From positions 2,304,001-2,368,000 of the forward strand of contig NZ_CP063203.1 in assembly GCF_019904255.1 (NCBI RefSeq): a stretch of 64,000 bases of DNA, given 5' to 3'. The notes beneath the pieces were generated by a model. It searched no databases, was not told the DNA's origin, and saw only the letters and a program-made list of their open reading frames with translations. The translations under genes were made by a program, and so were the position numbers. Below, piece after piece: positions 1-64,000 of this stretch. Every line of letters begins with the position of its first letter. Positions within the stretch are counted from its first letter, which is position 1. This stretch comes from Marixanthomonas sp. SCSIO 43207. GTDB lineage: Bacteria > Bacteroidota > Bacteroidia > Flavobacteriales > Flavobacteriaceae.

Positions 1-373
1 GGGAAAGGTTACCAAAAACTTTATTGACTGTGGTGGCACTGTTAGAAATGAACAAGTAGTAAACTTTCAATTATGGGAAGCAGATGATTATGATCACCGC
101 TTACATCCTGAAAAATTACATCATATCATTGAACTGTCACAAAAAACACTCAATATTGAAGATTACCTTGATATAGAAGTAGAATACCAAGGAGCAACGA
201 TTGGTAAATATGGTTTAGATTTTAATGGCAACCACTTTTTACTTACTACCAAACAAACCGACTGCTTGGCAAAAGATGCATGTGGTATTCCGGAGAGTAA
301 ACAAAAGAAAAATCTTTCAGCAATAAATGCTGTTTCTGCTACTTCGTGTGATCCTAATTCAGGTTGTTGTTAA
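1..373 (+). CDS. DUF6428 family protein, 5' end cut by window edge
   Basis: The reading frame enters from the left edge (first full codon at base 2) and stops at 371-373. About 123 residues are visible; the beginning lies outside the window. It resembles DUF6428, a small Bacteroidota family found in arsenic operons; its biochemical role is not known. Cysteines are concentrated near the end (TDCLAKDAC, then SCDPNSGCC at the C-terminus), which would suit binding of arsenite or another thiophilic ion; that is inference. The stop is 16 bases before the ArsC-like gene, so the two are probably co-transcribed with the ACR3 pump. Confidence 0.75.
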   Translation, partial: GKVTKNFIDCGGTVRNEQVVNFQLWEADDYDHRLHPEKLHHIIELSQKTLNIEDYLDIEVEYQGATIGKYGLDFNGNHFLLTTKQTDCLAKDACGIPESKQKKNLSAINAVSATSCDPNSGCC

Positions 374-389
374 TTAAATATCAAATAGT

Positions 390-1004
390 ATGTATTCAAA
401 TTTAAAAGAAACTATTGACTCATTAGACGTTTCAACGCTTTCCAGTGACCGTAAAGAGGTATTACAACCATTGATAAGCTATCTTTCAACACAAATAGAT
501 GAGAAGCAAGCCATTCGCATTGTTTTTATCTGTACACACAATTCTAGACGAAGTCATTTGGCTCAAATATGGATGCAAGCGCTAGCTCACTATCATGGTA
601 TTGATAGATTGAATAGTTATTCGGCTGGTACGCAACAAACGGCTGTTTATGCTTCTGTAATAGAAACATTAAAAGACGCCGGTTTTGCAACCGAAAAACT
701 TTCTGAAGAAGCCAATCCTATTTATGCAGTAAAGTATACCGATAATGAACCTGCAGTCATTGCTTTTTCAAAAGAGTTGGCTTCAACCTTTAACCCAGCA
801 TCTAAGTTTGCTGCAATTATGACGTGTTCACAAGCAGATGAAGGGTGTCCGTTTGTTCCGGGAGCAGAAAAACGTATTCCTATTACCTATGAAGATCCAA
901 AAGTTTTTGATGCTACTGAACAAGAAGAAGAGAAATATAAGGAACGCAGTCTGCAAATAGCGACAGAGTTACACTACGTGTTTCAACAACTATCAAATAA
1001 GTAA
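390..1004 (+). CDS. ArsC-like arsenate reductase / low-molecular-weight phosphatase fold protein
   Basis: A 204-residue cytoplasmic protein of the low-molecular-weight tyrosine phosphatase fold, the fold used by thioredoxin- or thiol-linked arsenate reductases to turn As(V) into As(III). The CX5R loop is CTHNSRR, with Cys48 as the expected nucleophile and Arg54 binding the oxyanion. The segment near residues 143-160 ([12 protein letters not shown]) supplies two more cysteines, and a YEDP motif near 170 provides the general-acid Asp typical of the fold. It lies between DUF6428 and the ACR3 pump, 25 bases before the latter, which favours arsenate reduction over a signalling phosphatase role. 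The longer N-terminal extension, about 40 residues before the loop, is usual in Bacteroidota homologues. Confidence 0.85.
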
Positions 1005-1029
1005 AACCAACATTAATTGTAAATACGGT

Positions 1030-2076
1030 ATGTCAACAAAAAAATTAAGTTTTTTAGATAATTATTTAACGCTTTGGATCTTTATAGCCATGGCAGTGGG
1101 AGTAGGGATAGGGTATTTTTATCCGTCCTTTCCAAAGGTTGTAGATTCTTTTAGTTCTGGTTCTACAAACATTCCTATTGCTATAGGTCTTATTGTAATG
1201 ATGTATCCGCCTTTGGCAAAGGTGAACTTTGCATTATTGCCAAAAGTTTTTAAAAACGTAAAAATCCTTTCCATATCCTTAGTGCTCAATTGGATTATTG
1301 GTCCGGTATTGATGTTTATTCTAGCAATCACCTTTTTACAAGATTATCCAGAATATATGGTAGGGTTAATACTAATTGGTTTAGCACGTTGTATTGCTAT
1401 GGTATTGGTCTGGAATGACTTGGCCGAAGGTAGCAGTGAATATGGAGCGGGATTGGTTGCTTTAAACAGCATTTTTCAAGTGTTTGCCTATAGTTTTTAT
1501 GCCTGGCTTTTTATCACCAAACTACCACCGTTATTTGGCTTTGAAGGAGCAATTGTAGACATTTCTATTGCTACCATTGCAGAAAGTGTAGCTATCTACT
1601 TAGGGATTCCTTTTTTACTGGGAATTTTAAGTAGAGTAATTTTAGTAAAACTGAAGGGAGAAGAGTGGTATACACAAACATTTATTCCGGCAATATCACC
1701 TCTTACCTTGATTGCATTACTGTTTACAATTGTAGTTATGTTTTCCTTAAAGGGCGAATTAATCGTGGAAATTCCAATGGATGTTGTAATCATCGCCATA
1801 CCGTTATTAATCTATTTTGCATTAATGTTTATCATTGGTTTCTTTTTCAGTAAAGCGATGGGGGCAGATTATGATAAAAACGCTGCTATTTCGTTTACCG
1901 CTGCAGGAAACAACTTTGAATTAGCGATAGCAGTGGCTATTGCTGTTTTTGGTCTCAATTCAGGACAGGCATTTGCAGGGGTTATTGGTCCGTTGGTTGA
2001 AGTACCGGCTTTAATACTTCTGGTTCGCGTATCGTTTTGGCTTCGGAAGAAATATTATCTTAAAACAGCTTCATAG
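1030..2076 (+). CDS. acr3: ACR3 family arsenite efflux transporter
   Basis: A 348-residue, roughly ten-helix inner-membrane protein that exports As(III), using the proton motive force in characterised relatives. The family signature [18 protein letters not shown] is present at about 117-134; Cys121 corresponds to the essential cysteine of ACR3 proteins. A second conserved segment, [18 protein letters not shown], lies near residues 297-314. Length is normal for the family. It is the last gene of the DUF6428-ArsC-ACR3 set, and a hairpin follows about 50 bases after the stop. ACR3 is distinguished from ArsB by these signatures and by its size. Confidence 0.93.
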
Positions 2077-2126
2077 TTCGCTATCAGAAAAGCTATAGAC
2101 CTCCTTTTCTACATAAGGTAGCAAAA

Positions 2127-2161
2127 AAAGCATTCGCATACTACACACATGCGAGTGCTTT
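2127..2161. terminator. Hairpin after the arsenic operon
   Basis: A 13-bp stem (AAAGCATTCGCAT paired with ATGCGAGTGCTTT, one G-T pair) encloses a 9-nt loop, 50 bases after the ACR3 stop. The A-run is on the left side, so the strong T-run belongs to the minus strand, while the plus-strand side ends only in TTT. It may still end arsenic operon transcripts, but the polarity is not ideal. Confidence 0.45.
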
Positions 2162-2284
2162 AAGCTGTATGGATTAGACAAATTTTATTGGTTATATATA
2201 CATTCAGCGCACAACGTTTTTATACCTATAGACAGGTATACAGTTAGCCTTATGTTAAAATAGATATTCCTCTTTTTTTAAATT

Positions 2285-2310
2285 AATACATTTGCATTTA
2301 TCAATGTATT
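2285..2310 (+). promoter_or_regulatory. arsR promoter with inverted-repeat operator
   Basis: A perfect 8-bp inverted repeat (AATACATT, 10-nt gap, AATGTATT) lies just before arsR. Inside it is TACATTTG (2287-2294), an exact match to the Bacteroidota -7 box TAnnTTTG. A dimeric repressor bound here would cover the promoter, the usual mode of ArsR autoregulation. No clear -33 TTTG was found, which suits a weak or activated promoter. Confidence 0.6.
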
Positions 2311-2317
2311 TTTAGTG

Positions 2318-2587
2318 ATGAATTTAAAACAAATTGAAAAAATATCAAAAGCACTTGGTGATGTTAATAGACTGAAAATTTTACAGTATATGCAACAGCA
2401 TGAAGGGAAAGTAGAATGCACACAAGCGTGTAACTTACTTACGCTGGCACAACCATCAATTAGTCATCACATTAAAAAATTAGTAGAAGCAGATTTAATC
2501 TTGCAGCATAAAGTAGGACGTAATTATAATTACACCATCAATCAAAAAGTGTGGGATAGATACCAAAAAACACTTGCAAAATTATAG
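2318..2587 (+). CDS. arsR: ArsR family winged-helix repressor
   Basis: An 89-residue winged-helix DNA-binding protein; the recognition region reads LAQPSISHHIKKL. ArsR repressors release DNA when As(III) or a related ion binds. Two cysteines four residues apart in an ECTQAC motif (Cys34 and Cys38 from this start) sit just before the recognition helix, near where classical ArsR proteins carry their metal-sensing cysteines. A GTG codon directly before the ATG (2315) could add one residue; the ATG is preferred. It is the same direction as the pump but separated by about 240 bases with a hairpin and its own promoter. Confidence 0.88.
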   Translation: MNLKQIEKISKALGDVNRLKILQYMQQHEGKVECTQACNLLTLAQPSISHHIKKLVEADLILQHKVGRNYNYTINQKVWDRYQKTLAKL

Positions 2588-2641
2588 CCTTTTTTTACTA
2601 AAATACATTGAAACTTTTAAATATATAAATGAATAAAGCAT

Positions 2642-3652
2642 ATGAATAAAGATATTGCATACTCAATTCTGGAACTAGCAATTATAGGACAAGATAAAAC
2701 CCTTGCAGAAACCCTATCGCATACAGTTGACCTCGCAAAGGCTGCAGATAAAGCCGGTTTCAATCGCTTTTGGTTGGCAGAACACCATAATTCAAAAGCT
2801 ATAGGAAGTAGCGCCACTTCAATCTTAATCGGCAAAGTTGCAGAAAACACTTCAAATATACGAGTTGGCTCGGGTGGTGTAATGCTTCCCAATCATTCCC
2901 CTCTAATAATTGCAGAACAATTTGGAACATTAGGAACATTATACCCTAACAGAATTGATTTAGGACTTGGTAGAGCACCGGGAACAGATCAAGAAACAGC
3001 ACGTGCTATTAAGTCAGATTTTTATCAAGCGGCTATGTCATTTCCGGATGAGGTTGAAAAAATTGAACACTATTTTTCTCCTCAACACGATCACGTAAAA
3101 GTTCGTGCCAATGTTGCCGAAGGAGTTGATGTTCCCATCTATATTTTGGGTTCGAGTTTGGATAGTGCTCATCTTGCAGCCAAGAAAGGATTGCCCTACG
3201 CTTTTGCAAGTCACTTTGCAACACAGCATTTGATGAAAGCTATGGAGGTGTATCATCGTGAGTTTCAACCTTCAAAAGTAGTATCCAAACCCTATACTTT
3301 AGCCGGTGTAAATATTATTATAGCCGATACTGATGAGGAAGCTGAACGAATGTCTACGTCCCTTTATAAAATGATAATAGGTCTGTTAACAGGACAGCGT
3401 GGGTATATGGAGCCTCCGGCAGAAATGACACCACAACTGCGGGAAATGAAAAGCCATCCCTCGGTACAAAACATGCTTAAATATTCTTTTATAGGAACCA
3501 AAGAAACCGTAAAACGAGAGGTGAAACAATTTCTTCAACAAACACAAGTTGATGAACTCATTGCAGTAACCAATACCTACGATCCGGATGCTCGTATCAA
3601 GTCATACATGTATTTTGCTGAAATAATGAAAGAACTAAACGCTGAAGAATAG
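2642..3652 (+). CDS. LLM class flavin-dependent oxidoreductase (YhbW-like)
   Basis: A 336-residue TIM-barrel protein of the bacterial luciferase-like monooxygenase class, which uses FMN supplied by a reductase. It matches the E. coli YhbW type along its length: FWLAEHHN near 39-46, GSGGVMLPNHSPL near 77-89, RIDLGLGRAPGTDQ near 103-116 and YILGSSLDSAHLAA near 166-179. The substrate of this subgroup is unknown. It starts 54 bases after arsR and could be read through from it, but nothing in the protein points to arsenic. A short upstream ATG (2630) runs into a stop after six codons and is not a start. Confidence 0.87.
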   Translation: MNKDIAYSILELAIIGQDKTLAETLSHTVDLAKAADKAGFNRFWLAEHHNSKAIGSSATSILIGKVAENTSNIRVGSGGVMLPNHSPLIIAEQFGTLGTLYPNRIDLGLGRAPGTDQETARAIKSDFYQAAMSFPDEVEKIEHYFSPQHDHVKVRANVAEGVDVPIYILGSSLDSAHLAAKKGLPYAFASHFATQHLMKAMEVYHREFQPSKVVSKPYTLAGVNIIIADTDEEAERMSTSLYKMIIGLLTGQRGYMEPPAEMTPQLREMKSHPSVQNMLKYSFIGTKETVKREVKQFLQQTQVDELIAVTNTYDPDARIKSYMYFAEIMKELNAEE

Positions 3653-3676
3653 TGTATTCTTTACTATATAATCTTC

Positions 3677-4159
3677 TTATTCAATACAATCTCTTTTTAC
3701 CAAAGGAAATGTAGAGGTAAATTCCAAAGCACTCGTGTCCTCAAAAACACGAGTGTTTCCTTGTATAGTTGTTTTTCCATAACCTTCAATTAGGGTATCG
3801 TTTTTTACTTTAAAGGCTATTTGACGCATACTCTTTTTTCCTTCAGATTCAAACGTATAATTTGCTAGGAGTATGTTATTGTTTAAAGTTCCCGTAAATC
3901 TGCCGGTATTTTTATCTTTTTCAGCTAAGGCATACAGTAATATTCCTGAAACAGAATCTTCAAGCTTTGTAACTTGTAACGATATGGTTGATCTATTGGT
4001 ATTATACACATAACAACCTTTTTGTAACCCTTTGGGCTTTTCTTTTTTTAATGTTGTAGTTTCTTCATTGTCTGTTTTTGTAATTTTTTTAGAAGCTTCT
4101 TTACAGCTTACTATTCCTATCAGCAGAATGAAAACTATTATAATAAAATGTCTATGCAT
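3677..4159 (-). CDS. Putative lipoprotein, unknown function
   Basis: A 160-residue protein with a lipoprotein signal: a hydrophobic stretch ending in GIVSC, with Cys19 as the lipidation site. The mature part is Lys/Glu/Thr-rich for about 25 residues and then forms a small predicted beta domain (GCYVYNTNRSTISLQV...). I do not recognise a named family. It faces the flavin monooxygenase gene tail to tail and stands alone on its strand. Confidence 0.7.
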   Translation of the reverse strand: MHRHFIIIVFILLIGIVSCKEASKKITKTDNEETTTLKKEKPKGLQKGCYVYNTNRSTISLQVTKLEDSVSGILLYALAEKDKNTGRFTGTLNNNILLANYTFESEGKKSMRQIAFKVKNDTLIEGYGKTTIQGNTRVFEDTSALEFTSTFPLVKRDCIE

Positions 4160-4455
4160 CGTTAATAATTTTTTTTTTAAATGTATTGGTTATAAAACAT
4201 ACAGTTTTATAAGGTATTTATAAAGTTTTGAATAGTTACTCGTTAAAAAACCGCGTGCTTTCCTACTTACTTAGCTTACCAAAGGGATAAGCAACTGTCA
4301 CATAATAAAATTGTTATGAGTAAAATAGGGCAGTTGTCGTATTTATTAAGATCGTACTATACCGTATTATTGTTTATAGGTAGCGTTACGTGATTTCTGA
4401 AATAAAACGCTATGTATTTAAATAATAGTGTCTATTTGCTTATACAGTCCATACT
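4160..4455. other. Intergenic region, nothing firm
   Basis: About 300 bases between the divergent lipoprotein gene and the next plus-strand gene. It must hold both promoters, but no convincing TAnnTTTG box was found. A 25-codon open stretch (4316-4393) has no supporting features. Confidence 0.5.
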
Positions 4456-6270
4456 ATGAAAAAATCTTTATGTATTAGTTTCTTTTTATTATCTGTAATA
4501 ACCGGTTTTACACAACATGTTGACTGGATTCATGCGCCTGAAAACCCTATACCTAGAGGAAGCAGTTTACAATATCAAAACTTAAAAGGTGCTGTTTTTC
4601 AAGAAAGCATATTAGATTACTATACCAAAGATGGGCAATGGTTTCCTTATAATGCTGAATTTGAAATACGTCGTGATAACCAAGGAAGGGTTATTTACTT
4701 TAAAGATACGTATAATACCTATCAATATGTATATGATAACAAAGGCAGACTACTTGAAGATAAACAAGATAACAATCCCTACCGAGTCTTTGAGTACGAC
4801 TCAAAAAATAGAGTTGTAAAAACCACGTATACCAATCCTAAACATAGTATTGGTACCATAACCTACTCCTATACACAAGATGGTACCAAGTGTACCGTAA
4901 ACGAAATACGTACACACAAAGACGGAGAGATTGTAGTACAAGAAAAACGCTATGACAAGGGGCTACAAATGTACGCTCATACCCAAGGATTTCCGGCAAC
5001 TATATATACCTATGAGTATGATGAGCAAGGTAACTGGATAGTTCGCACGATACTAGATGCCAAAACAAAACAACCGCTTCGAAATAGATTTGATGGTAAA
5101 ATAGCACCACCATCTACCAGAAGCATTATTTATCATAACGAATATGAAAAGGGCTTACAAGCGCTAACGGTACAAATGACAGACCTTACCAACGGGGCTG
5201 TTGCCAATGCGCGTCTTGTACCGATGGTTTTTATTAATGGAAAAGAGCTTAAGAAATCGCTGTTTTCAAGATTTTTAAATGATTATGTGTTTTATGATCC
5301 TATATCAAAAACCTATTACATTGCACGAGATGCTTATTTAGGTACCTATAAAAGAGACCAACAAATTCCGGTAGAAGTTTTAAGTACAGGTCATGAAAAT
5401 GTACTCTTGTTTAACGGCCTTAAAGTAAAAACACTGGAACGTGGTGACGAAGGCGAATTAAAAAACTGGAAATTCATAGATTATGCTAAAAGCTTGGGTG
5501 CTTTCATAAGCACAAACAATTCTGAAAATCGTGCCTATGCTTTTTTAAATATGCCTACGGTTACCAACGAAAAAGTAGTAGCTGTTCCTGGTACAGATAT
5601 TACTGGCTTGTGGTATATGCCAACAAAAGATAAAAAGAACGTATATCTTTTTGAAAATGGTAAGTATGTACGTGGTAAATATGCAATGGTTGGTACCTTA
5701 GCCAACACCAATTCACTTAACCTTGTGGTGTCGGTAGATGGTGCTAAAACGTACGTGTTTCCAGACTATGATAAAGCTGTTGAACAGCAGGTTTATAAAG
5801 CACGGTTGTTTAATCCCGCTACCGATGTATTAAAAAACAAAAATACTACCAGCAGCACACCAGCCACCAGCAACACAACAAAAACGACTACTGTTAGCAA
5901 TACCACAAGCAATACAAGTAAAACCAGTATACCAAAAAAAACCTATCCAAAAAAAGACTACAGCAAGTATGCGTTGAGTACCTTGGCTCAAGGATATCTT
6001 GAAGCATACAGCGTAGACCCTAGTTCAGCTTCACAACACATTACCGATTTAGGTGTTGCTTTAAAAAATCACTACCCAAAAGGCACTAACTTATTTCCTA
6101 AGTTTTTAGCTATTTTGGAAGAAATCTATCACGTAGATAATTTTATTGCATACGAAACATTAATCAATACCAACAAAAGCCTTTTTGAGTACTGTATGGG
6201 TAACTTAAAAAAGCCCATCAAGCAACATTTATCTAGAATCGCTAAAATGAAACTTAAGAACAAACAGTAA
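4456..6270 (+). CDS. Secreted protein with YD-like repeats
   Basis: A 604-residue exported protein with a signal peptide (about 1-20, ending in GFTQ). Residues 70-125 hold short YD-type repeats such as YVYDNKGRLLEDK and FEYDSKNRVVKTTY, related to those of RHS proteins and often found in Bacteroidota surface proteins. The middle is probably beta-rich, followed by a Thr/Ser/Asn low-complexity linker at about 460-495 and a helical C-terminal domain. There is no RHS core or toxin tip, so it is not an RHS toxin. The following membrane protein gene starts 65 bases on and may share the transcript. Function unknown. Confidence 0.7.
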   Translation: MKKSLCISFFLLSVITGFTQHVDWIHAPENPIPRGSSLQYQNLKGAVFQESILDYYTKDGQWFPYNAEFEIRRDNQGRVIYFKDTYNTYQYVYDNKGRLLEDKQDNNPYRVFEYDSKNRVVKTTYTNPKHSIGTITYSYTQDGTKCTVNEIRTHKDGEIVVQEKRYDKGLQMYAHTQGFPATIYTYEYDEQGNWIVRTILDAKTKQPLRNRFDGKIAPPSTRSIIYHNEYEKGLQALTVQMTDLTNGAVANARLVPMVFINGKELKKSLFSRFLNDYVFYDPISKTYYIARDAYLGTYKRDQQIPVEVLSTGHENVLLFNGLKVKTLERGDEGELKNWKFIDYAKSLGAFISTNNSENRAYAFLNMPTVTNEKVVAVPGTDITGLWYMPTKDKKNVYLFENGKYVRGKYAMVGTLANTNSLNLVVSVDGAKTYVFPDYDKAVEQQVYKARLFNPATDVLKNKNTTSSTPATSNTTKTTTVSNTTSNTSKTSIPKKTYPKKDYSKYALSTLAQGYLEAYSVDPSSASQHITDLGVALKNHYPKGTNLFPKFLAILEEIYHVDNFIAYETLINTNKSLFEYCMGNLKKPIKQHLSRIAKMKLKNKQ

Positions 6271-6335
6271 TCAGCACTACATAAAACAGATAAACCTACT
6301 AAGGGATGTACCGAGCATTCACGTTTTAAAGTACT

Positions 6336-6959
6336 ATGAACAAATTACAACAATACTTACTTCAGCAGCGTGCCCATTACAGTACTTGGGAGTTTGCGGT
6401 GTTTGCAGTACTTACATTATTATCTATTGTAAATGGGCAAACTACCGTTTTTTATCTTATCTATTTTTTTTGGTGGAATGAATTGGTACGCATCATCATT
6501 GATAGGTTTTATTATAAAAAAAACCACAATGCAAAAGTAGCCAATACAGGAGCTAAAGGAATAGCGTCATCGCTATTTGTGATGGCTATTTATTTTGTCT
6601 TTATCGTCGTGTTTTTTGGCTTTTTTGCTGTCTCAAAAAATAAAGAGCTTATCATGGTCAATATGGAAGTCTTGTTTTTTCATAACTGGTTTTTCAATGC
6701 CAATCTTCTATTTATTATCATAGAGCGTATTTACTTACATACTACCAAACAGCCTTTACTAGTAGGTTTTGGAGGGTTTACACTTAATATGATTGTAATT
6801 CATATCTCTATTATTTTGGGTGCGTTCATGCTGTTTTTTATAGTAAAACCGTTTCCAAATTTCTTTACTCCTGAAAACCTTTGGGGTTCGGTATTGGTTG
6901 CGCTTCCATTTGTATTATTGAAAATGGCAGGTTCATATGTTATGTCTAAAATTAACTAA
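6336..6959 (+). CDS. Multi-pass membrane protein, unknown function
   Basis: A 207-residue protein with about six hydrophobic segments (for example 19-45, 75-100, 110-130, 140-168 and 180-200) and a basic loop, DRFYYKKNHN. No catalytic motif is evident and I cannot place it in a family with confidence. Its position after the YD-repeat protein gene is the only functional context. Confidence 0.65.
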   Translation: MNKLQQYLLQQRAHYSTWEFAVFAVLTLLSIVNGQTTVFYLIYFFWWNELVRIIIDRFYYKKNHNAKVANTGAKGIASSLFVMAIYFVFIVVFFGFFAVSKNKELIMVNMEVLFFHNWFFNANLLFIIIERIYLHTTKQPLLVGFGGFTLNMIVIHISIILGAFMLFFIVKPFPNFFTPENLWGSVLVALPFVLLKMAGSYVMSKIN

Positions 6960-7100
6960 CAAGTATAAAGGTTTATTTAATTTGTTTCAGAAGAAATACG
7001 CTTGGTTGACAGTGGTTAATATTCAGAATTGTTATATACGGTAGCAGTAGTTCTGAAGAAGGAGTGAGGAACAGTTGTAGATATTTTAGTATAGACAATA

Positions 7101-7135
7101 AAAAAGCCCGAAGAAACAATTCTCCGGGCCTTTTT
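7101..7135 (-). terminator. Terminator of the SprB/HYR gene
   Basis: A GC-rich hairpin (GCCCG ... CGGGC, with a lower stem AAGAA/TTCTC that has one mismatch) has an A-run on one side and a T-run on the other, so it can act in both directions. It lies 24 bases after the stop of the large minus-strand gene and also faces the end of the plus-strand membrane protein gene. Confidence 0.85.
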
Positions 7136-7158
7136 CAAACTATATCAAATGAGTAATA

Positions 7159-10100
7159 TTACTCTTTACTCAACTGTTTGGTAATAGAACCGTTTTCACT
7201 ACTAATGCGTACTAAATACGTAGCGCTTGCTAAGTATGACACATCAATTGTTTTTTGAGTTCCCATACCAGATAGGTTGATGGTGGTTACAACTCTTCCT
7301 GTTATATCATAAATCACAGCTTGTTGTAAGTTACGTTGTGATGGGTTATCAAGAGTTACTTGATTAGTTGCGGGGTTAGGGTATAACTGAACATGGGTTA
7401 AAGACTCGTTTGTTCCAACACCCAATTGACTTTCAACTGTTAATTCAAACGTACAAGTACCTACATTTCCATTGTCGTCTTCTGCCGTTAAGGTAACAGT
7501 ATAAACACCATCACTTATAAGCGCTCCAGGAGCCGGATCTTGTGACGTGATAGTTACAGTATCGGTACAATTATCGGTAGCCGAAGCTTCACCTAATGCA
7601 AAGTAATCTGGTACGGTGTAGAATAAGTTTCCAACACCCGGATCTACCGTTTGGTCTGCTGGACAGCTTACCACCGGCGCCAAGGCATCAACTACAGTTA
7701 CTTCAGCATAACACGTACTTAAGTTACCGTTTACATCGCTTACAAAAACTTGTACGGTTACCGGAGTGCCAATATCAGCACAATCAAATTCAGTGATATC
7801 TACAGCAGTAGTATCAATTCCACACGCATCATCATTAGTAGTAATCACATCACCCGGAAGGAGTGTTGCAGTACCATCTTCACCTAATTCTAATGTAAAG
7901 TCTGTACAAACTAAGTCTGGAGCTACTGTATCTTCAACAGTAACCATAGCCATACATGTAGCTGTGTTACCCGAAGTATCGGTAACGGTTAATTCTACGG
8001 TGTTTATTCCTACATTGCTACAATCAAAAGTATCTATGTCTAAGTCATAACTAGCAATACCACAAGCATCGGTAGAACCACCGTCTACATCCATACCGGT
8101 AATGCTTACCATACCGTTAGCATCTAGCTGAACAGTAATATCTTGACAAAATACTTCTGGTGCGGTTACATCTTCTACTGTTACAACAGCTGTACACGTT
8201 GCTGTGTTTCCGTTTACATCGGTTACTGTTAAGGTAACGTTGTTGTCACCCACGTTGCTGCAATCAAATGTATCTTGATCAATAGCAAGTGTATCTACAC
8301 CACAGGCATCGGTAGAACCACCGTCTAGGTCGGCTGCAGTAATAGAAGCAAATCCAAATTCATCCAACTGTATCGTAATATTTTCACATACCGCTACTGG
8401 GGCTTCATTGTCTTCTACAGTAATATCAAAGCTACAGGTGTTGGTATTTCCATTAGCATCTTCAGCTGTAAACTCGATAGTCGATACTCCAACAGGGAAT
8501 TGACTACCAGAAGGTAATCCTGCTGTTTGAGTTACCGTTACCGTAGCACAATTATCAGTTGCCAAAGCATTCGGGAAGTTTACGGTTGCATAACAATCTC
8601 CTGGGTCGGTACTTACTGTAATATCAGTATTACAAGTAATGCTAGGAGCAATAGTATCTTCTACAGTTACAGTAGTAGTACAAGTGCTTGTGTTTCCTGA
8701 AGTATCGGTAACAGTTAAGGTCACCGTATTGGCTCCAATGTTTGAACAATCAAAATCGGTAATGTCTATAGAAGTGGTGTCAATAGCACAGTTATCTGTT
8801 GAACCGTCATTAATATCAGCCACTGTGATACTTGCTTGACCATTAGCATCTAGCTGAATGGTAAACGGAGCTACACAATTAGCAATCGGATCTACAGTAT
8901 CTTCTACAGTTACAGTGGTTGTACACGTATCGGTGTTTCCTGAATCATCAGTTACGGTTAAGGTAACGGTATTGGCACCTAGGTTTGAACAATCAAAACT
9001 AGTAACATCTATTGAAACAGTATCAATCGTACAGTTATCTGTTGAACCGTCATTAACATCGGCTGCTGTGATACTTGCTTGACCATTCGCATCCAGTTGT
9101 ACCGTAAACGGTGCCACACAGTTTGCCACAGGAGCTTCGGTATCTTCAACAGTAACATCAAATGAACAAGTTGCTGTGTTACCACTGGCGTCTGTAACTT
9201 CAAAAGAGTTGGTTGTTGTACCTACCGGAAATGCACTTCCGCTAGCTAAACCTGCTGTTTGAGTAACTGATAATACATTTTTTTGATATTCAAACACTAC
9301 TTTACTAATAGAACCATTTGTTTCTTGCCAGAAAGTTCCTTGTGGTGCTTGAGTTGAACTAATAGGGTTTTGTGTACCAAGTCGAGTAATAGGAACCGAA
9401 GTACCATTAATCGTGATTGAATTCATTGATGAATATGCATTTACATCGGGTCCTGTACCTCTCGTTCCTAATATGCCAATTACATCTCCGGCAGCAATAG
9501 TAATGTTAACCGGTATAAACCCAGGTTCTGGATTTAAATTGGTATAATACAATAATTCATCATAGCTACTAGTGTTAGACCAAGAAGCTGGTGGAGCAGC
9601 AAATCGCATAACTTGTATGTTTTGCCCTCCATTTGATTGATCTGTAGGAACACGTAATCCTGTTATGGTAAAGTCTTCAGGAGCAACAAAAAAGTAGCCT
9701 CGTGCATTACCTGAAAACGGACTGCTAGGACCACTCATATCAATTGCTTGTGGTGGTGTTGTGCAGTTATCATCTGCTATAGGTGCCGTATAGGTTACAA
9801 TAGCTCCGCAATCTCCCATATCATTGCTAACCATAATATCGGCCGGGCAAGTAAGGGTAGGGGCAATGGTATCTTCAACCGTTACGGTTGTTGTACATGT
9901 GTCGGTATTTCCTGAAGTATCGGTAACGGTCAAGGTAACCGTATTTGCACCAAGGTTTGAACAATCAAAGGTGCTTATATCTATACTCGTACTTGCAATA
10001 GCACAGTTATCTGTACTTCCATTATTAACATCAGCTGCTGTAATACTTGCTTGTCCGCTAGCATCTAGTTGAACCGTAAACGGTGCCGCGCAATTTGCAA

Positions 10101-11238
10101 CTGGCGGAGTAGTTTCAGTATCTGTTATAGTTACACTAGCTGTATCGGTACAACCATTGGTATCGGTGATGGTTACTGTATAATTACCTGCACCCAATCC
10201 GGTTGCTGTTGCGTTAGTTCCGCCTGAAGGCGACCACGAATACGAGTATCCTGCTGTACCACCACTTACTGAAGCGGTAGCAGAACCATCTGTTGCACCC
10301 ACACAACTAGCGTTGGTAGATGAAGCTATTGATGCAGTTAATACAGGTGGTTGTGTGATGGTTACACTAAATATATTAGAACATCCATTAGAGTCTGTAG
10401 CTGTTACGGTATACGTACCGGCGCTTAATCCGGTAGCTGTTGCGTTTGAACCGCCTGAAGGTGACCAAGAATACGAATACCCTCCGCTACCGCCACTGGC
10501 AGAAGCTGTAGCAGAACCATCAGAACCTCCGTTACAAGATACATTGTTGTTTACACTTGCTGAAACGGTTAATACAGGTGGTTCCGTTATAGTTACACTA
10601 GCTGTATCGGTACAGCTATTTGCATCTGTTATGGTAACAGTATAATTACCAGCCGATAAATTGGTAATGGTATTGGTTGTCGAGTTTGTGTTTGAAGTGC
10701 TAGATCCGTTACTCCAACTATAAGTATAAGGCGCTGTACCGTTACTAGCAGTTACGGTTGCTGACCCTGTACTGTCTCCATTACAAGTCACATTGGTTTG
10801 ACTGCTAATAGCTGCTCCTAAATTACAAGGAGGTGGTGTACCAGTAACATTAACTGTTATACTCCAATTGGTTCCTGTAGAAAAGTCTGTAGAGACTAAT
10901 ACTTGATACGTGCCCGGGCTACTAGGTACAGGAGTTATATTTCCTCCCGGAAAGCTTGCCGAACCGTTTCCTACTTGAATAAAACCAGTAGCTCCTCCAC
11001 CGGTAGCAGAAGAAGATATACTAGTAATTGTCTGTCCAGTAGCCAATACTATTTGAAAACGGTCTTGAGAGTCGCTGGGCGTACTCACAGAACCGCTAAA
11101 ACCATTAGCTCCTAAGGTTAAGTTAAATGAAGGACCAGTTCCCGTATTGGGAAAATCGGAACCCTCATTTTGTGCCATGACTAGGCTAGATGAACATAAT
11201 AAAGCTATGAACATCCATACTTGGGTAATTTTTTTCAT
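7159..11238 (-). CDS. Large SprB/HYR repeat protein with type IX secretion signal
   Basis: A 1359-residue surface or secreted protein. In order: signal peptide (1-22), an N-terminal beta domain (about 27-135), three SprB repeats (about 143-373, each with C-x-G...GSATASVSGG and YSYSWS), then about nine HYR-like or HYR-related units (374-1270) with the recurring phrases DNCAI, FDCSN and TVTLTVTD, and a type IX C-terminal sorting domain (about 1281-1359, with LYPNPATNQVTL and Y-L-V-R). SprB repeats occur in the gliding adhesin of Flavobacterium; HYR repeats are Ig-like. The first HYR-type unit is split by a domain of about 165 residues (about 493-655). Repeats are also very similar in DNA, which permits recombination between them. 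Likely role: adhesion or surface structure. Confidence 0.92.
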   Translation of the reverse strand: MKKITQVWMFIALLCSSSLVMAQNEGSDFPNTGTGPSFNLTLGANGFSGSVSTPSDSQDRFQIVLATGQTITSISSSATGGGATGFIQVGNGSASFPGGNITPVPSSPGTYQVLVSTDFSTGTNWSITVNVTGTPPPCNLGAAISSQTNVTCNGDSTGSATVTASNGTAPYTYSWSNGSSTSNTNSTTNTITNLSAGNYTVTITDANSCTDTASVTITEPPVLTVSASVNNNVSCNGGSDGSATASASGGSGGYSYSWSPSGGSNATATGLSAGTYTVTATDSNGCSNIFSVTITQPPVLTASIASSTNASCVGATDGSATASVSGGTAGYSYSWSPSGGTNATATGLGAGNYTVTITDTNGCTDTASVTITDTETTPPVANCAAPFTVQLDASGQASITAADVNNGSTDNCAIASTSIDISTFDCSNLGANTVTLTVTDTSGNTDTCTTTVTVEDTIAPTLTCPADIMVSNDMGDCGAIVTYTAPIADDNCTTPPQAIDMSGPSSPFSGNARGYFFVAPEDFTITGLRVPTDQSNGGQNIQVMRFAAPPASWSNTSSYDELLYYTNLNPEPGFIPVNITIAAGDVIGILGTRGTGPDVNAYSSMNSITINGTSVPITRLGTQNPISSTQAPQGTFWQETNGSISKVVFEYQKNVLSVTQTAGLASGSAFPVGTTTNSFEVTDASGNTATCSFDVTVEDTEAPVANCVAPFTVQLDANGQASITAADVNDGSTDNCTIDTVSIDVTSFDCSNLGANTVTLTVTDDSGNTDTCTTTVTVEDTVDPIANCVAPFTIQLDANGQASITVADINDGSTDNCAIDTTSIDITDFDCSNIGANTVTLTVTDTSGNTSTCTTTVTVEDTIAPSITCNTDITVSTDPGDCYATVNFPNALATDNCATVTVTQTAGLPSGSQFPVGVSTIEFTAEDANGNTNTCSFDITVEDNEAPVAVCENITIQLDEFGFASITAADLDGGSTDACGVDTLAIDQDTFDCSNVGDNNVTLTVTDVNGNTATCTAVVTVEDVTAPEVFCQDITVQLDANGMVSITGMDVDGGSTDACGIASYDLDIDTFDCSNVGINTVELTVTDTSGNTATCMAMVTVEDTVAPDLVCTDFTLELGEDGTATLLPGDVITTNDDACGIDTTAVDITEFDCADIGTPVTVQVFVSDVNGNLSTCYAEVTVVDALAPVVSCPADQTVDPGVGNLFYTVPDYFALGEASATDNCTDTVTITSQDPAPGALISDGVYTVTLTAEDDNGNVGTCTFELTVESQLGVGTNESLTHVQLYPNPATNQVTLDNPSQRNLQQAVIYDITGRVVTTINLSGMGTQKTIDVSYLASATYLVRISSENGSITKQLSKE

Positions 11239-11353
11239 AATTGGGTTTTATAATTAGAATTTTGATTAGTGGCGGTAAAAGTAGGAGAATTCGTGTTAAC
11301 TTTCTATACGTAGTGTTACGTATTTATTTTGAATAACAGGGGGTTATAAATAA

Positions 11354-11384
11354 AATAGCCTGAAAGACTTTCTTTCAGGCTATT
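11354..11384. terminator. Strong hairpin upstream of the SprB/HYR gene
   Basis: A perfect 13-bp stem (AATAGCCTGAAAG with CTTTCAGGCTATT) with a 5-nt loop. It looks like a bidirectional terminator and would insulate the SprB/HYR gene from transcripts coming from the repeat region. The flanking A and T runs are short. Confidence 0.6.
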
Positions 11385-11561
11385 AACTTAAAAACTAGTA
11401 TTAACTAGTAAAATTAACTAGTAACTTACTATTCATTCAACAGTTTGGCTAAGATACGCAGCTTCTCGCTTATAATGCTACGTAATAGTACGTAATCTTT
11501 GTAAGATTGTTCTTAAAAAAATATCATCCTCTTTGTAGTTGGTTTAAATAGGAATAGATGC
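11385..11561. other. Gene-free stretch with three ACTAGTA direct repeats
   Basis: TTAACTAGTA occurs at 11401-11410 and 11414-11423, and a third ACTAGTA at 11394-11400. The rest shows no coding frame or promoter I can support. It separates the hairpin from the repeat array. Confidence 0.5.
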
Positions 11562-11596
11562 ATGTCCCCTTGAGAGTACCTTAGGGGTGTCCTCTT
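11562..11596. repeat. Truncated REP-like element
   Basis: The sequence CCCCTTGAGAGTACCTTAGG with flanking bases is a shortened version of the dispersed core found whole at 12786-12840 and inside each 236-bp unit. The ends CCCCT/AGGGG are inverted. It directly abuts the tandem array. Confidence 0.65.
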
Positions 11597-12392
11597 GATC
11601 AATGAACACCTAACCACCGTCACTTCGAGTGTTTTTAGGTGAAGCGATAGCGGTACCAAAAAATGTATCGAGAACGAATGTATGGAATAGGTTTCGATAC
11701 AAATTTGAATCCTGCTGTCGCGTCTTCAAATCCACTCAACCAGACGTTTTGTTTCATTTTTGAGTTTTTGAATTGTGCCTTTTGAGAGCTTTTGTTGAGT
11801 GTATCGAAGTAGGACCTTAAGCATTTTCTCTTGATCAATGGAGTACCTAACCACCGTCAGTTCGAGTGTTTTTTGGTGAAGCGATAGCGGAACCAAAAAA
11901 TGTATCGAGAACGAATGTATGCAACAGGTTTCGATACAAATTTGAATCCTGCTGTCGCATCTTCAAATCCACTCAACCAGACGTTTTGTTTCATTTTTGA
12001 GTTTTTGAAATGTGCCTTTTGAGAGCTTTTGTTGAGTGTATCGAAGTAGGACCTTAATGATTTTTCTTGATCAATATACACTTAACCACCGTCAGTTCGA
12101 GTGTTTTCGGTGAAGCGATAGCGGTACCAAAAAATGTATCGAGAACCAATGTATGCAACAGGTTTCGATACAAATTTGAATCCTGCTGTCGCGTCTTCAA
12201 ATCCACTCAACCAGACGTTTTGTTTCATTTTTGAGTTTTTGAAATGTGCCTTTTGAGAGCTTGTGTTGAGTGTATCGAAGTAGGACCTTAAGCATTTTCT
12301 CTTGATCAATAGAGTACCTAACCACCGTCAGTTCGAGTGTTTTTTGGTGAAGCGATAGCGGAACCAAAAAATGTATCGAGAACGATTGTATG
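11597..12392. repeat. 236-bp tandem repeat array (3.4 copies)
   Basis: Copies span 11597-11832 (236 bp), 11833-12068 (236 bp), 12069-12303 (235 bp) and a partial copy 12304-12392; they differ at only a few positions. Each unit starts with GATCAAT. It contains an inverted pair around GGTGAAGCGATAGCGG(A/T)ACC (arms ending GTTCGA and TCGAGAAC), a second inverted pair ATTTGAA/TTCAAAT, and the REP-like core from CCTTTTGAGAG to GGACCTTAA. Short minus-strand open frames through the array repeat with it and have no start-site or codon support, so it is treated as non-coding. Structured non-coding DNA or RNA is the likely nature; function unknown. Confidence 0.9.
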
Positions 12393-12413
12393 GGAGATGT
12401 ACAGCGCAGCATT

Positions 12414-12764
12414 AGATTCCTCAGTCGTACCTCTTTCGGAATGACAGTTTGTTTGTCATTCTGAACGCAGCGCAGCGAAGGGAAGAATCTTTTGAGTAGT
12501 TAGTAGTGAAAAATGTTTATAATAATCTAACCTACTAACAATCTAATATCTAACAATCCAAGTAAAGATTCCTCAGTCGTACCTCCTTCGGAATGACAGT
12601 TTGTTTGTCATTCTGAACGCAGCGCAACGAAGGGAAGAATCTTTTGAGTAGTGAGTAGTGAGTAGTGAAAAATGTTTATAATACTCTAACCTACTAACAA
12701 TCTAATATCTAACAATCCAAGTAAAGATTCCTCAGTCGTACCTCCTTCGGAATGACAGTTTGTT
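12414..12764. repeat. 152/159-bp palindromic repeat (2.3 copies)
   Basis: Units begin with AGATTCCTCAGTCGTACCT at 12414, 12566 and 12725 (the last is cut at about 12764). Each full unit is an imperfect palindrome: AGATTCCTC...GGAATGACA pairs with TGTCATTCTGA...AAGAATCT. The second unit is 7 bp longer because the microsatellite AGTAGTG is repeated once more. Elements with this TGTCATTCTGA core are widespread in Bacteroidota genomes; I know of no assigned function. Confidence 0.85.
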
Positions 12765-12778
12765 AGAAGGGTTGATAC

Positions 12779-12840
12779 ACCCCCCGAAGCCCCCTTTTGA
12801 GGTGCTGTGCTGAGCTCGCCTAAGTAGGACTTTAGGGGTG
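12779..12840. repeat. REP-like element, full core
   Basis: Bounded by the inverted ends CACCCC and GGGGTG, with the core CTTTTGAGGTGCTGTGCTGA and AAGTAGGACTTTAGGGG. It matches the 3' part of each 236-bp unit and a diverged copy at 24.8 kb. Such elements are dispersed between genes in this group. The remaining bases to 12972 show nothing I can name. Confidence 0.75.
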
Positions 12841-12972
12841 TTAAAGCGTACTATAATAATTTCAATTTAAGAAGCAATGACAAGCATACATAATGCTACT
12901 AGATTACCGTATAAAGAGAGCTAACGGTTTTATATAAAAGGGGAATTATAAACGATAAAAGAGCAAAAAACA

Positions 12973-13215
12973 TTAGTTGTTTTCTACAGGGGCCGCTTGT
13001 AAACCTTTGCTGCCTTTGGCCAGTAACAGCGGTACAATCACTTCTTGTACATAATAGCTGTTAACGCCCATCTCAAAATGGGGCAGGAGCTTTTGCTTAC
13101 GCCACCGGTACACGGTAGATAGACTTACTTTAAAGAGCTTGGCAATGTCGTGATCGGTTAGCAATGTGACTCCTTTGGGCATAGGTGTTTCTTGCTGGTC
13201 TTTTGGGTTGTTCAT
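12973..13215 (-). CDS. Small helix-turn-helix protein (MerR/excisionase-type fold)
   Basis: An 80-residue protein with one helix-turn-helix, LLTDHDIAKLFKVSLSTVYRW (residues about 18-38) followed by RKQKLLPHFEMG, typical of the HTH_17/excisionase-like group in which a wing follows the recognition helix. These act as small DNA-binding regulators or as recombination directionality factors. No integrase lies nearby, so a regulator is more likely, though it sits next to the repeat array. GC content looks higher than in the genes to its right. Confidence 0.75.
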   Translation of the reverse strand: MNNPKDQQETPMPKGVTLLTDHDIAKLFKVSLSTVYRWRKQKLLPHFEMGVNSYYVQEVIVPLLLAKGSKGLQAAPVENN

Positions 13216-13321
13216 AATACATAAGGTTAAGGGTTATGAGTGGTAAAGTATAAAAAAATGCAATACCATCAAAAAAAACTTCATTTTTTTACGAAATTAA
13301 CGGTTATTTAAAAATAACGTA

Positions 13322-13329
13322 TATATTTG
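13322..13329 (+). promoter_or_regulatory. Candidate -7 box before the DUF4919 gene
   Basis: TATATTTG matches TAnnTTTG exactly, 139 bases before the DUF4919 start. No -33 element is visible and the leader would be long, so support is moderate. Confidence 0.35.
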
Positions 13330-13468
13330 TTAGGTCCATTAACAACTCCCCAGTTATTATAGTGAGAATAATTATTTGCCTGTGCCTTTTGGTAGGGGTA
13401 AATTGATTTAAAAATAATATAGGTATAAACGCTATTGGGTTTATACAATTATTGCACAGCATAAATAA

Positions 13469-14158
13469 ATGATAATGAAAAAAATATATTTAATAGTATT
13501 CATCTTTGTTAGTTCTTTATCCTATTCACAAGATTGGTATTTTGAAAAACCTAATTACACAGTAATTAAAAAAAATATTAAAAAGAAAAAATCTAATCTC
13601 TTTTATGAATCTTTGATGAATAAATTTCAAAATGCCGATTCAACAATGACTTTGGAGGAAAAAAGGCATTTATATTACGGTTATATATATGATGAAAATT
13701 ATTCGCCTTATTCACGATCTGATTTTGGAGACAGTTTAAGAGTTGTCTTACAAAAAGAAAAATTAGATAGTTTAGATTTAATTAGAGTGGTCGATTTTAC
13801 AGATAAAATGCTATTAGACAACCCTTTTGATTTGAATGCAATCAATTATCAATTATATTCATTAGAACAAATTGGAGATAAAATCACTTTCAATAAAAAA
13901 GTTACCCAATTAAGAATTATTGTTGATGCGTTAATGAGTTCAGGTAATGGGAAAAGTAAAAAGGAAGCATTTTATGTGATTTATACCTCACATGAATATA
14001 ACTTGTTGAATATTCTTGGTTTTCAATTTGGTGGTTCTCAAAGCTTAATTGAACATTATGATTATTTGACTCTTGCTGAAAATGAGGCAGAATTAGAAGG
14101 TTTGTATTTTGATGTAAGCCCTTGTCTGAATTCAATGTCTAAAATGTTTAAAGAATAA
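13469..14158 (+). CDS. DUF4919 family secreted protein
   Basis: A 229-residue protein with a signal peptide (1-21, ending SLSYSQ). It matches DUF4919: the N-terminal phrase DWYFEKPNY, then MTLEEKRHLYYGYIYDENYSPYS near 70-92, a TPR-like middle, and a C-terminal phrase SKKEAFYVIYTSHEYNLLNILGF. The family is common in Bacteroidota and its function is unknown. An alternative start two codons in (13475) gives MKKIYL, also typical. Its DNA is notably AT-rich. The gene stands alone with cassette-like sequence on its right. Confidence 0.8.
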   Translation: MIMKKIYLIVFIFVSSLSYSQDWYFEKPNYTVIKKNIKKKKSNLFYESLMNKFQNADSTMTLEEKRHLYYGYIYDENYSPYSRSDFGDSLRVVLQKEKLDSLDLIRVVDFTDKMLLDNPFDLNAINYQLYSLEQIGDKITFNKKVTQLRIIVDALMSSGNGKSKKEAFYVIYTSHEYNLLNILGFQFGGSQSLIEHYDYLTLAENEAELEGLYFDVSPCLNSMSKMFKE

Positions 14159-14303
14159 AATGCTGTACAAGAATGGCCATAAGTGATTGCTTGTTCTCGT
14201 CTACTTCTGAAAATCCGCAAGGATTTTCAGTTTGGTGTGTACTTCCAAAGTTAACCGTTAAACCAAGAAACTACTAATAACAGATACCGTTAGACTTAAT
14301 TCA
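14154..14303. repeat. Cassette-edge-like element with GCAA-loop hairpin
   Basis: Between the DUF4919 stop and the next start is a structured, non-coding stretch. It includes a perfect 9-bp hairpin TGAAAATCC-GCAA-GGATTTTCA at 14208-14229 and ends in ACCGTTAGACTTAATT, whose GTTAGAC (14289-14295) fits the integron R'' consensus GTTRRRY. Similar sequence ends the next gene. Sequences of this style recur around single genes in Bacteroidota genomes. Recombination activity is inferred only. Confidence 0.4.
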
Positions 14304-14311
14304 AACAACAT

Positions 14312-15538
14312 ATGAATATAAATTTACAAACTTTAAAAGAAAACAATCCAAAAATTAAATTTATTGAATATGATGATTCTACGAAATTAATAAACCCTTG
14401 GAATGATAACTCTGTATCCTTTTCTTTTAAAAAAGGACAAAAACTTACATTAATAAAAAATATAGTATTTCCTGAACAGTTAGTTGCTATCTTGGATAAC
14501 TCCAAAAATCGACTCGAATTTATATACGGACCCATTAAAAATGATAGTACTTTAAAAACTAGAAAATTTAATTTTGCTTATAATGGAATTGTATTTAATT
14601 GTTTTTTTAAAGAAGCTTCATCTTCTCTCAAACTTTTAGCAAAATCATTTAAAGAAAATTTACCAGAAAGTGAAACCGATTACCGACAACTTAGATTGCA
14701 TAGAAGTTTATTAATAGATGACTATTATAAAAACCTATTTGAGGATGTTTTTATAGCAAGTTTTTATGTTAAAGGGGATTTTAAAAAAATTGATTATGAT
14801 TTAATTGGCTTATGTAAATCCCTAAATTTTTATATGTCATATTTTGATAGAAATACTCCAAAAATTTTGATTCTTGCAAAATCAAGAAATGAAGAATCAT
14901 ATAAAAATCCGTGCTTTAACGAGCTTTTTGATACGTTTCCAAAAAAAATAAATGCAACAAAAATTGATTCTACACTACTTGATACTTTTATGGTAGCAAA
15001 TCAAACCGAAAACGTACGCTTAAAATTTATTTTTTATTTTCAAGTGCTTGAATATGCTTCTTATTATTACTTAGATAAAAGAATACAAAGCAAAATTTTA
15101 AAAACTCTAAACGACCCAGAAATATTTGATAAGCCTGAATATTTTTCAAAATCATTGATTGAAGAAATGAAAGACCATTTTTCTCAAAGAGATGATTCAC
15201 TTAAACTAGAAAAGACTATCACGGAAATAATATCAATCGATGATATTAAAAATGAAATTGAGGCTAATAAAGAGTTTTTTTCAAAAGACTTAGAATTTGA
15301 AGGAGGACTTAAAATCAAGAGGATTTTAAGTGGAGATAATGCAATTTAAAATTTAAAAGATGGGGATTTAATATTAATAAAGAATAATATTGAAAAAATA
15401 AGAAATGTATTAGTTCATTTGCGAGAATCAAGAGAAAATAAAGTTATTTTACCTTCTCAAAAAAACAATAATAAATTATTACCCTATCTTTATTTAATAA
15501 GAAGAATTGCTGAAAAAGTAGCCATTAACTACACATAA
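14312..15538 (+). pseudogene. HEPN-type protein gene interrupted by an in-frame stop
   Basis: The frame opens at 14312, reaches a TAA at 15347-15349 after 345 codons, then continues in the same frame for 62 more codons to a second TAA at 15536-15538. The downstream part includes IEKIRNVLVHLRESRENKVI and LYLIRRIAEKVAINYT. RNVLVH fits the R-(N/D/H)-x3-H motif of HEPN ribonuclease or scaffold domains, so the stop separates the body (helical in its last 100 residues) from the helix carrying the signature motif. An intact product would be about 408 residues. HEPN proteins are often toxins or defence effectors. Either the gene is inactivated, or the stop is read through or is a sequencing error. 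Confidence 0.7.
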
Positions 15539-15692
15539 AATGCCTGCTTAACAATACATAACCGAAAATACGGCGGCTTCGAGTATATTTGAGTTCACTA
15601 GAATTGATAGTATACTTGCTAATTAGAAAAACCCAAACCAAAAGGGAAAATAACTGTTATTGATTAAAAACAATAATTAAAAACAAAATAGT
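15534..15692. other. Cassette-edge-like sequence after the HEPN gene
   Basis: Directly after the second stop is CATAAAATGCCTGCTTAACA, in which GCTTAAC (15546-15552) fits the integron R' consensus RYYYAAC, followed by ACCGAAAATACGGCGG. The matching right half expected of an attC site is not evident, so the site looks truncated or is only a look-alike. Confidence 0.35.
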
Positions 15693-15791
15693 ATAAAACT
15701 ACTTACAGTAGGCCAGGTGGTAGGTATATTGATACTGGTTATTGTTATAGTAAAAAACGTATTGCATAAAGAGGCTGCACAGTCTTCTTAA
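15693..15791 (+). pseudogene. Possible relic of a small membrane peptide gene
   Basis: An open frame of 32 codons encodes one clear transmembrane helix (VGILILVIVIVKNV) and a charged tail. There is no ATG, GTG or TTG in a suitable place: the expected start is ATA at 15693. It may be a decayed gene or a chance frame. Confidence 0.2.
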
Positions 15792-15831
15792 ATGGTATAA
15801 GCACTAACCCATACAGAAAAACTGGTTTTGT

Positions 15832-16347
15832 ATGAAAGAAAACAGAGAAGATATAGAACAGCAGTATAGAGAATGGTTTCCGGCTGTGGCACATGTAGAA
15901 TTTTTTGATAACAAGGAGTTTGAACGGGTGATTGCTCTAAAGAACACAGAAGATGGGGCGGAACGTAAACTACCTGAATATAGCGTCCATACGTATTATG
16001 ATTGTACCGAAACCCAACGCACTTATTTTATAGAAGATCTTAATAACGTACTGGAGGAAGTATTCTTTTTTTCGGTATATGAGATTTGTCCCTATACCTA
16101 TGTGATGGTAGATATACAGTACCTAGTAGAAGTGTTTATGTCATTTGTAGAAGATTTTGGAATGCTGAGCATGACACTGTATAGCGTTGATGGGAAAACT
16201 AAAGTAGCGATTCAAAAATATTTGGATAATGTACCTATTGATGGTAATTATGATAACTTTGAGTTTGATTGCAAGGTAAGTTGGTACGGTTATGAAGCTG
16301 TTACCAATTATCTGAATAGATGGGGCAATGGGGCTGTGGGAGCGTGA
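15832..16347 (+). CDS. Hypothetical protein
   Basis: A 171-residue acidic, soluble protein without a signal peptide. It is rich in aromatic residues (for example EEVFFFSVYEICPYTYVMV near 76-94). I do not recognise a family. Single small acidic proteins of this size in accessory zones are sometimes immunity proteins, but no toxin partner is next to it, so no function is proposed. Confidence 0.6.
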   Translation: MKENREDIEQQYREWFPAVAHVEFFDNKEFERVIALKNTEDGAERKLPEYSVHTYYDCTETQRTYFIEDLNNVLEEVFFFSVYEICPYTYVMVDIQYLVEVFMSFVEDFGMLSMTLYSVDGKTKVAIQKYLDNVPIDGNYDNFEFDCKVSWYGYEAVTNYLNRWGNGAVGA

Positions 16348-16473
16348 AGTGTTACATGAACTAATAACTAGTTGTATAGTATATGCTAGTGTTGGGGTTA
16401 CTTGTAAAACCAAGTGCCAATCCACGCAACTACTCATAGCCGAACACGTTTAATGGTACTAAATAAACTCAAT

Positions 16474-16965
16474 ATGAACTACTTTATTTACATACTTATT
16501 TTTTTGACTACTTCAACTAGTTCTATCGCGCAGGAACAAATTGATGCTAGTGTAAAATCTATTAACGGAATTATCGATGAATTACTTGATCAAATAACCA
16601 TTGAAAAGGGCGAAAAAATGGATACTACAGCCGTTAGAAATTTATTTCACCCATCAGCTATATTTACAGTTGCTAATTCAATAAAAGCTGAAACGGTGTC
16701 ACTTGATGATTTTCTCACGCTCCTGAAAGACCCTTACTATGAACAAGGATACCTTGAAGAAGAGATTCATAAAGTTGTTGATGAATTTAATGGAATTGCT
16801 CAAGTATTCCAGACTTTTTATGGCAAGGACTCTGAGGGAGTTGAAGAAAAGGGAATAAATAGCTACCAATTAACGTATTATGATGGGCGATGGTGGATAG
16901 TCAGTCTCTTATGGACCATGGAATCTAAAAGTGTCAAAATACCTGCAAAATATGGAGGAGAATAA
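16474..16965 (+). CDS. Secreted NTF2-like/SnoaL-like protein
   Basis: The chosen start gives a 163-residue protein beginning MNYFIYILIFLTTSTSSIAQ, a clean signal peptide; the open frame extends 20 codons further upstream without a plausible leader. The mature domain looks like a small alpha+beta cone fold (NTF2-like): a helix with DTTAVRNLFHPSAIFTV, then a beta sheet ending in YQLTYYDGRWWIVSLLWT. Such proteins bind or modify small ligands, but no catalytic set is clear here. Monocistronic. Confidence 0.6.
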   Translation: MNYFIYILIFLTTSTSSIAQEQIDASVKSINGIIDELLDQITIEKGEKMDTTAVRNLFHPSAIFTVANSIKAETVSLDDFLTLLKDPYYEQGYLEEEIHKVVDEFNGIAQVFQTFYGKDSEGVEEKGINSYQLTYYDGRWWIVSLLWTMESKSVKIPAKYGGE

Positions 16966-17162
16966 CTAAAATATTGTCTAAAAAAGAGTGTATATAAGCA
17001 AAAACCATTATACCACTAGGTAACATATTGCTTTCTATAAAGCGTGGGAACAAGTAAGGGGTTTACTACCAGGGATATAAATGGGTAATTTTAACTATCT
17101 TAGTTTTCAATTAATGAGCAATTGATTGTTATACAGTTTGTTGTGTGTCATGGTCTAAAGTA

Positions 17163-17921
17163 ATGAAAAAAACCAATTGTATTAACTGTGGAACTGATTT
17201 TGAAGGAAGCTTTTGTTTCAATTGCGGTCAAATATATTCGGCTAACAAACGATTGGCATTTTCAACTATTGTAAGAGACTTCTTTGATAATACCTTCAAT
17301 ATTCACAAAGGTTTTTTTTTCACCTTTTGGAAATTAATTGTCAAACCAAGCGACGTTGCTAGATCGTATATTCAAGGAAAACGTAAAACATATACCAATC
17401 CAACACGGTATTTGGTAATCGCATTGGCTGCATTAGCTACTATGCAGTACTGGACTCATATGAATGAAGTTATACACAGTGATAACTTTGAAGGGTATCC
17501 CTTTTTGTCAAAAGAACTCAACAATTCTGCTCGGCAATGGGACTTGAGACTATTAACCGACTGGACCTTACTGGGTAATCTAATAGAAGCATTGGTTTTT
17601 CCGTTGGGCTTTTATTGGTTATTTAAAAAATTAAAGTTCAACTTTTCTGAATTACTGGTCTTGAGTTTTTATCTGATTTCAAATTCTATATTTATTACCA
17701 TCCTATTTGTTGGGTTTCCAGAATTTATAACACAGTATCATACGCCCACATTTTTTGTTGTGGGTATCATTATAGCCTATTATATGTATGCATTACTTAC
17801 CTTCTTTAAAGAAGTTGCTGTACTGAAAAGAATACTCTTTATACTACTAGGAATTGGTGTCTTTTTTATAATTCGGTTTTTGTTAATACCTATTATACTT
17901 GCTATTCTATTTCCGCTATAA
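17163..17921 (+). CDS. DUF3667 membrane protein with zinc ribbon
   Basis: From the chosen start, 252 residues. It begins with a zinc-ribbon of two CxxC pairs (CINC and CFNC at about 5-8 and 18-21), then TIVRDFFDNTFNIHKG and a WKLIVKPSDVARSYIQGKRK segment before about five transmembrane helices. This order is typical of DUF3667, a Bacteroidota membrane family of unknown function. The frame extends six codons upstream (17145), but MKKTNCINCG is the usual beginning. Confidence 0.8.
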   Translation: MKKTNCINCGTDFEGSFCFNCGQIYSANKRLAFSTIVRDFFDNTFNIHKGFFFTFWKLIVKPSDVARSYIQGKRKTYTNPTRYLVIALAALATMQYWTHMNEVIHSDNFEGYPFLSKELNNSARQWDLRLLTDWTLLGNLIEALVFPLGFYWLFKKLKFNFSELLVLSFYLISNSIFITILFVGFPEFITQYHTPTFFVVGIIIAYYMYALLTFFKEVAVLKRILFILLGIGVFFIIRFLLIPIILAILFPL

Positions 17922-18129
17922 AGTATCTACTGAGTATAATTAACAGAGTATATAACAAGAATGGAGTAAAAATACCAAACTAAGAAGGAAGATGGTTGTT
18001 TACTGATAAGTTGCTTCATCGAGTTTTAATTCGTACTCATTAAACCTTGATCTTAACAGAAAAATAGTAACTTTATTCCTGTAACTAACGGTTATGGAGA
18101 CCGTTATGGCCAACTAAAATATCTTATAG

Positions 18130-18504
18130 ATGAAGAAAACGGTAAAGATTGTTTTAATAAGTTGTAGCTTACTTATTGTACTACTCGCTGTATTAATCGT
18201 AAGACCTGTACCCATAGTTTCTGAAAGTAAAGCTATTTCTGAAAGCGGAATTGTAAAAGAAATTTATACCAATAAAGGAAATGATATAATTTTTATAATG
18301 GAACATATAGATCGCCGGTTTTATATTAATAGAGGACTGGAACATGGTCTGGAACTAAACAACCTTAAAGAAAAATTAATAGGAAACCCCATTGTTGTAA
18401 AATATCCTGATTATTGGACACCCCTTGACTGGAATAATAGTATCAGGCATCTTTCTAAGGTTGAATATAAAGATGAAGTACTATTTAACGAATTAAAGGA
18501 ATAA
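18130..18504 (+). CDS. Small membrane-anchored protein, unknown
   Basis: A 124-residue protein with one N-terminal transmembrane segment (about 7-25) and a small exported domain. No family is recognised. Upstream is the inverted stretch GGTTATGGAGACCGTTATGG, reminiscent of the cassette edges at 14.2 kb. The next gene starts 28 bases after its stop, so they may be co-transcribed. Confidence 0.55.
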   Translation: MKKTVKIVLISCSLLIVLLAVLIVRPVPIVSESKAISESGIVKEIYTNKGNDIIFIMEHIDRRFYINRGLEHGLELNNLKEKLIGNPIVVKYPDYWTPLDWNNSIRHLSKVEYKDEVLFNELKE

Positions 18505-18532
18505 ACAAAGCCTTGCCTAATAAAATCAATCA

Positions 18533-19129
18533 ATGGGATTATTTTTTAATAAAATTTGGAGTGTATTAGGGGTAGTATTATCAGCCTCGTCTATTATAAG
18601 CTTATTTCAACAAGGTTTAGATATTTCTTTAGCATTTAGTTTATCTGAACTAGTAGCATATTATAGGAGTTTAGTAGCTCCTATCTTTGAGTTTTTATAT
18701 AATCCTTTGTATTGGATATTTCCTTCGTTAGAAATTCCAAAATGGGTGACCGATGCACAGATACTATCTATTTTTACTACAAGTATTTATATAAAAGCAA
18801 AAAGCACCCTTCGCGTACAAGGAACGCAAGTACATTTTAAGACACTCTGGAGCAAAGTACATACTATTATAATGGTAGGATTTACATTAATAGGTCTATT
18901 GTTTTTACTGGTTATTATTTTTGCGATGGTAATGCTGCCTATTAGCTACGTTAACCAATTGCGATGGAACAGAGGAACCTTAAAATGGTATCATGTAAAA
19001 AAGGTACTAGAGCGTATTACAGTTACTAGCGGGACTGATATGGCATATGTAACTATTGCAGCAATTTACGGATATGTTACAATAGCTACAGTAGTAGTAT
19101 TTTTTATGTTTAATAATATGATAGGGTAA
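18533..19129 (+). CDS. Multi-pass membrane protein, unknown
   Basis: A 198-residue protein with about four hydrophobic segments (7-30, 50-65, 112-140, 175-195). Nothing in it identifies a function. It probably shares a transcript with the small membrane protein gene before it. Confidence 0.55.
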   Translation: MGLFFNKIWSVLGVVLSASSIISLFQQGLDISLAFSLSELVAYYRSLVAPIFEFLYNPLYWIFPSLEIPKWVTDAQILSIFTTSIYIKAKSTLRVQGTQVHFKTLWSKVHTIIMVGFTLIGLLFLLVIIFAMVMLPISYVNQLRWNRGTLKWYHVKKVLERITVTSGTDMAYVTIAAIYGYVTIATVVVFFMFNNMIG

Positions 19130-19233
19130 ATAAACACAATGGTATACAAGATTGATTTTGATGAATAAAATTAAATCTATCAATCTATATCTTTAGTTAC
19201 AGTAATTTTTACTATCTCTGTGTTCATTCTGTA

Positions 19234-19686
19234 TTGATAAAGGAGAAGCTAACTAATAAACCAAACCAGAACCTATTGAAATTTATAAGTAGTTTACTTA
19301 AAAAAGATGCTGTACAAAGAATCTTGTATGGTATTGCTTTATTTTTAATCACCTATATTTTTTTGGATAGGTTATTATATAAGCCTTCTGGAGCTAGTAT
19401 GTATGGGCTAAGTTTTGCCACGTTGTATGCTATTTTGTTTGTATTGCTAAGTATTCAAATTATAATGAATAATAAAATATTTTGGTTACTAAACTTCGTT
19501 TTGTTTGTTTCTCATATTACGTATTCATTGGGTTGGGCTGCTTGGGATGTTATAAAAAAAGGAGGAATCTCATTTGATGGTACTAAAAAAGATATTGTAT
19601 CAGCAGTATTACTATTTTTTCTATTACTGCTTTTTTCAATAGTTATATTTGTTTTATATAAAATGAAACCCAAGCGGTTGCTATAA
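19234..19686 (+). CDS. Membrane protein with TTG start, unknown
   Basis: A 150-residue protein with about four transmembrane helices (31-46, 57-75, 80-100, 123-143). No ATG lies before the first helix, so TTG at 19234 is the only reasonable start. No family is recognised. Confidence 0.5.
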   Translation: MIKEKLTNKPNQNLLKFISSLLKKDAVQRILYGIALFLITYIFLDRLLYKPSGASMYGLSFATLYAILFVLLSIQIIMNNKIFWLLNFVLFVSHITYSLGWAAWDVIKKGGISFDGTKKDIVSAVLLFFLLLLFSIVIFVLYKMKPKRLL

Positions 19687-19717
19687 AAAACTAACTTGAC
19701 GCTTAACCTATAAAGTA

Positions 19718-20248
19718 ATGAAAATAAGCTTGTTATTTATTTTATTGACCACCATATGCTATTCACAAACAGATAGTTTATTAGTAAGAAAAATTGATAG
19801 GAAGGTTCACGCTATTGATAAAAACAAAGAAGTAGTAATTGCCGAGTATATAGTTACAATGGACACAACCTTGGCAAAGATGGAAGTATATAAAAATAAG
19901 ATTGTTGTAAATAGCCTTTTTAATGAAAGCAAAAGTGTATTAAAAGCTACCTTTTACTATGATACAGATTCGTTATTATTACTTCGATTTTCAGAGCGGA
20001 GTCCGGAAGTATTATTTGATGTCGCTAGTAATATAACCGACTTTTATTATAATTGTGGAGAACGTATACATGAAGCATATTACTGGCAGTTACCCAGTAA
20101 TGCGTATTGTTTTCCTTTTCCTGTGGGAGATGAAGGAAGGGCATATTTTGGTTATAATGATATGTTTACAGAAGATTTTTATGATAGGTATGCTAAGGTG
20201 TTGTTAGATAAAATAAAACTATATACTAAAAATAAAAAACATGAATAA
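19718..20248 (+). CDS. Secreted protein, unknown
   Basis: A 176-residue protein with a short signal peptide (1-16, ending in CYSQ). The mature part is beta-rich. The last 8 bases overlap the start of the next gene, so the pair is translated from one message and may work together in the periplasm. No family is recognised. Confidence 0.6.
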   Translation: MKISLLFILLTTICYSQTDSLLVRKIDRKVHAIDKNKEVVIAEYIVTMDTTLAKMEVYKNKIVVNSLFNESKSVLKATFYYDTDSLLLLRFSERSPEVLFDVASNITDFYYNCGERIHEAYYWQLPSNAYCFPFPVGDEGRAYFGYNDMFTEDFYDRYAKVLLDKIKLYTKNKKHE

Positions 20249-20666
20249 AAAACTCCTTTTCATCTTCACTGTGCTAATTAGTAGCATTGCTATTGCACAA
20301 CACGATTTTACAAAAGTATCAGACTCCTTACAAAGTTTAAATTCTGAAAGGATAGATAAAGCAGTAAAACAACTAGGTTTAAAACCCGGAGAGACGGTGA
20401 AGATATTCGCGATGTTTTCGGTAGATACCGATGGAAGTATTGTGGACGTAAAAGCACGGTCTGTTCACCCTGCTTTTGAAGAAGAAGCAATACGAGTTAT
20501 ACAAGAACTTCCCGCTATGAATCCTTCAATAGTAAACGGAGAGGCAGTTAAACAGCGATACTCGTTACCCATTCTTTTCATGATTGAAACTGAACAAGAA
20601 CGAAAACGACGAGAACGGAAAGAAGCTAGAAAAAGGAAACGGAAGCAAAACACGAAAAATAATTAG
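20241..20666 (+). CDS. Periplasmic TonB C-terminal domain protein
   Basis: A 141-residue protein with a cleavable-type signal peptide (1-20, SIAIAQ) followed by a TonB C-terminal domain: MFSVDTDGSIVDVKARSV, then a helix with EEEAIRVIQELPAM and a strand KQRYSLPILF. A strongly basic tail (RKRRERKEARKRKRKQN) ends it. True TonB has an inner-membrane anchor and a proline-rich spacer, both absent here, so it is a free periplasmic relative common in Bacteroidota. Translationally coupled to the preceding gene. Confidence 0.75.
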   Translation: MNKKLLFIFTVLISSIAIAQHDFTKVSDSLQSLNSERIDKAVKQLGLKPGETVKIFAMFSVDTDGSIVDVKARSVHPAFEEEAIRVIQELPAMNPSIVNGEAVKQRYSLPILFMIETEQERKRRERKEARKRKRKQNTKNN

Positions 20667-20689
20667 TCTGCATAGTGCCCTTTACCTGA

Positions 20690-20738
20690 TATACCCAAAT
20701 TTGGGTATACCATGGCTGTAGGAGTATACTTAAATTTG
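20690..20738 (+). promoter_or_regulatory. Promoter with a 20-bp palindromic operator (site A)
   Basis: TATACCCAAATTTGGGTATA (20690-20709) is a perfect palindrome. The -7 box TAAATTTG (20731-20738) follows the 18-bp core (20691-20708) after exactly 22 nt. The gene starts 59 nt further on. The palindrome is centred about 31 nt before the -7 box, where an activator would replace a missing -33 element. Site B at 29.8 kb has the same layout. Confidence 0.65.
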
Positions 20739-20797
20739 TGACCCCAAAATCTTTATATACTTAGTCTCTTTTTAATACTTAAAAAGATACAAACATT

Positions 20798-21652
20798 ATG
20801 AAACAGATTATACTCATACTGCTAGCTATAAGCAGTATAACATGCTTTGCCCAAGTAGGTATTAATACTACAGAGCCTAGCACTACTTTACAGGTTGAAG
20901 GTAATGCAATGACAACTACAACACCTGATGGTGTTCAGCCTCCTTCTATAACGTTACAACAATTAGATGCTAAAGTTGCAGTTTATAATGCAGAACAAGA
21001 CGGAGCAATATTATACGTTAATGATGTTTCTGTAGCTTCAACAACATCTGAAACTGAAGACATTAACTTAATAGGATATTATTTTTATAATGCTTCTGAT
21101 GATAAATGGATTGCTTTAGGAAATGATAATTCATCAAGTTCATCTTATTCTGTAGGTGATTTTGCTCATGGTGGTGTAGTGTTTTGGGTGGATGAAACCG
21201 GGAAACACGGGCTTGTATGTGCAAAAGAAGATCAAAGTTCAGGGGTAAGATGGTATGCAGGAACTTTTGGAAACACTCAAGCCAAAGGCGATGGTCCCTA
21301 TGCTGGTAAAGCTAACACTAACATTATTATTTCTTCTCAAGTTGCCATAGGGGATGACAATGTTACATATGCCGCACGTATCTGTAATGAACTACAAATC
21401 ACAGAAGGTGGCAAAACCTACGGTGATTGGTATTTACCTTCAAGAGAAGAACTTAACATAATGTATCAGAACAAAGCTATTATTGAAGCTACTTCAACAG
21501 CAAATTCAGGTAGTAACTTCAACAGTACGAATTATTGGAGTTCAACCGAACCCAACGCTAATTCGGCTTTCAGACAAAACTTATCTAGTGGTTTCCAAAC
21601 AAACTCGCTTAAGAACAATACAAATGGAGTTCGGGCAATTCGGGCTTTCTAA
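20798..21652 (+). CDS. Secreted DUF1566-type (Lcl C-terminal) protein
   Basis: A 284-residue protein with a signal peptide (1-19, ITCFAQ), then the VGINTTEPSTTLQVEGN phrase found at the start of many Bacteroidota surface proteins. The C-terminal half is a DUF1566-type lectin-like domain: GGVVFWVDETGKHGLV, YGDWYLPSREEL and YWSSTE...VRAIRAF. These domains occur in exported proteins, often adhesins or fibre tips; function here is not known. It is the only gene behind promoter site A. Confidence 0.8.
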   Translation: MKQIILILLAISSITCFAQVGINTTEPSTTLQVEGNAMTTTTPDGVQPPSITLQQLDAKVAVYNAEQDGAILYVNDVSVASTTSETEDINLIGYYFYNASDDKWIALGNDNSSSSSYSVGDFAHGGVVFWVDETGKHGLVCAKEDQSSGVRWYAGTFGNTQAKGDGPYAGKANTNIIISSQVAIGDDNVTYAARICNELQITEGGKTYGDWYLPSREELNIMYQNKAIIEATSTANSGSNFNSTNYWSSTEPNANSAFRQNLSSGFQTNSLKNNTNGVRAIRAF

Positions 21653-21739
21653 AGCTAGACTTTCTTAAAAGCTTTTTGTAAACGTTATACAAATAAATTA
21701 AAAGGTATGTTATTACTACCAATAGTAAAATAATCCTTG

Positions 21740-21759
21740 ACTTACACTAAAGTGTGAGT
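21740..21759. promoter_or_regulatory. Near-perfect palindrome upstream of the SulP gene
   Basis: ACTTACACT-AA-AGTGTGAGT pairs at 8 of 9 positions. With a 2-nt centre it is more likely a dimer binding site than an RNA hairpin. It lies 65 nt before the -7 box of the SulP gene. Role not established. Confidence 0.35.
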
Positions 21760-21824
21760 GCCTAAAAAGCAAAGAGATAATGATTCTTTAATTTTGGGGT
21801 GAGCGTAGTTTTTAAAAAAACACG

Positions 21825-21832
21825 TATTTTTG
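21825..21832 (+). promoter_or_regulatory. -7 box of the SulP gene
   Basis: TATTTTTG fits TAnnTTTG exactly and lies 32 nt before the start codon. No well-spaced -33 TTTG is seen. Confidence 0.5.
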
Positions 21833-21864
21833 GAAACTTACAATTTTAATAAAATAGTACCCCT

Positions 21865-23526
21865 ATGCCTAAAAAGTTATTTGATTTCAGCAATATTAAA
21901 GGAGATTTTACCGGTGGTCTCGTAGCAGGAGTTGTTGCGTTACCCCTAGCACTTGCGTTTGGTGTTCAATCCGGAATGGGTGCTACGGCAGGTCTCTACG
22001 GTGCCATAATGGTAGGAATATTTGCTGCGCTTTTTGGTGGTACGCAAACACAAGCCAGTGGACCTACAGGTCCTATGACCGTAGTATCTGCTGCATTGGT
22101 AACAGCTGCCATTGGTATGACAGGTAGCCTGGAGTCTGCAATGGGTATTATTCTGTTAAGTTTTTTACTTGGTGGTGTGCTACAGATTGTGTTTGGACTT
22201 ATTAATATTGCAGGATATGTTAAGTATTTCCCGTATTCGGTAGTATCTGGCTTTATGAGTGGGGTAGGGTTAATTATTATTATATTACAGTTGTTCCCTT
22301 TTGTAGGATTATCATCTGCAAAGTCTACTACGGCGGTGATTCAAGACCTTCCAAGACTTTTTTCAGACTTTAATGGGTATGCACTTGCATTGGGTGTATT
22401 AACTGTTATTGTGTATTATGTATTTCCATTAATTACCAAGGCTATTCCAAGTGCTTTGGTAGCGTTGATAGTAGCTGCAGTTACTGGTTATCTTTTAGGA
22501 TGGGATGTGCCAATTATTGGTGATATTCCTTCCGGTATTCCTGAATTAAAGATTGATGCACTATTTGGTGGTATTCCGGCAGAATCCTACACGTTGATTC
22601 TAGAATATGCAGCTGTATTGGCTGTGTTAGGAAGTATAGATTCGTTGCTAACATCTGTAATTGCAGATAATATGACCAAAACAAAACACAATAGTAATAG
22701 GGAGTTAATAGGTCAAGGTATTGGTAATATGCTGGCAGCATTTGTGGGCGGAATACCCGGTGCCGGAGCAACTAAAGGTACGGTGGTTAATATTAATGCC
22801 GGTGGTAAAACACGTCTTTCAGGAATGACACACGGATTGTTTTTATTGGCAGTTCTATTAGGATTAGGATCGCTAGCATCTTATATTCCTCTTTCTGTAT
22901 TGGCCGGATTACTTATTCCTATTGGTTTTAAGATAATTGATACCAAAGGGTTAAAGCACTTATTGCGTGTACCAAAGGCAGACGCAGTGGTATTGGTATT
23001 GGTTCTACTGGTTACTACATTTGGTAGTTTAATTCAAGCAGTAGGATTGGGAGTAGCATTGGCTTGTATATTATTTATGAAAAAGGCAAGTGATCTTGGT
23101 GAAAAAGGGATAGTTGTAGAGACTCTTGAAGACTTAAATGATGAAAAACCTTGGGAAGATGAATTGCCTTATTACGATGTGTATAAAGACAAAATACTAA
23201 TCAAACATTTAAAAGGTCCTCTGTTTTTTGGATTTACAGCTCATTTAAAAAACCAAATAGCTGCCATTGAAACAAAAATTGAAGTGTTGATTATTAGAAT
23301 GGATCAAGTTCCATTAGTAGATCAATCAGGGTTGTATGCCTTAGAAGATATTGTATTAGATTTGGAACAAAAAGGGGTAGAGGTATTTTTTGTTGGTTTA
23401 CAAGAACAACCTATGGATAAGTTACGATCGATCGATATTATACCCGATTTAGTTTCAGAAGAACACCACTTCCAAACTATTCAAGAGGCATTTATAGCTT
23501 TAAAACCAATCCTTAAAAAGGAATAG
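21865..23526 (+). CDS. SulP family anion transporter with STAS domain
   Basis: A 553-residue inner-membrane protein of the SulP/SLC26 family. It has the N-terminal GGLVAGVVALPLALAFGVQSG segment, the conserved QASGPTGPMTVV (about 68-79), further helices to about residue 410, then a cytoplasmic STAS domain (about 445-553) with LIIRMDQVPLVDQSGLYALE. Members move sulfate, bicarbonate or other anions; the substrate cannot be read from sequence. No carbonic anhydrase gene is adjacent, so there is no contextual hint of bicarbonate. Monocistronic with its own -7 box. Confidence 0.92.
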   Translation: MPKKLFDFSNIKGDFTGGLVAGVVALPLALAFGVQSGMGATAGLYGAIMVGIFAALFGGTQTQASGPTGPMTVVSAALVTAAIGMTGSLESAMGIILLSFLLGGVLQIVFGLINIAGYVKYFPYSVVSGFMSGVGLIIIILQLFPFVGLSSAKSTTAVIQDLPRLFSDFNGYALALGVLTVIVYYVFPLITKAIPSALVALIVAAVTGYLLGWDVPIIGDIPSGIPELKIDALFGGIPAESYTLILEYAAVLAVLGSIDSLLTSVIADNMTKTKHNSNRELIGQGIGNMLAAFVGGIPGAGATKGTVVNINAGGKTRLSGMTHGLFLLAVLLGLGSLASYIPLSVLAGLLIPIGFKIIDTKGLKHLLRVPKADAVVLVLVLLVTTFGSLIQAVGLGVALACILFMKKASDLGEKGIVVETLEDLNDEKPWEDELPYYDVYKDKILIKHLKGPLFFGFTAHLKNQIAAIETKIEVLIIRMDQVPLVDQSGLYALEDIVLDLEQKGVEVFFVGLQEQPMDKLRSIDIIPDLVSEEHHFQTIQEAFIALKPILKKE

Positions 23527-23650
23527 TTATATAATACTTTTGGATTAACACATCATATTTTTAAACTTTCCTCACAATGAAACAAGTACTTGTATGGTTA
23601 TGGATACGTGTTTAAATTAATGTATTTTTACTACCCTAAACCAAATCACC

Positions 23651-24736
23651 ATGTCTCAAAAAATACATAATGTAATTCTACTGTCATGTCTGGTATGGCT
23701 TATGATCTGGTTGAGTAGTAAACTACCCAAAATAGAAATCCCTGCTGAACCTGTAGCTTTAGGTAATCAGATAAACATAGAAAATACACAGCTAAAAATC
23801 GTGTTTCAAGATAGTAAGGACGCCTATTGGTTTGGCAGCACTAGTAATGGAGTGTTTCGCTATACCAATGATACAATAATTCATTTTACTACCCATGATG
23901 GATTGGTAAGTAATAGGATAAGCAGTCTACAAGAGGATACCAAAGGGAATATATACATTGAAACTTCTGAAGGTATTCAAAAATATGATGGAAACAAGCT
24001 TAGTACAATTGAAGTATTAGCGGCTTCAGAAAGTACTTGGGAGCTTAACGAAACCGATTTATGGTTTAATTGCAACGGAAGTGTACTCTATCGTTATGAT
24101 GGAAAGGTGCTGCACGAGCTACAACTGCCTACAAAAGATTTACAAGCCTTCGGAATGTCTTATTCTGGAAACACACCTCAAAACGCAACTAACAGAGCTT
24201 ACGATGTATATGGAATAAATAAAGATAGTGAAGGGGCTATATGGTTTGGAACCAATACCGCTGGAGCCTATCGGTATGATGGTAGTAATTTTTTGTGGTT
24301 TGGCGAAAAGGAGTTGTCTACATTAACAGATGGCAGAGAACCCGGAGTGCGTGCTATTCTTGAAGATAAAAATGGATATTTTTGGCTTAGTAACTTGTAC
24401 CATATCTATCAAATAGATTCTAAAGAAGTACCTAAAGGATATACCAAACACGCGATGGTTAAACTTCCTCAAGAACTTGCAAACAACGACCTGTTATACT
24501 TTAACGGAGGCTTGCGCGATACAGATGGAAATTTATGGATGATATGCTATGATGATGGTCTTTATAAGTACGACGGAATTAAACTAACCAAACAAACCAT
24601 AAACACCGAAAACAAACCGCTATTGCTAGTAACCATATATAAAGACAACTCAGGGACTATATGGTTGGGTACACAACATAACGGCCTTTATAAACAAACC
24701 GGCAATTCTTTCGAAAAGTTTGAATTAACACAATAA
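23651..24736 (+). CDS. Membrane-anchored two-component-regulator propeller protein
   Basis: A 361-residue protein with an N-terminal hydrophobic anchor (about 8-22) and repeated propeller blades of the type found in the sensor part of hybrid two-component systems: AYWFGSTSNGVFRY, AIWFGTNTAGAYRYDG, NLWMICYDDGLYKYDG and TIWLGTQHNGLYKQTG. There is no histidine kinase or other output domain, so it is a free propeller, probably periplasmic. A function in ligand sensing is inferred from the blades only. Confidence 0.8.
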   Translation: MSQKIHNVILLSCLVWLMIWLSSKLPKIEIPAEPVALGNQINIENTQLKIVFQDSKDAYWFGSTSNGVFRYTNDTIIHFTTHDGLVSNRISSLQEDTKGNIYIETSEGIQKYDGNKLSTIEVLAASESTWELNETDLWFNCNGSVLYRYDGKVLHELQLPTKDLQAFGMSYSGNTPQNATNRAYDVYGINKDSEGAIWFGTNTAGAYRYDGSNFLWFGEKELSTLTDGREPGVRAILEDKNGYFWLSNLYHIYQIDSKEVPKGYTKHAMVKLPQELANNDLLYFNGGLRDTDGNLWMICYDDGLYKYDGIKLTKQTINTENKPLLLVTIYKDNSGTIWLGTQHNGLYKQTGNSFEKFELTQ

Positions 24737-24810
24737 AGGGTAGAGGAGTGTTTGCCTGAATATCACAATGTAGTAGGTACGGCTAAGATGATGAAATAAA
24801 TTCAGCTGAA

Positions 24811-24860
24811 TGGTCCCTTGAGAGCCTGTGCTGAGTTTATCTAAGTAAGACTGTAGGTAT
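24811..24860. repeat. Diverged REP-like element
   Basis: CCCTTGAGAG, CTGTGCTGAG and AAGTAAGACTGTAGG follow in the same order and spacing as the core at 12.8 kb and in the 236-bp units, with several substitutions. It sits in the 290-base gap between the propeller and PAS genes, which otherwise shows only a weak TATTTTTA box near 24975. Confidence 0.6.
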
Positions 24861-25026
24861 AAAACCGTAACTACATTAGCAAAGCCTTTCAAACAATTAT
24901 AAGAGTAAAAGCTTAACGATACATTTCTCCTAAAACTAGTTCCCAAAACAAGTAATCCTTTATAAAGCATAGATATTTTTAGTGTTTTAGCAGTAGCGCC
25001 CGAATGCTACTTATACAAATACCGAT

Positions 25027-25590
25027 ATGAAAAACCTTTCAGAAATGACCGGCTTAGATATGTATCTTTCCGGATTACACGATGATGAGTATTCAACTAT
25101 TTACAACCAATTAGAACCTTCTACAAACAACTCGGTGCCGTTACTCAGTTGGGGATTGTATACCGAGCATTATCACCAGGTTTTACAGGCAGCCAAAAAG
25201 AAAAATGAAATGCAAGAAGTGATGCAAATGGCAAAAAAATACAATTGGAAAAATGATATAAAAACTGTTTTTTCTGAACATGAGTACGAAGCTCTTATAC
25301 TTACTGATAGCCGCCAACGCATTATCTGGGTAAATGACGGTTTTTCTACAATGACCGGATATTCTAAAAAGTTTGCAGTACACAAAACACCTGGTTTTTT
25401 ACAAGGAGCCAATACAAGTGCTACTCAAAAAAGAACAATTAAAAATAAACTTACAACCAATAAACCTTTTGTAGAGGTACTTGTAAACTATCGAAAAGAT
25501 AAAACACCCTATCTGTGTGAAGTAAAAATCATTCCATTGTATACCAATACAACCACTCATTACCTAGCTTTTGAAAGAGAAGTGGGGTAG
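25027..25590 (+). CDS. PAS domain protein, LOV-like but without the photoactive cysteine
   Basis: A 187-residue cytoplasmic protein with an N-terminal helical part and one PAS domain (about 85-185). The PAS domain has the LOV-type phrases WVNDGFSTMTGYSK and FLQG (124-127). In LOV photoreceptors the residue two before that Phe is the flavin-binding Cys; here it is Pro122 in HKTPGFLQG. So it should not form the LOV photo-adduct. There is no kinase, GGDEF or other output domain. Such stand-alone PAS proteins are frequent in Flavobacteriaceae. Confidence 0.8.
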   Translation: MKNLSEMTGLDMYLSGLHDDEYSTIYNQLEPSTNNSVPLLSWGLYTEHYHQVLQAAKKKNEMQEVMQMAKKYNWKNDIKTVFSEHEYEALILTDSRQRIIWVNDGFSTMTGYSKKFAVHKTPGFLQGANTSATQKRTIKNKLTTNKPFVEVLVNYRKDKTPYLCEVKIIPLYTNTTTHYLAFEREVG

Positions 25591-25656
25591 TAGATAATGT
25601 TAATGCATACCTTTTCACGATACAACGACACATAATTTAGTTAAGAAAAAACACAT

Positions 25657-25983
25657 ATGAACTGGATAGTATTAATAATTGCCGGCCTCTTTGAAGTTGC
25701 TTTCGCCTTTTGCTTAGGGAAAGCCAAAATGGCTACCGGCACCGAAATGTATGCGTGGTATGCTGGTTTTATAGTTACTTTAGCAATAAGTATGATACTA
25801 TTAGTTAAAGTTACTCAAAGTTTACCTATTGGTACTGCCTATGCCGTTTGGACCGGAATAGGTGCAGTTGGCACAGTTCTTATAGGAATCTTTGTATTTA
25901 AAGAACCCGCTACCTTTTTACGACTACTATTTATTGCAACCTTAATTTTATCCATTATTGGGTTAAAGGTTGTTTCAAATTAA
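25657..25983 (+). CDS. SMR family exporter, SugE/Gdx-like
   Basis: A 108-residue protein with four transmembrane helices, the size of small multidrug resistance exporters. Glu13 in GLFEVAFA is the conserved proton- and substrate-coupling residue. The segment LPIGTAYAVWTGIGAVGT (about 65-82) is shared with the SugE/Gdx branch, whose characterised members export guanidinium and small guanidinyl compounds. No guanidine riboswitch was recognised in the 66 bases upstream. Works as an antiparallel dimer in known relatives. Confidence 0.87.
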   Translation: MNWIVLIIAGLFEVAFAFCLGKAKMATGTEMYAWYAGFIVTLAISMILLVKVTQSLPIGTAYAVWTGIGAVGTVLIGIFVFKEPATFLRLLFIATLILSIIGLKVVSN

Positions 25984-26117
25984 AATAAGGAGTGCATTCT
26001 TATTGCAAATGTTTATTTTCCATTAAATAACAGCTACCCGTTGGTATAATACCTTGAAAAAGAGTAAAAAAAGCTATATTGTATCAATTTTGTGTTTAAT
26101 GACCTACCAATTCAATT

Positions 26118-26615
26118 ATGGAATCACAGCATGCAATAGAGGCAAACCTTCTTACCAAATGGTTAAGAAGGGTAAAGCGAAAACAACTGGCTCACCGGTT
26201 AGCCGCTAAGAGAAAAGGAAACTATCATTTATTAATAGGTGTACCGGCAACCGTTCTAGCTGCTGTTACCGGTTTGTTTGCATTCTCTGCATCAGGAGTT
26301 GAGGATAAGTATTTTATCATAGGAGCCTTGAGTATTTTAGTATCTATCCTTACTTCTTTACAAACGTTTTTAAAGTTTGAAATAAAAGCCAAAAACCATC
26401 AAGATGCAGATGTAGGCTATGGGCAAATACGGCATGATATTGAAGAAGTACTTACCTTTATAAATGCGATGGATAAAAAAGAAATTAAAGCAAAGTGTGA
26501 AAAAATTAGATTGAAAATAGAAAACGTAAACAACCATTCTCCCTTAATACCGGAAACAATATGGAATAAAGCCAGACGGTTTTCAAAAGGGGATTTAGTT
26601 ATAGAAACCAATTAA
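26118..26615 (+). CDS. SLATT domain protein (two-helix membrane protein)
   Basis: A 165-residue protein with a basic N-terminal helix (WLRRVKRKQLAHRLAAKRKG), two adjacent transmembrane helices (about 36-57 and 66-86) and a C-terminal helical part. This layout matches SLATT proteins, proposed pore-forming effectors in nucleotide-signalling defence systems. Here no cyclase, SLOG, NTPase or toxin partner lies beside it, so it is an orphan and could have a housekeeping role. It faces the M23 peptidase gene tail to tail with 5 bases between stops. Confidence 0.7.
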   Translation: MESQHAIEANLLTKWLRRVKRKQLAHRLAAKRKGNYHLLIGVPATVLAAVTGLFAFSASGVEDKYFIIGALSILVSILTSLQTFLKFEIKAKNHQDADVGYGQIRHDIEEVLTFINAMDKKEIKAKCEKIRLKIENVNNHSPLIPETIWNKARRFSKGDLVIETN

Positions 26616-26620
26616 AGTAC

Positions 26621-27745
26621 TTAAAACTGAATCACATCACTTTCTGACGGAAGCTTTTGAGTAAAATCAGTATCTTCTGAAGGTGAAAAAGGGGATAACG
26701 GCGGAACGTCTAAATATCCCGGAGGTAATTGCCCTAACTTTTTAAACTGAGGAAACACATATGGAAGACTTTCAAAGTAGAGTCCGTCCTCATAGGCTTC
26801 AATAGATTTACCTTCAGGATTGGTAAGCAAATGCATATGTAAATGCGGCGCAGATGAGTTTCCTGAATTACCCAAGCGACCTACTTCATCTCCGGTAGCA
26901 ACCACATCACCAACCGTTACAGTAACCGAATTTGGGATAAGGTGGCAATAGGTGCTAATGGTGCCATCAGCGTGTTCTATATACACAACATTTCCGGTTA
27001 CATTTTCAGTAGTAATATCATAATCATATTCGCCGGGGGTTTGATGATCGGGGATTGTATTTTTAGTAAATAAAACGGTACCACTTTCTACAGCAGTTAC
27101 GGGTTGATTATAACAGTACCAATCTTCTAGTGAGGTTCCTTCATTTTTATAAGGAAGTCCTTCTTCAATACGCGCATAATCTATGGCGTAGCGTTGGGGA
27201 TTGTTACCAATCAAATAACCTTCTTGAGTGGTATCATATTGTGGTTCGGGATAAGGAAAAATAGCTCGAGTATGATAGGAGGTACTCCCGGGAGCTCCTT
27301 CAGCCAACCAAATACCTTCGGGAACGGGAAAGGTAATGGTTTTACTAGCAGGATAGTTTGAGTTGATTGGTAGGGTAAATGTTTCAACCTTTTCAGATCC
27401 GTTAGTATCGGTATAATAAAACGTGTGCTTTATTTGTTGGGTATTCCAACCAGATTCAGGATATGGCAACCAAATGCTAGCTAAGTGTAAATCGTCTTTA
27501 GTAATAAAATCGGTATAGGTTTGTAATAAAGTTGAACCTTGATATAGTTCTGCTTTAGATATCGAAGGAGCCTTGATGTGTAATTCATACACCAACCAAT
27601 CACCTTCTGTGTTGGTTACTTTAACAGGGTCTGTAGGTAATGCAATAAAAAAAGATTGTCTTTGTGTGCTAGCATCATCGCCTTTGCAAGCAGCAAAACA
27701 GATAAAAAAGAACACACAAACTATTTTTAAATAGGGTACAAGCAT
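26621..27745 (-). CDS. M23 family metallopeptidase lipoprotein
   Basis: The chosen start (27745) gives 374 residues beginning MLVPYLKIVCVFFFICFAAC, a lipoprotein signal with the lipidated Cys in FAAC; the frame runs 23 codons further upstream without a signal. The C-terminal half has the M23/LytM fold: YCYNQPVTAVESGTVLF, YIEHADGTISTYCHL and HLHMHLL. The HxH pair is present and the usual upstream metal ligands appear altered (YNQPV rather than GxDxxxP), so activity on peptidoglycan is uncertain. The N-terminal part is a beta domain. Probably faces the periplasm from a membrane. Confidence 0.8.
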   Translation of the reverse strand: MLVPYLKIVCVFFFICFAACKGDDASTQRQSFFIALPTDPVKVTNTEGDWLVYELHIKAPSISKAELYQGSTLLQTYTDFITKDDLHLASIWLPYPESGWNTQQIKHTFYYTDTNGSEKVETFTLPINSNYPASKTITFPVPEGIWLAEGAPGSTSYHTRAIFPYPEPQYDTTQEGYLIGNNPQRYAIDYARIEEGLPYKNEGTSLEDWYCYNQPVTAVESGTVLFTKNTIPDHQTPGEYDYDITTENVTGNVVYIEHADGTISTYCHLIPNSVTVTVGDVVATGDEVGRLGNSGNSSAPHLHMHLLTNPEGKSIEAYEDGLYFESLPYVFPQFKKLGQLPPGYLDVPPLSPFSPSEDTDFTQKLPSESDVIQF

Positions 27746-27803
27746 AAGACTGTTTTTTTTGTTTGGCTGATAAAGAGATATAAAGATAAAATAATTAGGT
27801 AAG

Positions 27804-27879
27804 CTATACTTCAATAGGCTGAAGTATAGTTACTTTATAGCTACTGTATAGATACTCTATAGCTAGTGTATGGATAGTG
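27804..27879. promoter_or_regulatory. Hairpin and 22-bp tandem repeat between divergent genes
   Basis: A perfect 10-bp inverted repeat CTATACTTCA-ATAGGC-TGAAGTATAG (27804-27829) is followed by two 22-bp direct repeats, at 27836-27857 and 27858-27879, each starting TATAGCTA. They lie between the starts of the M23 lipoprotein (minus) and the DoxX-like protein (plus), so they may control either gene. Confidence 0.45.
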
Positions 27880-27976
27880 TATGGATTTGTAGGAATACGC
27901 GTTGTAATTCTTACAAGATAAAAATTTGAATAAAAAGGTAGTAATATATCGTATATAGATTTGTTATTTTTATGAG

Positions 27977-28699
27977 ATGAATGTAGTCACCAAGCTGGAT
28001 CAATTTCATGCAAGAGCTAAACAAAACCAATGGCTCAAGTATTTTGCTATCTTCAATCGGTTAGCATTGGCAGCAGGGTTTATTCCCGCAGGTATTGTAA
28101 AATTGATGGATGAGCGTTTTGCTAACGGTCTTTCTGAATTACACCCAATGGGAGCGTATTTGGTGGCATTACATCATACGGGGTATTATTATACCTTTAT
28201 AGGTGTTGTACAACTACTGGCTGCAGTATTATTATTGATTCCTAGAACTGTTGCATTGGGAGCAGTTATATACTTTCCTATTATTTTAAATATCTGTATA
28301 CTAAGTTTTGCTGTACGTTTTGATGGTTCTTTATTTACAGCTCCGCTTATGGTTTTGGCAAATGTTTACCTACTTTGTTGGCATTATGATAGATTGAAAT
28401 ATTTACTTCCATTCAAACAAACAGCATTTATTTCTTCAGAAAAGGTACCAGTGAAGAAAACTACAAACCGAGTACCTTGGAAGTTTTTCACAGGCGTATT
28501 TCTAGTAACTGTACTTATTGTTTTTAGCACATCACATATGTATAAGATTATGCCCAAAAACACGTATACTCAATGTATGTCACAGTTTAAAAATACCAAT
28601 CGACTAACAGCTGGAAAAAACTTTTGTGATTGCGTACATAAGCAAGGAAATCCCTTAAATTCTTGCATAGAGATCTATGAAAATTCAGAAAATGATTAA
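27977..28699 (+). CDS. DoxX-like membrane protein
   Basis: A 240-residue protein with about five transmembrane helices. The N-terminal 130 residues resemble the DoxX-like group: GFIPAGIVKLMDERF, then GYYYTFIGVVQLLAAVLLLIP. A fifth helix (about 165-185) is followed by a cysteine-bearing tail (TQCMSQF, NFCDCVHKQGNPLNSC) likely outside the cytoplasm. Function of this group is not defined; roles in redox or sulfur metabolism are proposed for relatives. The GNAT gene follows 32 bases later. Confidence 0.7.
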   Translation: MNVVTKLDQFHARAKQNQWLKYFAIFNRLALAAGFIPAGIVKLMDERFANGLSELHPMGAYLVALHHTGYYYTFIGVVQLLAAVLLLIPRTVALGAVIYFPIILNICILSFAVRFDGSLFTAPLMVLANVYLLCWHYDRLKYLLPFKQTAFISSEKVPVKKTTNRVPWKFFTGVFLVTVLIVFSTSHMYKIMPKNTYTQCMSQFKNTNRLTAGKNFCDCVHKQGNPLNSCIEIYENSEND

Positions 28700-28731
28700 T
28701 ATGTAATTTTTTAATTATTTATCTTGCCTTA

Positions 28732-29256
28732 ATGAATTATAAAACCTTTGAAACCGAGCGATTGCTATTGCAGCCTACTTCTGTAAAGGATGCTCCCATG
28801 ATATACAATTTGCTCAACACCCCAAAATGGTTACAATACATTGGAGATCGTAATATTAAAACAGTTACAGAAGCCAAAAAGTATATTGAAAAAAGAATGC
28901 TGCCACAATTGCACCGATTGGGATATGGAAACTATACCGTGATACGGAAAGGTGATAAACAGAAGATAGGTTCGTGTGGGTTATACGATAGGGAAGGAGT
29001 AGAAGGAGTAGACATTGGTTTTGCCTTTTTACCTCAATACGAACAAAAAGGATATGCCTTTGAAGCTGCTAGTTGTATACTTGACGCAGCATTTTATGAG
29101 TTTAATATTCAAACGGTACAAGGATATACTACAAAACAAAATTACGGTTCGCAAAAACTATTGGAAAAACTCGGACTACTAAAAAAAGGGACCGTAACAC
29201 TACCCGACGATGACGAAGAACTTTTGTTGTACAAGATAGAAAAGGTACAAGACTAA
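28732..29256 (+). CDS. GNAT family N-acetyltransferase (RimJ-like)
   Basis: A 174-residue acetyltransferase of the RimJ/RimL type, which acetylates N-terminal or small-molecule amines using acetyl-CoA. It starts with FETERLLLQPTSVKDAPMIY and shows the acetyl-CoA-binding region around FLPQYEQKGYAFEAAS (the family's Q/RxxGxG/A appears as QKGYAF) and NYGSQKLLEKLGL near the end. The substrate cannot be deduced. Confidence 0.87.
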   Translation: MNYKTFETERLLLQPTSVKDAPMIYNLLNTPKWLQYIGDRNIKTVTEAKKYIEKRMLPQLHRLGYGNYTVIRKGDKQKIGSCGLYDREGVEGVDIGFAFLPQYEQKGYAFEAASCILDAAFYEFNIQTVQGYTTKQNYGSQKLLEKLGLLKKGTVTLPDDDEELLLYKIEKVQD

Positions 29257-29282
29257 TTGCATTATAATTTAAAAATCATAAA

Positions 29283-29747
29283 ATGAAAGCTATTTATACA
29301 ATTTGTATGGTATTGATAGGAATGGGGATAGGCTCAGCCTGCACCTGTGTTGAGATAAAATCACCTTTCAACCAGAAGGTGAAAAAAGCCTATGCTAAAA
29401 ACGATTTAATTTTTACCGGAAAGGTAGTCTCAAAAGAACAGATTAATACTGAATCTACTGCTGTTTTTGGAAAACAGGTACGTTTTACGTTTGAAATTAT
29501 TAAAGTAATAAAAGGAGCAAAAAAGGTAACTCAAGTTGAAGTTATTACCAATGAGGACTCAGCTAGTTGTGGATATGCCTTTGTAGTTGGTAAAAGCTAC
29601 TTGGTATATTCAAAAAGTACAGACTATTATGCAGAAGTCACAGGTTCAAAATATGATTATAGTACCGGTTTGTGTACTCGCAATAGCAGGTTGTCTTCGG
29701 TTCGTAAAAGAGAGCTAAGAATTCTCAATAGGCTTGATAGACAATAG
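29283..29747 (+). CDS. Exported TIMP/NTR-like domain protein
   Basis: A 154-residue protein with a signal peptide (1-19) directly followed by CTCVE, with the mature protein starting at or near the first Cys, as in netrin/TIMP-like domains. Further support: the strand ENDLIFTGKVVSKE-type phrase (NDLIFTGKVVSK), FEIIKVIKGAKK, and later cysteines in SASCGYAF and GLCTRN that could pair with the N-terminal ones. Bacterial members are of unknown function; the metalloprotease-inhibitor role of animal TIMPs should not be assumed. Confidence 0.7.
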   Translation: MKAIYTICMVLIGMGIGSACTCVEIKSPFNQKVKKAYAKNDLIFTGKVVSKEQINTESTAVFGKQVRFTFEIIKVIKGAKKVTQVEVITNEDSASCGYAFVVGKSYLVYSKSTDYYAEVTGSKYDYSTGLCTRNSRLSSVRKRELRILNRLDRQ

Positions 29748-29794
29748 TGTTGGGACATTATAATACTTTTAAAAAAAGATATTTCCTACAAAAT

Positions 29795-29842
29795 ATACCC
29801 AAATCTGGGTATTGGGTGAATCAATAAGACTACTTACATTTC
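29795..29842 (+). promoter_or_regulatory. Promoter with palindromic operator (site B)
   Basis: ATACCCAAATCTGGGTAT (29795-29812) differs from site A at 20.7 kb by one base. TACATTTC (29835-29842), a 7 of 8 match to the -7 box, follows after exactly 22 nt, as in site A. The start codon is 22 nt further on. Confidence 0.65.
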
Positions 29843-29864
29843 TTCAAAAGAAATTTAAGTTATA

Positions 29865-32174
29865 ATGCATACCTCTTTTAAATGGCACCTTTTCTATTCG
29901 GTATTACTCATTTTTTGTAATTTTTTTTCTACCGCTGCTCAAGACTGTACGCAGGACAGTAGAGTGACAAAAGCTAAACAGAACATGAGTGCGGGTGATA
30001 GTGGTTTAACCTGCGGTAATGTTGCAGAATTTTATGCAAAGCTCTGTCAGTGCAAAACAAAACCCTTAAAAAAAGCAGAAGCTTCCAATCTTAAAAAGCA
30101 ATTAGAAGCCATCAAAACTAGTTACAATGACTATGGTGTATATTGTAAAGATTTCGGAAAAATAACAGATTATGTACCAGATTGTCTTGTACAATCAAAT
30201 CAACAAGGATCAGGTGATGATGACCTTTTAAAAGCCTTAACAAGTCTTGCAGATAATGGAAATGCATCTTCTGCAGTTTCAGGAAGTGCAGATTGTAATT
30301 TTGCCGCTAGAGATAAGTTTGGTAGTACTTCGTTTTCAAATTCAGGAGCAGAACATGCAGCCAATCAATATGAAGGCTATCGGTGTCATTGCATAAACGG
30401 AACGGCTCAAAAACAATTTGATGGTTCAGCATTTTCGGTTAAACAACTTAAAAATTTACGTCAGAATTATTATAACGTCAAAGGACCGAGTGATCCAGGC
30501 TTGAGTCCTTTACCATCAAAATGCGCAGACAGTCCGCGAGGTGGTTCATCTAGCGGAAAAGTTGGTCCAAAACCTATTGCTAGACAAAACATAGGTGAAA
30601 TAGTTACTGGTAATCAATTAAGCCGTGATCTTACAGATTTTATGGGATCATTGGCTAGTGAAAGTTCAAACCCCGGTATTAAGGCACTAGCCGAAGAAAT
30701 GCAACAAAATAGTGCTACAATTGATCAAATAAGAGCAGATGCTTCCATATTTGGCCCAATGGATGAAACAACGGATCAAATGCTAAATATGGGAGAAAAT
30801 GTTATGCAAGCCATTGCCATTGGAAAAGCTATTTTTGGAGTTAATAAAAGTAAAAAACCTGAATTAACTGCTGCTCAAAAACAGTTACGGTCTTCAATGG
30901 GTAGTTTGAGTCGTAAAATACGTATGATTTATGATGAAGTAACAGCTATTCCATACTATTATGAGGCTAATCAAGAAACATTACAAGAATTAAACAAACT
31001 AGAACAACGGTTGCTTGAATATGAATATGCAACTGCTTCAGCAAGATTGATATACTTAGAATATATTGTATTTGACGGGTTTCCAACACAAACTGAAATG
31101 GCAACGATAAAATCTACAATAAATACGATGCCTATAGAGCAAGTTTTGAAACGAATTGAAACCATTCAAAACCAGTACAATACAGACGATATGCCTCATA
31201 TGGCTAATGCTTCAGAAGGGTTGGCAGGAACTTTTGACAAAATAAATATGTATAAAGCAAGGTGTTATGCTGCACTTGGTATGAAAGATAAAGCTGAACA
31301 AATTAGAAAAAACCTAACCTATAATGTTGCAATTAATGATGCTATTAAATTAACGCAAGAATCATTTAAAAATAAAGATTATTATTCTACTGCTCAATAT
31401 GCTTCGCTAGTTCAAGATCATTTTCAGAATGAAACCGTTGTAAGAACCATATATCCAGACTTGATAAGTCTTACATACAATTTTGATGGGATACGAAGAT
31501 TTGAAATAGGTTATTTAGCTGCATTGGGTGTAATTGCTAATATAAAGACCAATCAAATAACTCAAGCAGATCAAGCATTAAAAGGCTTGAAGAGAATGCA
31601 CACTACTTTTGAAGAAACCTATGAATATTATAGAGATGAGGTGAGTAAACGAAAAAAAATGAATTTATCAGATGAAGAGTTTCGCCTAGAAGTATTAAGA
31701 AGTAAAGCTATGCTGAATGTAGCTAATGCACACTTGGCAGCTAAAAAAGGAAATCCTCAAGAAGCTCTATCTTTAATAATAGAGGCCAAAAAGCTATATG
31801 ATGAGGCTCCCGAATTGGCAATTCAAAAGTTTGATGCTTGGTTTTTATACCAAAAGCTAGAAATCTTAATGACACTTCAAAAGTTTGAAGAAGCCAAAGA
31901 TGTCATTAGAGATTTAAAACAAAATCATGCTATCAATGCAATTGCAGGTGTCACTAATTATGATAGTAATAATCTAGGCTATTTCAATGCATATATTCGG
32001 TTTAAAAAAGAAGATTATAAGGGTGCTTTATTTGCTTTAAAAATTTTGAAAAAGCAACAGCCCACTAATCCTAAAATTTATGCACTTGAAGAAGAAGTAT
32101 ACAAAGCTCTAGATAATACGAACCTGGCTGAGAAAAGCCATCAAAAATATTTGGAAACACTTCAAAAACTTTAA
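29865..32174 (+). CDS. Secreted cysteine-module and TPR protein
   Basis: A 769-residue protein with a signal peptide (1-26, FSTAAQ). The N-terminal third holds two related cysteine-containing modules: one with YAKLCQCKTK followed by KKQLEAIKTSYNDYGVYC (about 52-92), the other with YEGYRCHCINGT followed by VKQLKNLRQNYYNV (about 168-205). A helical region with the acidic, Gln-rich TPR-like repeats fills the rest to the C-terminus (for example EALSLIIEAKKLYDEAPE and DYKGALFALKILKKQQPTNP). It is probably a periplasmic or surface scaffold. It forms an operon with the next gene (28 bases apart) under promoter site B. Family not recognised. Confidence 0.7.
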   Translation: MHTSFKWHLFYSVLLIFCNFFSTAAQDCTQDSRVTKAKQNMSAGDSGLTCGNVAEFYAKLCQCKTKPLKKAEASNLKKQLEAIKTSYNDYGVYCKDFGKITDYVPDCLVQSNQQGSGDDDLLKALTSLADNGNASSAVSGSADCNFAARDKFGSTSFSNSGAEHAANQYEGYRCHCINGTAQKQFDGSAFSVKQLKNLRQNYYNVKGPSDPGLSPLPSKCADSPRGGSSSGKVGPKPIARQNIGEIVTGNQLSRDLTDFMGSLASESSNPGIKALAEEMQQNSATIDQIRADASIFGPMDETTDQMLNMGENVMQAIAIGKAIFGVNKSKKPELTAAQKQLRSSMGSLSRKIRMIYDEVTAIPYYYEANQETLQELNKLEQRLLEYEYATASARLIYLEYIVFDGFPTQTEMATIKSTINTMPIEQVLKRIETIQNQYNTDDMPHMANASEGLAGTFDKINMYKARCYAALGMKDKAEQIRKNLTYNVAINDAIKLTQESFKNKDYYSTAQYASLVQDHFQNETVVRTIYPDLISLTYNFDGIRRFEIGYLAALGVIANIKTNQITQADQALKGLKRMHTTFEETYEYYRDEVSKRKKMNLSDEEFRLEVLRSKAMLNVANAHLAAKKGNPQEALSLIIEAKKLYDEAPELAIQKFDAWFLYQKLEILMTLQKFEEAKDVIRDLKQNHAINAIAGVTNYDSNNLGYFNAYIRFKKEDYKGALFALKILKKQQPTNPKIYALEEEVYKALDNTNLAEKSHQKYLETLQKL

Positions 32175-32202
32175 TTACCATATTTATTTAAACCTTTTTA
32201 CT

Positions 32203-33492
32203 ATGAAAAATACAAAGCTATCCATACTATTAGTTACGTTATTATGTTTAGTACAAATCATACCTATAAATGCACAAGAAACCCCCGATTTAGGTATTAT
32301 GCCTATTTATAAATTCACCAACAATCAAGTGTTGTTTGTTGATGGGACAGCGGGAGAACTTAAAAGTTTTGCTGTACTCGATCAACCGGTTATGGCAGTT
32401 GCAGTCAATAAAGAGACAGGAATGAGTTATGCTGCCAGCCGGCATAGTGTTTATAAAATAGAAACAGAAAGCGGAGAAGTAGTAGATAGTTATCAATTTT
32501 TTGATATTCTAGAAAAAGGACCAGAAGACCTTACCGATCCAAATATGATGATTATTCCTAGGGGAATTACCAATAAGGGACAAGTAATCGTTATGCATAA
32601 TGATGCTTTTAGAAATCTACAAAAAAAGCAACAAGAGCTTACCTCAAAAATGAAAAATGCTTCTACAAATGAAATAATGGAGTTAAGTAAGCAACTATCA
32701 GAAATTTCTCCAAAATTAGCTGAAGCCGGTAAAAAACAAACCTATTATTTGATAGACTTTTCAACCAAGTCAAAGCGAATTTTTAATGAATATGATATCA
32801 CTAAAGAAAGGTTTTTAGCACTACGCAATAATGGCACCTTTATACTTCACGACAAGAGCAAGCAATCTATAAAATTTATAGATGTAAATACGAATGAGGT
32901 TATAAAAGAAGTATCATCTTCAATATTATATGACCAATTTCCTGAATTACGTAAATACAGTAGAAACGCTACTGTTAGACTTTTATCAGACAACCTTTTA
33001 TTATATAACTTTATAGGAAATGGAGAAGGCGTTCGGTTCCTATATAATTTAGAAAATAATGAGATTCTCTTTAGTGAAAGTTATGAAGGAATTACCAATA
33101 TAGGCTATCCCTTATATTATGAAAACACATCAGAATATTTATTTGGAGAAAAAGATTGTTCAGTAGGTCCTATGCCAGATGCACCTGATTTTGGTTCACC
33201 AGCTGGTACTTCCAAAAAGAAAATGGCCGAATGGCAAGAACAGATGACTAAGAAACAAAATGAATGGCAAAAAGCCATGAAAGAATGGCAAGATGCATCA
33301 TCAGATCCTGATAATTGCGATTTAAAGTTATATAGTGATATAAATAAAGAAAACTTGGTAATGAAAATTCCGAAAGCTTCTTTTGCCAGCATATACAACA
33401 ACAACTTTGCTTTGATTAATAGAATGTATGAATTGGTTTTATATAACGTTGAAACACAAGAGCCTGTTTGGACTATTGATATTGATTTTTAA
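32203..33492 (+). CDS. Secreted propeller-like protein, partner of the TPR protein
   Basis: A 429-residue protein with a signal peptide (1-24, INAQ). Its beta-rich body (LFVDGTAGELKSFAVLDQPVM-type repeats, cut here for length) suggests a WD40/YVTN-like propeller. Two charged coiled-coil insertions interrupt it: around 143-175 (KKQQELTSKMKNAS) and around 344-365 (EWQEQMTKKQNEWQKAMKEW). Two cysteines (ca. 322 and 375) may pair. Second gene of the site-B operon; likely partner of the TPR scaffold. Family not recognised. Confidence 0.65.
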   Translation: MKNTKLSILLVTLLCLVQIIPINAQETPDLGIMPIYKFTNNQVLFVDGTAGELKSFAVLDQPVMAVAVNKETGMSYAASRHSVYKIETESGEVVDSYQFFDILEKGPEDLTDPNMMIIPRGITNKGQVIVMHNDAFRNLQKKQQELTSKMKNASTNEIMELSKQLSEISPKLAEAGKKQTYYLIDFSTKSKRIFNEYDITKERFLALRNNGTFILHDKSKQSIKFIDVNTNEVIKEVSSSILYDQFPELRKYSRNATVRLLSDNLLLYNFIGNGEGVRFLYNLENNEILFSESYEGITNIGYPLYYENTSEYLFGEKDCSVGPMPDAPDFGSPAGTSKKKMAEWQEQMTKKQNEWQKAMKEWQDASSDPDNCDLKLYSDINKENLVMKIPKASFASIYNNNFALINRMYELVLYNVETQEPVWTIDIDF

Positions 33493-33502
33493 ATAAAACA
33501 TA

Positions 33503-33640
33503 TTAAAACAACTCAAAAACATATCCTAATAACCAATAAAGAATAATAAATACCACGATTGTACCAATGCAACCGCATTTGCCGCCACCAATTTTTTTGG
33601 CACCCCAAGCGGCTGCTATAATTCGTAAAAGTTTTTTCAT
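33503..33640 (-). CDS. 45-residue membrane peptide, flavobacterial type
   Basis: The frame runs from ATG at 33640 to TAA at 33503-33505. The product starts MKKLLRIIAAAWGAKKIGGG, then KCGC and one transmembrane helix (about 26-43). The amphipathic, glycine-rich start plus a CxC just before the helix resembles small conserved peptides seen in Flavobacteriaceae. A TATCTTTA box (minus strand, 33667-33660) is well placed 19 nt before the start. Converges on the propeller gene, 10 bases apart. Confidence 0.65.
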   Translation of the reverse strand: MKKLLRIIAAAWGAKKIGGGKCGCIGTIVVFIILYWLLGYVFELF

Positions 33641-33708
33641 AATAATGTTTGTATACTACTAAAGATACAATTAATTATAACTGAAAACGCAAAAGGTCAT
33701 ACAAAAAA

Positions 33709-33732
33709 AATCCCGTCATTACTGACGGGATT
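33709..33732 (-). terminator. Terminator of the YtxH-like gene
   Basis: A perfect 10-bp stem AATCCCGTCA/TGACGGGATT with a 4-nt loop; on the minus strand it is followed by eight T residues. It lies 24 bases after the YtxH-like stop. Confidence 0.88.
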
Positions 33733-33756
33733 ATAATGCATTTTATCTAACGGTAG

Positions 33757-33996
33757 TTAGCTTTTTGCTTGCTCAACTTTTTCTTTTGCAGTCCCTTTAA
33801 GTTCGTTGTACTTTTCAGAAATAGATGATTCTACATCTTTAGCCGTATCTTTAATTCGGTCTCCTGCGTTGCTAACTTTAGACTTTAAATTTTTTTTCTG
33901 CTCGGGTGACATACGTTTATATTGCCACCACGCCAATGCGCCTGCACCAATTCCTACTAATGCTGCTGCTATTCCTTTTTTTTGTGAATTTTTCAT
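33757..33996 (-). CDS. YtxH-like small stress protein
   Basis: A 79-residue protein: a hydrophobic, glycine-rich N-terminal segment (GIAAALVGIGAGALAWW) then a charged amphipathic helix (RIKDTAKDVESSISEKYNEL). This matches YtxH/general-stress-like small proteins, which are of unknown biochemical role and often induced by stress. It has its own terminator and a TATCTTTA-type box (minus strand, 34034-34027) upstream. Confidence 0.7.
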   Translation of the reverse strand: MKNSQKKGIAAALVGIGAGALAWWQYKRMSPEQKKNLKSKVSNAGDRIKDTAKDVESSISEKYNELKGTAKEKVEQAKS

Positions 33997-34270
33997 AGTT
34001 TTTTCTTTTTATTGTTACGTTGTAAATAAAGATACATCAAATTTGAGAGGTGTAATAACTTCATAATCACTTTAATATTTTTTTAGGCAGAAGTGTTAAT
34101 AAAAGTAACTCACATTAACATTTACGCACCATTGTAAACTATCAACACGACATTTTTTTGAATACAGAATTCCTTTCAATAGGCTGGTTTCAGTACCATT
34201 TAAAAAAAACTTTACAAAAAGTGTGATTTTTTTGCCACCTTGAACTCTAATAAGGTAAAGCAAGTATTTC

Positions 34271-34753
34271 ATGCAAGAACAAGCGTTTACAACCATCATA
34301 AAAGATAATGAAGGAATTCTTTATAAAGTTACCCGCTTGTTTACACAAACCGAAGCTGATCAACAGGATTTGTATCAAGAAATTGTCATCAATTTGTGGA
34401 AAGGGTTTGGCAGTTTTAGAGGAGATGCAAAAGTAAGTACTTGGATGTATCGCATTGCTTTAAATACGGCTGTTTTATATTCAAAAAAAGAAAAACGAAA
34501 AGGGCAAAAGGTGTCGCTAGATGGTATAACCTTAGTTAATGAGGTTTATGATCCTATACTCGAACAGCAATTAAAACTTGTTTACAAACACATACGAGAG
34601 CTCAATGATGTTGAAAAGGGGATAATTTTTCTTTTTCTGGAAGGAAAAAAGTATGAAACCATTGCTTCAATCACCGGGCTTAGCACAAGTAATGTAGGCA
34701 CTCGAATGGCACGTATTAAAGAAAAACTTAAAAATAAGATCACAAAAAAGTAA
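34271..34753 (+). CDS. ECF-type RNA polymerase sigma factor
   Basis: A 160-residue sigma-70 family protein with region 2 (YKVTRLFTQTEADQQDLYQEIVINLWKGF-type sequence, about 17-45; WMYRIALNTAVL near 59-70) and region 4 (IRELNDVEKGIIFLFLEG...IASITGLSTSNVGTRMARIK, about 106-152). It lacks regions 1 and 3, as in ECF sigmas. The membrane protein gene that starts 5 bases later is likely its regulator or partner. Target promoters are unknown. Confidence 0.9.
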   Translation: MQEQAFTTIIKDNEGILYKVTRLFTQTEADQQDLYQEIVINLWKGFGSFRGDAKVSTWMYRIALNTAVLYSKKEKRKGQKVSLDGITLVNEVYDPILEQQLKLVYKHIRELNDVEKGIIFLFLEGKKYETIASITGLSTSNVGTRMARIKEKLKNKITKK

Positions 34754-34758
34754 CCGAT

Positions 34759-35373
34759 ATGAAACTAGAAGACATGCAAAATGTGTGGTCACAGATGAGT
34801 AACCAACTAGAACAGCAAAAACAATTAACAGATGCTATTATTATGGAAATGACACAACAGAAATATAAAAACAGATTCAGTACACTTTCTTTTTATGAAA
34901 TTACAGGTGCAATTATTTGTGTACTGGCTGCGCTCTACATTTTGGCCAATTTAGATAAAATGAATACCTGGTATTTAATAACGTGTAGCTTGTTAGCTTC
35001 AGTATCATTACTAGCCTTACCGGTGTTTAGTCTGCGAGCTTTATTTGCTATGAAAAACTTAAACATTACCCAAAACACTTATAAAGATACTTTGGTCGAT
35101 TTTATAAAAAAGAAAAAACACGTTTTACTTGTTCAAAAAGTAGGAGCCGTGTATAGCGTCATATTAATGTGGCTAGTCGCTCCGGTTTTTTCTATGGCAG
35201 CCAATAATAAAGATTTATTTCAACAAGAACATTCTACAGGGATGCTAGTTTTTTATGCAGCAATTACATTAGGAGTACTCTGGTTTGCGCGTTGGGGATT
35301 TAACTGCTACAAGCGTATTACCGCTCGTGCAGCAGCAGATTTACAGCAACTGGAACAAATAGAAACTAACTAA
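34759..35373 (+). CDS. Membrane protein paired with the sigma factor
   Basis: A 204-residue protein with a cytoplasmic N-terminal helix (MQNVWSQMSNQLEQQKQL) and four transmembrane segments (about 45-65, 70-90, 125-145, 160-175). Five bases after the sigma factor stop, so surely co-transcribed. Genes of this type follow sigma factors in Flavobacteriaceae and are likely anti-sigma factors, but it has no recognisable zinc-binding anti-sigma motif (HxxxCxxC), so the role is inferred from position. Confidence 0.65.
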   Translation: MKLEDMQNVWSQMSNQLEQQKQLTDAIIMEMTQQKYKNRFSTLSFYEITGAIICVLAALYILANLDKMNTWYLITCSLLASVSLLALPVFSLRALFAMKNLNITQNTYKDTLVDFIKKKKHVLLVQKVGAVYSVILMWLVAPVFSMAANNKDLFQQEHSTGMLVFYAAITLGVLWFARWGFNCYKRITARAAADLQQLEQIETN

Positions 35374-35385
35374 TATTTTATTAAA

Positions 35386-35469
35386 ATGAATTCATTATTA
35401 ATTAACCTTAGTCTTATCATTTGTTTGTGGATATTAAGCGTATTATGTATGTTGAATTTAATTACATAA
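35386..35469 (+). CDS. Possible 27-residue membrane peptide
   Basis: A short frame 12 bases after the sigma-partner stop: MNSLLINLSLIICLWILSVL and a few more residues. It forms one hydrophobic helix. It could be a third operon member; length alone gives little support. Confidence 0.3.
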   Translation: MNSLLINLSLIICLWILSVLCMLNLIT

Positions 35470-35510
35470 GGTATTGTGTATATAATACAGTAGGAGAGGA
35501 GTGGCTACCA

Positions 35511-36890
35511 TTAAATACCCAAAACATTAAACAATGTTGCTTTTGCTTGAAGAAGATCATTTTCTAATGCAATTACTTTTAAGGTGCTCTCAATAAGTTT
35601 TGACTCTCTTGAATTAATTAAAAATAAAGAACTCTCACCAATTTCAAACTTTCGTTCTTCACCTTTCAGTAAAACAGAATAATCTGAAACAATTGTATCT
35701 GCAATAGTAAGTTGGTTCTCATAGGAGCGTATCTCTTCTTGAGCAGAATTCAATTTGTTGTTTATTGCCAAAGAGGTAGCCTGTTTATCAAAATCAACTG
35801 CTTCTAATTTAAACTTGGTTAGTTTTAAGTCTGCTCTTTCTTTTCTTAAAAATAACGGAAAGCGTACGGCTACACCTGCTTTATAATTTGCTGTATTAAA
35901 AGAGTTGATTGTTTCTGGGGTTTCACTTAAAAAATTATATTGTAAATCTACTTGCGGAAGAAGGTTGTTTTGTTTTAATCTACGATCAACCTCCAAGCTT
36001 TTATATTTGTAGTCTAACGATTGTAGTTTGGGATGGTTTTCTAGCGATTCATCTATGCCAATGGTATCTATTTGCAACGCATAATCAATAGTTGTTTTTA
36101 ATTCAGTATCAGGAATAAGTGTATTTTTAATTTCTACAGGAACATCGTTTATCCATAAATAATTTGAAAGTTCTAGTGAAGTTTTAATGTACTTTAATTG
36201 AGCTTTTTCTAAATTTAGTTTTCTAGTATTATAAGCAATTCTGGCTTCGGTAGTATCTATAGCAGGTTTTTCTCCTACTTCAAAACTTCTTTTAACCCCT
36301 TCAAGCCGCAAGCCAGCATTTTCAACAAATGCATCGTAGACTTTTTTTTCTTGATAGGCTCTTAGCCAAGAAAAGTAAGACATTGAAGCTTTGTAAAGAA
36401 TATCATTTACTAACAACTTAGCATCTGCCGCTGCTTGATTTTTAAATAATTTAGCCCGTTTTAAGGTGGCCATACGCTCATTAATCAATAAATCTCTGGC
36501 TACCGAAACCGAAACCCCTACATTATACAAACCATCTGTAGGAACAGTATTTTCAGGGTTTAAATACTCGCCGCTATTTTGCTCATAACTTCCTTTTAAC
36601 TCTACACCATACCAAGTTGGAATTTTAAAAGCAGTATTTAACTTATCATAATAGGTTGAGTTTTTAAACTTTTTTCTATCATAATCAACTTCAATTTTAG
36701 GATCAAAAGATCCTCTTGCTTTTAATAACTTGGCTTCACTTTCACTAATAACCAAATTACTTTGCTTTACAATAGGATGGTATTTTTTTACATATCCTAA
36801 ATATTCTGAAAAGCTCAAAACATCGTTTTTTTGACTGAAACCAGCCTGAAACAATAGAATAAATACTGTATATAAAAAATACTTTTTCAT
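35511..36890 (-). CDS. TolC family outer-membrane efflux protein
   Basis: A 459-residue protein with a signal peptide (1-19, GFSQ). It shows the two-fold helical repeat of TolC-type channels: LSFSEYLGYVKKYHPIVKQS in the first half and LENHPKLQSLDYKYKSLEVD in the second, with the usual SLFLINSRES near the end. It forms the outer-membrane duct for the ABC-HlyD pair encoded upstream on the same strand. Its start overlaps the HlyD stop by one base, so translation is coupled. Confidence 0.9.
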   Translation of the reverse strand: MKKYFLYTVFILLFQAGFSQKNDVLSFSEYLGYVKKYHPIVKQSNLVISESEAKLLKARGSFDPKIEVDYDRKKFKNSTYYDKLNTAFKIPTWYGVELKGSYEQNSGEYLNPENTVPTDGLYNVGVSVSVARDLLINERMATLKRAKLFKNQAAADAKLLVNDILYKASMSYFSWLRAYQEKKVYDAFVENAGLRLEGVKRSFEVGEKPAIDTTEARIAYNTRKLNLEKAQLKYIKTSLELSNYLWINDVPVEIKNTLIPDTELKTTIDYALQIDTIGIDESLENHPKLQSLDYKYKSLEVDRRLKQNNLLPQVDLQYNFLSETPETINSFNTANYKAGVAVRFPLFLRKERADLKLTKFKLEAVDFDKQATSLAINNKLNSAQEEIRSYENQLTIADTIVSDYSVLLKGEERKFEIGESSLFLINSRESKLIESTLKVIALENDLLQAKATLFNVLGI

Positions 36891-38200
36891 TACTTTGTAG
36901 CTTCTTTATTACTGTTTTTTGGTGTGTAAAAGTCTGGTGGAAAACCATTTAATTGTCGCCATATCTCATACCAGATAGGCACATCGTTTAATAACGCAAT
37001 TGTTCTAGCTCCAGAACCTACTCGTATTCCTTTAGGCCATTCTTGTTCATCTTCTACGTCTGGAGATAATATAACACGATACATCCCATTGGGGCTGATA
37101 AAATTTTCTATGGCTACTATTTTTGCTCCGTACGTTCCATAAGAAGCGCTTTCCCAGCCGCTAAAGACAATAGCTGGCCATCCATCAAATTGTATGCGTA
37201 CTTTTTCGCCTATATGAATTAATGGTAAATCAATAGGCCTTACATAAGTCTCAACAGCCAATTCATAATCTGAAGGCATTATCGTTACTAAGCTTTCACC
37301 TTCTTTAAATGTTTCACCAACGCCGCCTTTCAACGCTTTATTTATGTACCCATCTTGTGGAGCTGTTACGAACCGAAGTGAACTTCTTTTTTCATAATTT
37401 GAATAACTGTTTTCTAGCTTTGAAACTTCGGCTTGCGTATTAAATTGCAATGACTGGGCGGTGTACAAATCGCTCTGTGCCTTTGCAATTTTATCTGCAT
37501 ACATAGCATTAATTCGGGATAATTCAATTTCTGCTTCGCTCAGTTTGTTTTGTTGTGAAATGTATTTAGCTTGTGTGGCTTGAAGTTTCATTCGTTTTTC
37601 TTCCACATCTTTGGTAGCTTTTAAACCTTCACTTTGCAACGCTATAATGCGGTCATATTGAGTTTGCGCAATAGATTGGTTGGTTTCAGCAGCTTCTAAG
37701 TCTATTCTGCTACTTTTTACTTTTAATTGAGCTTGTTGTAATTTAAGTTTCTGCTCCGCTTGTAATGCCGATATTTGACTTTGTAGCGCACGTACTTTAT
37801 CTTGATAAGCTTGTATAGATTGAGATTTTGATTGAATTTGATCACCTGTACGCTCTACTAATTTATCATCAAAATAATCACTTTTAATTTCTGAAACTCT
37901 TAAAATAGTATCTCCCTTTTTTACAAAATCACCTTCTTGAATAAACCACTGTTCAATACGACCAGAGATTACAGATTGAATGCTCTGCGGTCTTTGATTA
38001 GGTTTAAGTGTAGTGACATTTCCTGTTCCGGTAATATTTTGAGTCCAAGGTAAAAACAGAATAATAACGAGCAATACTAAAAAAGCGATTGACAAACGAT
38101 TAAACTGTTTGTAGTACTTTTTATTAACCACATAGGTGCCTGATTTATAATCAGATAATTTGATGTGTTTATGAACTGATTTTTTTGAAATATTCAGCAT
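36890..38200 (-). CDS. HlyD family membrane-fusion protein
   Basis: A 436-residue periplasmic adaptor with one transmembrane helix near 33-53, a first half-lipoyl segment (SGRIEQWFIQEGDFVKKGD, about 87-105), a long coiled coil (about 120-265) and a returning half (APQDGYINKALKGGVGETFKEGE, cut). It links the ABC protein with TolC. The start codon lies 7 bases after the ABC stop. Sequence features fit HlyD of type I secretion rather than RND adaptors (which are lipoproteins). Confidence 0.9.
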   Translation of the reverse strand: MLNISKKSVHKHIKLSDYKSGTYVVNKKYYKQFNRLSIAFLVLLVIILFLPWTQNITGTGNVTTLKPNQRPQSIQSVISGRIEQWFIQEGDFVKKGDTILRVSEIKSDYFDDKLVERTGDQIQSKSQSIQAYQDKVRALQSQISALQAEQKLKLQQAQLKVKSSRIDLEAAETNQSIAQTQYDRIIALQSEGLKATKDVEEKRMKLQATQAKYISQQNKLSEAEIELSRINAMYADKIAKAQSDLYTAQSLQFNTQAEVSKLENSYSNYEKRSSLRFVTAPQDGYINKALKGGVGETFKEGESLVTIMPSDYELAVETYVRPIDLPLIHIGEKVRIQFDGWPAIVFSGWESASYGTYGAKIVAIENFISPNGMYRVILSPDVEDEQEWPKGIRVGSGARTIALLNDVPIWYEIWRQLNGFPPDFYTPKNSNKEATK

Positions 38201-38207
38201 AACAAAA

Positions 38208-39869
38208 TTAATTAGAGACGAGGTTACCTTCTTTTAAATTAATTACTTCTTTACAATATGTTTTCCAATATGAATTGCTACTTACAACAACCAATGCCCA
38301 AGGGTTTGATGGCTTGCATAAGTAATCAATAATAGCCTTGGTATCTTTTTCGCTAAATTGGTCTAAAGCATCTTCGAGAATTAAAAGTTTAGGGTTTTTC
38401 AGAATAGATCTGGCCAATACAATTTTTTTTGAAATAGTATGAGACATTTGCTTGCCTTCAGGATAAATAGTTGTGTTTAAGCCTTTTGGTAATTCTTTTA
38501 AAAACCTTAAAAGACCAATATTTTCCATAACTTGAAAGATTGCTTCATCTGTTATTGAAGAATCTCCAAAGGTTAAGTTTTCTCTTAACGTGGCCTCAAA
38601 AGGAAGCTCTTCTGAAAGAGATAAACCAAGGTGGGTTCTATAATGATTAACGTGTATACCTTTAATATTTAAACCATTGATATAGATATTTCCTGAAGTA
38701 GGACTTATAACACCACAAAGTATGCGTAACAAACTAGATTTTCCTGCTCCACTTTCTCCTTGAATAATAAGCTTACTACCAGGTTTAATTTGCATTGAAA
38801 TGTTATTCAATATAGGTTTTTCTCTATCAGATACTTCAAGGCTTACCGTATCAAGCTCTAGATTAATACCCGTATCAAAAGTTACTTTTTCACCTTCTTG
38901 AGACTCTAGTGGCTTATCTACAACTTCGCCCAATTTTTCAATTGAGGTAAGCATATCATATAATGTTTCTAGACCTAAAATGAGCTTTTCAATAGAAGTG
39001 ATGACTAAGAGTATAATAATTTCAGCTGCAACAAATTGACCTATGTTCAATTTTTGATTAAGAACCAAAACACCACCAATAGTCAATAATCCGGCAGTAA
39101 TAATGGCTTTGAAGCCAATCATTTTAATGTATTGTAGTTTTATTATACCAAAATGATTTTCACGTGCGTGAAGATAATTTTCAACTAACGCATCGTTTTT
39201 ATTTAAAGCCAAACTGGTTTTTCCGGATAATTTGAAACTTACAATAGCGTGTGCTACTTCTTGAATCCAACTTGCGACTTTGTATTTATATTTTGATTCT
39301 TCAAGACTTGTACTCAACCCTTTTTTTGCGGTGTATTTAAAAACTAATAAAACCGAAGCCAATAAAACGATTCCAAAAACAATAAATAATGGGTGATAGA
39401 AGGATAGTAAAATAAGGGCAAACAACACTTGGATTAGGGCAGATGGTACATCAATTAATACCTTCGATAATCCCTTTTGTATGGTAAGAGTATCAAAAAA
39501 ACGATTAGCCAATTCCGGAGCATATTCATTGCGTAAAGCTTGCATTTTAATTTTCGGAAACCGGTAACTTAATTCAAAAGATGATTTTACAAAAATGCGT
39601 TGCTGTATGGTTTCAATAATACGTAGCTGCATTAAGTTTAATATCCCTACAAAAATTACTCCTAGAGTGACCAAAATGACTAGTATAATCCAAGAAGTAG
39701 AAATTTGTCCACCTTGTAAAAGGTTTACAATTGCTTGAATACCCAAAGGCAATGATAGTGCAACCAGACCAGAAAAAATAGCATAATAAAAAATTTGATA
39801 GATATCTTTTCTTTCTAAAGCTAGTAATCTCCAAAAACGTTGAACAGGAGTTAATTTTGTATTGCTCAT
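38208..39869 (-). CDS. Type I secretion-like ABC transporter with atypical ATPase motifs
   Basis: A 553-residue ABC exporter half: membrane domain about 25-305, nucleotide-binding domain about 335-553, no N-terminal C39 peptidase. Walker A GESGAGKSS (371-379) is intact. The other motifs are not: the LSGGQ position reads MSHTIS (475-480), Walker B ends LILED instead of LILDE (497-500; Glu and Asp exchanged), and the H-loop His is replaced (VVVSSNSYW, about 528-535). Either ATP hydrolysis is altered, or this belongs to a group of exporters with this pattern. Encoded with HlyD and TolC proteins; substrate unknown. Confidence 0.87.
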   Translation of the reverse strand: MSNTKLTPVQRFWRLLALERKDIYQIFYYAIFSGLVALSLPLGIQAIVNLLQGGQISTSWIILVILVTLGVIFVGILNLMQLRIIETIQQRIFVKSSFELSYRFPKIKMQALRNEYAPELANRFFDTLTIQKGLSKVLIDVPSALIQVLFALILLSFYHPLFIVFGIVLLASVLLVFKYTAKKGLSTSLEESKYKYKVASWIQEVAHAIVSFKLSGKTSLALNKNDALVENYLHARENHFGIIKLQYIKMIGFKAIITAGLLTIGGVLVLNQKLNIGQFVAAEIIILLVITSIEKLILGLETLYDMLTSIEKLGEVVDKPLESQEGEKVTFDTGINLELDTVSLEVSDREKPILNNISMQIKPGSKLIIQGESGAGKSSLLRILCGVISPTSGNIYINGLNIKGIHVNHYRTHLGLSLSEELPFEATLRENLTFGDSSITDEAIFQVMENIGLLRFLKELPKGLNTTIYPEGKQMSHTISKKIVLARSILKNPKLLILEDALDQFSEKDTKAIIDYLCKPSNPWALVVVSSNSYWKTYCKEVINLKEGNLVSN

Positions 39870-40549
39870 AGGGCTTTATTATTTAATATTCTGAAAACAA
39901 AATCAGTTACAAATTGAGTAGGGGAGGTCCCGCTTTTGCAATCTGTAATGGTAGGAAAATGATTTTTTAAAAAATGCTGATGTAAAGCTGTTTCAATAAT
40001 AGTACTCGCTAAGCTTTTAGGGTACTTATAATCTGCATTAACTTGAATAATCATTTCTTGTAATCTGGTAACAAAGCGTTTATAAACTTTAAAATAACCA
40101 TCTTGGTTTTCTTTGTCTACTTCTTTGGTTAAGAATGATTTATAACTCTCCTCAATTATAATTTTATTCAATGTAACTTCATTAATATGAGTGTGTTTTG
40201 AATCTTCTTTGATAGATTTGGTAGCTATTTCAATTGCTTTTTTAAGCTTCTCATTAGGGTCTGAAACGCTATGAGTCTCAATTACTAATTGATACTCCAA
40301 CCAAGCCCAATACCAACTTGATAGATATATTAATAGCTTGTGTTTATTGTCAAAATATCGATAAATAGAGCTTTCATTAGATCCAATTTCAGCACCTAAT
40401 TTTTTAAATGTAAAAGCATCAAATCCTATAGCATGTATAAGTTCTATACTGTTTTTAATAATACGTTTTCCCAAATCTGAAGATTCTGGGTCTTTATTAA
40501 ATATTGTTTCGTTTACCGAAATTTTAAAGTTAGCAAGTAATCTGTCCAT
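39866..40549 (-). CDS. TetR/AcrR family repressor of the export operon
   Basis: From the chosen start 227 residues. An N-terminal helix-turn-helix (AFTFKKLGAEIGSNESSIYRYF) is followed by KHKLLIYLSSWY and a helical ligand-binding domain. The frame runs 18 codons further upstream, but the promoter box at 40575-40568 lies inside that extension, so 40549 is the better start. Its last 4 bases overlap the ABC gene start, making it the first gene of the operon and probably an autoregulator. Confidence 0.87.
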   Translation of the reverse strand: MDRLLANFKISVNETIFNKDPESSDLGKRIIKNSIELIHAIGFDAFTFKKLGAEIGSNESSIYRYFDNKHKLLIYLSSWYWAWLEYQLVIETHSVSDPNEKLKKAIEIATKSIKEDSKHTHINEVTLNKIIIEESYKSFLTKEVDKENQDGYFKVYKRFVTRLQEMIIQVNADYKYPKSLASTIIETALHQHFLKNHFPTITDCKSGTSPTQFVTDFVFRILNNKAL

Positions 40550-40567
40550 AATTAAAATTATAAAATG

Positions 40568-40599
40568 CAAATATAATAGTATTACTATCAATATTGCAA
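40568..40599 (-). promoter_or_regulatory. Export operon promoter with palindromic operator
   Basis: Read on the minus strand: TTG (40599-40597), 21 nt, then TATATTTG (40575-40568), an exact -7 box with normal spacing. The 13-bp palindrome ATAGTATTACTAT (40576-40588) fills the spacer next to the -7 box. The TetR start codon is 19 nt downstream. A dimeric TetR bound here would block RNA polymerase. Confidence 0.65.
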
Positions 40600-40603
40600 T
40601 CAA

Positions 40604-41018
<415 letters not shown>

Positions 41019-41201
41019 TTATAGCCATTCAAAGTAGTAAATTGAAACGCCAACTGCAATAAGTAATAATATAAGTACAGTAATGATAAATCCAGCTCCT
41101 AATTTAGTTTTGTTATTATCTTTTAATATATAATCTTCGTGATCTTGATGGTTTTGGTAATTTGTGTTTGCATCTTTCTTTGTTTCTTTTGATGTATTCA
41201 T
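41019..41201 (-). CDS. Small single-helix membrane protein
   Basis: A 60-residue protein: a hydrophilic Asn/Lys/Asp-rich first half, then one transmembrane helix (about 35-56, GAGFIITVLILLLIAVGVSI). It is 29 bases after the UspA stop on the same strand, so may share its message. No family recognised. Confidence 0.6.
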   Translation of the reverse strand: MNTSKETKKDANTNYQNHQDHEDYILKDNNKTKLGAGFIITVLILLLIAVGVSIYYFEWL

Positions 41202-41230
41202 GTAGTTGTTTTTGGATGGTATTTATATAA

Positions 41231-41689
41231 TTAGTATTCTTTTTTTATAGGAACTAAAAAAACGGGAATATCTGTATTTTCAATTACTTTTGAAGTTTCA
41301 GTACCTATAAGCAACTTTTCTAAGGTACTATGACTGTGCGTTCCCATGACAATTAGGTCGGCATTCCAATTTTCTGCATAATTTAATATGGTTGATGCTG
41401 TCTCGCCTTTAGCTAGATGTGTTGTAACTTCATTATTTAAATGCGCTGCAGCCTGAGCTAAATAATCGTTGGCTACTTTTTCCAATTCTGTGTTAATTGT
41501 AAGGTCTATGGCATAACTGTACCCATCATAGCCTAAAAAAGATGGATATTCCATTCCGTAATATCTGTTTTCAGCAATTACATGCAATAAACAAACCTCT
41601 GCTCCTAGTTGCTTGGCAAGGTTAAAACCTTTTTCTGCAACTTTTTCTGAAGTGGGATGATAATCTATTGCTATCACTATTTTTTCCAT
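41231..41689 (-). CDS. Universal stress protein (UspA family)
   Basis: A 152-residue cytoplasmic alpha/beta protein. It starts KIVIAIDYHPTSEKVAEKGF and has the C-terminal nucleotide loop VMGTHSHSTLEKLLIGTETS. In ATP-binding members this reads G-2x-G-9x-G-S/T; here the second Gly is Ser, so ATP binding may be weakened. Proteins of this family support survival under starvation and redox stress. Next to a small membrane protein. Confidence 0.88.
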   Translation of the reverse strand: MEKIVIAIDYHPTSEKVAEKGFNLAKQLGAEVCLLHVIAENRYYGMEYPSFLGYDGYSYAIDLTINTELEKVANDYLAQAAAHLNNEVTTHLAKGETASTILNYAENWNADLIVMGTHSHSTLEKLLIGTETSKVIENTDIPVFLVPIKKEY

Positions 41690-41858
41690 CTTAGTAGGTG
41701 TTACTTGTTTTGCTTCAACATATTTCTGAACCTATAAATAAAGTTAGGAAAGTGTAATCACATGTTGCGCTAAAGGATTCTTAAAATTATAACTTACCGC
41801 GCGCTACTTTAACGTTAATTTATAGTAGTATAATGCAGCTAATTCTTTTTATTGAGGG

Positions 41859-41866
41859 TATTTTTG
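41859..41866 (+). promoter_or_regulatory. -7 box of the MFS gene
   Basis: TATTTTTG fits TAnnTTTG exactly. It lies 11 nt before the ATG at 41878, giving a very short leader, and decides between that ATG and the upstream one at 41833, which would place the box inside the gene. Confidence 0.55.
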
Positions 41867-41877
41867 CACTTGTGAAA

Positions 41878-43086
41878 ATGCGCCAACCTACCTCCCAATT
41901 CGAATTTGTTGCCTTAATGGCTTCGTTAATGTCTGTCGTAGCCTTATCGATTGATGCTTTATTACCCGCTCTAGACGTTATTGGTATTGATATTGGCACT
42001 ACCAATGTTGTTGACAATCAATTATTGATTACGATGATTTTTTTAGGTCTGGGTATTGGGCCGTTGTTGTGGGGACCACTTTCAGATAGTATAGGCCGAA
42101 AACCTGTTGTGTATATGGGGTTTGTGCTTTTTATTGTCGCTAGTTTTGTATGTGTACATGCTCAAAGTTTAGAGATTATGGTGCTAGGTCGTGTACTTCA
42201 AGGTATTGGGCTTTCAGCTCCTAGAACCATAAGTATAGCGATTATAAGAGATTTGTACCGAGGCGATTATATGGCTCGAATTATGTCTTTTGTTACTGTG
42301 GTATTTATTTTGGTACCAATCGTTGCGCCTACAATGGGTAAGTTTATACTTGATTACTATAGTTGGGAAACTATTTTTTACGTACAAGTTGTTATTAGTT
42401 TACTAGTTTCTGCTTGGTTTTTTAAACGTCAACCAGAAACACTTTCTGAAACTAATAAGAAAAACCTTTCAACTACTGTTTTTATTAATGGTTTTAAAGA
42501 AATAATTAGACATAAAATCACAATTGGTTATACATTAATAACAGGATTTGTTACCGGATCGTTTATGGTATACTTGAGTAGCTCGCAACAAATTTTTGAA
42601 ATTCAATACCAATTGAAAGAAACCTTTCCTTACATATTTGCTGGTCTGGCACTTTCAATAGGTACAGCCATACTCCTCAACGGAACACTCGTAGTTAGGT
42701 TTGGTATGTCAAAAATGATTACCACTTCCCTACTTTCCTTTTTTGTTATTTCAGTATTATATGTTATACTATTTTTTAATACGGAAAACCCACCCATTAC
42801 CGTATTGTTAACGTTTTTCGGACTTCAATTTTTCTCTATTGGATTTTTATTCGGAAACTTAAGAGCTATGGCAATGGATCCTGTTGGGCATATAGCAGGG
42901 ATTGCTTCAGCAATTACAGGATTAATATCAACGTTAATGGCAGTTCCTATTAGTATTTTTATTGGTCGTTTTATTCAAGGGACAGCCTTACCCATTTTTA
43001 TAGGTTTTTCTATCTGTTCAGCTCTCTCATTAGTAATTTTATATTATCTGAAAAAACCTTCCTTAAAAGCTCGTTTTACAAAGTAA
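41878..43086 (+). CDS. MFS transporter, Bcr/CflA-type drug exporter
   Basis: From the chosen start, 402 residues and 12 predicted helices. It has the MFS motif A-like loop GPLSDSIGRKPVV (about 66-78) and motif C-like features after GRVLQGIGLSAPRTISIAIIRD (about 105-126), and the VALSIDALLPAL opening typical of the Bcr/CflA group of proton-driven exporters. These move drugs or small peptides out of the cell; the substrate is not predictable. Start choice rests on the -7 box at 41859. Confidence 0.87.
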   Translation: MRQPTSQFEFVALMASLMSVVALSIDALLPALDVIGIDIGTTNVVDNQLLITMIFLGLGIGPLLWGPLSDSIGRKPVVYMGFVLFIVASFVCVHAQSLEIMVLGRVLQGIGLSAPRTISIAIIRDLYRGDYMARIMSFVTVVFILVPIVAPTMGKFILDYYSWETIFYVQVVISLLVSAWFFKRQPETLSETNKKNLSTTVFINGFKEIIRHKITIGYTLITGFVTGSFMVYLSSSQQIFEIQYQLKETFPYIFAGLALSIGTAILLNGTLVVRFGMSKMITTSLLSFFVISVLYVILFFNTENPPITVLLTFFGLQFFSIGFLFGNLRAMAMDPVGHIAGIASAITGLISTLMAVPISIFIGRFIQGTALPIFIGFSICSALSLVILYYLKKPSLKARFTK

Positions 43087-43111
43087 TTTGCTTGAATTCA
43101 ATAAAATGGGA

Positions 43112-43603
43112 TTACTTTTCCTCCGGAAGTGCTTCCACAGTACCTTGATAGCGCATAATATCTCTTTGTGAACTATTTACTGAAATTGAGCTATTTTTAC
43201 TATCATACAAGATTATAGTTACTTGATAGTTCTCCCCTTTTTCTGAAATATCAAACTTTATAGTGCTAGACTTCTTTTTTTGATTATAAATCATCTGGTA
43301 ATTCTTTGGAATTCCTTCAAATTCAATACCACCACTATTCAACGTGGTGCCTGTTTGACGAACACCATAAAAGGGTAATGCGGCAGATACAGTATCGTTT
43401 TCTACCGTTAAGAAATTAGGAGTATCAATTAAATTAATTTGATTGCCACGTAAGGGTTGCGCCCATTCGTTTTCAATAGTAAACTGTTTGTCAACCACCC
43501 ATTGTTTTACTTCACTCTCCATAGGCTGATTGAGAGCATCTTTGGTGCCGCTACAGCTAATAAAAAAGATTGATGTTAAAGCCAATGCTATTAATGTTTT
43601 CAT
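43112..43603 (-). CDS. DUF4251 lipoprotein
   Basis: A 163-residue protein with a lipoprotein signal (lipidated Cys17 in FFISC). The mature domain follows the DUF4251 pattern: QFTIENEWAQPLRGNQINLI, PFYGVRQTG, GGIEFEG and a closing NSSQRDIMRYQGTVEALP. The family is common in Bacteroidota periplasms and has no known activity. Converges on the MFS gene, 25 bases apart. Confidence 0.85.
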   Translation of the reverse strand: MKTLIALALTSIFFISCSGTKDALNQPMESEVKQWVVDKQFTIENEWAQPLRGNQINLIDTPNFLTVENDTVSAALPFYGVRQTGTTLNSGGIEFEGIPKNYQMIYNQKKKSSTIKFDISEKGENYQVTIILYDSKNSSISVNSSQRDIMRYQGTVEALPEEK

Positions 43604-43660
43604 CGTTTCTGAAGTTTTAAGTTGTATAAAATATGCCTCAAAAAGTGTTCCTTATTAATA

Positions 43661-44515
43661 TCAAGTATCAAATTCAATATTAGTGACAAAAGCTCGATAT
43701 TTAAGCAAAGCAACAAATACAGCACCTCCAATTGCATTACCTAATAGAGCTACCATCTGAAAACTTATATAATCACTTGTGGTAAGTTGTGATGGAACTA
43801 GTAATCCTGCAAATACTTCTACGTTGCCCACAATACTGTGATGCAAGCCTGCAAATGCCAATACACCGGTTATCATAAATATAATAAAGATTCGGCTAAT
43901 TGTGTCTTTTGAAGAAGTAATTACCCACGATAGTAAACCCATTAACCAACCAGCTAGAATAGCACTTACCAATATTACCCATAAGTTATAATCTGTAACG
44001 TGCTTTGCAATGGTAGCTACTGTTTCTAATTCAAAAATATGTAACTGTGGTCCTACCCAAACCAGCACAGCAGCCATTACCCAACCTCCCAAAAGGTTTC
44101 CGGAAATAACATACCCCCAAAGTTTTAAAAGGTTTTTTAAGGATTGTTTTCTGTTAAGAACAGGTAATGTTAATAATGAAGTTTGTTCTGTAAATAAAAT
44201 AGATTGCCCCACAATAACCATAATAAATCCTACAGGATACACCAATGATAAAAGTTTAAAGGCTGTTTCTTGGCTTACTTTATCATGAATAAAATAAAAA
44301 AGCGTCGCTAATAGCAAATAACTAAACCCAATCTCTAATCCTGCAGTGAATGAACTCACCAAAATACTCAGGGGACTTTTTTTATAAACCTCCTGCCCTT
44401 CACAAATCTGTTCTTTTAAAATCTCACCGTGAGATTTTGCGGTATTTTCATTGGAAGATTTTGAGTTTTCTAATTCAGAATCAATCTTTTGTTCTTCTTT
44501 ATCTTTAGCTGTCAT
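43661..44515 (-). CDS. Formate/nitrite transporter family channel
   Basis: A 284-residue membrane protein of the FNT fold: a hydrophilic N-terminal 40 residues, then six helices. Family-like segments include SSFTAGLEIGFSYLL (about 48-62), NLLGGWVMAAVLVWVG near 135-150, and the late GLHHSIVGNVEVFAG (about 222-236), whose HHSIVGN region corresponds to the pore His region. Known members pass formate, nitrite or hydrosulfide. The preceding gene on this strand is separated by the DUF4251 region only downstream; no formate enzymes are near, so the substrate stays open. Confidence 0.87.
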   Translation of the reverse strand: MTAKDKEEQKIDSELENSKSSNENTAKSHGEILKEQICEGQEVYKKSPLSILVSSFTAGLEIGFSYLLLATLFYFIHDKVSQETAFKLLSLVYPVGFIMVIVGQSILFTEQTSLLTLPVLNRKQSLKNLLKLWGYVISGNLLGGWVMAAVLVWVGPQLHIFELETVATIAKHVTDYNLWVILVSAILAGWLMGLLSWVITSSKDTISRIFIIFMITGVLAFAGLHHSIVGNVEVFAGLLVPSQLTTSDYISFQMVALLGNAIGGAVFVALLKYRAFVTNIEFDT

Positions 44516-44596
44516 GGGTTGGTTATAAAATCCTTCAGTATTTTTTTATAAAATACTGAAGGATAGTTTTTTAAAACTAATTATTTAAAGTTATAA

Positions 44597-45220
44597 TTAT
44601 AGCATTGCCTCTAGCTCTTTTCTAGTGACAGATTTACCATAAAGAGACTGATCTGGATCCATATTTTTTGAATCTTTCAGGGCTCCAACATATACTGAAT
44701 CAAACCCAATATCTTCAATCAATTGTTGGGTTACTTGTTTGCTTTTCTCATCTTGAGCTGCAAAAGGAATAGCCAGTTTATCTGTATCTCTAAAAGCTCT
44801 ATCTTTTAAATGGTCTGCATAAATAGTATTAAAAGCTTTAGCTGTTCTTGCTGTGTTAAACTTCATTGCTGTATATTCTGAAGCGTTTCTATTACTATCA
44901 CGAACTTCTTGAGCCATTTCGCCATCACGTTCGGGATAAGGGTTTGTAGCATCAATAATTACTCTGTCACTGTATTCACCTGCATATACTTCACTTAATT
45001 CATCTATAGCTTTAAATGGTGTTGCTAGCAAATAAACATCTGCTTTGGCTTCCCAAGCTTCGTTTAAACTTACCGCTTTTGCATTGTTCCCTGCTTCTCT
45101 TGCAATATCTTGTAGCTGGTCTGGATGTCTTGAGCTAAATAATACCTCGTGACCGGCTTTTGCCCAATGTTTCCCTAAGTTTCCACCTATATTTCCGCTT
45201 CCTATAATTCCAATTTTCAT
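44597..45220 (-). CDS. NADP-binding F420-type oxidoreductase
   Basis: A 207-residue Rossmann protein starting KIGIIGSGNIGGNLGKHW (GxGxxG nucleotide loop). It resembles NADPH-dependent F420 reductase-type proteins, as in KAFNTIYADHL and DSKNMDPDQSLYGK near the end. Flavobacteria do not make F420, so the partner substrate is probably another small molecule. It lies in a run of redox genes on the minus strand. Confidence 0.82.
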   Translation of the reverse strand: MKIGIIGSGNIGGNLGKHWAKAGHEVLFSSRHPDQLQDIAREAGNNAKAVSLNEAWEAKADVYLLATPFKAIDELSEVYAGEYSDRVIIDATNPYPERDGEMAQEVRDSNRNASEYTAMKFNTARTAKAFNTIYADHLKDRAFRDTDKLAIPFAAQDEKSKQVTQQLIEDIGFDSVYVGALKDSKNMDPDQSLYGKSVTRKELEAML

Positions 45221-45269
45221 AATGTTATTTTTTTATTAGTTAAAGTTTATTTTTATAGATATCGGTTAC

Positions 45270-45449
45270 TTAATTTAAAAGATCATCAACCGATTTTTGA
45301 ATGTCTTTTGAAGAATTTTGTCCTCCTTTTTTCAATTTTAACCTTCCATCTTTATCAATTGTAAAGTTCTTTTTTGAAGATCCGAAATTTGAATTTCTTC
45401 TATACGAATCTTGGAAGTCTGCATGTTTTTTTTGTCTTATCTCGCTCAT
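45270..45449 (-). CDS. Small basic hydrophilic protein (59 residues)
   Basis: ATG at 45449, stop at 45270-45272. The product starts MSEIRQKKHADFQDSYRRNS and is rich in Lys, Ser, Asn and Asp, with no hydrophobic core until the end (KSVDDLLN). The start lies 20 bases after the nitroreductase stop region (45469) on the same strand, so it reads as the next member of that operon. Probably disordered; no family recognised. Confidence 0.55.
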   Translation of the reverse strand: MSEIRQKKHADFQDSYRRNSNFGSSKKNFTIDKDGRLKLKKGGQNSSKDIQKSVDDLLN

Positions 45450-45468
45450 AATTCGTTAGTTTATAGTG

Positions 45469-46059
45469 TTATTTTTTAAAATTTCCGTTGAAAGCAAAAG
45501 AAGATTGAGGGTTTCGGCTTCGCTCTTTTTTTAATTCTTCTTCTTTCAAATCGTCATCTAGAGTATCTGGATTTCCGCCATAGTAGCCAAAAGCTGCCGC
45601 TGTTGCGACGTGATAATTGTCTGGAAACTCAAATTCTTTATGTGCTTTTTCAAAATCAATTCCGGCCATTTGGTGAACAGCAATATCCATACTGTGAGCT
45701 TGAATACAAACATTACTCATAAAAAGGCCCAAATCGTGAAGCGCGTGAAAGTTTTCTTTTTCTCCATTTTTCATGTCTTTTTTAATAGCGCATGCCCAAA
45801 GAACTTGAGCATTGTCTGCCCAGCCTTGATTAAACTCGTGTAAGCATGAATAAATACGATTGTATGTGTCACTTCCTTTAATACCCCAGACAATACGCCA
45901 AGGTTGAAGGTTGTTGCTACTAGGTGCCCATCTTCCGGCTTCTAGTAATGTTTTAACTTCTTTTTCTGAAATGGTTTTTTCTGAAAAACTTCTAGGACTC
46001 CACCTGTTTTTTATCAAGGGATGAATATCATATTCTGTAGGAGTAACTTTTTCTATCAT
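45469..46059 (-). CDS. Nitroreductase family FMN protein
   Basis: A 196-residue nitroreductase fold protein, probably a homodimer with FMN. Evidence: NRWSPRSFSEKTISEKEVKT at 18-37 (R-x-S-x-R-x-F/Y phosphate site), GRWAPSSNNLQPWRIVWG near 42-59, and AFGYYGG near 164-170. Such enzymes reduce nitro groups or quinones with NAD(P)H; the in vivo substrate is unknown. A TATCTTTA-type box lies 14 nt upstream. Confidence 0.9.
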   Translation of the reverse strand: MIEKVTPTEYDIHPLIKNRWSPRSFSEKTISEKEVKTLLEAGRWAPSSNNLQPWRIVWGIKGSDTYNRIYSCLHEFNQGWADNAQVLWACAIKKDMKNGEKENFHALHDLGLFMSNVCIQAHSMDIAVHQMAGIDFEKAHKEFEFPDNYHVATAAAFGYYGGNPDTLDDDLKEEELKKERSRNPQSSFAFNGNFKK

Positions 46060-46176
46060 AGCGTTTTTCTTTTAAAGATACACGCTTTGAAAGGCATAGA
46101 AAAAGGCTTTAAAAAAGATTTAACGCATCATAAATCAATTTTAAAGCCTTGTTAAGTTTTATAGATACATTTTTAG

Positions 46177-48141
46177 TTAGGCACTCAATCTATCTTTAAA
46201 GTCATTTATAATTCCGCCTTTAAGTAAAATTCTAATTTGGCGATCACTCATGCTATGCTTAGTAGGTATTTCAATTGTACCAGTATCTTTTTTTATTAAT
46301 AAAGTAATTGTATTTCGGTTTTCAACATCATTGCGTAAGTTTTTGAATTGAATCATATCATCTTGTTCAAACTTGTCATAATCATCATTGTTTTCAAATT
46401 CTAACGGAAGAATACCAAAGTTTACTAGATTTTGCCAAGCAATACGCGCATAGCTTTTTGCAACCACGGCTACCTGTCCTAGATACTTGGGCGCCAAGGC
46501 AGCATGTTCTCTACTACTTCCCTGGGCATAATTATTTCCGGCTACTACAATATGGCCGCCATATTGATCTTTGGTTTTCATCGCTCTGTCGTAAAACGTG
46601 GGATCAATAACAGTATAGCTATACTTACTTATTTCAGGTAAATTACTTCTGAATGGAAGTACCTCTGCTCCTGCTTTTAATATTTCATCTGTAGAGATAT
46701 TATCTCCCATTTTAAGCTGAACAGGAACTTCATAGCTGCTTTGTAATTCATTTATATGAGGAATAGACGTAATGTTGGGGCCTTTTTTCAATTCAACTTT
46801 TGAATTATCTTCTGGAGGTCCTACCAACATATCGGTCTTTATAATATGTAATTCTGGAGCTTGATACTGCGGATAACTCATATTGTAAAGTTTTTCCAGG
46901 TCTCGAGGGTCGGTTATTTTTCCTGTCAATGCAGACGCTGCAGCTGTTTCGGGACTGCAAAGATGTACTTGATCATCTTTAGTTCCACTACGGTCTGGAA
47001 AGTTACGTGGCATAGTTCGTAAGCTAATAGTGCCGCTGGCAGGTGCTTGCCCCATTCCTATACATCCCATACAACCACTTTGATGAAAACGAGCTCCTGC
47101 AGTTATTAAATTGGCGAAAGCTTTATTTTCTATCATATTCTGAATGATCTGTCGGCTAGTTGGGTTTATATCAAAAGATACATCAGCGTGAGTTGCTTTA
47201 TCTTTTACGATTGCTCCTGCAATCCAAAAATCACGTAAACCAGGATTTGCAGAAGAACCTATTACTACCTGGCTTATTTCCTTTCCGGCGACTTCACTTA
47301 CTGGTACTACATTTCCGGGGCTGGTAGGTAATGCAATAAGCGGTACTAATTCATCTAATATAATCTCTTCATGTAAATCATATTCACGATCATCATCTGC
47401 TAGTATTTCTTTCCAGTCATCCTCTCTAGTTTGACTCTTTAAGAAACGTCTAGTTTCATCATCACTTGGAAAAACTGTTGTAGTAGCACCAAGTTCTGCA
47501 CCCATATTGGCTATAACGTGACGGTCCATCGCGCTAAGATGTTGTAATCCGTCACCATAGTACTCAATTATCTTACCTACACCACCCTTTACATCGTGAC
47601 GGCGAAGCATTTCAAGAATAACATCTTTTGCACTTACCCAATCTGGTAATTTTCCGGTAAGTTTTACACCCATTACTTGTGGCATTTTTACGTAATAAGG
47701 TTGCCCTGCGATAGCTGCAGCAACATCTAGTCCTCCTGTTCCTATGGCGAGCATTCCTAAGGATCCTGCAGCACACGAGTGACTATCACTACCTACTAAG
47801 GTTTTTCCGGGTTTACCAAAACGTTCCATATGCACAGGATGGCTTACACCGTTTCCGGGACGACTGAACCACAATCCAAATTTTTGAGCAGCACTGTGTA
47901 GAAATACATGGTCATCTGCATTTTTAAAATCTGTTTGTAATAAGTTGTGATCTACATATTGTACAGCTACTTCAGTTTTGGCGCGGTCTAGATTCATCGC
48001 TTCCAGTTCAAGTTGTACCAATGTACCGGTTGCATCTTGTAACAACGCTTGGTCAATCTTTAAGCCTATTTCTTTACCTGGGGTCATTTCGCCCTCAATA
48101 AGATGTTCTTTTATAAGTTTCTGTGTTACGTTTAATCCCAT
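46177..48141 (-). CDS. Aconitate hydratase, short (654-residue) type
   Basis: A 654-residue aconitase-family enzyme with a [4Fe-4S] cluster, interconverting citrate and isocitrate. The HSAAQKFG, GSDSHSCAAGSLGMLAIGTGGLDVA (cut) and GCMGCIGMGQAP segments give the substrate and cluster-binding cysteines; the swivel domain with AGNNYAQGSSREHAALAP is at about 518-535. It is shorter than the usual 750-900-residue forms and matches the putative aconitase subfamily of about 650 residues. Such enzymes could also act on homologous hydroxyacids, so the substrate is likely but not proven. Alone on its transcript. Confidence 0.88.
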   Translation of the reverse strand: MGLNVTQKLIKEHLIEGEMTPGKEIGLKIDQALLQDATGTLVQLELEAMNLDRAKTEVAVQYVDHNLLQTDFKNADDHVFLHSAAQKFGLWFSRPGNGVSHPVHMERFGKPGKTLVGSDSHSCAAGSLGMLAIGTGGLDVAAAIAGQPYYVKMPQVMGVKLTGKLPDWVSAKDVILEMLRRHDVKGGVGKIIEYYGDGLQHLSAMDRHVIANMGAELGATTTVFPSDDETRRFLKSQTREDDWKEILADDDREYDLHEEIILDELVPLIALPTSPGNVVPVSEVAGKEISQVVIGSSANPGLRDFWIAGAIVKDKATHADVSFDINPTSRQIIQNMIENKAFANLITAGARFHQSGCMGCIGMGQAPASGTISLRTMPRNFPDRSGTKDDQVHLCSPETAAASALTGKITDPRDLEKLYNMSYPQYQAPELHIIKTDMLVGPPEDNSKVELKKGPNITSIPHINELQSSYEVPVQLKMGDNISTDEILKAGAEVLPFRSNLPEISKYSYTVIDPTFYDRAMKTKDQYGGHIVVAGNNYAQGSSREHAALAPKYLGQVAVVAKSYARIAWQNLVNFGILPLEFENNDDYDKFEQDDMIQFKNLRNDVENRNTITLLIKKDTGTIEIPTKHSMSDRQIRILLKGGIINDFKDRLSA

Positions 48142-48307
48142 AGTTCAAAGTTTTCCTTTAAGATATTTAATAATCCTTGCTTCTGAAATTGGTTTAACAA
48201 TAAATTATATTTTTAACTCAATTAAATGGTCTTTTTTAATAAGAGAAGACAACTTTTCTCACGATATTTGATTTATATTTTTTGGTAACTAATAACCATC
48301 TCGTACT

Positions 48308-49264
48308 ATGACCGTTTGGATACTTTTTATTGCTGTTATAATTATTTTTCTTGCCTTAGATTTGGGTGTTTTTAATAGAAAAGCCCACGTTATCAAAACC
48401 AAAGAAGCCTCAATCTGGACTACAGTTTGGGTAACACTGGCATTGAGTTTTTCGGGAGTTATTTATTGGTTGTTTAGCGCCGAAATGGTAGAAAACCCAA
48501 CCGGCCTTACACCTGATACAGCACTTATTAAATACATTACAGGTTACCTTATAGAATTATCACTAAGTATTGACAATGTATTTGTAATTGCTGTTATTTT
48601 TTCATCTTTTAAAATTCCTGAAAAATACCAACATCGAGTATTGTTTTGGGGTATTCTAGGAGCTATTGTGTTTAGAGCACTTATGATTTTATTTGGAGTT
48701 ACCTTAATTAATAAAGTAGACTGGATTGTATATGTTTTTGGTGTGTTTTTGCTGTATACAGCTTATAAAATGCTTACATCAAATGAAGATGATTTTGAGC
48801 CTAAAAAATCACCTATGTATCGTTTTTTACGCAAACTTTTTCCCATAACACACACTATGGAAGGTGATCGTTTTTTCATAAAAAGAATGGGCTTAAAAGC
48901 TGCTACACCTCTATTTGTTGCCCTCATGGTTATAGAGCTCACAGATGTTTTATTTGCTTTGGATAGTATCCCGGCGATCTTGGCAATTACAGCAGATCCT
49001 TTTATCGTTTTTAGTTCAAATATTTTGGCAATTTTAGGGTTGCGTTCTATGTATTTTTTAATATCTAGAATGTTGCAAAAATTTAGATATATTAATTACA
49101 GCTTGGTGGTTATTTTGGCTTTTGTAGGTATAAAAATGATTTTATCCCATCACGTAGAAATACCAGAATGGTTATCTCTTGGTATCATTGTTTTATCATT
49201 AGCAGGAGGAATAATTGCATCAGTATATATTCCTTCAGAAACAATTAAAAAACCTGTTGAATAA
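48308..49264 (+). CDS. TerC family membrane protein
   Basis: A 318-residue protein with about nine helices. Conserved acidic helix motifs are present: ELSLSIDNVFVIAVIFSSF (about 79-97) and VIELTDVLFALDSIPAI (about 202-218). These are shared with TerC/Alx proteins; recent studies link the family to manganese export and membrane protein metalation, while a role in tellurite resistance is limited to some. No ter genes are near. Start of a three-gene run with HPF and an ArsC-like protein. Confidence 0.9.
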   Translation: MTVWILFIAVIIIFLALDLGVFNRKAHVIKTKEASIWTTVWVTLALSFSGVIYWLFSAEMVENPTGLTPDTALIKYITGYLIELSLSIDNVFVIAVIFSSFKIPEKYQHRVLFWGILGAIVFRALMILFGVTLINKVDWIVYVFGVFLLYTAYKMLTSNEDDFEPKKSPMYRFLRKLFPITHTMEGDRFFIKRMGLKAATPLFVALMVIELTDVLFALDSIPAILAITADPFIVFSSNILAILGLRSMYFLISRMLQKFRYINYSLVVILAFVGIKMILSHHVEIPEWLSLGIIVLSLAGGIIASVYIPSETIKKPVE

Positions 49265-49337
49265 TTCACAAAGTATTATTAAAAATTTGGGCTACGATAA
49301 TGTGAATTGTATATTTAAATAACAAAATAGAAGACTT

Positions 49338-49640
49338 ATGAATATAAATTTTGAATACGATAACGTATCGGCCAGTGAGCGTTTAGAAGAGCTTGCTACA
49401 GAAAAGATTAACAAATTAGTAAATAAGTATGATTTCATTGTAAGAGCAGATGTTTATTTTGAAGCAGAAAACACCTCTAACGATGAAACGGGTAGAAAAA
49501 CTAAAATACAACTTAGTGCACCTGGCCCTCGTTTATATGCCGAAGAAAGCAAAGAAAAATTTGAAATTTCGTTAGCTGAAGTAATCAATCAACTAGATAG
49601 ACAACTTCAAAAACGAAAAGCAAAAATGAAAACTCACTAA
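49338..49640 (+). CDS. hpf: Ribosome hibernation promoting factor, short form
   Basis: A 100-residue protein of the HPF/RaiA/YfiA fold: NINFEYDNVSASERLEELA, then FIVRADVYFEAE and KFEISLAEVINQLDRQLQKRK. It binds 30S subunits and promotes inactive ribosome dimers in stationary phase or under stress. There is no C-terminal extension, so it is the short type. The ArsC-like gene starts 2 bases after the stop. Confidence 0.88.
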   Translation: MNINFEYDNVSASERLEELATEKINKLVNKYDFIVRADVYFEAENTSNDETGRKTKIQLSAPGPRLYAEESKEKFEISLAEVINQLDRQLQKRKAKMKTH

Positions 49641-49642
49641 AT

Positions 49643-50101
49643 ATGGATAATATGGGAGTACTTGCGAGAGATGACAAACAATTTACATTGATTTATAGTA
49701 GCAATACTCGTGTGGGAAAACACACGTTGAGCTATTTACAAGGTATTGAAGATAAAGTGCATACGGTTGATATTTCAAAAGTAAAAGTACCTGGCACACA
49801 ATGGGCCGAAGTAGCAGACGCAATGAACAAATCTATTGGTGATTTGGTTGATAAACGAATACTTGAAGATGATGGTACAGATACATCAAATTTTGATTCA
49901 GATGATTGGATTAAAATTCTTCAAAATAATGATGGAGTTTTAACACAACCCATAGCCATACATGGTAAAGAAACCCGCCAAATTGAAAATCCGCCAGATG
50001 TTATGAATTTCTTTGGTGTAGAATCTGCTGGTATTGAAAAAACCATGCATACCGAAGAACCTAACATAGAGCCAAAAACTGATGATGAAAATTTTAAATA
50101 A
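49643..50101 (+). CDS. ArsC/Spx-like protein lacking cysteine
   Basis: A 152-residue protein of the ArsC-like thioredoxin fold. After a short leader it reads FTLIYSSNTRVGKHTLSYLQ, where the family has CxxC or C-x-x-T/S at the strand-helix turn; here the cysteine is Ser and the whole protein has no Cys. Later ILQNNDGVLTQPIAIHGKE corresponds to the ArsC segment L-x-x-P-I-I/V. A charged tail (125-152) follows. It cannot carry out thiol chemistry. It is coupled to hpf (2-base gap), pointing to a stress or regulatory role, for example Spx-like binding. Confidence 0.75.
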   Translation: MDNMGVLARDDKQFTLIYSSNTRVGKHTLSYLQGIEDKVHTVDISKVKVPGTQWAEVADAMNKSIGDLVDKRILEDDGTDTSNFDSDDWIKILQNNDGVLTQPIAIHGKETRQIENPPDVMNFFGVESAGIEKTMHTEEPNIEPKTDDENFK

Positions 50102-50115
50102 AGCAGTTACTAATT

Positions 50116-50154
50116 AAAAAAAGGGAGAAGAAATTAATCTTCTCCCTTTTTTTT
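50116..50154. terminator. Bidirectional terminator
   Basis: A perfect 10-bp stem AAGGGAGAAG/CTTCTCCCTT with an 8-nt loop, an A-run to the left and eight T residues to the right. It serves both the ArsC-like gene (plus) and the small secreted protein gene (minus). Confidence 0.9.
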
Positions 50155-50171
50155 GTTTTATAAAGAGGTAC

Positions 50172-50540
50172 TTAGTTATCTGTTTTAACGTTGCCTAATG
50201 GCTGTACCTTTTCTTTCATTCTTACGTATAACTCAAATTGTACTTGAGATAAAATATTTCGCATTTCAGCAGATTCTTCTTCACCTAAGCTCAATAGTTT
50301 GTTTAATTTATTTCTGCCTTCATATTGCTGTCGTATTTGATCATACCTGGGCAAAAATTCTTCAACTTTCTTTTTAAATAAAAGTTCTTGCTTTGAGGTT
50401 AGGGCTAATTCTGCATTATAGGTTTCGGTTAATGCATCTGCACGTAACTCATAATCATCAGAATCTTTCTGTAAAAAAGGGTCTTGTGCCACTGCAGTGC
50501 TACCTATGAATAAAGCTAAAAGTATTACTATATGTTTCAT
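50172..50540 (-). CDS. Small secreted helical protein
   Basis: A 122-residue protein with a signal peptide (1-18, STAVAQ) and a helical mature domain (ADALTETYNAELALTSKQEL, then KVEEFLPRYDQIRQQYEG). This is the layout of small periplasmic helical chaperone-like or stress proteins (Spy/CpxP-like in shape), but the characteristic LTxxQ motif is only partly seen (LTSKQ). Family assignment uncertain. Confidence 0.6.
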   Translation of the reverse strand: MKHIVILLALFIGSTAVAQDPFLQKDSDDYELRADALTETYNAELALTSKQELLFKKKVEEFLPRYDQIRQQYEGRNKLNKLLSLGEEESAEMRNILSQVQFELYVRMKEKVQPLGNVKTDN

Positions 50541-50694
50541 AATTATAAATTTTTACTTTAAAGTAGTAAAAAAAGTATAGTCAGAATAGATTTTTAAAAC
50601 ACTTTAACGATTTCATTTTTAGAACTTAACGCTTTTTAATATTCTGAAACAGTATTCTTGCTAAGTTTTTTAAAATGTATAGTTTTGAATCCTA

Positions 50695-51276
50695 ATGAAA
50701 AAAGAGCATTCACATTTCATATTATATAAACCTTACGGGTATTTAAGTCAGTTTATTAATAATGGTCCTAAGAAAAACTCAAAGCGATTGTTAGGTGAGC
50801 TATATTCATTCCCTAAAGAAACCATGGCAATTGGTAGACTAGATGAAGACTCTGAAGGACTTTTATTACTCACTACCAACGGAAAAGTAAGTTATGAAAT
50901 CTGTAATGGTCCTGTGGAAAAAGAATATTATGCACAAGTTGATGGTATTGTTACAGATTCTGCTATTAAAATGCTACAAAAAGGAGTAGAAATAGGTATT
51001 AACGGAAAAAAATACCGTACCAAACCGTGTCAAGCTAAAATTTTATCGAGCATCCCTTCCTTACCTCCACGTGCTAAAAAGATAAGAGACAGCAGACATG
51101 GGCCTACCTCTTGGGTATCAATAACCCTTACCGAAGGTAAATACCGTCAAGTTAAAAAAATGACAGCAGCTGCAGGGTTTCCTACCCTTCGGTTGGTTAG
51201 AGTGCGTATAGGTGCTATTCACGTTAACAATATGGACGCAGGTGATGTAATTCCTGTTGAAACTCTAGCCTATTAA
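50695..51276 (+). CDS. Pseudouridine synthase (RluE/RsuA type)
   Basis: A 193-residue enzyme that converts uridine to pseudouridine in rRNA. It has YKPYGYLSQF, the catalytic-Asp motif AIGRLDEDSEGLLLLT (Asp50) and EGKYRQVKKMTAAAGFPTLRLVR near the end. It lacks the S4 domain, as in RluE, which modifies 23S rRNA; the exact target is not readable. Monocistronic. Confidence 0.9.
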   Translation: MKKEHSHFILYKPYGYLSQFINNGPKKNSKRLLGELYSFPKETMAIGRLDEDSEGLLLLTTNGKVSYEICNGPVEKEYYAQVDGIVTDSAIKMLQKGVEIGINGKKYRTKPCQAKILSSIPSLPPRAKKIRDSRHGPTSWVSITLTEGKYRQVKKMTAAAGFPTLRLVRVRIGAIHVNNMDAGDVIPVETLAY

Positions 51277-51287
51277 CTGCTTGCAAC

Positions 51288-53192
51288 CTATTTTTTTACC
51301 ATAGGCAATTTAATCATAGAAGGATATTCTTTTGAATGGTGAATGTTATTATGAGCAACAACACCTTCTTTTTCATCGTAGTTATTTCCGCCTGTATTTA
51401 AGTTTCTGGCAAATCGTGGAAAATTACTACTTGATACTTCAATACGAATACGATGTCCTTTTTTAAAGAAATTACTAGTAGACATAGGAGTTAAATCAAC
51501 TTTGTAAACAGCCCCTTCTTCCATAAAAACTTCTTTGTCATAGCCTTCTCTATATCGAACACGTTGTATGGTTTCGTCAAGGTTATAGGCACGACCATCA
51601 GGATATACATCAATCAATTTTATAGTTAAATCAGTGTCTTTTACATCTGAAGAAAGGTATAAAGTTGATTCTATAAAACCTGAAATCTCTACGCCTTCCT
51701 CCAATGGTTCAGAAGTATAAACAAGGATGTCTTCTCGAGTTTCCATCATTTGTTGGTCAAAAGCCCCTCCTTCTACTGCGTTACCTGTACAACATACATT
51801 TCCACCGTGAGAAGGAACCGGTTTCATAGGATCATATGTAAATGAATCTGGTTGATCCTTTTTTGAAGGCTTTTTATATTGTAAAACACCGTCACCCTTT
51901 AAGGTATTGGCATTTCCTTTACTTTCTAGATACATAGTTGTCATAGTAGTATTTTCAGGAGGCCACACTTCTGAGGCTTGCCATTCATTACTACCCATTG
52001 TATAATATTGTACTCTAGGTGTTTCTTCTTTAAAGTCGTTTTGCTCTCCTTTTAACCAAATGTCAAACCATTTGTAGATTTGCTCGTCATAATTTAATGT
52101 GGCATCTCCTACCGGACGTTCTCCAACTATTGTGTTTTCAGTTGCTCTAAAATACCCACAATGTAGTGTTGGAGCGATTATCAAGTATTGATTGTCTCTT
52201 ATTTCTTTTGTTTTTCCGTTTTCTCGAACGTGATTGAATAAAGCTAAATTTGGGCTTATAGAAACATCATACCAAGACGTGAACCAAAAACTTGGTGCAC
52301 CTATTTGCATGGTATCATGGTAAAGTCCGCCTTCATACCAAGCCGGATCGTTTGGTTTTCTTTTTACCATTTTGTCAAAAATTTCTTTTTTGCCATGAAT
52401 GTTTTGTAAAATATCTTGAATTGGCAAATGAGCCAAAGCTTCAGACATATCTATTTTTGGGTTTTCAGGAGCTAAGTCATAAAACCTTGAAATTCTAATT
52501 AAATCTTCTTGTGTAGCATCTTTTGGTATTCTAGGTTTAAATTTATCTTGCTCAACACCATACAGCCAAGCAAAAAACAATAATTGCTCTGCTCCTCCTC
52601 TATACCAGTTTCCTTGTTCGTGGTATTCACCTACTGTACCAATTCCTGCGCCATAACCCATAGGTACTAATGCTGCGTGTGAAGGATGGTCTAAAGCTGA
52701 AACTGCCATTTGCCATTCAGCGGTAGAGGAGCAACCAATAGTTCCTATTTTTCCATTGGACCATTCTTGATTTTTCATCCATGTAAAGGCATCATAACCA
52801 TCGGTAAGTGGTACTCCCAAAATATCCCATTCGCCTTCTGAAAAAAAGCGTCCTCGTTCATTTTGAACTACATAAGCATATCCTCGTTTAATTGCCTGTA
52901 ATGCTGCTCGAGCTGTGCGAGCTGTTTTTTCACCATCACGCCAAGTATTAAAGTTATAGGGTGTACGTGAAAATATTATTGGTACTTTTTTATCTGTTTT
53001 GGGACGGTATATATCTGTAGCCAACCGAATACCGTCACGCATAGGCATCATAATTTTTTGGTCAATTACAGCAAGCTCTTCTAGTTGTTTAAAGACTTCT
53101 TCTTTATCTAAATCATCTTGTGATAAGCTAGTTATAGGACTAGCTACTACAAATAGAATAAGGAAGCAAAGTTTTAAAAAGGGATTTTTCAT
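51288..53192 (-). CDS. CocE/NonD family exported hydrolase
   Basis: From the chosen start, 634 residues beginning [20 protein letters not shown], a signal peptide; a 9-codon upstream extension is less likely. It has an alpha/beta hydrolase core with [14 protein letters not shown] and the nucleophile elbow [12 protein letters not shown], then a cap, and a C-terminal jelly-roll ([20 protein letters not shown]...). This is the layout of CocE/X-Pro dipeptidyl-peptidase-type enzymes, which cut esters or peptides. Substrate unknown; exported to the periplasm or beyond. Confidence 0.88.
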
Positions 53193-53375
53193 TCCAATGG
53201 TGTTTTTTAAGATGTGCATTAAAATTATAGGAAATATTGCTCTAGAAAGATAAAAACTTAAATTTTAACACCTTAATCATTCGCCTTAATTTTAAATTCT
53301 TGTTATAATTTGTTTATATGAAGTTAATTAGGCTGTTTTTTACATAAAGAACTTTTATCTTAAAAATAAAAAATT

Positions 53376-53669
53376 ATGGAAAAGAATAAGAATACAAACC
53401 CGAGTAAGGATACAACCTATAATAGTGATGTAACCAAGCACGATTTAGAAATTTTGGCCCAAGATCATATACATGGTGATGGCGGTGATGATCAACAATT
53501 GAGAGAACGAGCTCGCAATATTGATTTTAGCGGTAGTAAGCTAGATGTCCCGGGTAGAACTAAAGCTGAAAAAAATACGACCGATTTAAAAGATGAAGAA
53601 AACAAACTTTACAGTCAAGGTAGTGATAGTAATGAAAACCTAGAACGTGACGATGCTTCAAAAGGTTAA
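53376..53669 (+). CDS. Hydrophilic, likely disordered stress-type protein
   Basis: A 97-residue protein, strongly charged and without Cys or Trp, with TKHDLEILAQDHIHGDGGDD and repeated acidic/basic stretches. No transmembrane or signal segment. Similar short hydrophilic proteins occur in Bacteroidota and are often stress-induced; the role is unknown. It has its own terminator. Confidence 0.6.
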   Translation: MEKNKNTNPSKDTTYNSDVTKHDLEILAQDHIHGDGGDDQQLRERARNIDFSGSKLDVPGRTKAEKNTTDLKDEENKLYSQGSDSNENLERDDASKG

Positions 53670-53751
53670 TTTATAAGAATCAAGACAAGAACTTTTTATT
53701 ATTTATTTGAATGCCATAAAAATGAATCTTGTCTTGTTCTTTATTCATATA

Positions 53752-53777
53752 AGTCCTGAAAGTATCAGGACTTTTTT
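53752..53777 (+). terminator. Terminator after the hydrophilic protein gene
   Basis: An 8-bp stem AGTCCTGA/TCAGGACT with a 5-nt loop and six T residues. A weaker inverted pair CAAGACAAGA/TCTTGTCTTG lies before it, from about 53682. Confidence 0.85.
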
Positions 53778-53779
53778 AT

Positions 53780-54571
53780 TTATAAATCTTCTGCATTTGC
53801 TATCATTTCAGCTACATCCATTACAGCAACATCATCTTCTTTTTCTTTTCCTTTAACACCATCTGTCATCATGGTATTACAAAATGGGCAAGCAGCAGCT
53901 ATGACTTTAGGTTGTGTTTCTAGAGCCTCTTCAGTACGTTCAATGTTTACATCTTTTTTACCTTCTTCAGGTTCCTTAAACATCTGTGCTCCGCCGGCTC
54001 CACAGCATAATCCTTTTGCTTTACAGCGTTTCATTTCAACTAGTTCTACTTCTAGTTTTTTCAGTAAATCGCGTGGTGCTTCATATTCACCATTGGCTCT
54101 ACCTAAATAACAAGGGTCGTGAAAAGTTATTTTTTTTCCTTTAAATTTTCCGCCCTCAACTTTTAGTCTACCTTCATTTAAAAGCGATTTAAGAAATTGG
54201 GTGTGATGTACAACCTCGTAGTTTCCGCCTAATTCGGGATATTCATTTTTTATTGTATTAAAGCAGTGCGGACAAGCTGTAACAATTTTTTTTATTTCAT
54301 ATCCGTTTAAAACCTCAATATTGGTCATTGCTTGCATCTGAAATAAAAACTCATTACCGGCTCTTTTGGCAGGGTCTCCGGTACAGCTTTCTTCAGTTCC
54401 TAGTACAGCAAAATCTACTTTTGCATTATGTAACAGTTTAACAAATGCTTTGGTTATTTTTTTGGCACGATCGTCAAAGCTTCCGGCACAACCTACCCAA
54501 AATAATACTTCGGGTTTTTTGCCTTCAGCCATATACTCGGCCATTGTAGGTACTTTTATTGCTTCACTCAT
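53780..54571 (-). CDS. CCG-domain Fe-S protein (HdrB-like)
   Basis: A 263-residue cytoplasmic protein with two cysteine-rich CCG-type regions, as in heterodisulfide reductase HdrB and related oxidoreductases: FWVGCAGSFDDRAKK and GTEESCTGDPAKR in the first, FHDPCYLGRANGEYE, LCCGAGGAQMF and AACPFCNTMMTDG in the second. They bind Fe-S clusters for electron transfer. The membrane Fe-S protein two genes upstream (56002-57333) is its likely partner. The HAD gene ends 12 bases before its start. Confidence 0.88.
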   Translation of the reverse strand: MSEAIKVPTMAEYMAEGKKPEVLFWVGCAGSFDDRAKKITKAFVKLLHNAKVDFAVLGTEESCTGDPAKRAGNEFLFQMQAMTNIEVLNGYEIKKIVTACPHCFNTIKNEYPELGGNYEVVHHTQFLKSLLNEGRLKVEGGKFKGKKITFHDPCYLGRANGEYEAPRDLLKKLEVELVEMKRCKAKGLCCGAGGAQMFKEPEEGKKDVNIERTEEALETQPKVIAAACPFCNTMMTDGVKGKEKEDDVAVMDVAEMIANAEDL

Positions 54572-54583
54572 GCTGTGTTTTTT

Positions 54584-55018
54584 TTATTCTTTAAAAACTT
54601 GAATGGTAACTTTTTTATCAATCAAGTCTGTAAATTTTCCTTTATAACGTGTTGCTTTTACTAAGTGGTTGTCAATCCAATGGTAATTTCCGCCTCTTGG
54701 TTTTCCCATTAAAAGAGAATGGTATTTAAATCCATGTTTATCTAGCCAAGTTTCAGTTACTTCACGATGAGCTTCTGTACGAGAAGTAAAAAAACAAATA
54801 ATATGGCCTTGATCATACCACTTATTTAAAGTTTTAAGAGCGTCTGGAAATGGTTCACAAGTTGCCATACGCTCAGGCTCTTCATTTGGTACGTCATCTG
54901 TAATGGTACCGTCAATATCTATTAAATAGTTCTTTATATCTTTAGGAAGTATAGGACTTACGTGTTCTCCTTTTTCAACTTTATCGTGCAATAATTTTTC
55001 AACTTCTTCTTTTTTCAT
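54584..55018 (-). CDS. HAD-fold phosphatase-like protein
   Basis: A 144-residue protein with the HAD motif I DIDGTITDD (nucleophile Asp and the second Asp-plus-two). Motif II Thr/Ser is in ICFFTSRTEAHREV, and the later YHWIDNHL region supplies acidic residues. The cap is minimal, so a small substrate or a specialised role is likely. Similar genes are sometimes labelled phosphoheptose isomerase without reason. Co-transcribed with the CCG gene that follows. Confidence 0.78.
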   Translation of the reverse strand: MKKEEVEKLLHDKVEKGEHVSPILPKDIKNYLIDIDGTITDDVPNEEPERMATCEPFPDALKTLNKWYDQGHIICFFTSRTEAHREVTETWLDKHGFKYHSLLMGKPRGGNYHWIDNHLVKATRYKGKFTDLIDKKVTIQVFKE

Positions 55019-55062
55019 AATCCCTATTTCCTTTTGGTTTTACAAAGTTACTATTTGTTTTT

Positions 55063-55974
55063 TCAACTGGCTAACTCTCTTAAAAAGCTGTTGATTTCCT
55101 TAAAATAATCGTCTGGTTGTTCTAACCATCCATAATGTGCACATTTATCAATATACACTAATTTTGAATTGTCTAATAATTTGTGTGTTGTTTTTGCAAT
55201 TTCAGGATGTACTATATCTTGTTTACCTTGAATGATTAAAACCGGCTTTTTAAACTTTTTAAGTTCTTGTTTACAATCAAACTGAATTTGATGCATATTT
55301 TGCCAAACCAATCTATTAATTCTTCTATTACCTTGAGTTAATCGTTTTGCAATTTTCGGAACAAATTTTTCATTGTATACATATGCTGAAGCCAAAAACG
55401 TTCCTCTCTGTAATCTAGCTGTATACGTTGTATCACCTTGTTCTATTTTTCTATTCCAATATTGAAGAGAGTCTAAATCTGTTGCAGACAAACGTCCTGT
55501 AATATCAATTCTAGAAAGCAAACTTAAATCTACACCACCTGAAGCCGAAAGAATTAAACCATCAACTATATCGGGGTGTTTTGTGGTGTAATATGAAGCC
55601 AACATTCCGCCAAATGAATGACCCAAAACAACCCAAGAATCTATTTTTAAATGCTTACGAAGCACTTCTATATCTTCAACCATCAAATCGAGCGTTATGG
55701 TTTCAGAATTTATTTCTTTTAAAGTTGATTTACCCGTTCCGCGTTGGTCATAAATGATTGTTTGGTTTTCTTCTGAAAGAGATTCTGCTAACGAAATAAA
55801 CCCTTCGCTGCTCATCCCAGGACCTCCATTAATAATAAGAATAGGATTCCCTTTTTCTGAATTAAATGTAGTGTAGCATAAAATTGTATCCTCACTTGTA
55901 ATAACCTTTTCTGTTTGTGTAAAAGCAGAAAAGGTTATTAATGTTAATATGATAAGCAAGTAATTTGTTTTCAT
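55063..55974 (-). CDS. Exported alpha/beta hydrolase (proline iminopeptidase-like)
   Basis: A 303-residue protein with a signal peptide (1-20, SAFTQ). The fold shows the oxyanion motif INGGPGMSSEG, DQRGTGKST and nucleophile GHSFGG (Ser120), then IIQGKQDIVHPE and CAHYGWLEQPD with the catalytic Asp and His. This is the proline iminopeptidase/hydrolase family. The membrane Fe-S gene ends 27 bases before its start, so it is part of the same operon. Its link to the Fe-S proteins is unclear. Confidence 0.87.
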   Translation of the reverse strand: MKTNYLLIILTLITFSAFTQTEKVITSEDTILCYTTFNSEKGNPILIINGGPGMSSEGFISLAESLSEENQTIIYDQRGTGKSTLKEINSETITLDLMVEDIEVLRKHLKIDSWVVLGHSFGGMLASYYTTKHPDIVDGLILSASGGVDLSLLSRIDITGRLSATDLDSLQYWNRKIEQGDTTYTARLQRGTFLASAYVYNEKFVPKIAKRLTQGNRRINRLVWQNMHQIQFDCKQELKKFKKPVLIIQGKQDIVHPEIAKTTHKLLDNSKLVYIDKCAHYGWLEQPDDYFKEINSFLRELAS

Positions 55975-56001
55975 TATGTGGAATGAAAAATAAATGTTTG
56001 A

Positions 56002-57333
56002 CTATGCCTCGTTTTTCCAGTTTAAGCGGTCCATTTGATTATATGGCCACGGAGCACCATTGTTTTCAATGTTGGTCATAGCAATATTTAATTCATTAGG
56101 AGCAGCAGATTGTTCCATAACTAGGTATTGACGCATATCCATAATAATTGACAGCGGATCAATACTTACGGGACAAGCTTCAACACAAGCATTACACGTA
56201 GTACAAGCCCATAACTCTTCACGTTGAATGTAATCGTCTAGTAATTGCTTTCCGTCTGGTTCAAATTTGCCATTTTTAGAAATGTTTTTTCCAACTTCTT
56301 CAATACGGTCTCGAGTATCCATCATAATTTTACGAGGAGAGAGTTTTTTACCGGTTTGATTGGCTGGGCATTCACTGGTACAACGACCGCACTCTGTACA
56401 CGTGTAGGCATTTAATAATTGAATTCGGCTTAAATCCATTACGTCACTAGCACCAAACTTTGCGGGTTCTTCTTCTGCATCACCTTCTGCCGGTGCAGCA
56501 AATGGATCGGCATTAGGATCCATCATAAGCTTTACTTCATTGGTTACAGACTCTAGGTTTTTAAACTTTCCTTTTGGTACAACTTTTCCGTAGTACACAT
56601 TTGGAAAGGCCAATATAATATGAAGGTGTTTTGAAAAATAAAGATAATTTAGAAACGCTAAAATACCGAGTATGTGTAACCACCAAGCGGTGCGTTCTAT
56701 TGCGATAAGTGTTCCTTCAGAAAAACCATCAAATAAAGGGCTAATCAAACTGCTTATAGGAAATGATCCTGCCTCAACATAATGTGCAGCTCCCATTTGT
56801 TGTAACTGTAGATCTGCTGCATTCATGGTAAGAAATAGAATCATCAATACCATTTCAATATAAAGGATGTAATTTCCATCATTTTTTGGCCAACCTTTCA
56901 TCTCTCTAGCCCAAAAACGTTTTATTTTTTGAATATTTCTACGAGTCCAAAAAACAATTACACCAATTAATACTAATAACGCTAAAATTTCAAAAGAAGC
57001 AATAAGAAAATCATACACAGGACCTAAAAACGAAAGAACTCGATGGGTACCAAATATACCGTCAATAATAATTTCTATTACTTCAATATTGATTATTATA
57101 AACCCTATGTAAACAAAAAGGTGCATAATACCTGCAACGGGTCTTACAACCATTTTTGATTGTCCTAGAGCAATGCGTATTACATTATTCCAGCGTTGCT
57201 TTTTGTGATCTGAAGCATCAACTTCTTGTCCTAGTTTAACATTTCTGATTACTTTTCTAATGTTAAAGGTAAAGTAACCAATTCCGGCAGCTAAAAGAAG
57301 TGTAAAAAGTATGTTTGGTAAATATTCCATCAT
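56002..57333 (-). CDS. Membrane 4Fe-4S oxidoreductase subunit (HdrC/E-like)
   Basis: A 443-residue protein with five or so transmembrane helices in the first 250 residues, then two 4Fe-4S binding motifs: CTECGRCTSECP (about 311-322) and CTTCNACVEACP (about 378-389). The membrane part resembles a cytochrome b-like HdrE/NarI fold. It probably passes electrons between the quinone pool and a soluble partner such as the CCG protein. The first ATG overlaps the MlaD stop by one base; a second ATG follows at 57330. Confidence 0.88.
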   Translation of the reverse strand: MMEYLPNILFTLLLAAGIGYFTFNIRKVIRNVKLGQEVDASDHKKQRWNNVIRIALGQSKMVVRPVAGIMHLFVYIGFIIINIEVIEIIIDGIFGTHRVLSFLGPVYDFLIASFEILALLVLIGVIVFWTRRNIQKIKRFWAREMKGWPKNDGNYILYIEMVLMILFLTMNAADLQLQQMGAAHYVEAGSFPISSLISPLFDGFSEGTLIAIERTAWWLHILGILAFLNYLYFSKHLHIILAFPNVYYGKVVPKGKFKNLESVTNEVKLMMDPNADPFAAPAEGDAEEEPAKFGASDVMDLSRIQLLNAYTCTECGRCTSECPANQTGKKLSPRKIMMDTRDRIEEVGKNISKNGKFEPDGKQLLDDYIQREELWACTTCNACVEACPVSIDPLSIIMDMRQYLVMEQSAAPNELNIAMTNIENNGAPWPYNQMDRLNWKNEA

Positions 57334-58304
57334 TATTTGTTAGGATCTTCAGGTTTTTCATAATCTTTAGGCTTTTTTCCGAAAAGAGAAAAATGCACAT
57401 ATCGTTTCGGATTTAGTTTTAAATCCTGTAATAATTCTTCCAATTGGCGAGAAGCGCCTTCAAGATTATTGTAGAGCGATTCATCTTTTAAAAGTTTACC
57501 AATACTTCCATTTCCATCTTCAACTCGAGTAACTACGTTATTGAGTTTTGAGGTTACTTCTTCTAGATCTCTTACCATTTGACCGGTTTCAATTTGTGCA
57601 AGTGAATCTGAAAGTTTTGCAAAATTTTCTGTTGTTACATCAAGGTTTGCAAAGGTTCTATTTAATTTTTCTTTATTTTCACCTAATAGGTTATCTACGT
57701 TTGCGGTAATACCTTTAAATGAAGCCGAAGCATCACGAAGAGAAGCAATGGCTCCTTGAAGGTTGTTGCGAGTATCTTCATCAACTATTGCATTAAAACT
57801 AATAAGTAACGTATCAAGGTTTGCTAGCGTTCCGTTTACTTTTTCTTCAAGCGGCCCTAGTCGTTCTGTAACAGCATCTAGCATTCCTTTTTCAATTTCA
57901 CCTTTTAGAGTGTCTTGTGATTTGGCAAGGTTGTTTGGATCATATTCAGGAAAAATACCTAAAGACTTCCCTCCTATTAATCCACTGCTATAAATACGTA
58001 CTAAACTATTTTTTGAAAAATCAAAGTCATTTTCTACTGTAAACTCTACTACCAATCCGCCGGATTGATTGGCAAAATCTATGTTTTGAACCTTACCTAC
58101 TTTTAACCCGTTAATGGTTACAGGAGCAGATTTTGAAAGGCCTTCAACATTGTCATACTTTACATAAAAGACGCGATGTTTTTCAAGTAAGTTGCTTCCT
58201 TTTAGGTAGCTGTAGCCAAATATAAATAGTAAAATGGCTCCTATAGCAAGGATTCCGGTTTTAACTTCTCTGGATAATCTCAATGGATAGAATTTAGGTT
58301 TCAA
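57333..58304 (-). CDS. MlaD/MCE domain lipid-transfer protein
   Basis: A 323-residue protein with an N-terminal membrane anchor (about 15-32), an MCE domain (about 42-115; VKYDNVEGLSKSAPVTING and GLKVGKVQNIDF) and a long helical tail (about 140-300). MlaD-type proteins form hexameric rings that carry phospholipids between the membranes. The permease and ATPase (MlaE, MlaF) are not in this window. The gene lies 31 bases after the amidase stop. Confidence 0.88.
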   Translation of the reverse strand: MKPKFYPLRLSREVKTGILAIGAILLFIFGYSYLKGSNLLEKHRVFYVKYDNVEGLSKSAPVTINGLKVGKVQNIDFANQSGGLVVEFTVENDFDFSKNSLVRIYSSGLIGGKSLGIFPEYDPNNLAKSQDTLKGEIEKGMLDAVTERLGPLEEKVNGTLANLDTLLISFNAIVDEDTRNNLQGAIASLRDASASFKGITANVDNLLGENKEKLNRTFANLDVTTENFAKLSDSLAQIETGQMVRDLEEVTSKLNNVVTRVEDGNGSIGKLLKDESLYNNLEGASRQLEELLQDLKLNPKRYVHFSLFGKKPKDYEKPEDPNK

Positions 58305-58335
58305 ACAAATTTAGAAATAAATATAGAAAAAAGAG

Positions 58336-59457
58336 TTATTTCTGTTGTGTTTTTAATACTTCAGAGAGTTTGTGTTTTTTTCCATCTTTAAAAGCAACAA
58401 TGTAGCAGGAAGCATAACCTTTTTCTTTGGCAAAGGTTTTCATAAGCTCTATTTTGTTATAATCTGAAGTTTCACCATAGTAATATTTATAAAGCCCGTT
58501 TTCTTTACTCCTTGTTATTTCTTTAAGTCCTTTAAAGTTTTCGGGTTTGGTGCTCAATTTTTTACTACTAGCAGCCAGTTGTACCTTAAAGGTATAATCT
58601 GAATAAATTTTCTCTTCTGTAGAATCTATGGCTTTGTCTATTTCTTCTTGGGTGATTTCAGGGTTTTTTGCTTTACTTGTAGCCAACCCTAAATTTTTAT
58701 GATATGATAAAACTCCTTCAGCAATAGCATTTGCTATTTCTTTTTGTCCTCTTGTTGAGTTTAAGTAAGCTCCTTCTTTATCATTGGTTAAAAAACCTGT
58801 TTCAACCAATACACTAGGCATGTAGCTTTGATGAAGTACAATAAAACCGGCTTGTTTTACACTTCGGTCTTTTCGTTTTAATTTATTTGTAAAATTATTT
58901 TGTATCAATCCGGCTAGCATAATGCTTTGGTCTAAATATTCTTCTTGCATAAGCGTAAGACCTATAAAAGACTCAGGTGCATTAGGGTCATACCCTGCAT
59001 AATTTTCTTGGTAATTATCTTCCAGAAAAATTACCTCATTTTCTTTTTTGGCAACCTCTAGGTTTCTTTGGTTGGCGTGTAAACCCAACACAAATGTTTC
59101 GGTACCAAATGCTTGAGAATTGTGAGCATTACAGTGCACCGAGACAAATAAATCTGCGTCTGCCTCGTTTGCAATTGCACCACGCTTATATAGATCTACA
59201 AACTTATCTGTTTTACGCGTGTAGATTACTTTAATATTGGGTTGTTTTTCTAGAATACTGCCTACTTCTAGCACTATTTTTAAAGCAATATCTTTTTCTT
59301 TATAACCGTTACCTACATTTCCACTATCGTGACCACCGTGGCCGGCATCAAGTACAACCACAAAGGGTTTTACGGGTGTTGTTTCATTTTTTGAAAAGGA
59401 AAAACTAATAGCTATAGCAATAAGAAGTACTAAAAAAGGTATGTGTTTCGTTTTCAT
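58336..59457 (-). CDS. N-acetylmuramoyl-L-alanine amidase with C-terminal SPOR-like domain
   Basis: From the chosen start, 373 residues with a signal peptide (MKTKHIPFLVLLIAIAISFS). The Amidase_3 domain has VLDAGHGGHDSGNVGNGYKE (first zinc His and the Glu), FVSVHCNAH (zinc His) and VLVETGFLTND (catalytic Glu). The zinc enzyme cleaves the amide between MurNAc and the peptide. The last 80 residues (YTFKVQLAASSKKL) look SPOR-like and would bind septal peptidoglycan. The frame extends 21 codons upstream, but that start has no leader. First gene of the operon. Confidence 0.9.
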   Translation of the reverse strand: MKTKHIPFLVLLIAIAISFSFSKNETTPVKPFVVVLDAGHGGHDSGNVGNGYKEKDIALKIVLEVGSILEKQPNIKVIYTRKTDKFVDLYKRGAIANEADADLFVSVHCNAHNSQAFGTETFVLGLHANQRNLEVAKKENEVIFLEDNYQENYAGYDPNAPESFIGLTLMQEEYLDQSIMLAGLIQNNFTNKLKRKDRSVKQAGFIVLHQSYMPSVLVETGFLTNDKEGAYLNSTRGQKEIANAIAEGVLSYHKNLGLATSKAKNPEITQEEIDKAIDSTEEKIYSDYTFKVQLAASSKKLSTKPENFKGLKEITRSKENGLYKYYYGETSDYNKIELMKTFAKEKGYASCYIVAFKDGKKHKLSEVLKTQQK

Positions 59458-59530
59458 ATGGGTAGAACGGAGTAAACTCATTGATATTTTAAATATTGAA
59501 TTTTTAAAAAACAAAGCCAAAAAATATGCT

Positions 59531-59538
59531 TAATTTTG
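59531..59538 (+). promoter_or_regulatory. -7 box of the LptD-like gene
   Basis: TAATTTTG fits TAnnTTTG exactly and lies 46 nt before the start codon at 59585, within the intergenic region shared with the divergent amidase gene. Confidence 0.45.
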
Positions 59539-59584
59539 AACTTTCAAAAACTAAGCCAAATCTACAAAAAATAGCATCGTAGCA

Positions 59585-62293
59585 TTGCAAACACATAGGC
59601 AAAATTTCATTCTTATACTTCTTCTACTGTTGTGTAGCATGGCAATGCACTCTCAAGATATTCCTCCCAAAGACTCTGTTGAAATACCTTTAGAAACTGA
59701 AAAAGATTCTCTCAAGCCTAGTATAATAAACGTTACTGAAGAGGTAAATGAAATTGTAAATGACACCGTTAAGACAGATTCTGTACAGCCCAAAAAAGAA
59801 CTTTTAACAGATGTTGTTGATTATTACGGAGAGGATTATGTGTATATAAACCGAAAAGAAAAAAAGGTCTATATGTACAACCAGGCTTATATTGTTTATG
59901 GAAACATGCGCATTGATGCCGGCTACATTATTCTAGATTACAATAAAAATGAGGTCTACGCAAAAGGAATTGATAGCGCCGGAACATACACACAAAAACC
60001 TGTTTTTGTTCAAGCTCAAAATGAAGTAAAACCAGATTCTATACGGTTTAACTTTGATAGTGAAAAAGCATTGGTTTATAATTCTAGAACAGAACAGAAC
60101 GGCTTTAACGTTATCGCTGAAGTTACCAAAAAGGTAAATGATTCTGTTGTATTTCTTCGGAATGTGAAATTTACCACCTCAAAAAATATAGATGATCCTG
60201 AATATTATTTTTACACCCGTAAAGCTAAATTTGTTCCTAAGAAAAAAATTGTAACCGGATTGACCAATATGTACATTGCAGATGTACCTACACCAGTTGG
60301 GTTGCCTTTTGCCTTTTTTCCTTTAACCGAAGACCGTGCATCAGGATTTATAATTCCTACTATTGGAGAACAAAGCAGACGTGGTTTCTTTTTTCAAAAT
60401 GGAGGGTATTATTTTGCAGTTAATGACTACCTAGATCTCACGCTTTTAGGTGACTACTATACTAATGGAAGTTATGGCTTACGAGGGGAATCATCATATG
60501 CTCTACGATACCGTTTTAGGGGTAATATAAGCGTACGGTATGAAAACCTTATTGATAGTGAACGAGGGTTTCCCAATTTTAACCAAAGTTCGGTTTACAA
60601 CATTAGATGGAATCATACACAAGATGCCAAGGCTAATCCTAGTTCTAGGTTTTCAGCGTCTGTTAACTTAGGTAGTAGTCGCTATTTTAGGCAGTCTGTA
60701 AACCAAACCAATAATGCTAGTGCTTTGGTAAATACTTTGAGTTCATCAGTATCGTATAGTAAGACTTTTGAAGGAGATCCTCAAGTTAATGTATCACTTG
60801 CCGGAACCCACTCACAAAACACCAATACACAAACTATTAATATGTCGTTGCCAAATGTGACGGCTAGTGTATCTAGGGTTTTTCCTTTTGCCCCAAAAAC
60901 CGGAACAAAAAAAGGAATTATAGACAATATTAACCTTCAATATGATGTGGCTGCAGAAAATAGAATTCAAACCACAGATTCATTGTTTTTTAAACCTGAA
61001 ATGTTTGATAATGCACAAATTGGAGCTAGACACTCTGTACCTATTAGCACTAATTTTAAAATATTAAATTATTTAAGTGCAACAGCAAGTACAAACCTTC
61101 AAGAAACCTGGACAGCAAAAACCTTTAATCAACGCTATGATGCAACTGTAAATGATGGTGACGGAGGTGTTGTGAGAGATACAATTTCTGGGTTTGACAG
61201 GTATTTTACTTACAATTTTTCAACAAGTTTAGGAACTACAGTTTACGGTACATTTAACTTCGGAAAAGATAAAAAAATTCAAGCTTTACGGCATGTAATG
61301 CGTCCATCTATTAGTTACAACGTCAATCCTTCTTTTGATCAATATTATGAAAATTATACTATTCCTAGTGCAGATCCTGAAGTAAACGCCGAAGTAGTAG
61401 AATATTCACGGTTTGAAAACACATTGTACGGAGCGCCAAATAAAACCTATTCTAGTAATATTGGTATTTCATTAAGTAATACACTCGAAGCAAAAGTACG
61501 AGATAAAGACTCTTTGGCTACTGAACCTAAGAAGGTTAAATTATTAAACAACCTTAACTTTTCAACCGCTTATAACTTGGCCGGAGATTCATTACAGTGG
61601 AGTCCTCTACGATTTAGCGGAAGCATCCCGGTTGTAGATAAATTGGATTTCAATTTTAACGGAAGTTTAGATCCGTATGCTTTAAATAACAGCAACGAAA
61701 AAATTGATAAATTCAATATTGATAATGGAGGAAGTTTATTTAGACTTACAAATGCTAATATTAGTATTAACTATTCCTTCTCTAGTAAAGACCTAGAAGT
61801 AGATTCAGAAAATAAAGACCGTCTAGAAAATGAAACTTTCAGAAATGGTGGTCGCCCAGATGATTTATTTGGAGACGTACGAGATATTGATGACAATAGG
61901 CTTTATAAAGATGATGATGAAGATGAAAGCAATCAAAATAGAGCTTGGTATAATTATGATATTCCGTGGGACTTTAGGTTAGCCTATACCATGACATATT
62001 CTAACAATAGACGACAAAACGAAATCTCATCCCAATCTTTAATGTTTAGCTCCAATCTTGAGTTATCACCTAGATGGACAGTTGGTGTGTCTTCAGGATA
62101 TGATTTTAAAAATAAAGGTATCACGTTAACACAGTTTCGTTTTCAGAGAGATTTAGAAAGCTGGCAAATGAGTTTTAATTGGACACCTATTGGTAGTGTT
62201 AATACATCTTGGTACTTTTTTATTGGGATAAAATCTTCGGTATTAAGTGATATTAAATACGATAAACGTAGAGAACCAGATCAACAACTATAA
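59585..62293 (+). CDS. lptD: LptD/OstA-like LPS assembly outer-membrane protein
   Basis: A 902-residue protein: an exported N-terminal jelly-roll (OstA-like, about 55-200, starting DYYGEDYVYINRKEKKVYMY) and a beta-barrel (about 230-902). The start is TTG at 59585: no ATG gives the signal peptide (residues 2-22, FILILLLLLCSMA), an in-frame stop lies 33 bases before it and the next ATG at 59642 cuts the signal. LptD places LPS into the outer leaflet together with LptE. The window holds no LptE candidate. Confidence 0.87.
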   Translation: MQTHRQNFILILLLLLCSMAMHSQDIPPKDSVEIPLETEKDSLKPSIINVTEEVNEIVNDTVKTDSVQPKKELLTDVVDYYGEDYVYINRKEKKVYMYNQAYIVYGNMRIDAGYIILDYNKNEVYAKGIDSAGTYTQKPVFVQAQNEVKPDSIRFNFDSEKALVYNSRTEQNGFNVIAEVTKKVNDSVVFLRNVKFTTSKNIDDPEYYFYTRKAKFVPKKKIVTGLTNMYIADVPTPVGLPFAFFPLTEDRASGFIIPTIGEQSRRGFFFQNGGYYFAVNDYLDLTLLGDYYTNGSYGLRGESSYALRYRFRGNISVRYENLIDSERGFPNFNQSSVYNIRWNHTQDAKANPSSRFSASVNLGSSRYFRQSVNQTNNASALVNTLSSSVSYSKTFEGDPQVNVSLAGTHSQNTNTQTINMSLPNVTASVSRVFPFAPKTGTKKGIIDNINLQYDVAAENRIQTTDSLFFKPEMFDNAQIGARHSVPISTNFKILNYLSATASTNLQETWTAKTFNQRYDATVNDGDGGVVRDTISGFDRYFTYNFSTSLGTTVYGTFNFGKDKKIQALRHVMRPSISYNVNPSFDQYYENYTIPSADPEVNAEVVEYSRFENTLYGAPNKTYSSNIGISLSNTLEAKVRDKDSLATEPKKVKLLNNLNFSTAYNLAGDSLQWSPLRFSGSIPVVDKLDFNFNGSLDPYALNNSNEKIDKFNIDNGGSLFRLTNANISINYSFSSKDLEVDSENKDRLENETFRNGGRPDDLFGDVRDIDDNRLYKDDDEDESNQNRAWYNYDIPWDFRLAYTMTYSNNRRQNEISSQSLMFSSNLELSPRWTVGVSSGYDFKNKGITLTQFRFQRDLESWQMSFNWTPIGSVNTSWYFFIGIKSSVLSDIKYDKRREPDQQL

Positions 62294-62304
62294 ATTTTAC
62301 ACGT

Positions 62305-62685
62305 ATGAAAAAAATAATCCAAACCAACCAAGCTCCGGCTCCTATAGGCCCTTATAATCAAGCTGTTTTAAAAGGAAATATGTTGTTTACTTCTGGTCAA
62401 ATTGCCATTGATCCTGAAACAGGTAAATTAATTACTGATGATATTAAAGCTGAAACCAAAATGGTTATGGAAAATATGAAAGCCGTTTTAGCCGAAGCAG
62501 GAATGACTTTTGAGCATGTTTTAAAATCCTCGATATTTATTAGTGATATGAACAACTTTGCAGCAATTAATGAGGTGTATGCTTCTTATTTTAATGAAGC
62601 TACTGCCCCAGCCCGTGAAACTGTTGAAGTGGCCAATTTGCCAAAGTTTGTAAACGTTGAAATATCTATGATAGCTTCATTATAA
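62305..62685 (+). CDS. ridA: RidA family protein (enamine/imine deaminase)
   Basis: A 126-residue protein of the RidA/YjgF family, which hydrolyses reactive 2-aminoacrylate and related imines. It has APAPIGPYNQAV, the GQIAIDPETG segment, PARETVEVANLPKFVNVEI with the Arg (about 107) that binds carboxylate. Trimeric in relatives. It starts 11 bases after the LptD-like stop and is co-transcribed. Confidence 0.92.
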   Translation: MKKIIQTNQAPAPIGPYNQAVLKGNMLFTSGQIAIDPETGKLITDDIKAETKMVMENMKAVLAEAGMTFEHVLKSSIFISDMNNFAAINEVYASYFNEATAPARETVEVANLPKFVNVEISMIASL

Positions 62686-62697
62686 CAGCCCCCATTT

Positions 62698-64000
62698 TTA
62701 TTCATCTTCTTGCTCGGTAGCTTGAGTGTTGTTAAAATTTACCGGAACATCATTTTCACCAGGTGTAACGGGAACTTTTTCTTCTTCAGACTCTAACGTT
62801 ATCTTTTTGTTGAATAGTTTTTTAACCAATTCTCGGAAAGTATCAAAATCAACTGAATACGATATTCCAGCTCCTTGTTCAAAAATTTGATCTTCACCAA
62901 TAAACTGCAAGTCTGCTTGGCGATTAAAAAACTTCATACGTAAACTTCCATCTTCATTAACCAACCATTGCACCTCAATATCACCTGCAACAGCGGTTTC
63001 ATTTACACCTCCAACCGGAACACCTACTTTTCCATTAATTAATATACGTTCATTAATTTGGGTAGAAAGCGTAATTCCAAAACGGTCTGCTGTTTCTTGA
63101 TCGGGTAAACGACTTCCTTGTGAGTAATCCAAACCAACGCTGAATTTACTGTCTTGGTCGGCAAATAATTCATTCACCAAACCAGAAACACGCTCAACCA
63201 AGGCTCCGGTTCCTAAATTGGCACCACCATAATTATCATTCACAAAGTTACCCGAAGCAATTAAGAAAAGTGCTTGTTTTTCCATTAACTCTTCGTTTTG
63301 AAGCTTGTAATCCAATTCACTTTTAACTACTGAACTTACCCGTGGAAAATTAATGCTGAAATTAATATCCGGTTGAATCAACTCACCAGTAAGACCTACC
63401 AATACTTCTACCGGAATTTTACGGTTTACAGTTGGGTTATCCAGTAATATTGAAGGGTTGGCATCGGTTTCATATTTTGCAGTAAGATCAAGTTGTGCGC
63501 GTTCTGGATCACCATCCCAGTTGATACTTCCGCCAGATTCTACTTCAATATTCTTTTGAATTATACCGCCGTATCTAAAATCAAAATTACCATTGATAAT
63601 CAAGAAGTCACCCCACATATTAAATTTTCCTAAGGTGTTTAATTCTATTAACAAAGTACCTGCTCCACGACCTTTTAAGGTTGAGTTGTTTGTTTTGTCA
63701 ACCACTACTTCTACTTCAGCTTTTTCGTTGATGTCTAATTCAAAATTAACCGAAAGCCCTTTGGGTTCTTCAGTAACAAGAGGTTCGCCGTTTATACGTG
63801 CTTCTTTTTCTTCAGGAGATAAAAATTTTATAAAGGAGTCATCTCCTATTGAAGCAACATCACTTAATGGAATTTTAAAGCTGGTATTATCTTCAGTAGC
63901 TGCAACAACATCAATCACAAGTTCGTCCACCGGACCTTTTATTGAAGCGGTACCGTCAATAAAAGCTGTACCGTAATACAGTGCATCTTCATCTGGTGGT
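62698..64000 (-). CDS. tamB: TamB-like translocation and assembly module protein, 5' part cut
   Basis: The frame is open through the right edge of the window, so the beginning is outside; about 433 codons are visible. It shows the C-terminal TamB/DUF490 domain of beta-rich repeats: YYGTAFIDGTASIKGPVDEL, GTLLIELNTLGKFNMWGDFL, VEVLVGLTGELIQPDINFSI and GLDYSQGSRLPDQETADRFG. TamB is a long bridge in the periplasm, thought to move lipids or help insert outer-membrane proteins. A GTG at 63930 is an internal codon. Converges on ridA, 12 bases apart. Confidence 0.9.
   Translation of the reverse strand, partial: PPDEDALYYGTAFIDGTASIKGPVDELVIDVVAATEDNTSFKIPLSDVASIGDDSFIKFLSPEEKEARINGEPLVTEEPKGLSVNFELDINEKAEVEVVVDKTNNSTLKGRGAGTLLIELNTLGKFNMWGDFLIINGNFDFRYGGIIQKNIEVESGGSINWDGDPERAQLDLTAKYETDANPSILLDNPTVNRKIPVEVLVGLTGELIQPDINFSINFPRVSSVVKSELDYKLQNEELMEKQALFLIASGNFVNDNYGGANLGTGALVERVSGLVNELFADQDSKFSVGLDYSQGSRLPDQETADRFGITLSTQINERILINGKVGVPVGGVNETAVAGDIEVQWLVNEDGSLRMKFFNRQADLQFIGEDQIFEQGAGISYSVDFDTFRELVKKLFNKKITLESEEEKVPVTPGENDVPVNFNNTQATEQEDE

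Follow-up and report, generated by a model that had tools for sequence, protein, structure and literature searches.

Within the window analyzed here, i.e., the whole 64 kb stretch of the genome of Marixanthomonas sp. SCSIO 43207, two genes lie on a shared strand with a gap of 28 bp between their open reading frames, which encode proteins of 769 and 429 residues as given in a preliminary description of this DNA (Table 1). Each gene occurs in one copy in the 2.96 Mb single-contig host genome. It was previously suggested that both proteins are exported, and this is consistent with the signal-like hydrophobic N-termini, read by eye in both, and with the absence of any strong hydrophobic stretch past the N-terminus in either sequence. 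Inspection by eye shows no lipobox at either N-terminus; in the gene 1 protein the residues TAAQD preceding C28 do not fit, and the gene 2 protein has no cysteine around the cleavage region.

Table 1. Features of the gene pair and of its upstream region (positions in the window).
Feature	Position	Strand	Basis
Candidate operator, perfect palindrome ATACCCAAATCTGGGTAT (ATACCCA-AATC-TGGGTAT), 7-2-7 layout	29795..29812	+	exact-pattern count
TACATTTC, resembles the Bacteroidota -7 element TAnnTTTG	29835..29842	+	sequence; weak, picked after the fact
Gene 1, exported TPR protein, 769 aa (P0001)	29865..32174	+	ORF, Pfam, structure model
Signal-peptide-like N-terminus of gene 1, approximately residues 1-25, without lipobox	29865..29939	+	by-eye reading
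Cysteine module 1, residues 28-107, CxC at 61-63	29946..30185	+	Cys spacing, alignment
Cysteine module 2, residues 144-220, CxC at 174-176	30294..30524	+	Cys spacing; homology to module 1 unproved
Conserved core of gene 1, residues 245-769, TPR solenoid from approximately residue 336	30597..32171	+	homology, model
Gene 2, exported beta-propeller protein, 429 aa (P0002)	32203..33492	+	ORF, structure model, homology
Propeller helical insert 1 (hairpin), residues 134-175	32602..32727	+	model; absent from G487 relative
Propeller helical insert 2 (long helix), residues 338-366	33214..33300	+	model; retained in all four pairs

The C-terminal part of the gene 1 protein is modeled as a TPR solenoid covering approximately residues 336–769, and residues 1–252 lie mostly below a pLDDT of 50. 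The mean pLDDT values of 59.4 for this model and of 70.6 for that of gene 2 mean modest confidence; the models are based on three sequences, and those of the more distant genome G487 (see below) were not included. Pfam TPR matches in gene 1 and its relatives are weak and stay under the gathering score. In a structural comparison, residues 355–769 aligned with LGN (Z 15.8, rmsd 5.2, 287 aligned), and the tandem helix-turn-helix solenoid that characterizes the TPR repeat superfamily is present in the model, in agreement with the TPR-like repeats earlier noted behind the cysteine modules. The likeness to LGN and to generic TPR solenoids is one of repeat architecture only, the gene 1 protein being exported and paired. 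The second Foldseek match (E 5.4e-05) is LbcA (PDB 7rqf), a TPR lipoprotein that serves the protease CtpA as an adaptor in the periplasm. However, the TM-score is only 0.18–0.24 with an rmsd of 24, the gene 1 protein has no lipobox and its partner is a propeller and not a protease, nor does any protease gene adjoin the pair among the open reading frames of the window.

The gene 2 protein is predicted to fold into a beta-propeller broken by a helical hairpin and by a long helix (Table 1), in line with the former reading of a propeller interrupted twice by coiled coils. In structural comparison it came closest to the heavy chain of methylamine dehydrogenase (Z 14.2, rmsd 4.7, 283 aligned, 11% identity), a seven-bladed propeller that the model matches over residues 31–429; the circular arrangement of four-stranded blades typical of this fold is seen in the model. 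The likeness is restricted to the fold and no dehydrogenase partner adjoins the pair. A C-terminal motif W/Y-x2-D-x-D-F/Y is common to all four propellers identified. When both models were compared with the PDB, the matches were common chains of the TPR and propeller type, and no single functional family stood out.

The gene 1 protein contains exactly two CxC sites, both within the first 220 residues, each with an upstream cysteine at a distance of 33 or 30 residues and with a downstream cysteine at exactly 44 residues in both. Two modules of the form Y-x3-C-x-C ... L-x2-L-x3-Y-x2-Y had been proposed for this region. Two CxC modules are indeed present, but the consensus is loose and the copies deviate from it, copy 1 carrying Y-x3-C-x-C and L-x2-I-x3-Y-x2-Y and copy 2 carrying Y-x4-C-x-C and L-x2-L-x3-Y-Y. 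The score of a plain alignment of the two copies was reached by 0.62 of shuffles and is no better than chance. For the single module of the relative P0004, the score against copy 1 was reached by 0.0015 of shuffles (0.0045 with fixed cysteines) and the weaker one against copy 2 by 0.0115 (0.037 with fixed cysteines). As the P0004 module clearly recognizes copy 1 and, with less significance, copy 2 as well, it is plausible, not proved, from the sequences that the two modules arose by duplication. In P0004 further cysteines are located 32 and 15 residues ahead of the CxC site and 42 and 53 behind it; in the relative P0003 they are located 34 and 13 residues ahead and none is found close behind. 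A module profile, built from the very sequences found here (window and relatives), detected no other protein in 60 genomes, no PDB entry and no convincing Pfam family.

The pair was subsequently compared with described systems. Curated families (Pfam, NCBIfam, PHROGs, PADLOC) yielded weak TPR or chance matches only, and thereby none of the known complexes that a profile match might have revealed. The folds are known; a description of the pair itself was not found in the literature. Bacteroidota of the host group commonly carry a type IX secretion system, and this system in Porphyromonas gingivalis includes the closest described protein to the pair, PG1058. This predicted lipoprotein, proposed to act as a scaffold, is located on the periplasmic face of the outer membrane and carries TPR and propeller domains in a single chain, together with CRD and OmpA_C-like domains (PMC5053529). 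Both systems combine TPR and beta-propeller domains in Bacteroidota, in the window split over two exported proteins. Unlike PG1058, the pair is rare, has an exchangeable N-terminus and lacks a lipobox and an OmpA-like domain; a Pfam search at E up to 1 gave no match to an OmpA_C-like peptidoglycan-binding domain for the two proteins or for their relatives. Since this domain and the lipobox are missing, the pair is, judged by its sequences, not a member of the PG1058 family. By analogy, it may serve as a scaffold in a PG1058-like manner. The pair might also be a specialized auxiliary part of one of the known envelope machines of Bacteroidota, e.g., a split functional relative of PG1058 devoted to a particular substrate. 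The location and domain combination of PG1058 (PMC5053529) speak for this explanation, as does the common occurrence of type IX secretion in the host group. We nevertheless regard it as improbable, as neither an OmpA-like domain nor a Pfam propeller family is matched at E up to 1, inspection by eye shows no lipobox, and a core part of a machine would be far more widespread.

A similar comparison applies to the BAM proteins BamB (propeller) and BamD (TPR), which are lipoproteins of a near-universal machine. Here, too, a periplasmic propeller is combined with a TPR protein, and Foldseek matched the propeller model to BamB chains, among others. However, these propeller matches are generic, the proteins of the window have no lipobox, and no match to the curated BamB and BamD families was obtained at E up to 1 in Pfam and NCBIfam. 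Moreover, a core machine such as BAM is expected to be widely conserved, whereas the distribution of the pair is very sparse.

Relatives of the pair were detected in two further genomes. A propeller search in 397 genomes of the family identified two propeller copies on one contig of the Flavobacteriaceae MAG NORP20 (G342; NVXD01000014.1), each directly 3' of a gene 1 homolog. A search of the phylum with the propeller profile added a fourth pair from a genome of a different class, G487, where the propeller gene likewise adjoins a gene 1 homolog (window versus G487: E 2e-81 for gene 1, E 2e-39 for gene 2). The two genes are adjacent and identically ordered in all four distinct pairs; in two of them they are separated by 28 and 5 bp, and in the other two the reading frames overlap by 8 and 4 bp. 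Pairwise identities amount to 24.6–31.3% for the core and to 22.5–29.5% for the propeller. In all genomes searched, no full-length homolog of gene 1 or gene 2 was found without its partner, so that a separation of the genes in relatives, named beforehand as an argument against a common system, was not seen. The strict pairing together with the close junctions favors a functional unit.

The pair is rare. A core-pattern scan of 84,980 species genomes returned three contigs only, that of NORP20 and two from a MAG labeled as Sneathiella; the latter two were not added to the pair count. These contigs (NORP203; L012 and L014) carry the same pairs and transposases as NORP20 and are probably mis-binned. 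The pair is absent from six other genomes of the genus, one of which is merely 55% complete. No further pairs emerged from 1,975 genome scans with both proteins, profiles and flanking DNA (rescanned genomes counted again), and no match was obtained in the genome contigs of close relatives searched with P0001 alone or in viral contigs, phages and plasmids; at 22–31% identity, more distant members may escape these searches. Five weak TPR-only matches (G042, G1110, G782, G1196, G664; E 8.5e-7 to 8.6e-4) cover the core only partially and were rejected; the loci in G782, G1196 and G664 encode different TPR proteins without a propeller neighbor. A match of P0002 in G047 (E 1e-4) falls within a 258-aa exported protein without TPR partner and was dropped, and another one in G144 has an E of 3e-4 over 66 positions. 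As a side observation, the contig end L046:1-60 of genome G005 translates to LHVRSRRQRQMCIRDS and looks like sequencing-adapter contamination.

The TPR core and the propeller are constant across the four pairs, whereas the N-terminus of the gene 1 protein differs between them. Two cysteine modules are found in the protein of the window, one in P0004, a partial one in P0003, there followed by a charged and probably coiled stretch, and none in P0007, which has an unrelated N-terminus without CxC and of beta-rich appearance by sequence. The double cysteine module, after which the preliminary description had named the system, is on this sequence comparison a local variant and not its hallmark.

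The sister genomes retain the acetyltransferase gene on one flank and the segment beyond position 33503 on the other, but the intervening genes differ, comprising, as read by eye, metallo-beta-lactamase-like, lipocalin-like, WG-repeat-like and other genes. This variable interval corresponds to positions 28732-34271 of the window and to its counterparts in G001, G002, G003 and G006; its flanks are recognizable and its inner genes mostly encode exported proteins. Among these, just upstream of the pair (29283-29747), is an exported 154-aa protein with a TIMP/netrin-like Pfam match (E 2.2e-07), which also has homologs in the corresponding interval of sister species. Elsewhere in the window (26118-26615), a 165-aa protein shows a weak match, under the cut-off, to the two-TM effector family SLATT_4 (E 0.0011). 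In G487, five consecutive LuxR-type (GerE) regulator genes lie approximately 2.5 kb upstream of the pair (L011:13296-15958), two of which have PAS-like or unrecognized N-terminal parts. The NORP20 pairs sit, by eye, among transposase-like genes.

The patchy distribution suggests that the pair moved horizontally between genomes. It is the only indication to this effect because the composition is ordinary, the gene trees are not significant and no element was mapped: the trinucleotide composition of the pair stays within the range of the window and is not clearly foreign, and the quartet trees of the two proteins share their best topology without significance. Patchiness, transposase-like neighbors, an N-terminal domain that varies and the presence of two divergent pairs next to each other in a single genome would also fit a role of the pair in conflict between cells or with phage, the swapped N-terminus being the variable recognition part. 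We consider such a role very improbable: the PADLOC anti-phage models gave no match better than E 0.039, at a low score, no toxin or nuclease domain was matched in Pfam or PHROGs, and the variation is located at the N-terminus, unlike in polymorphic toxins, which vary at the C-terminus.

A perfect palindrome is located 52 bp ahead of the start codon of gene 1. Exact matches to ATACCCA-N4-TGGGTAT occur twice in the window versus none in 100 shuffles, the second copy (20691-20708) lying ahead of an exported Lcl_C-domain protein. Boxes resembling TAnnTTTG, TACATTTC and TAAATTTG (the latter at 20731-20738), each follow 22 bp past the palindrome. In G001 the palindrome is also found, within the corresponding variable interval, ahead of an exported gene; in G003 (core of 16 bases) it precedes another exported gene and in G002 a stretch without assigned gene. 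Not every copy precedes an exported gene, because a further one in the host genome lies between a cytochrome-oxidase-like and a ruvB-like gene. Outside the window, the palindrome was noted at L043:4473-4490, L040:802-819, L038:1504-1521 and L034:705, and in this genus it often lies before exported genes. Half sites upstream of P0004 (approximately 65–70 bp) and P0007 (approximately 175 bp) may be due to chance. As a guess, the "promoter site B" under which the preliminary description had placed both genes may be this palindrome. Its 7-2-7 layout resembles that of NarL-type operators, and the NarL family includes SsrB, a regulator of Salmonella. SsrB recognizes a degenerate 18-bp palindrome (PMC5562331). 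A literature search on the palindrome yielded no Bacteroidota regulator.

The presence of the same palindrome at unrelated exported genes, including one from the corresponding variable interval in a sister species, fits an explanation in which the pair is co-transcribed cargo of an exported-protein regulon, i.e., two independent binding proteins that form no physical complex. This seems rather unlikely to us, as the pairing persists across two classes at 22–31% identity and the reading frames overlap in two of the four pairs.

We tentatively prefer, from sequences and models, to read the pair as a scaffold or receptor of two subunits that resides in the periplasm, has an exchangeable N-terminal domain for recognition and has moved horizontally; this reading is possible and by no means assured. 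The signal-like N-termini favor the envelope. TPR solenoids and propellers are both folds that bind partners, so a role as scaffold or receptor whose N-terminal recognition domain can be exchanged explains the findings most economically. Gene 1 and gene 2 would form one transcription unit encoding a periplasmic or envelope-associated two-subunit assembly. The C-terminal TPR solenoid would be the constant docking part that binds the propeller, the projecting helical inserts of which may contribute to the contact, and the N-terminal part, here with two disulfide-type cysteine modules, would act as the exchangeable domain that recognizes a ligand. The unit might travel between genomes as a two-gene cassette, and its probable switch would be a NarL/LuxR-type regulator acting on the upstream palindrome. 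The proposal of a new envelope complex is thus supported in part: no description of the pair and no separation of its genes was found in the searches made, but the complex and its location are deduced from signal-like N-termini and gene order. The fuller version, a mobile modular envelope receptor consisting of an obligate TPR-propeller pair with interchangeable recognition N-termini across distant lineages of the Bacteroidota phylum and embedded in a NarL/LuxR-type exported-protein regulon, is in our view doubtful.

If the complex forms, it would represent an undescribed envelope scaffold that combines a constant core with exchangeable recognition domains and that is distributed patchily over distant lineages. 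Its size of two genes permits direct testing, and the palindrome provides a handle on a possible exported-protein regulon in the genus.
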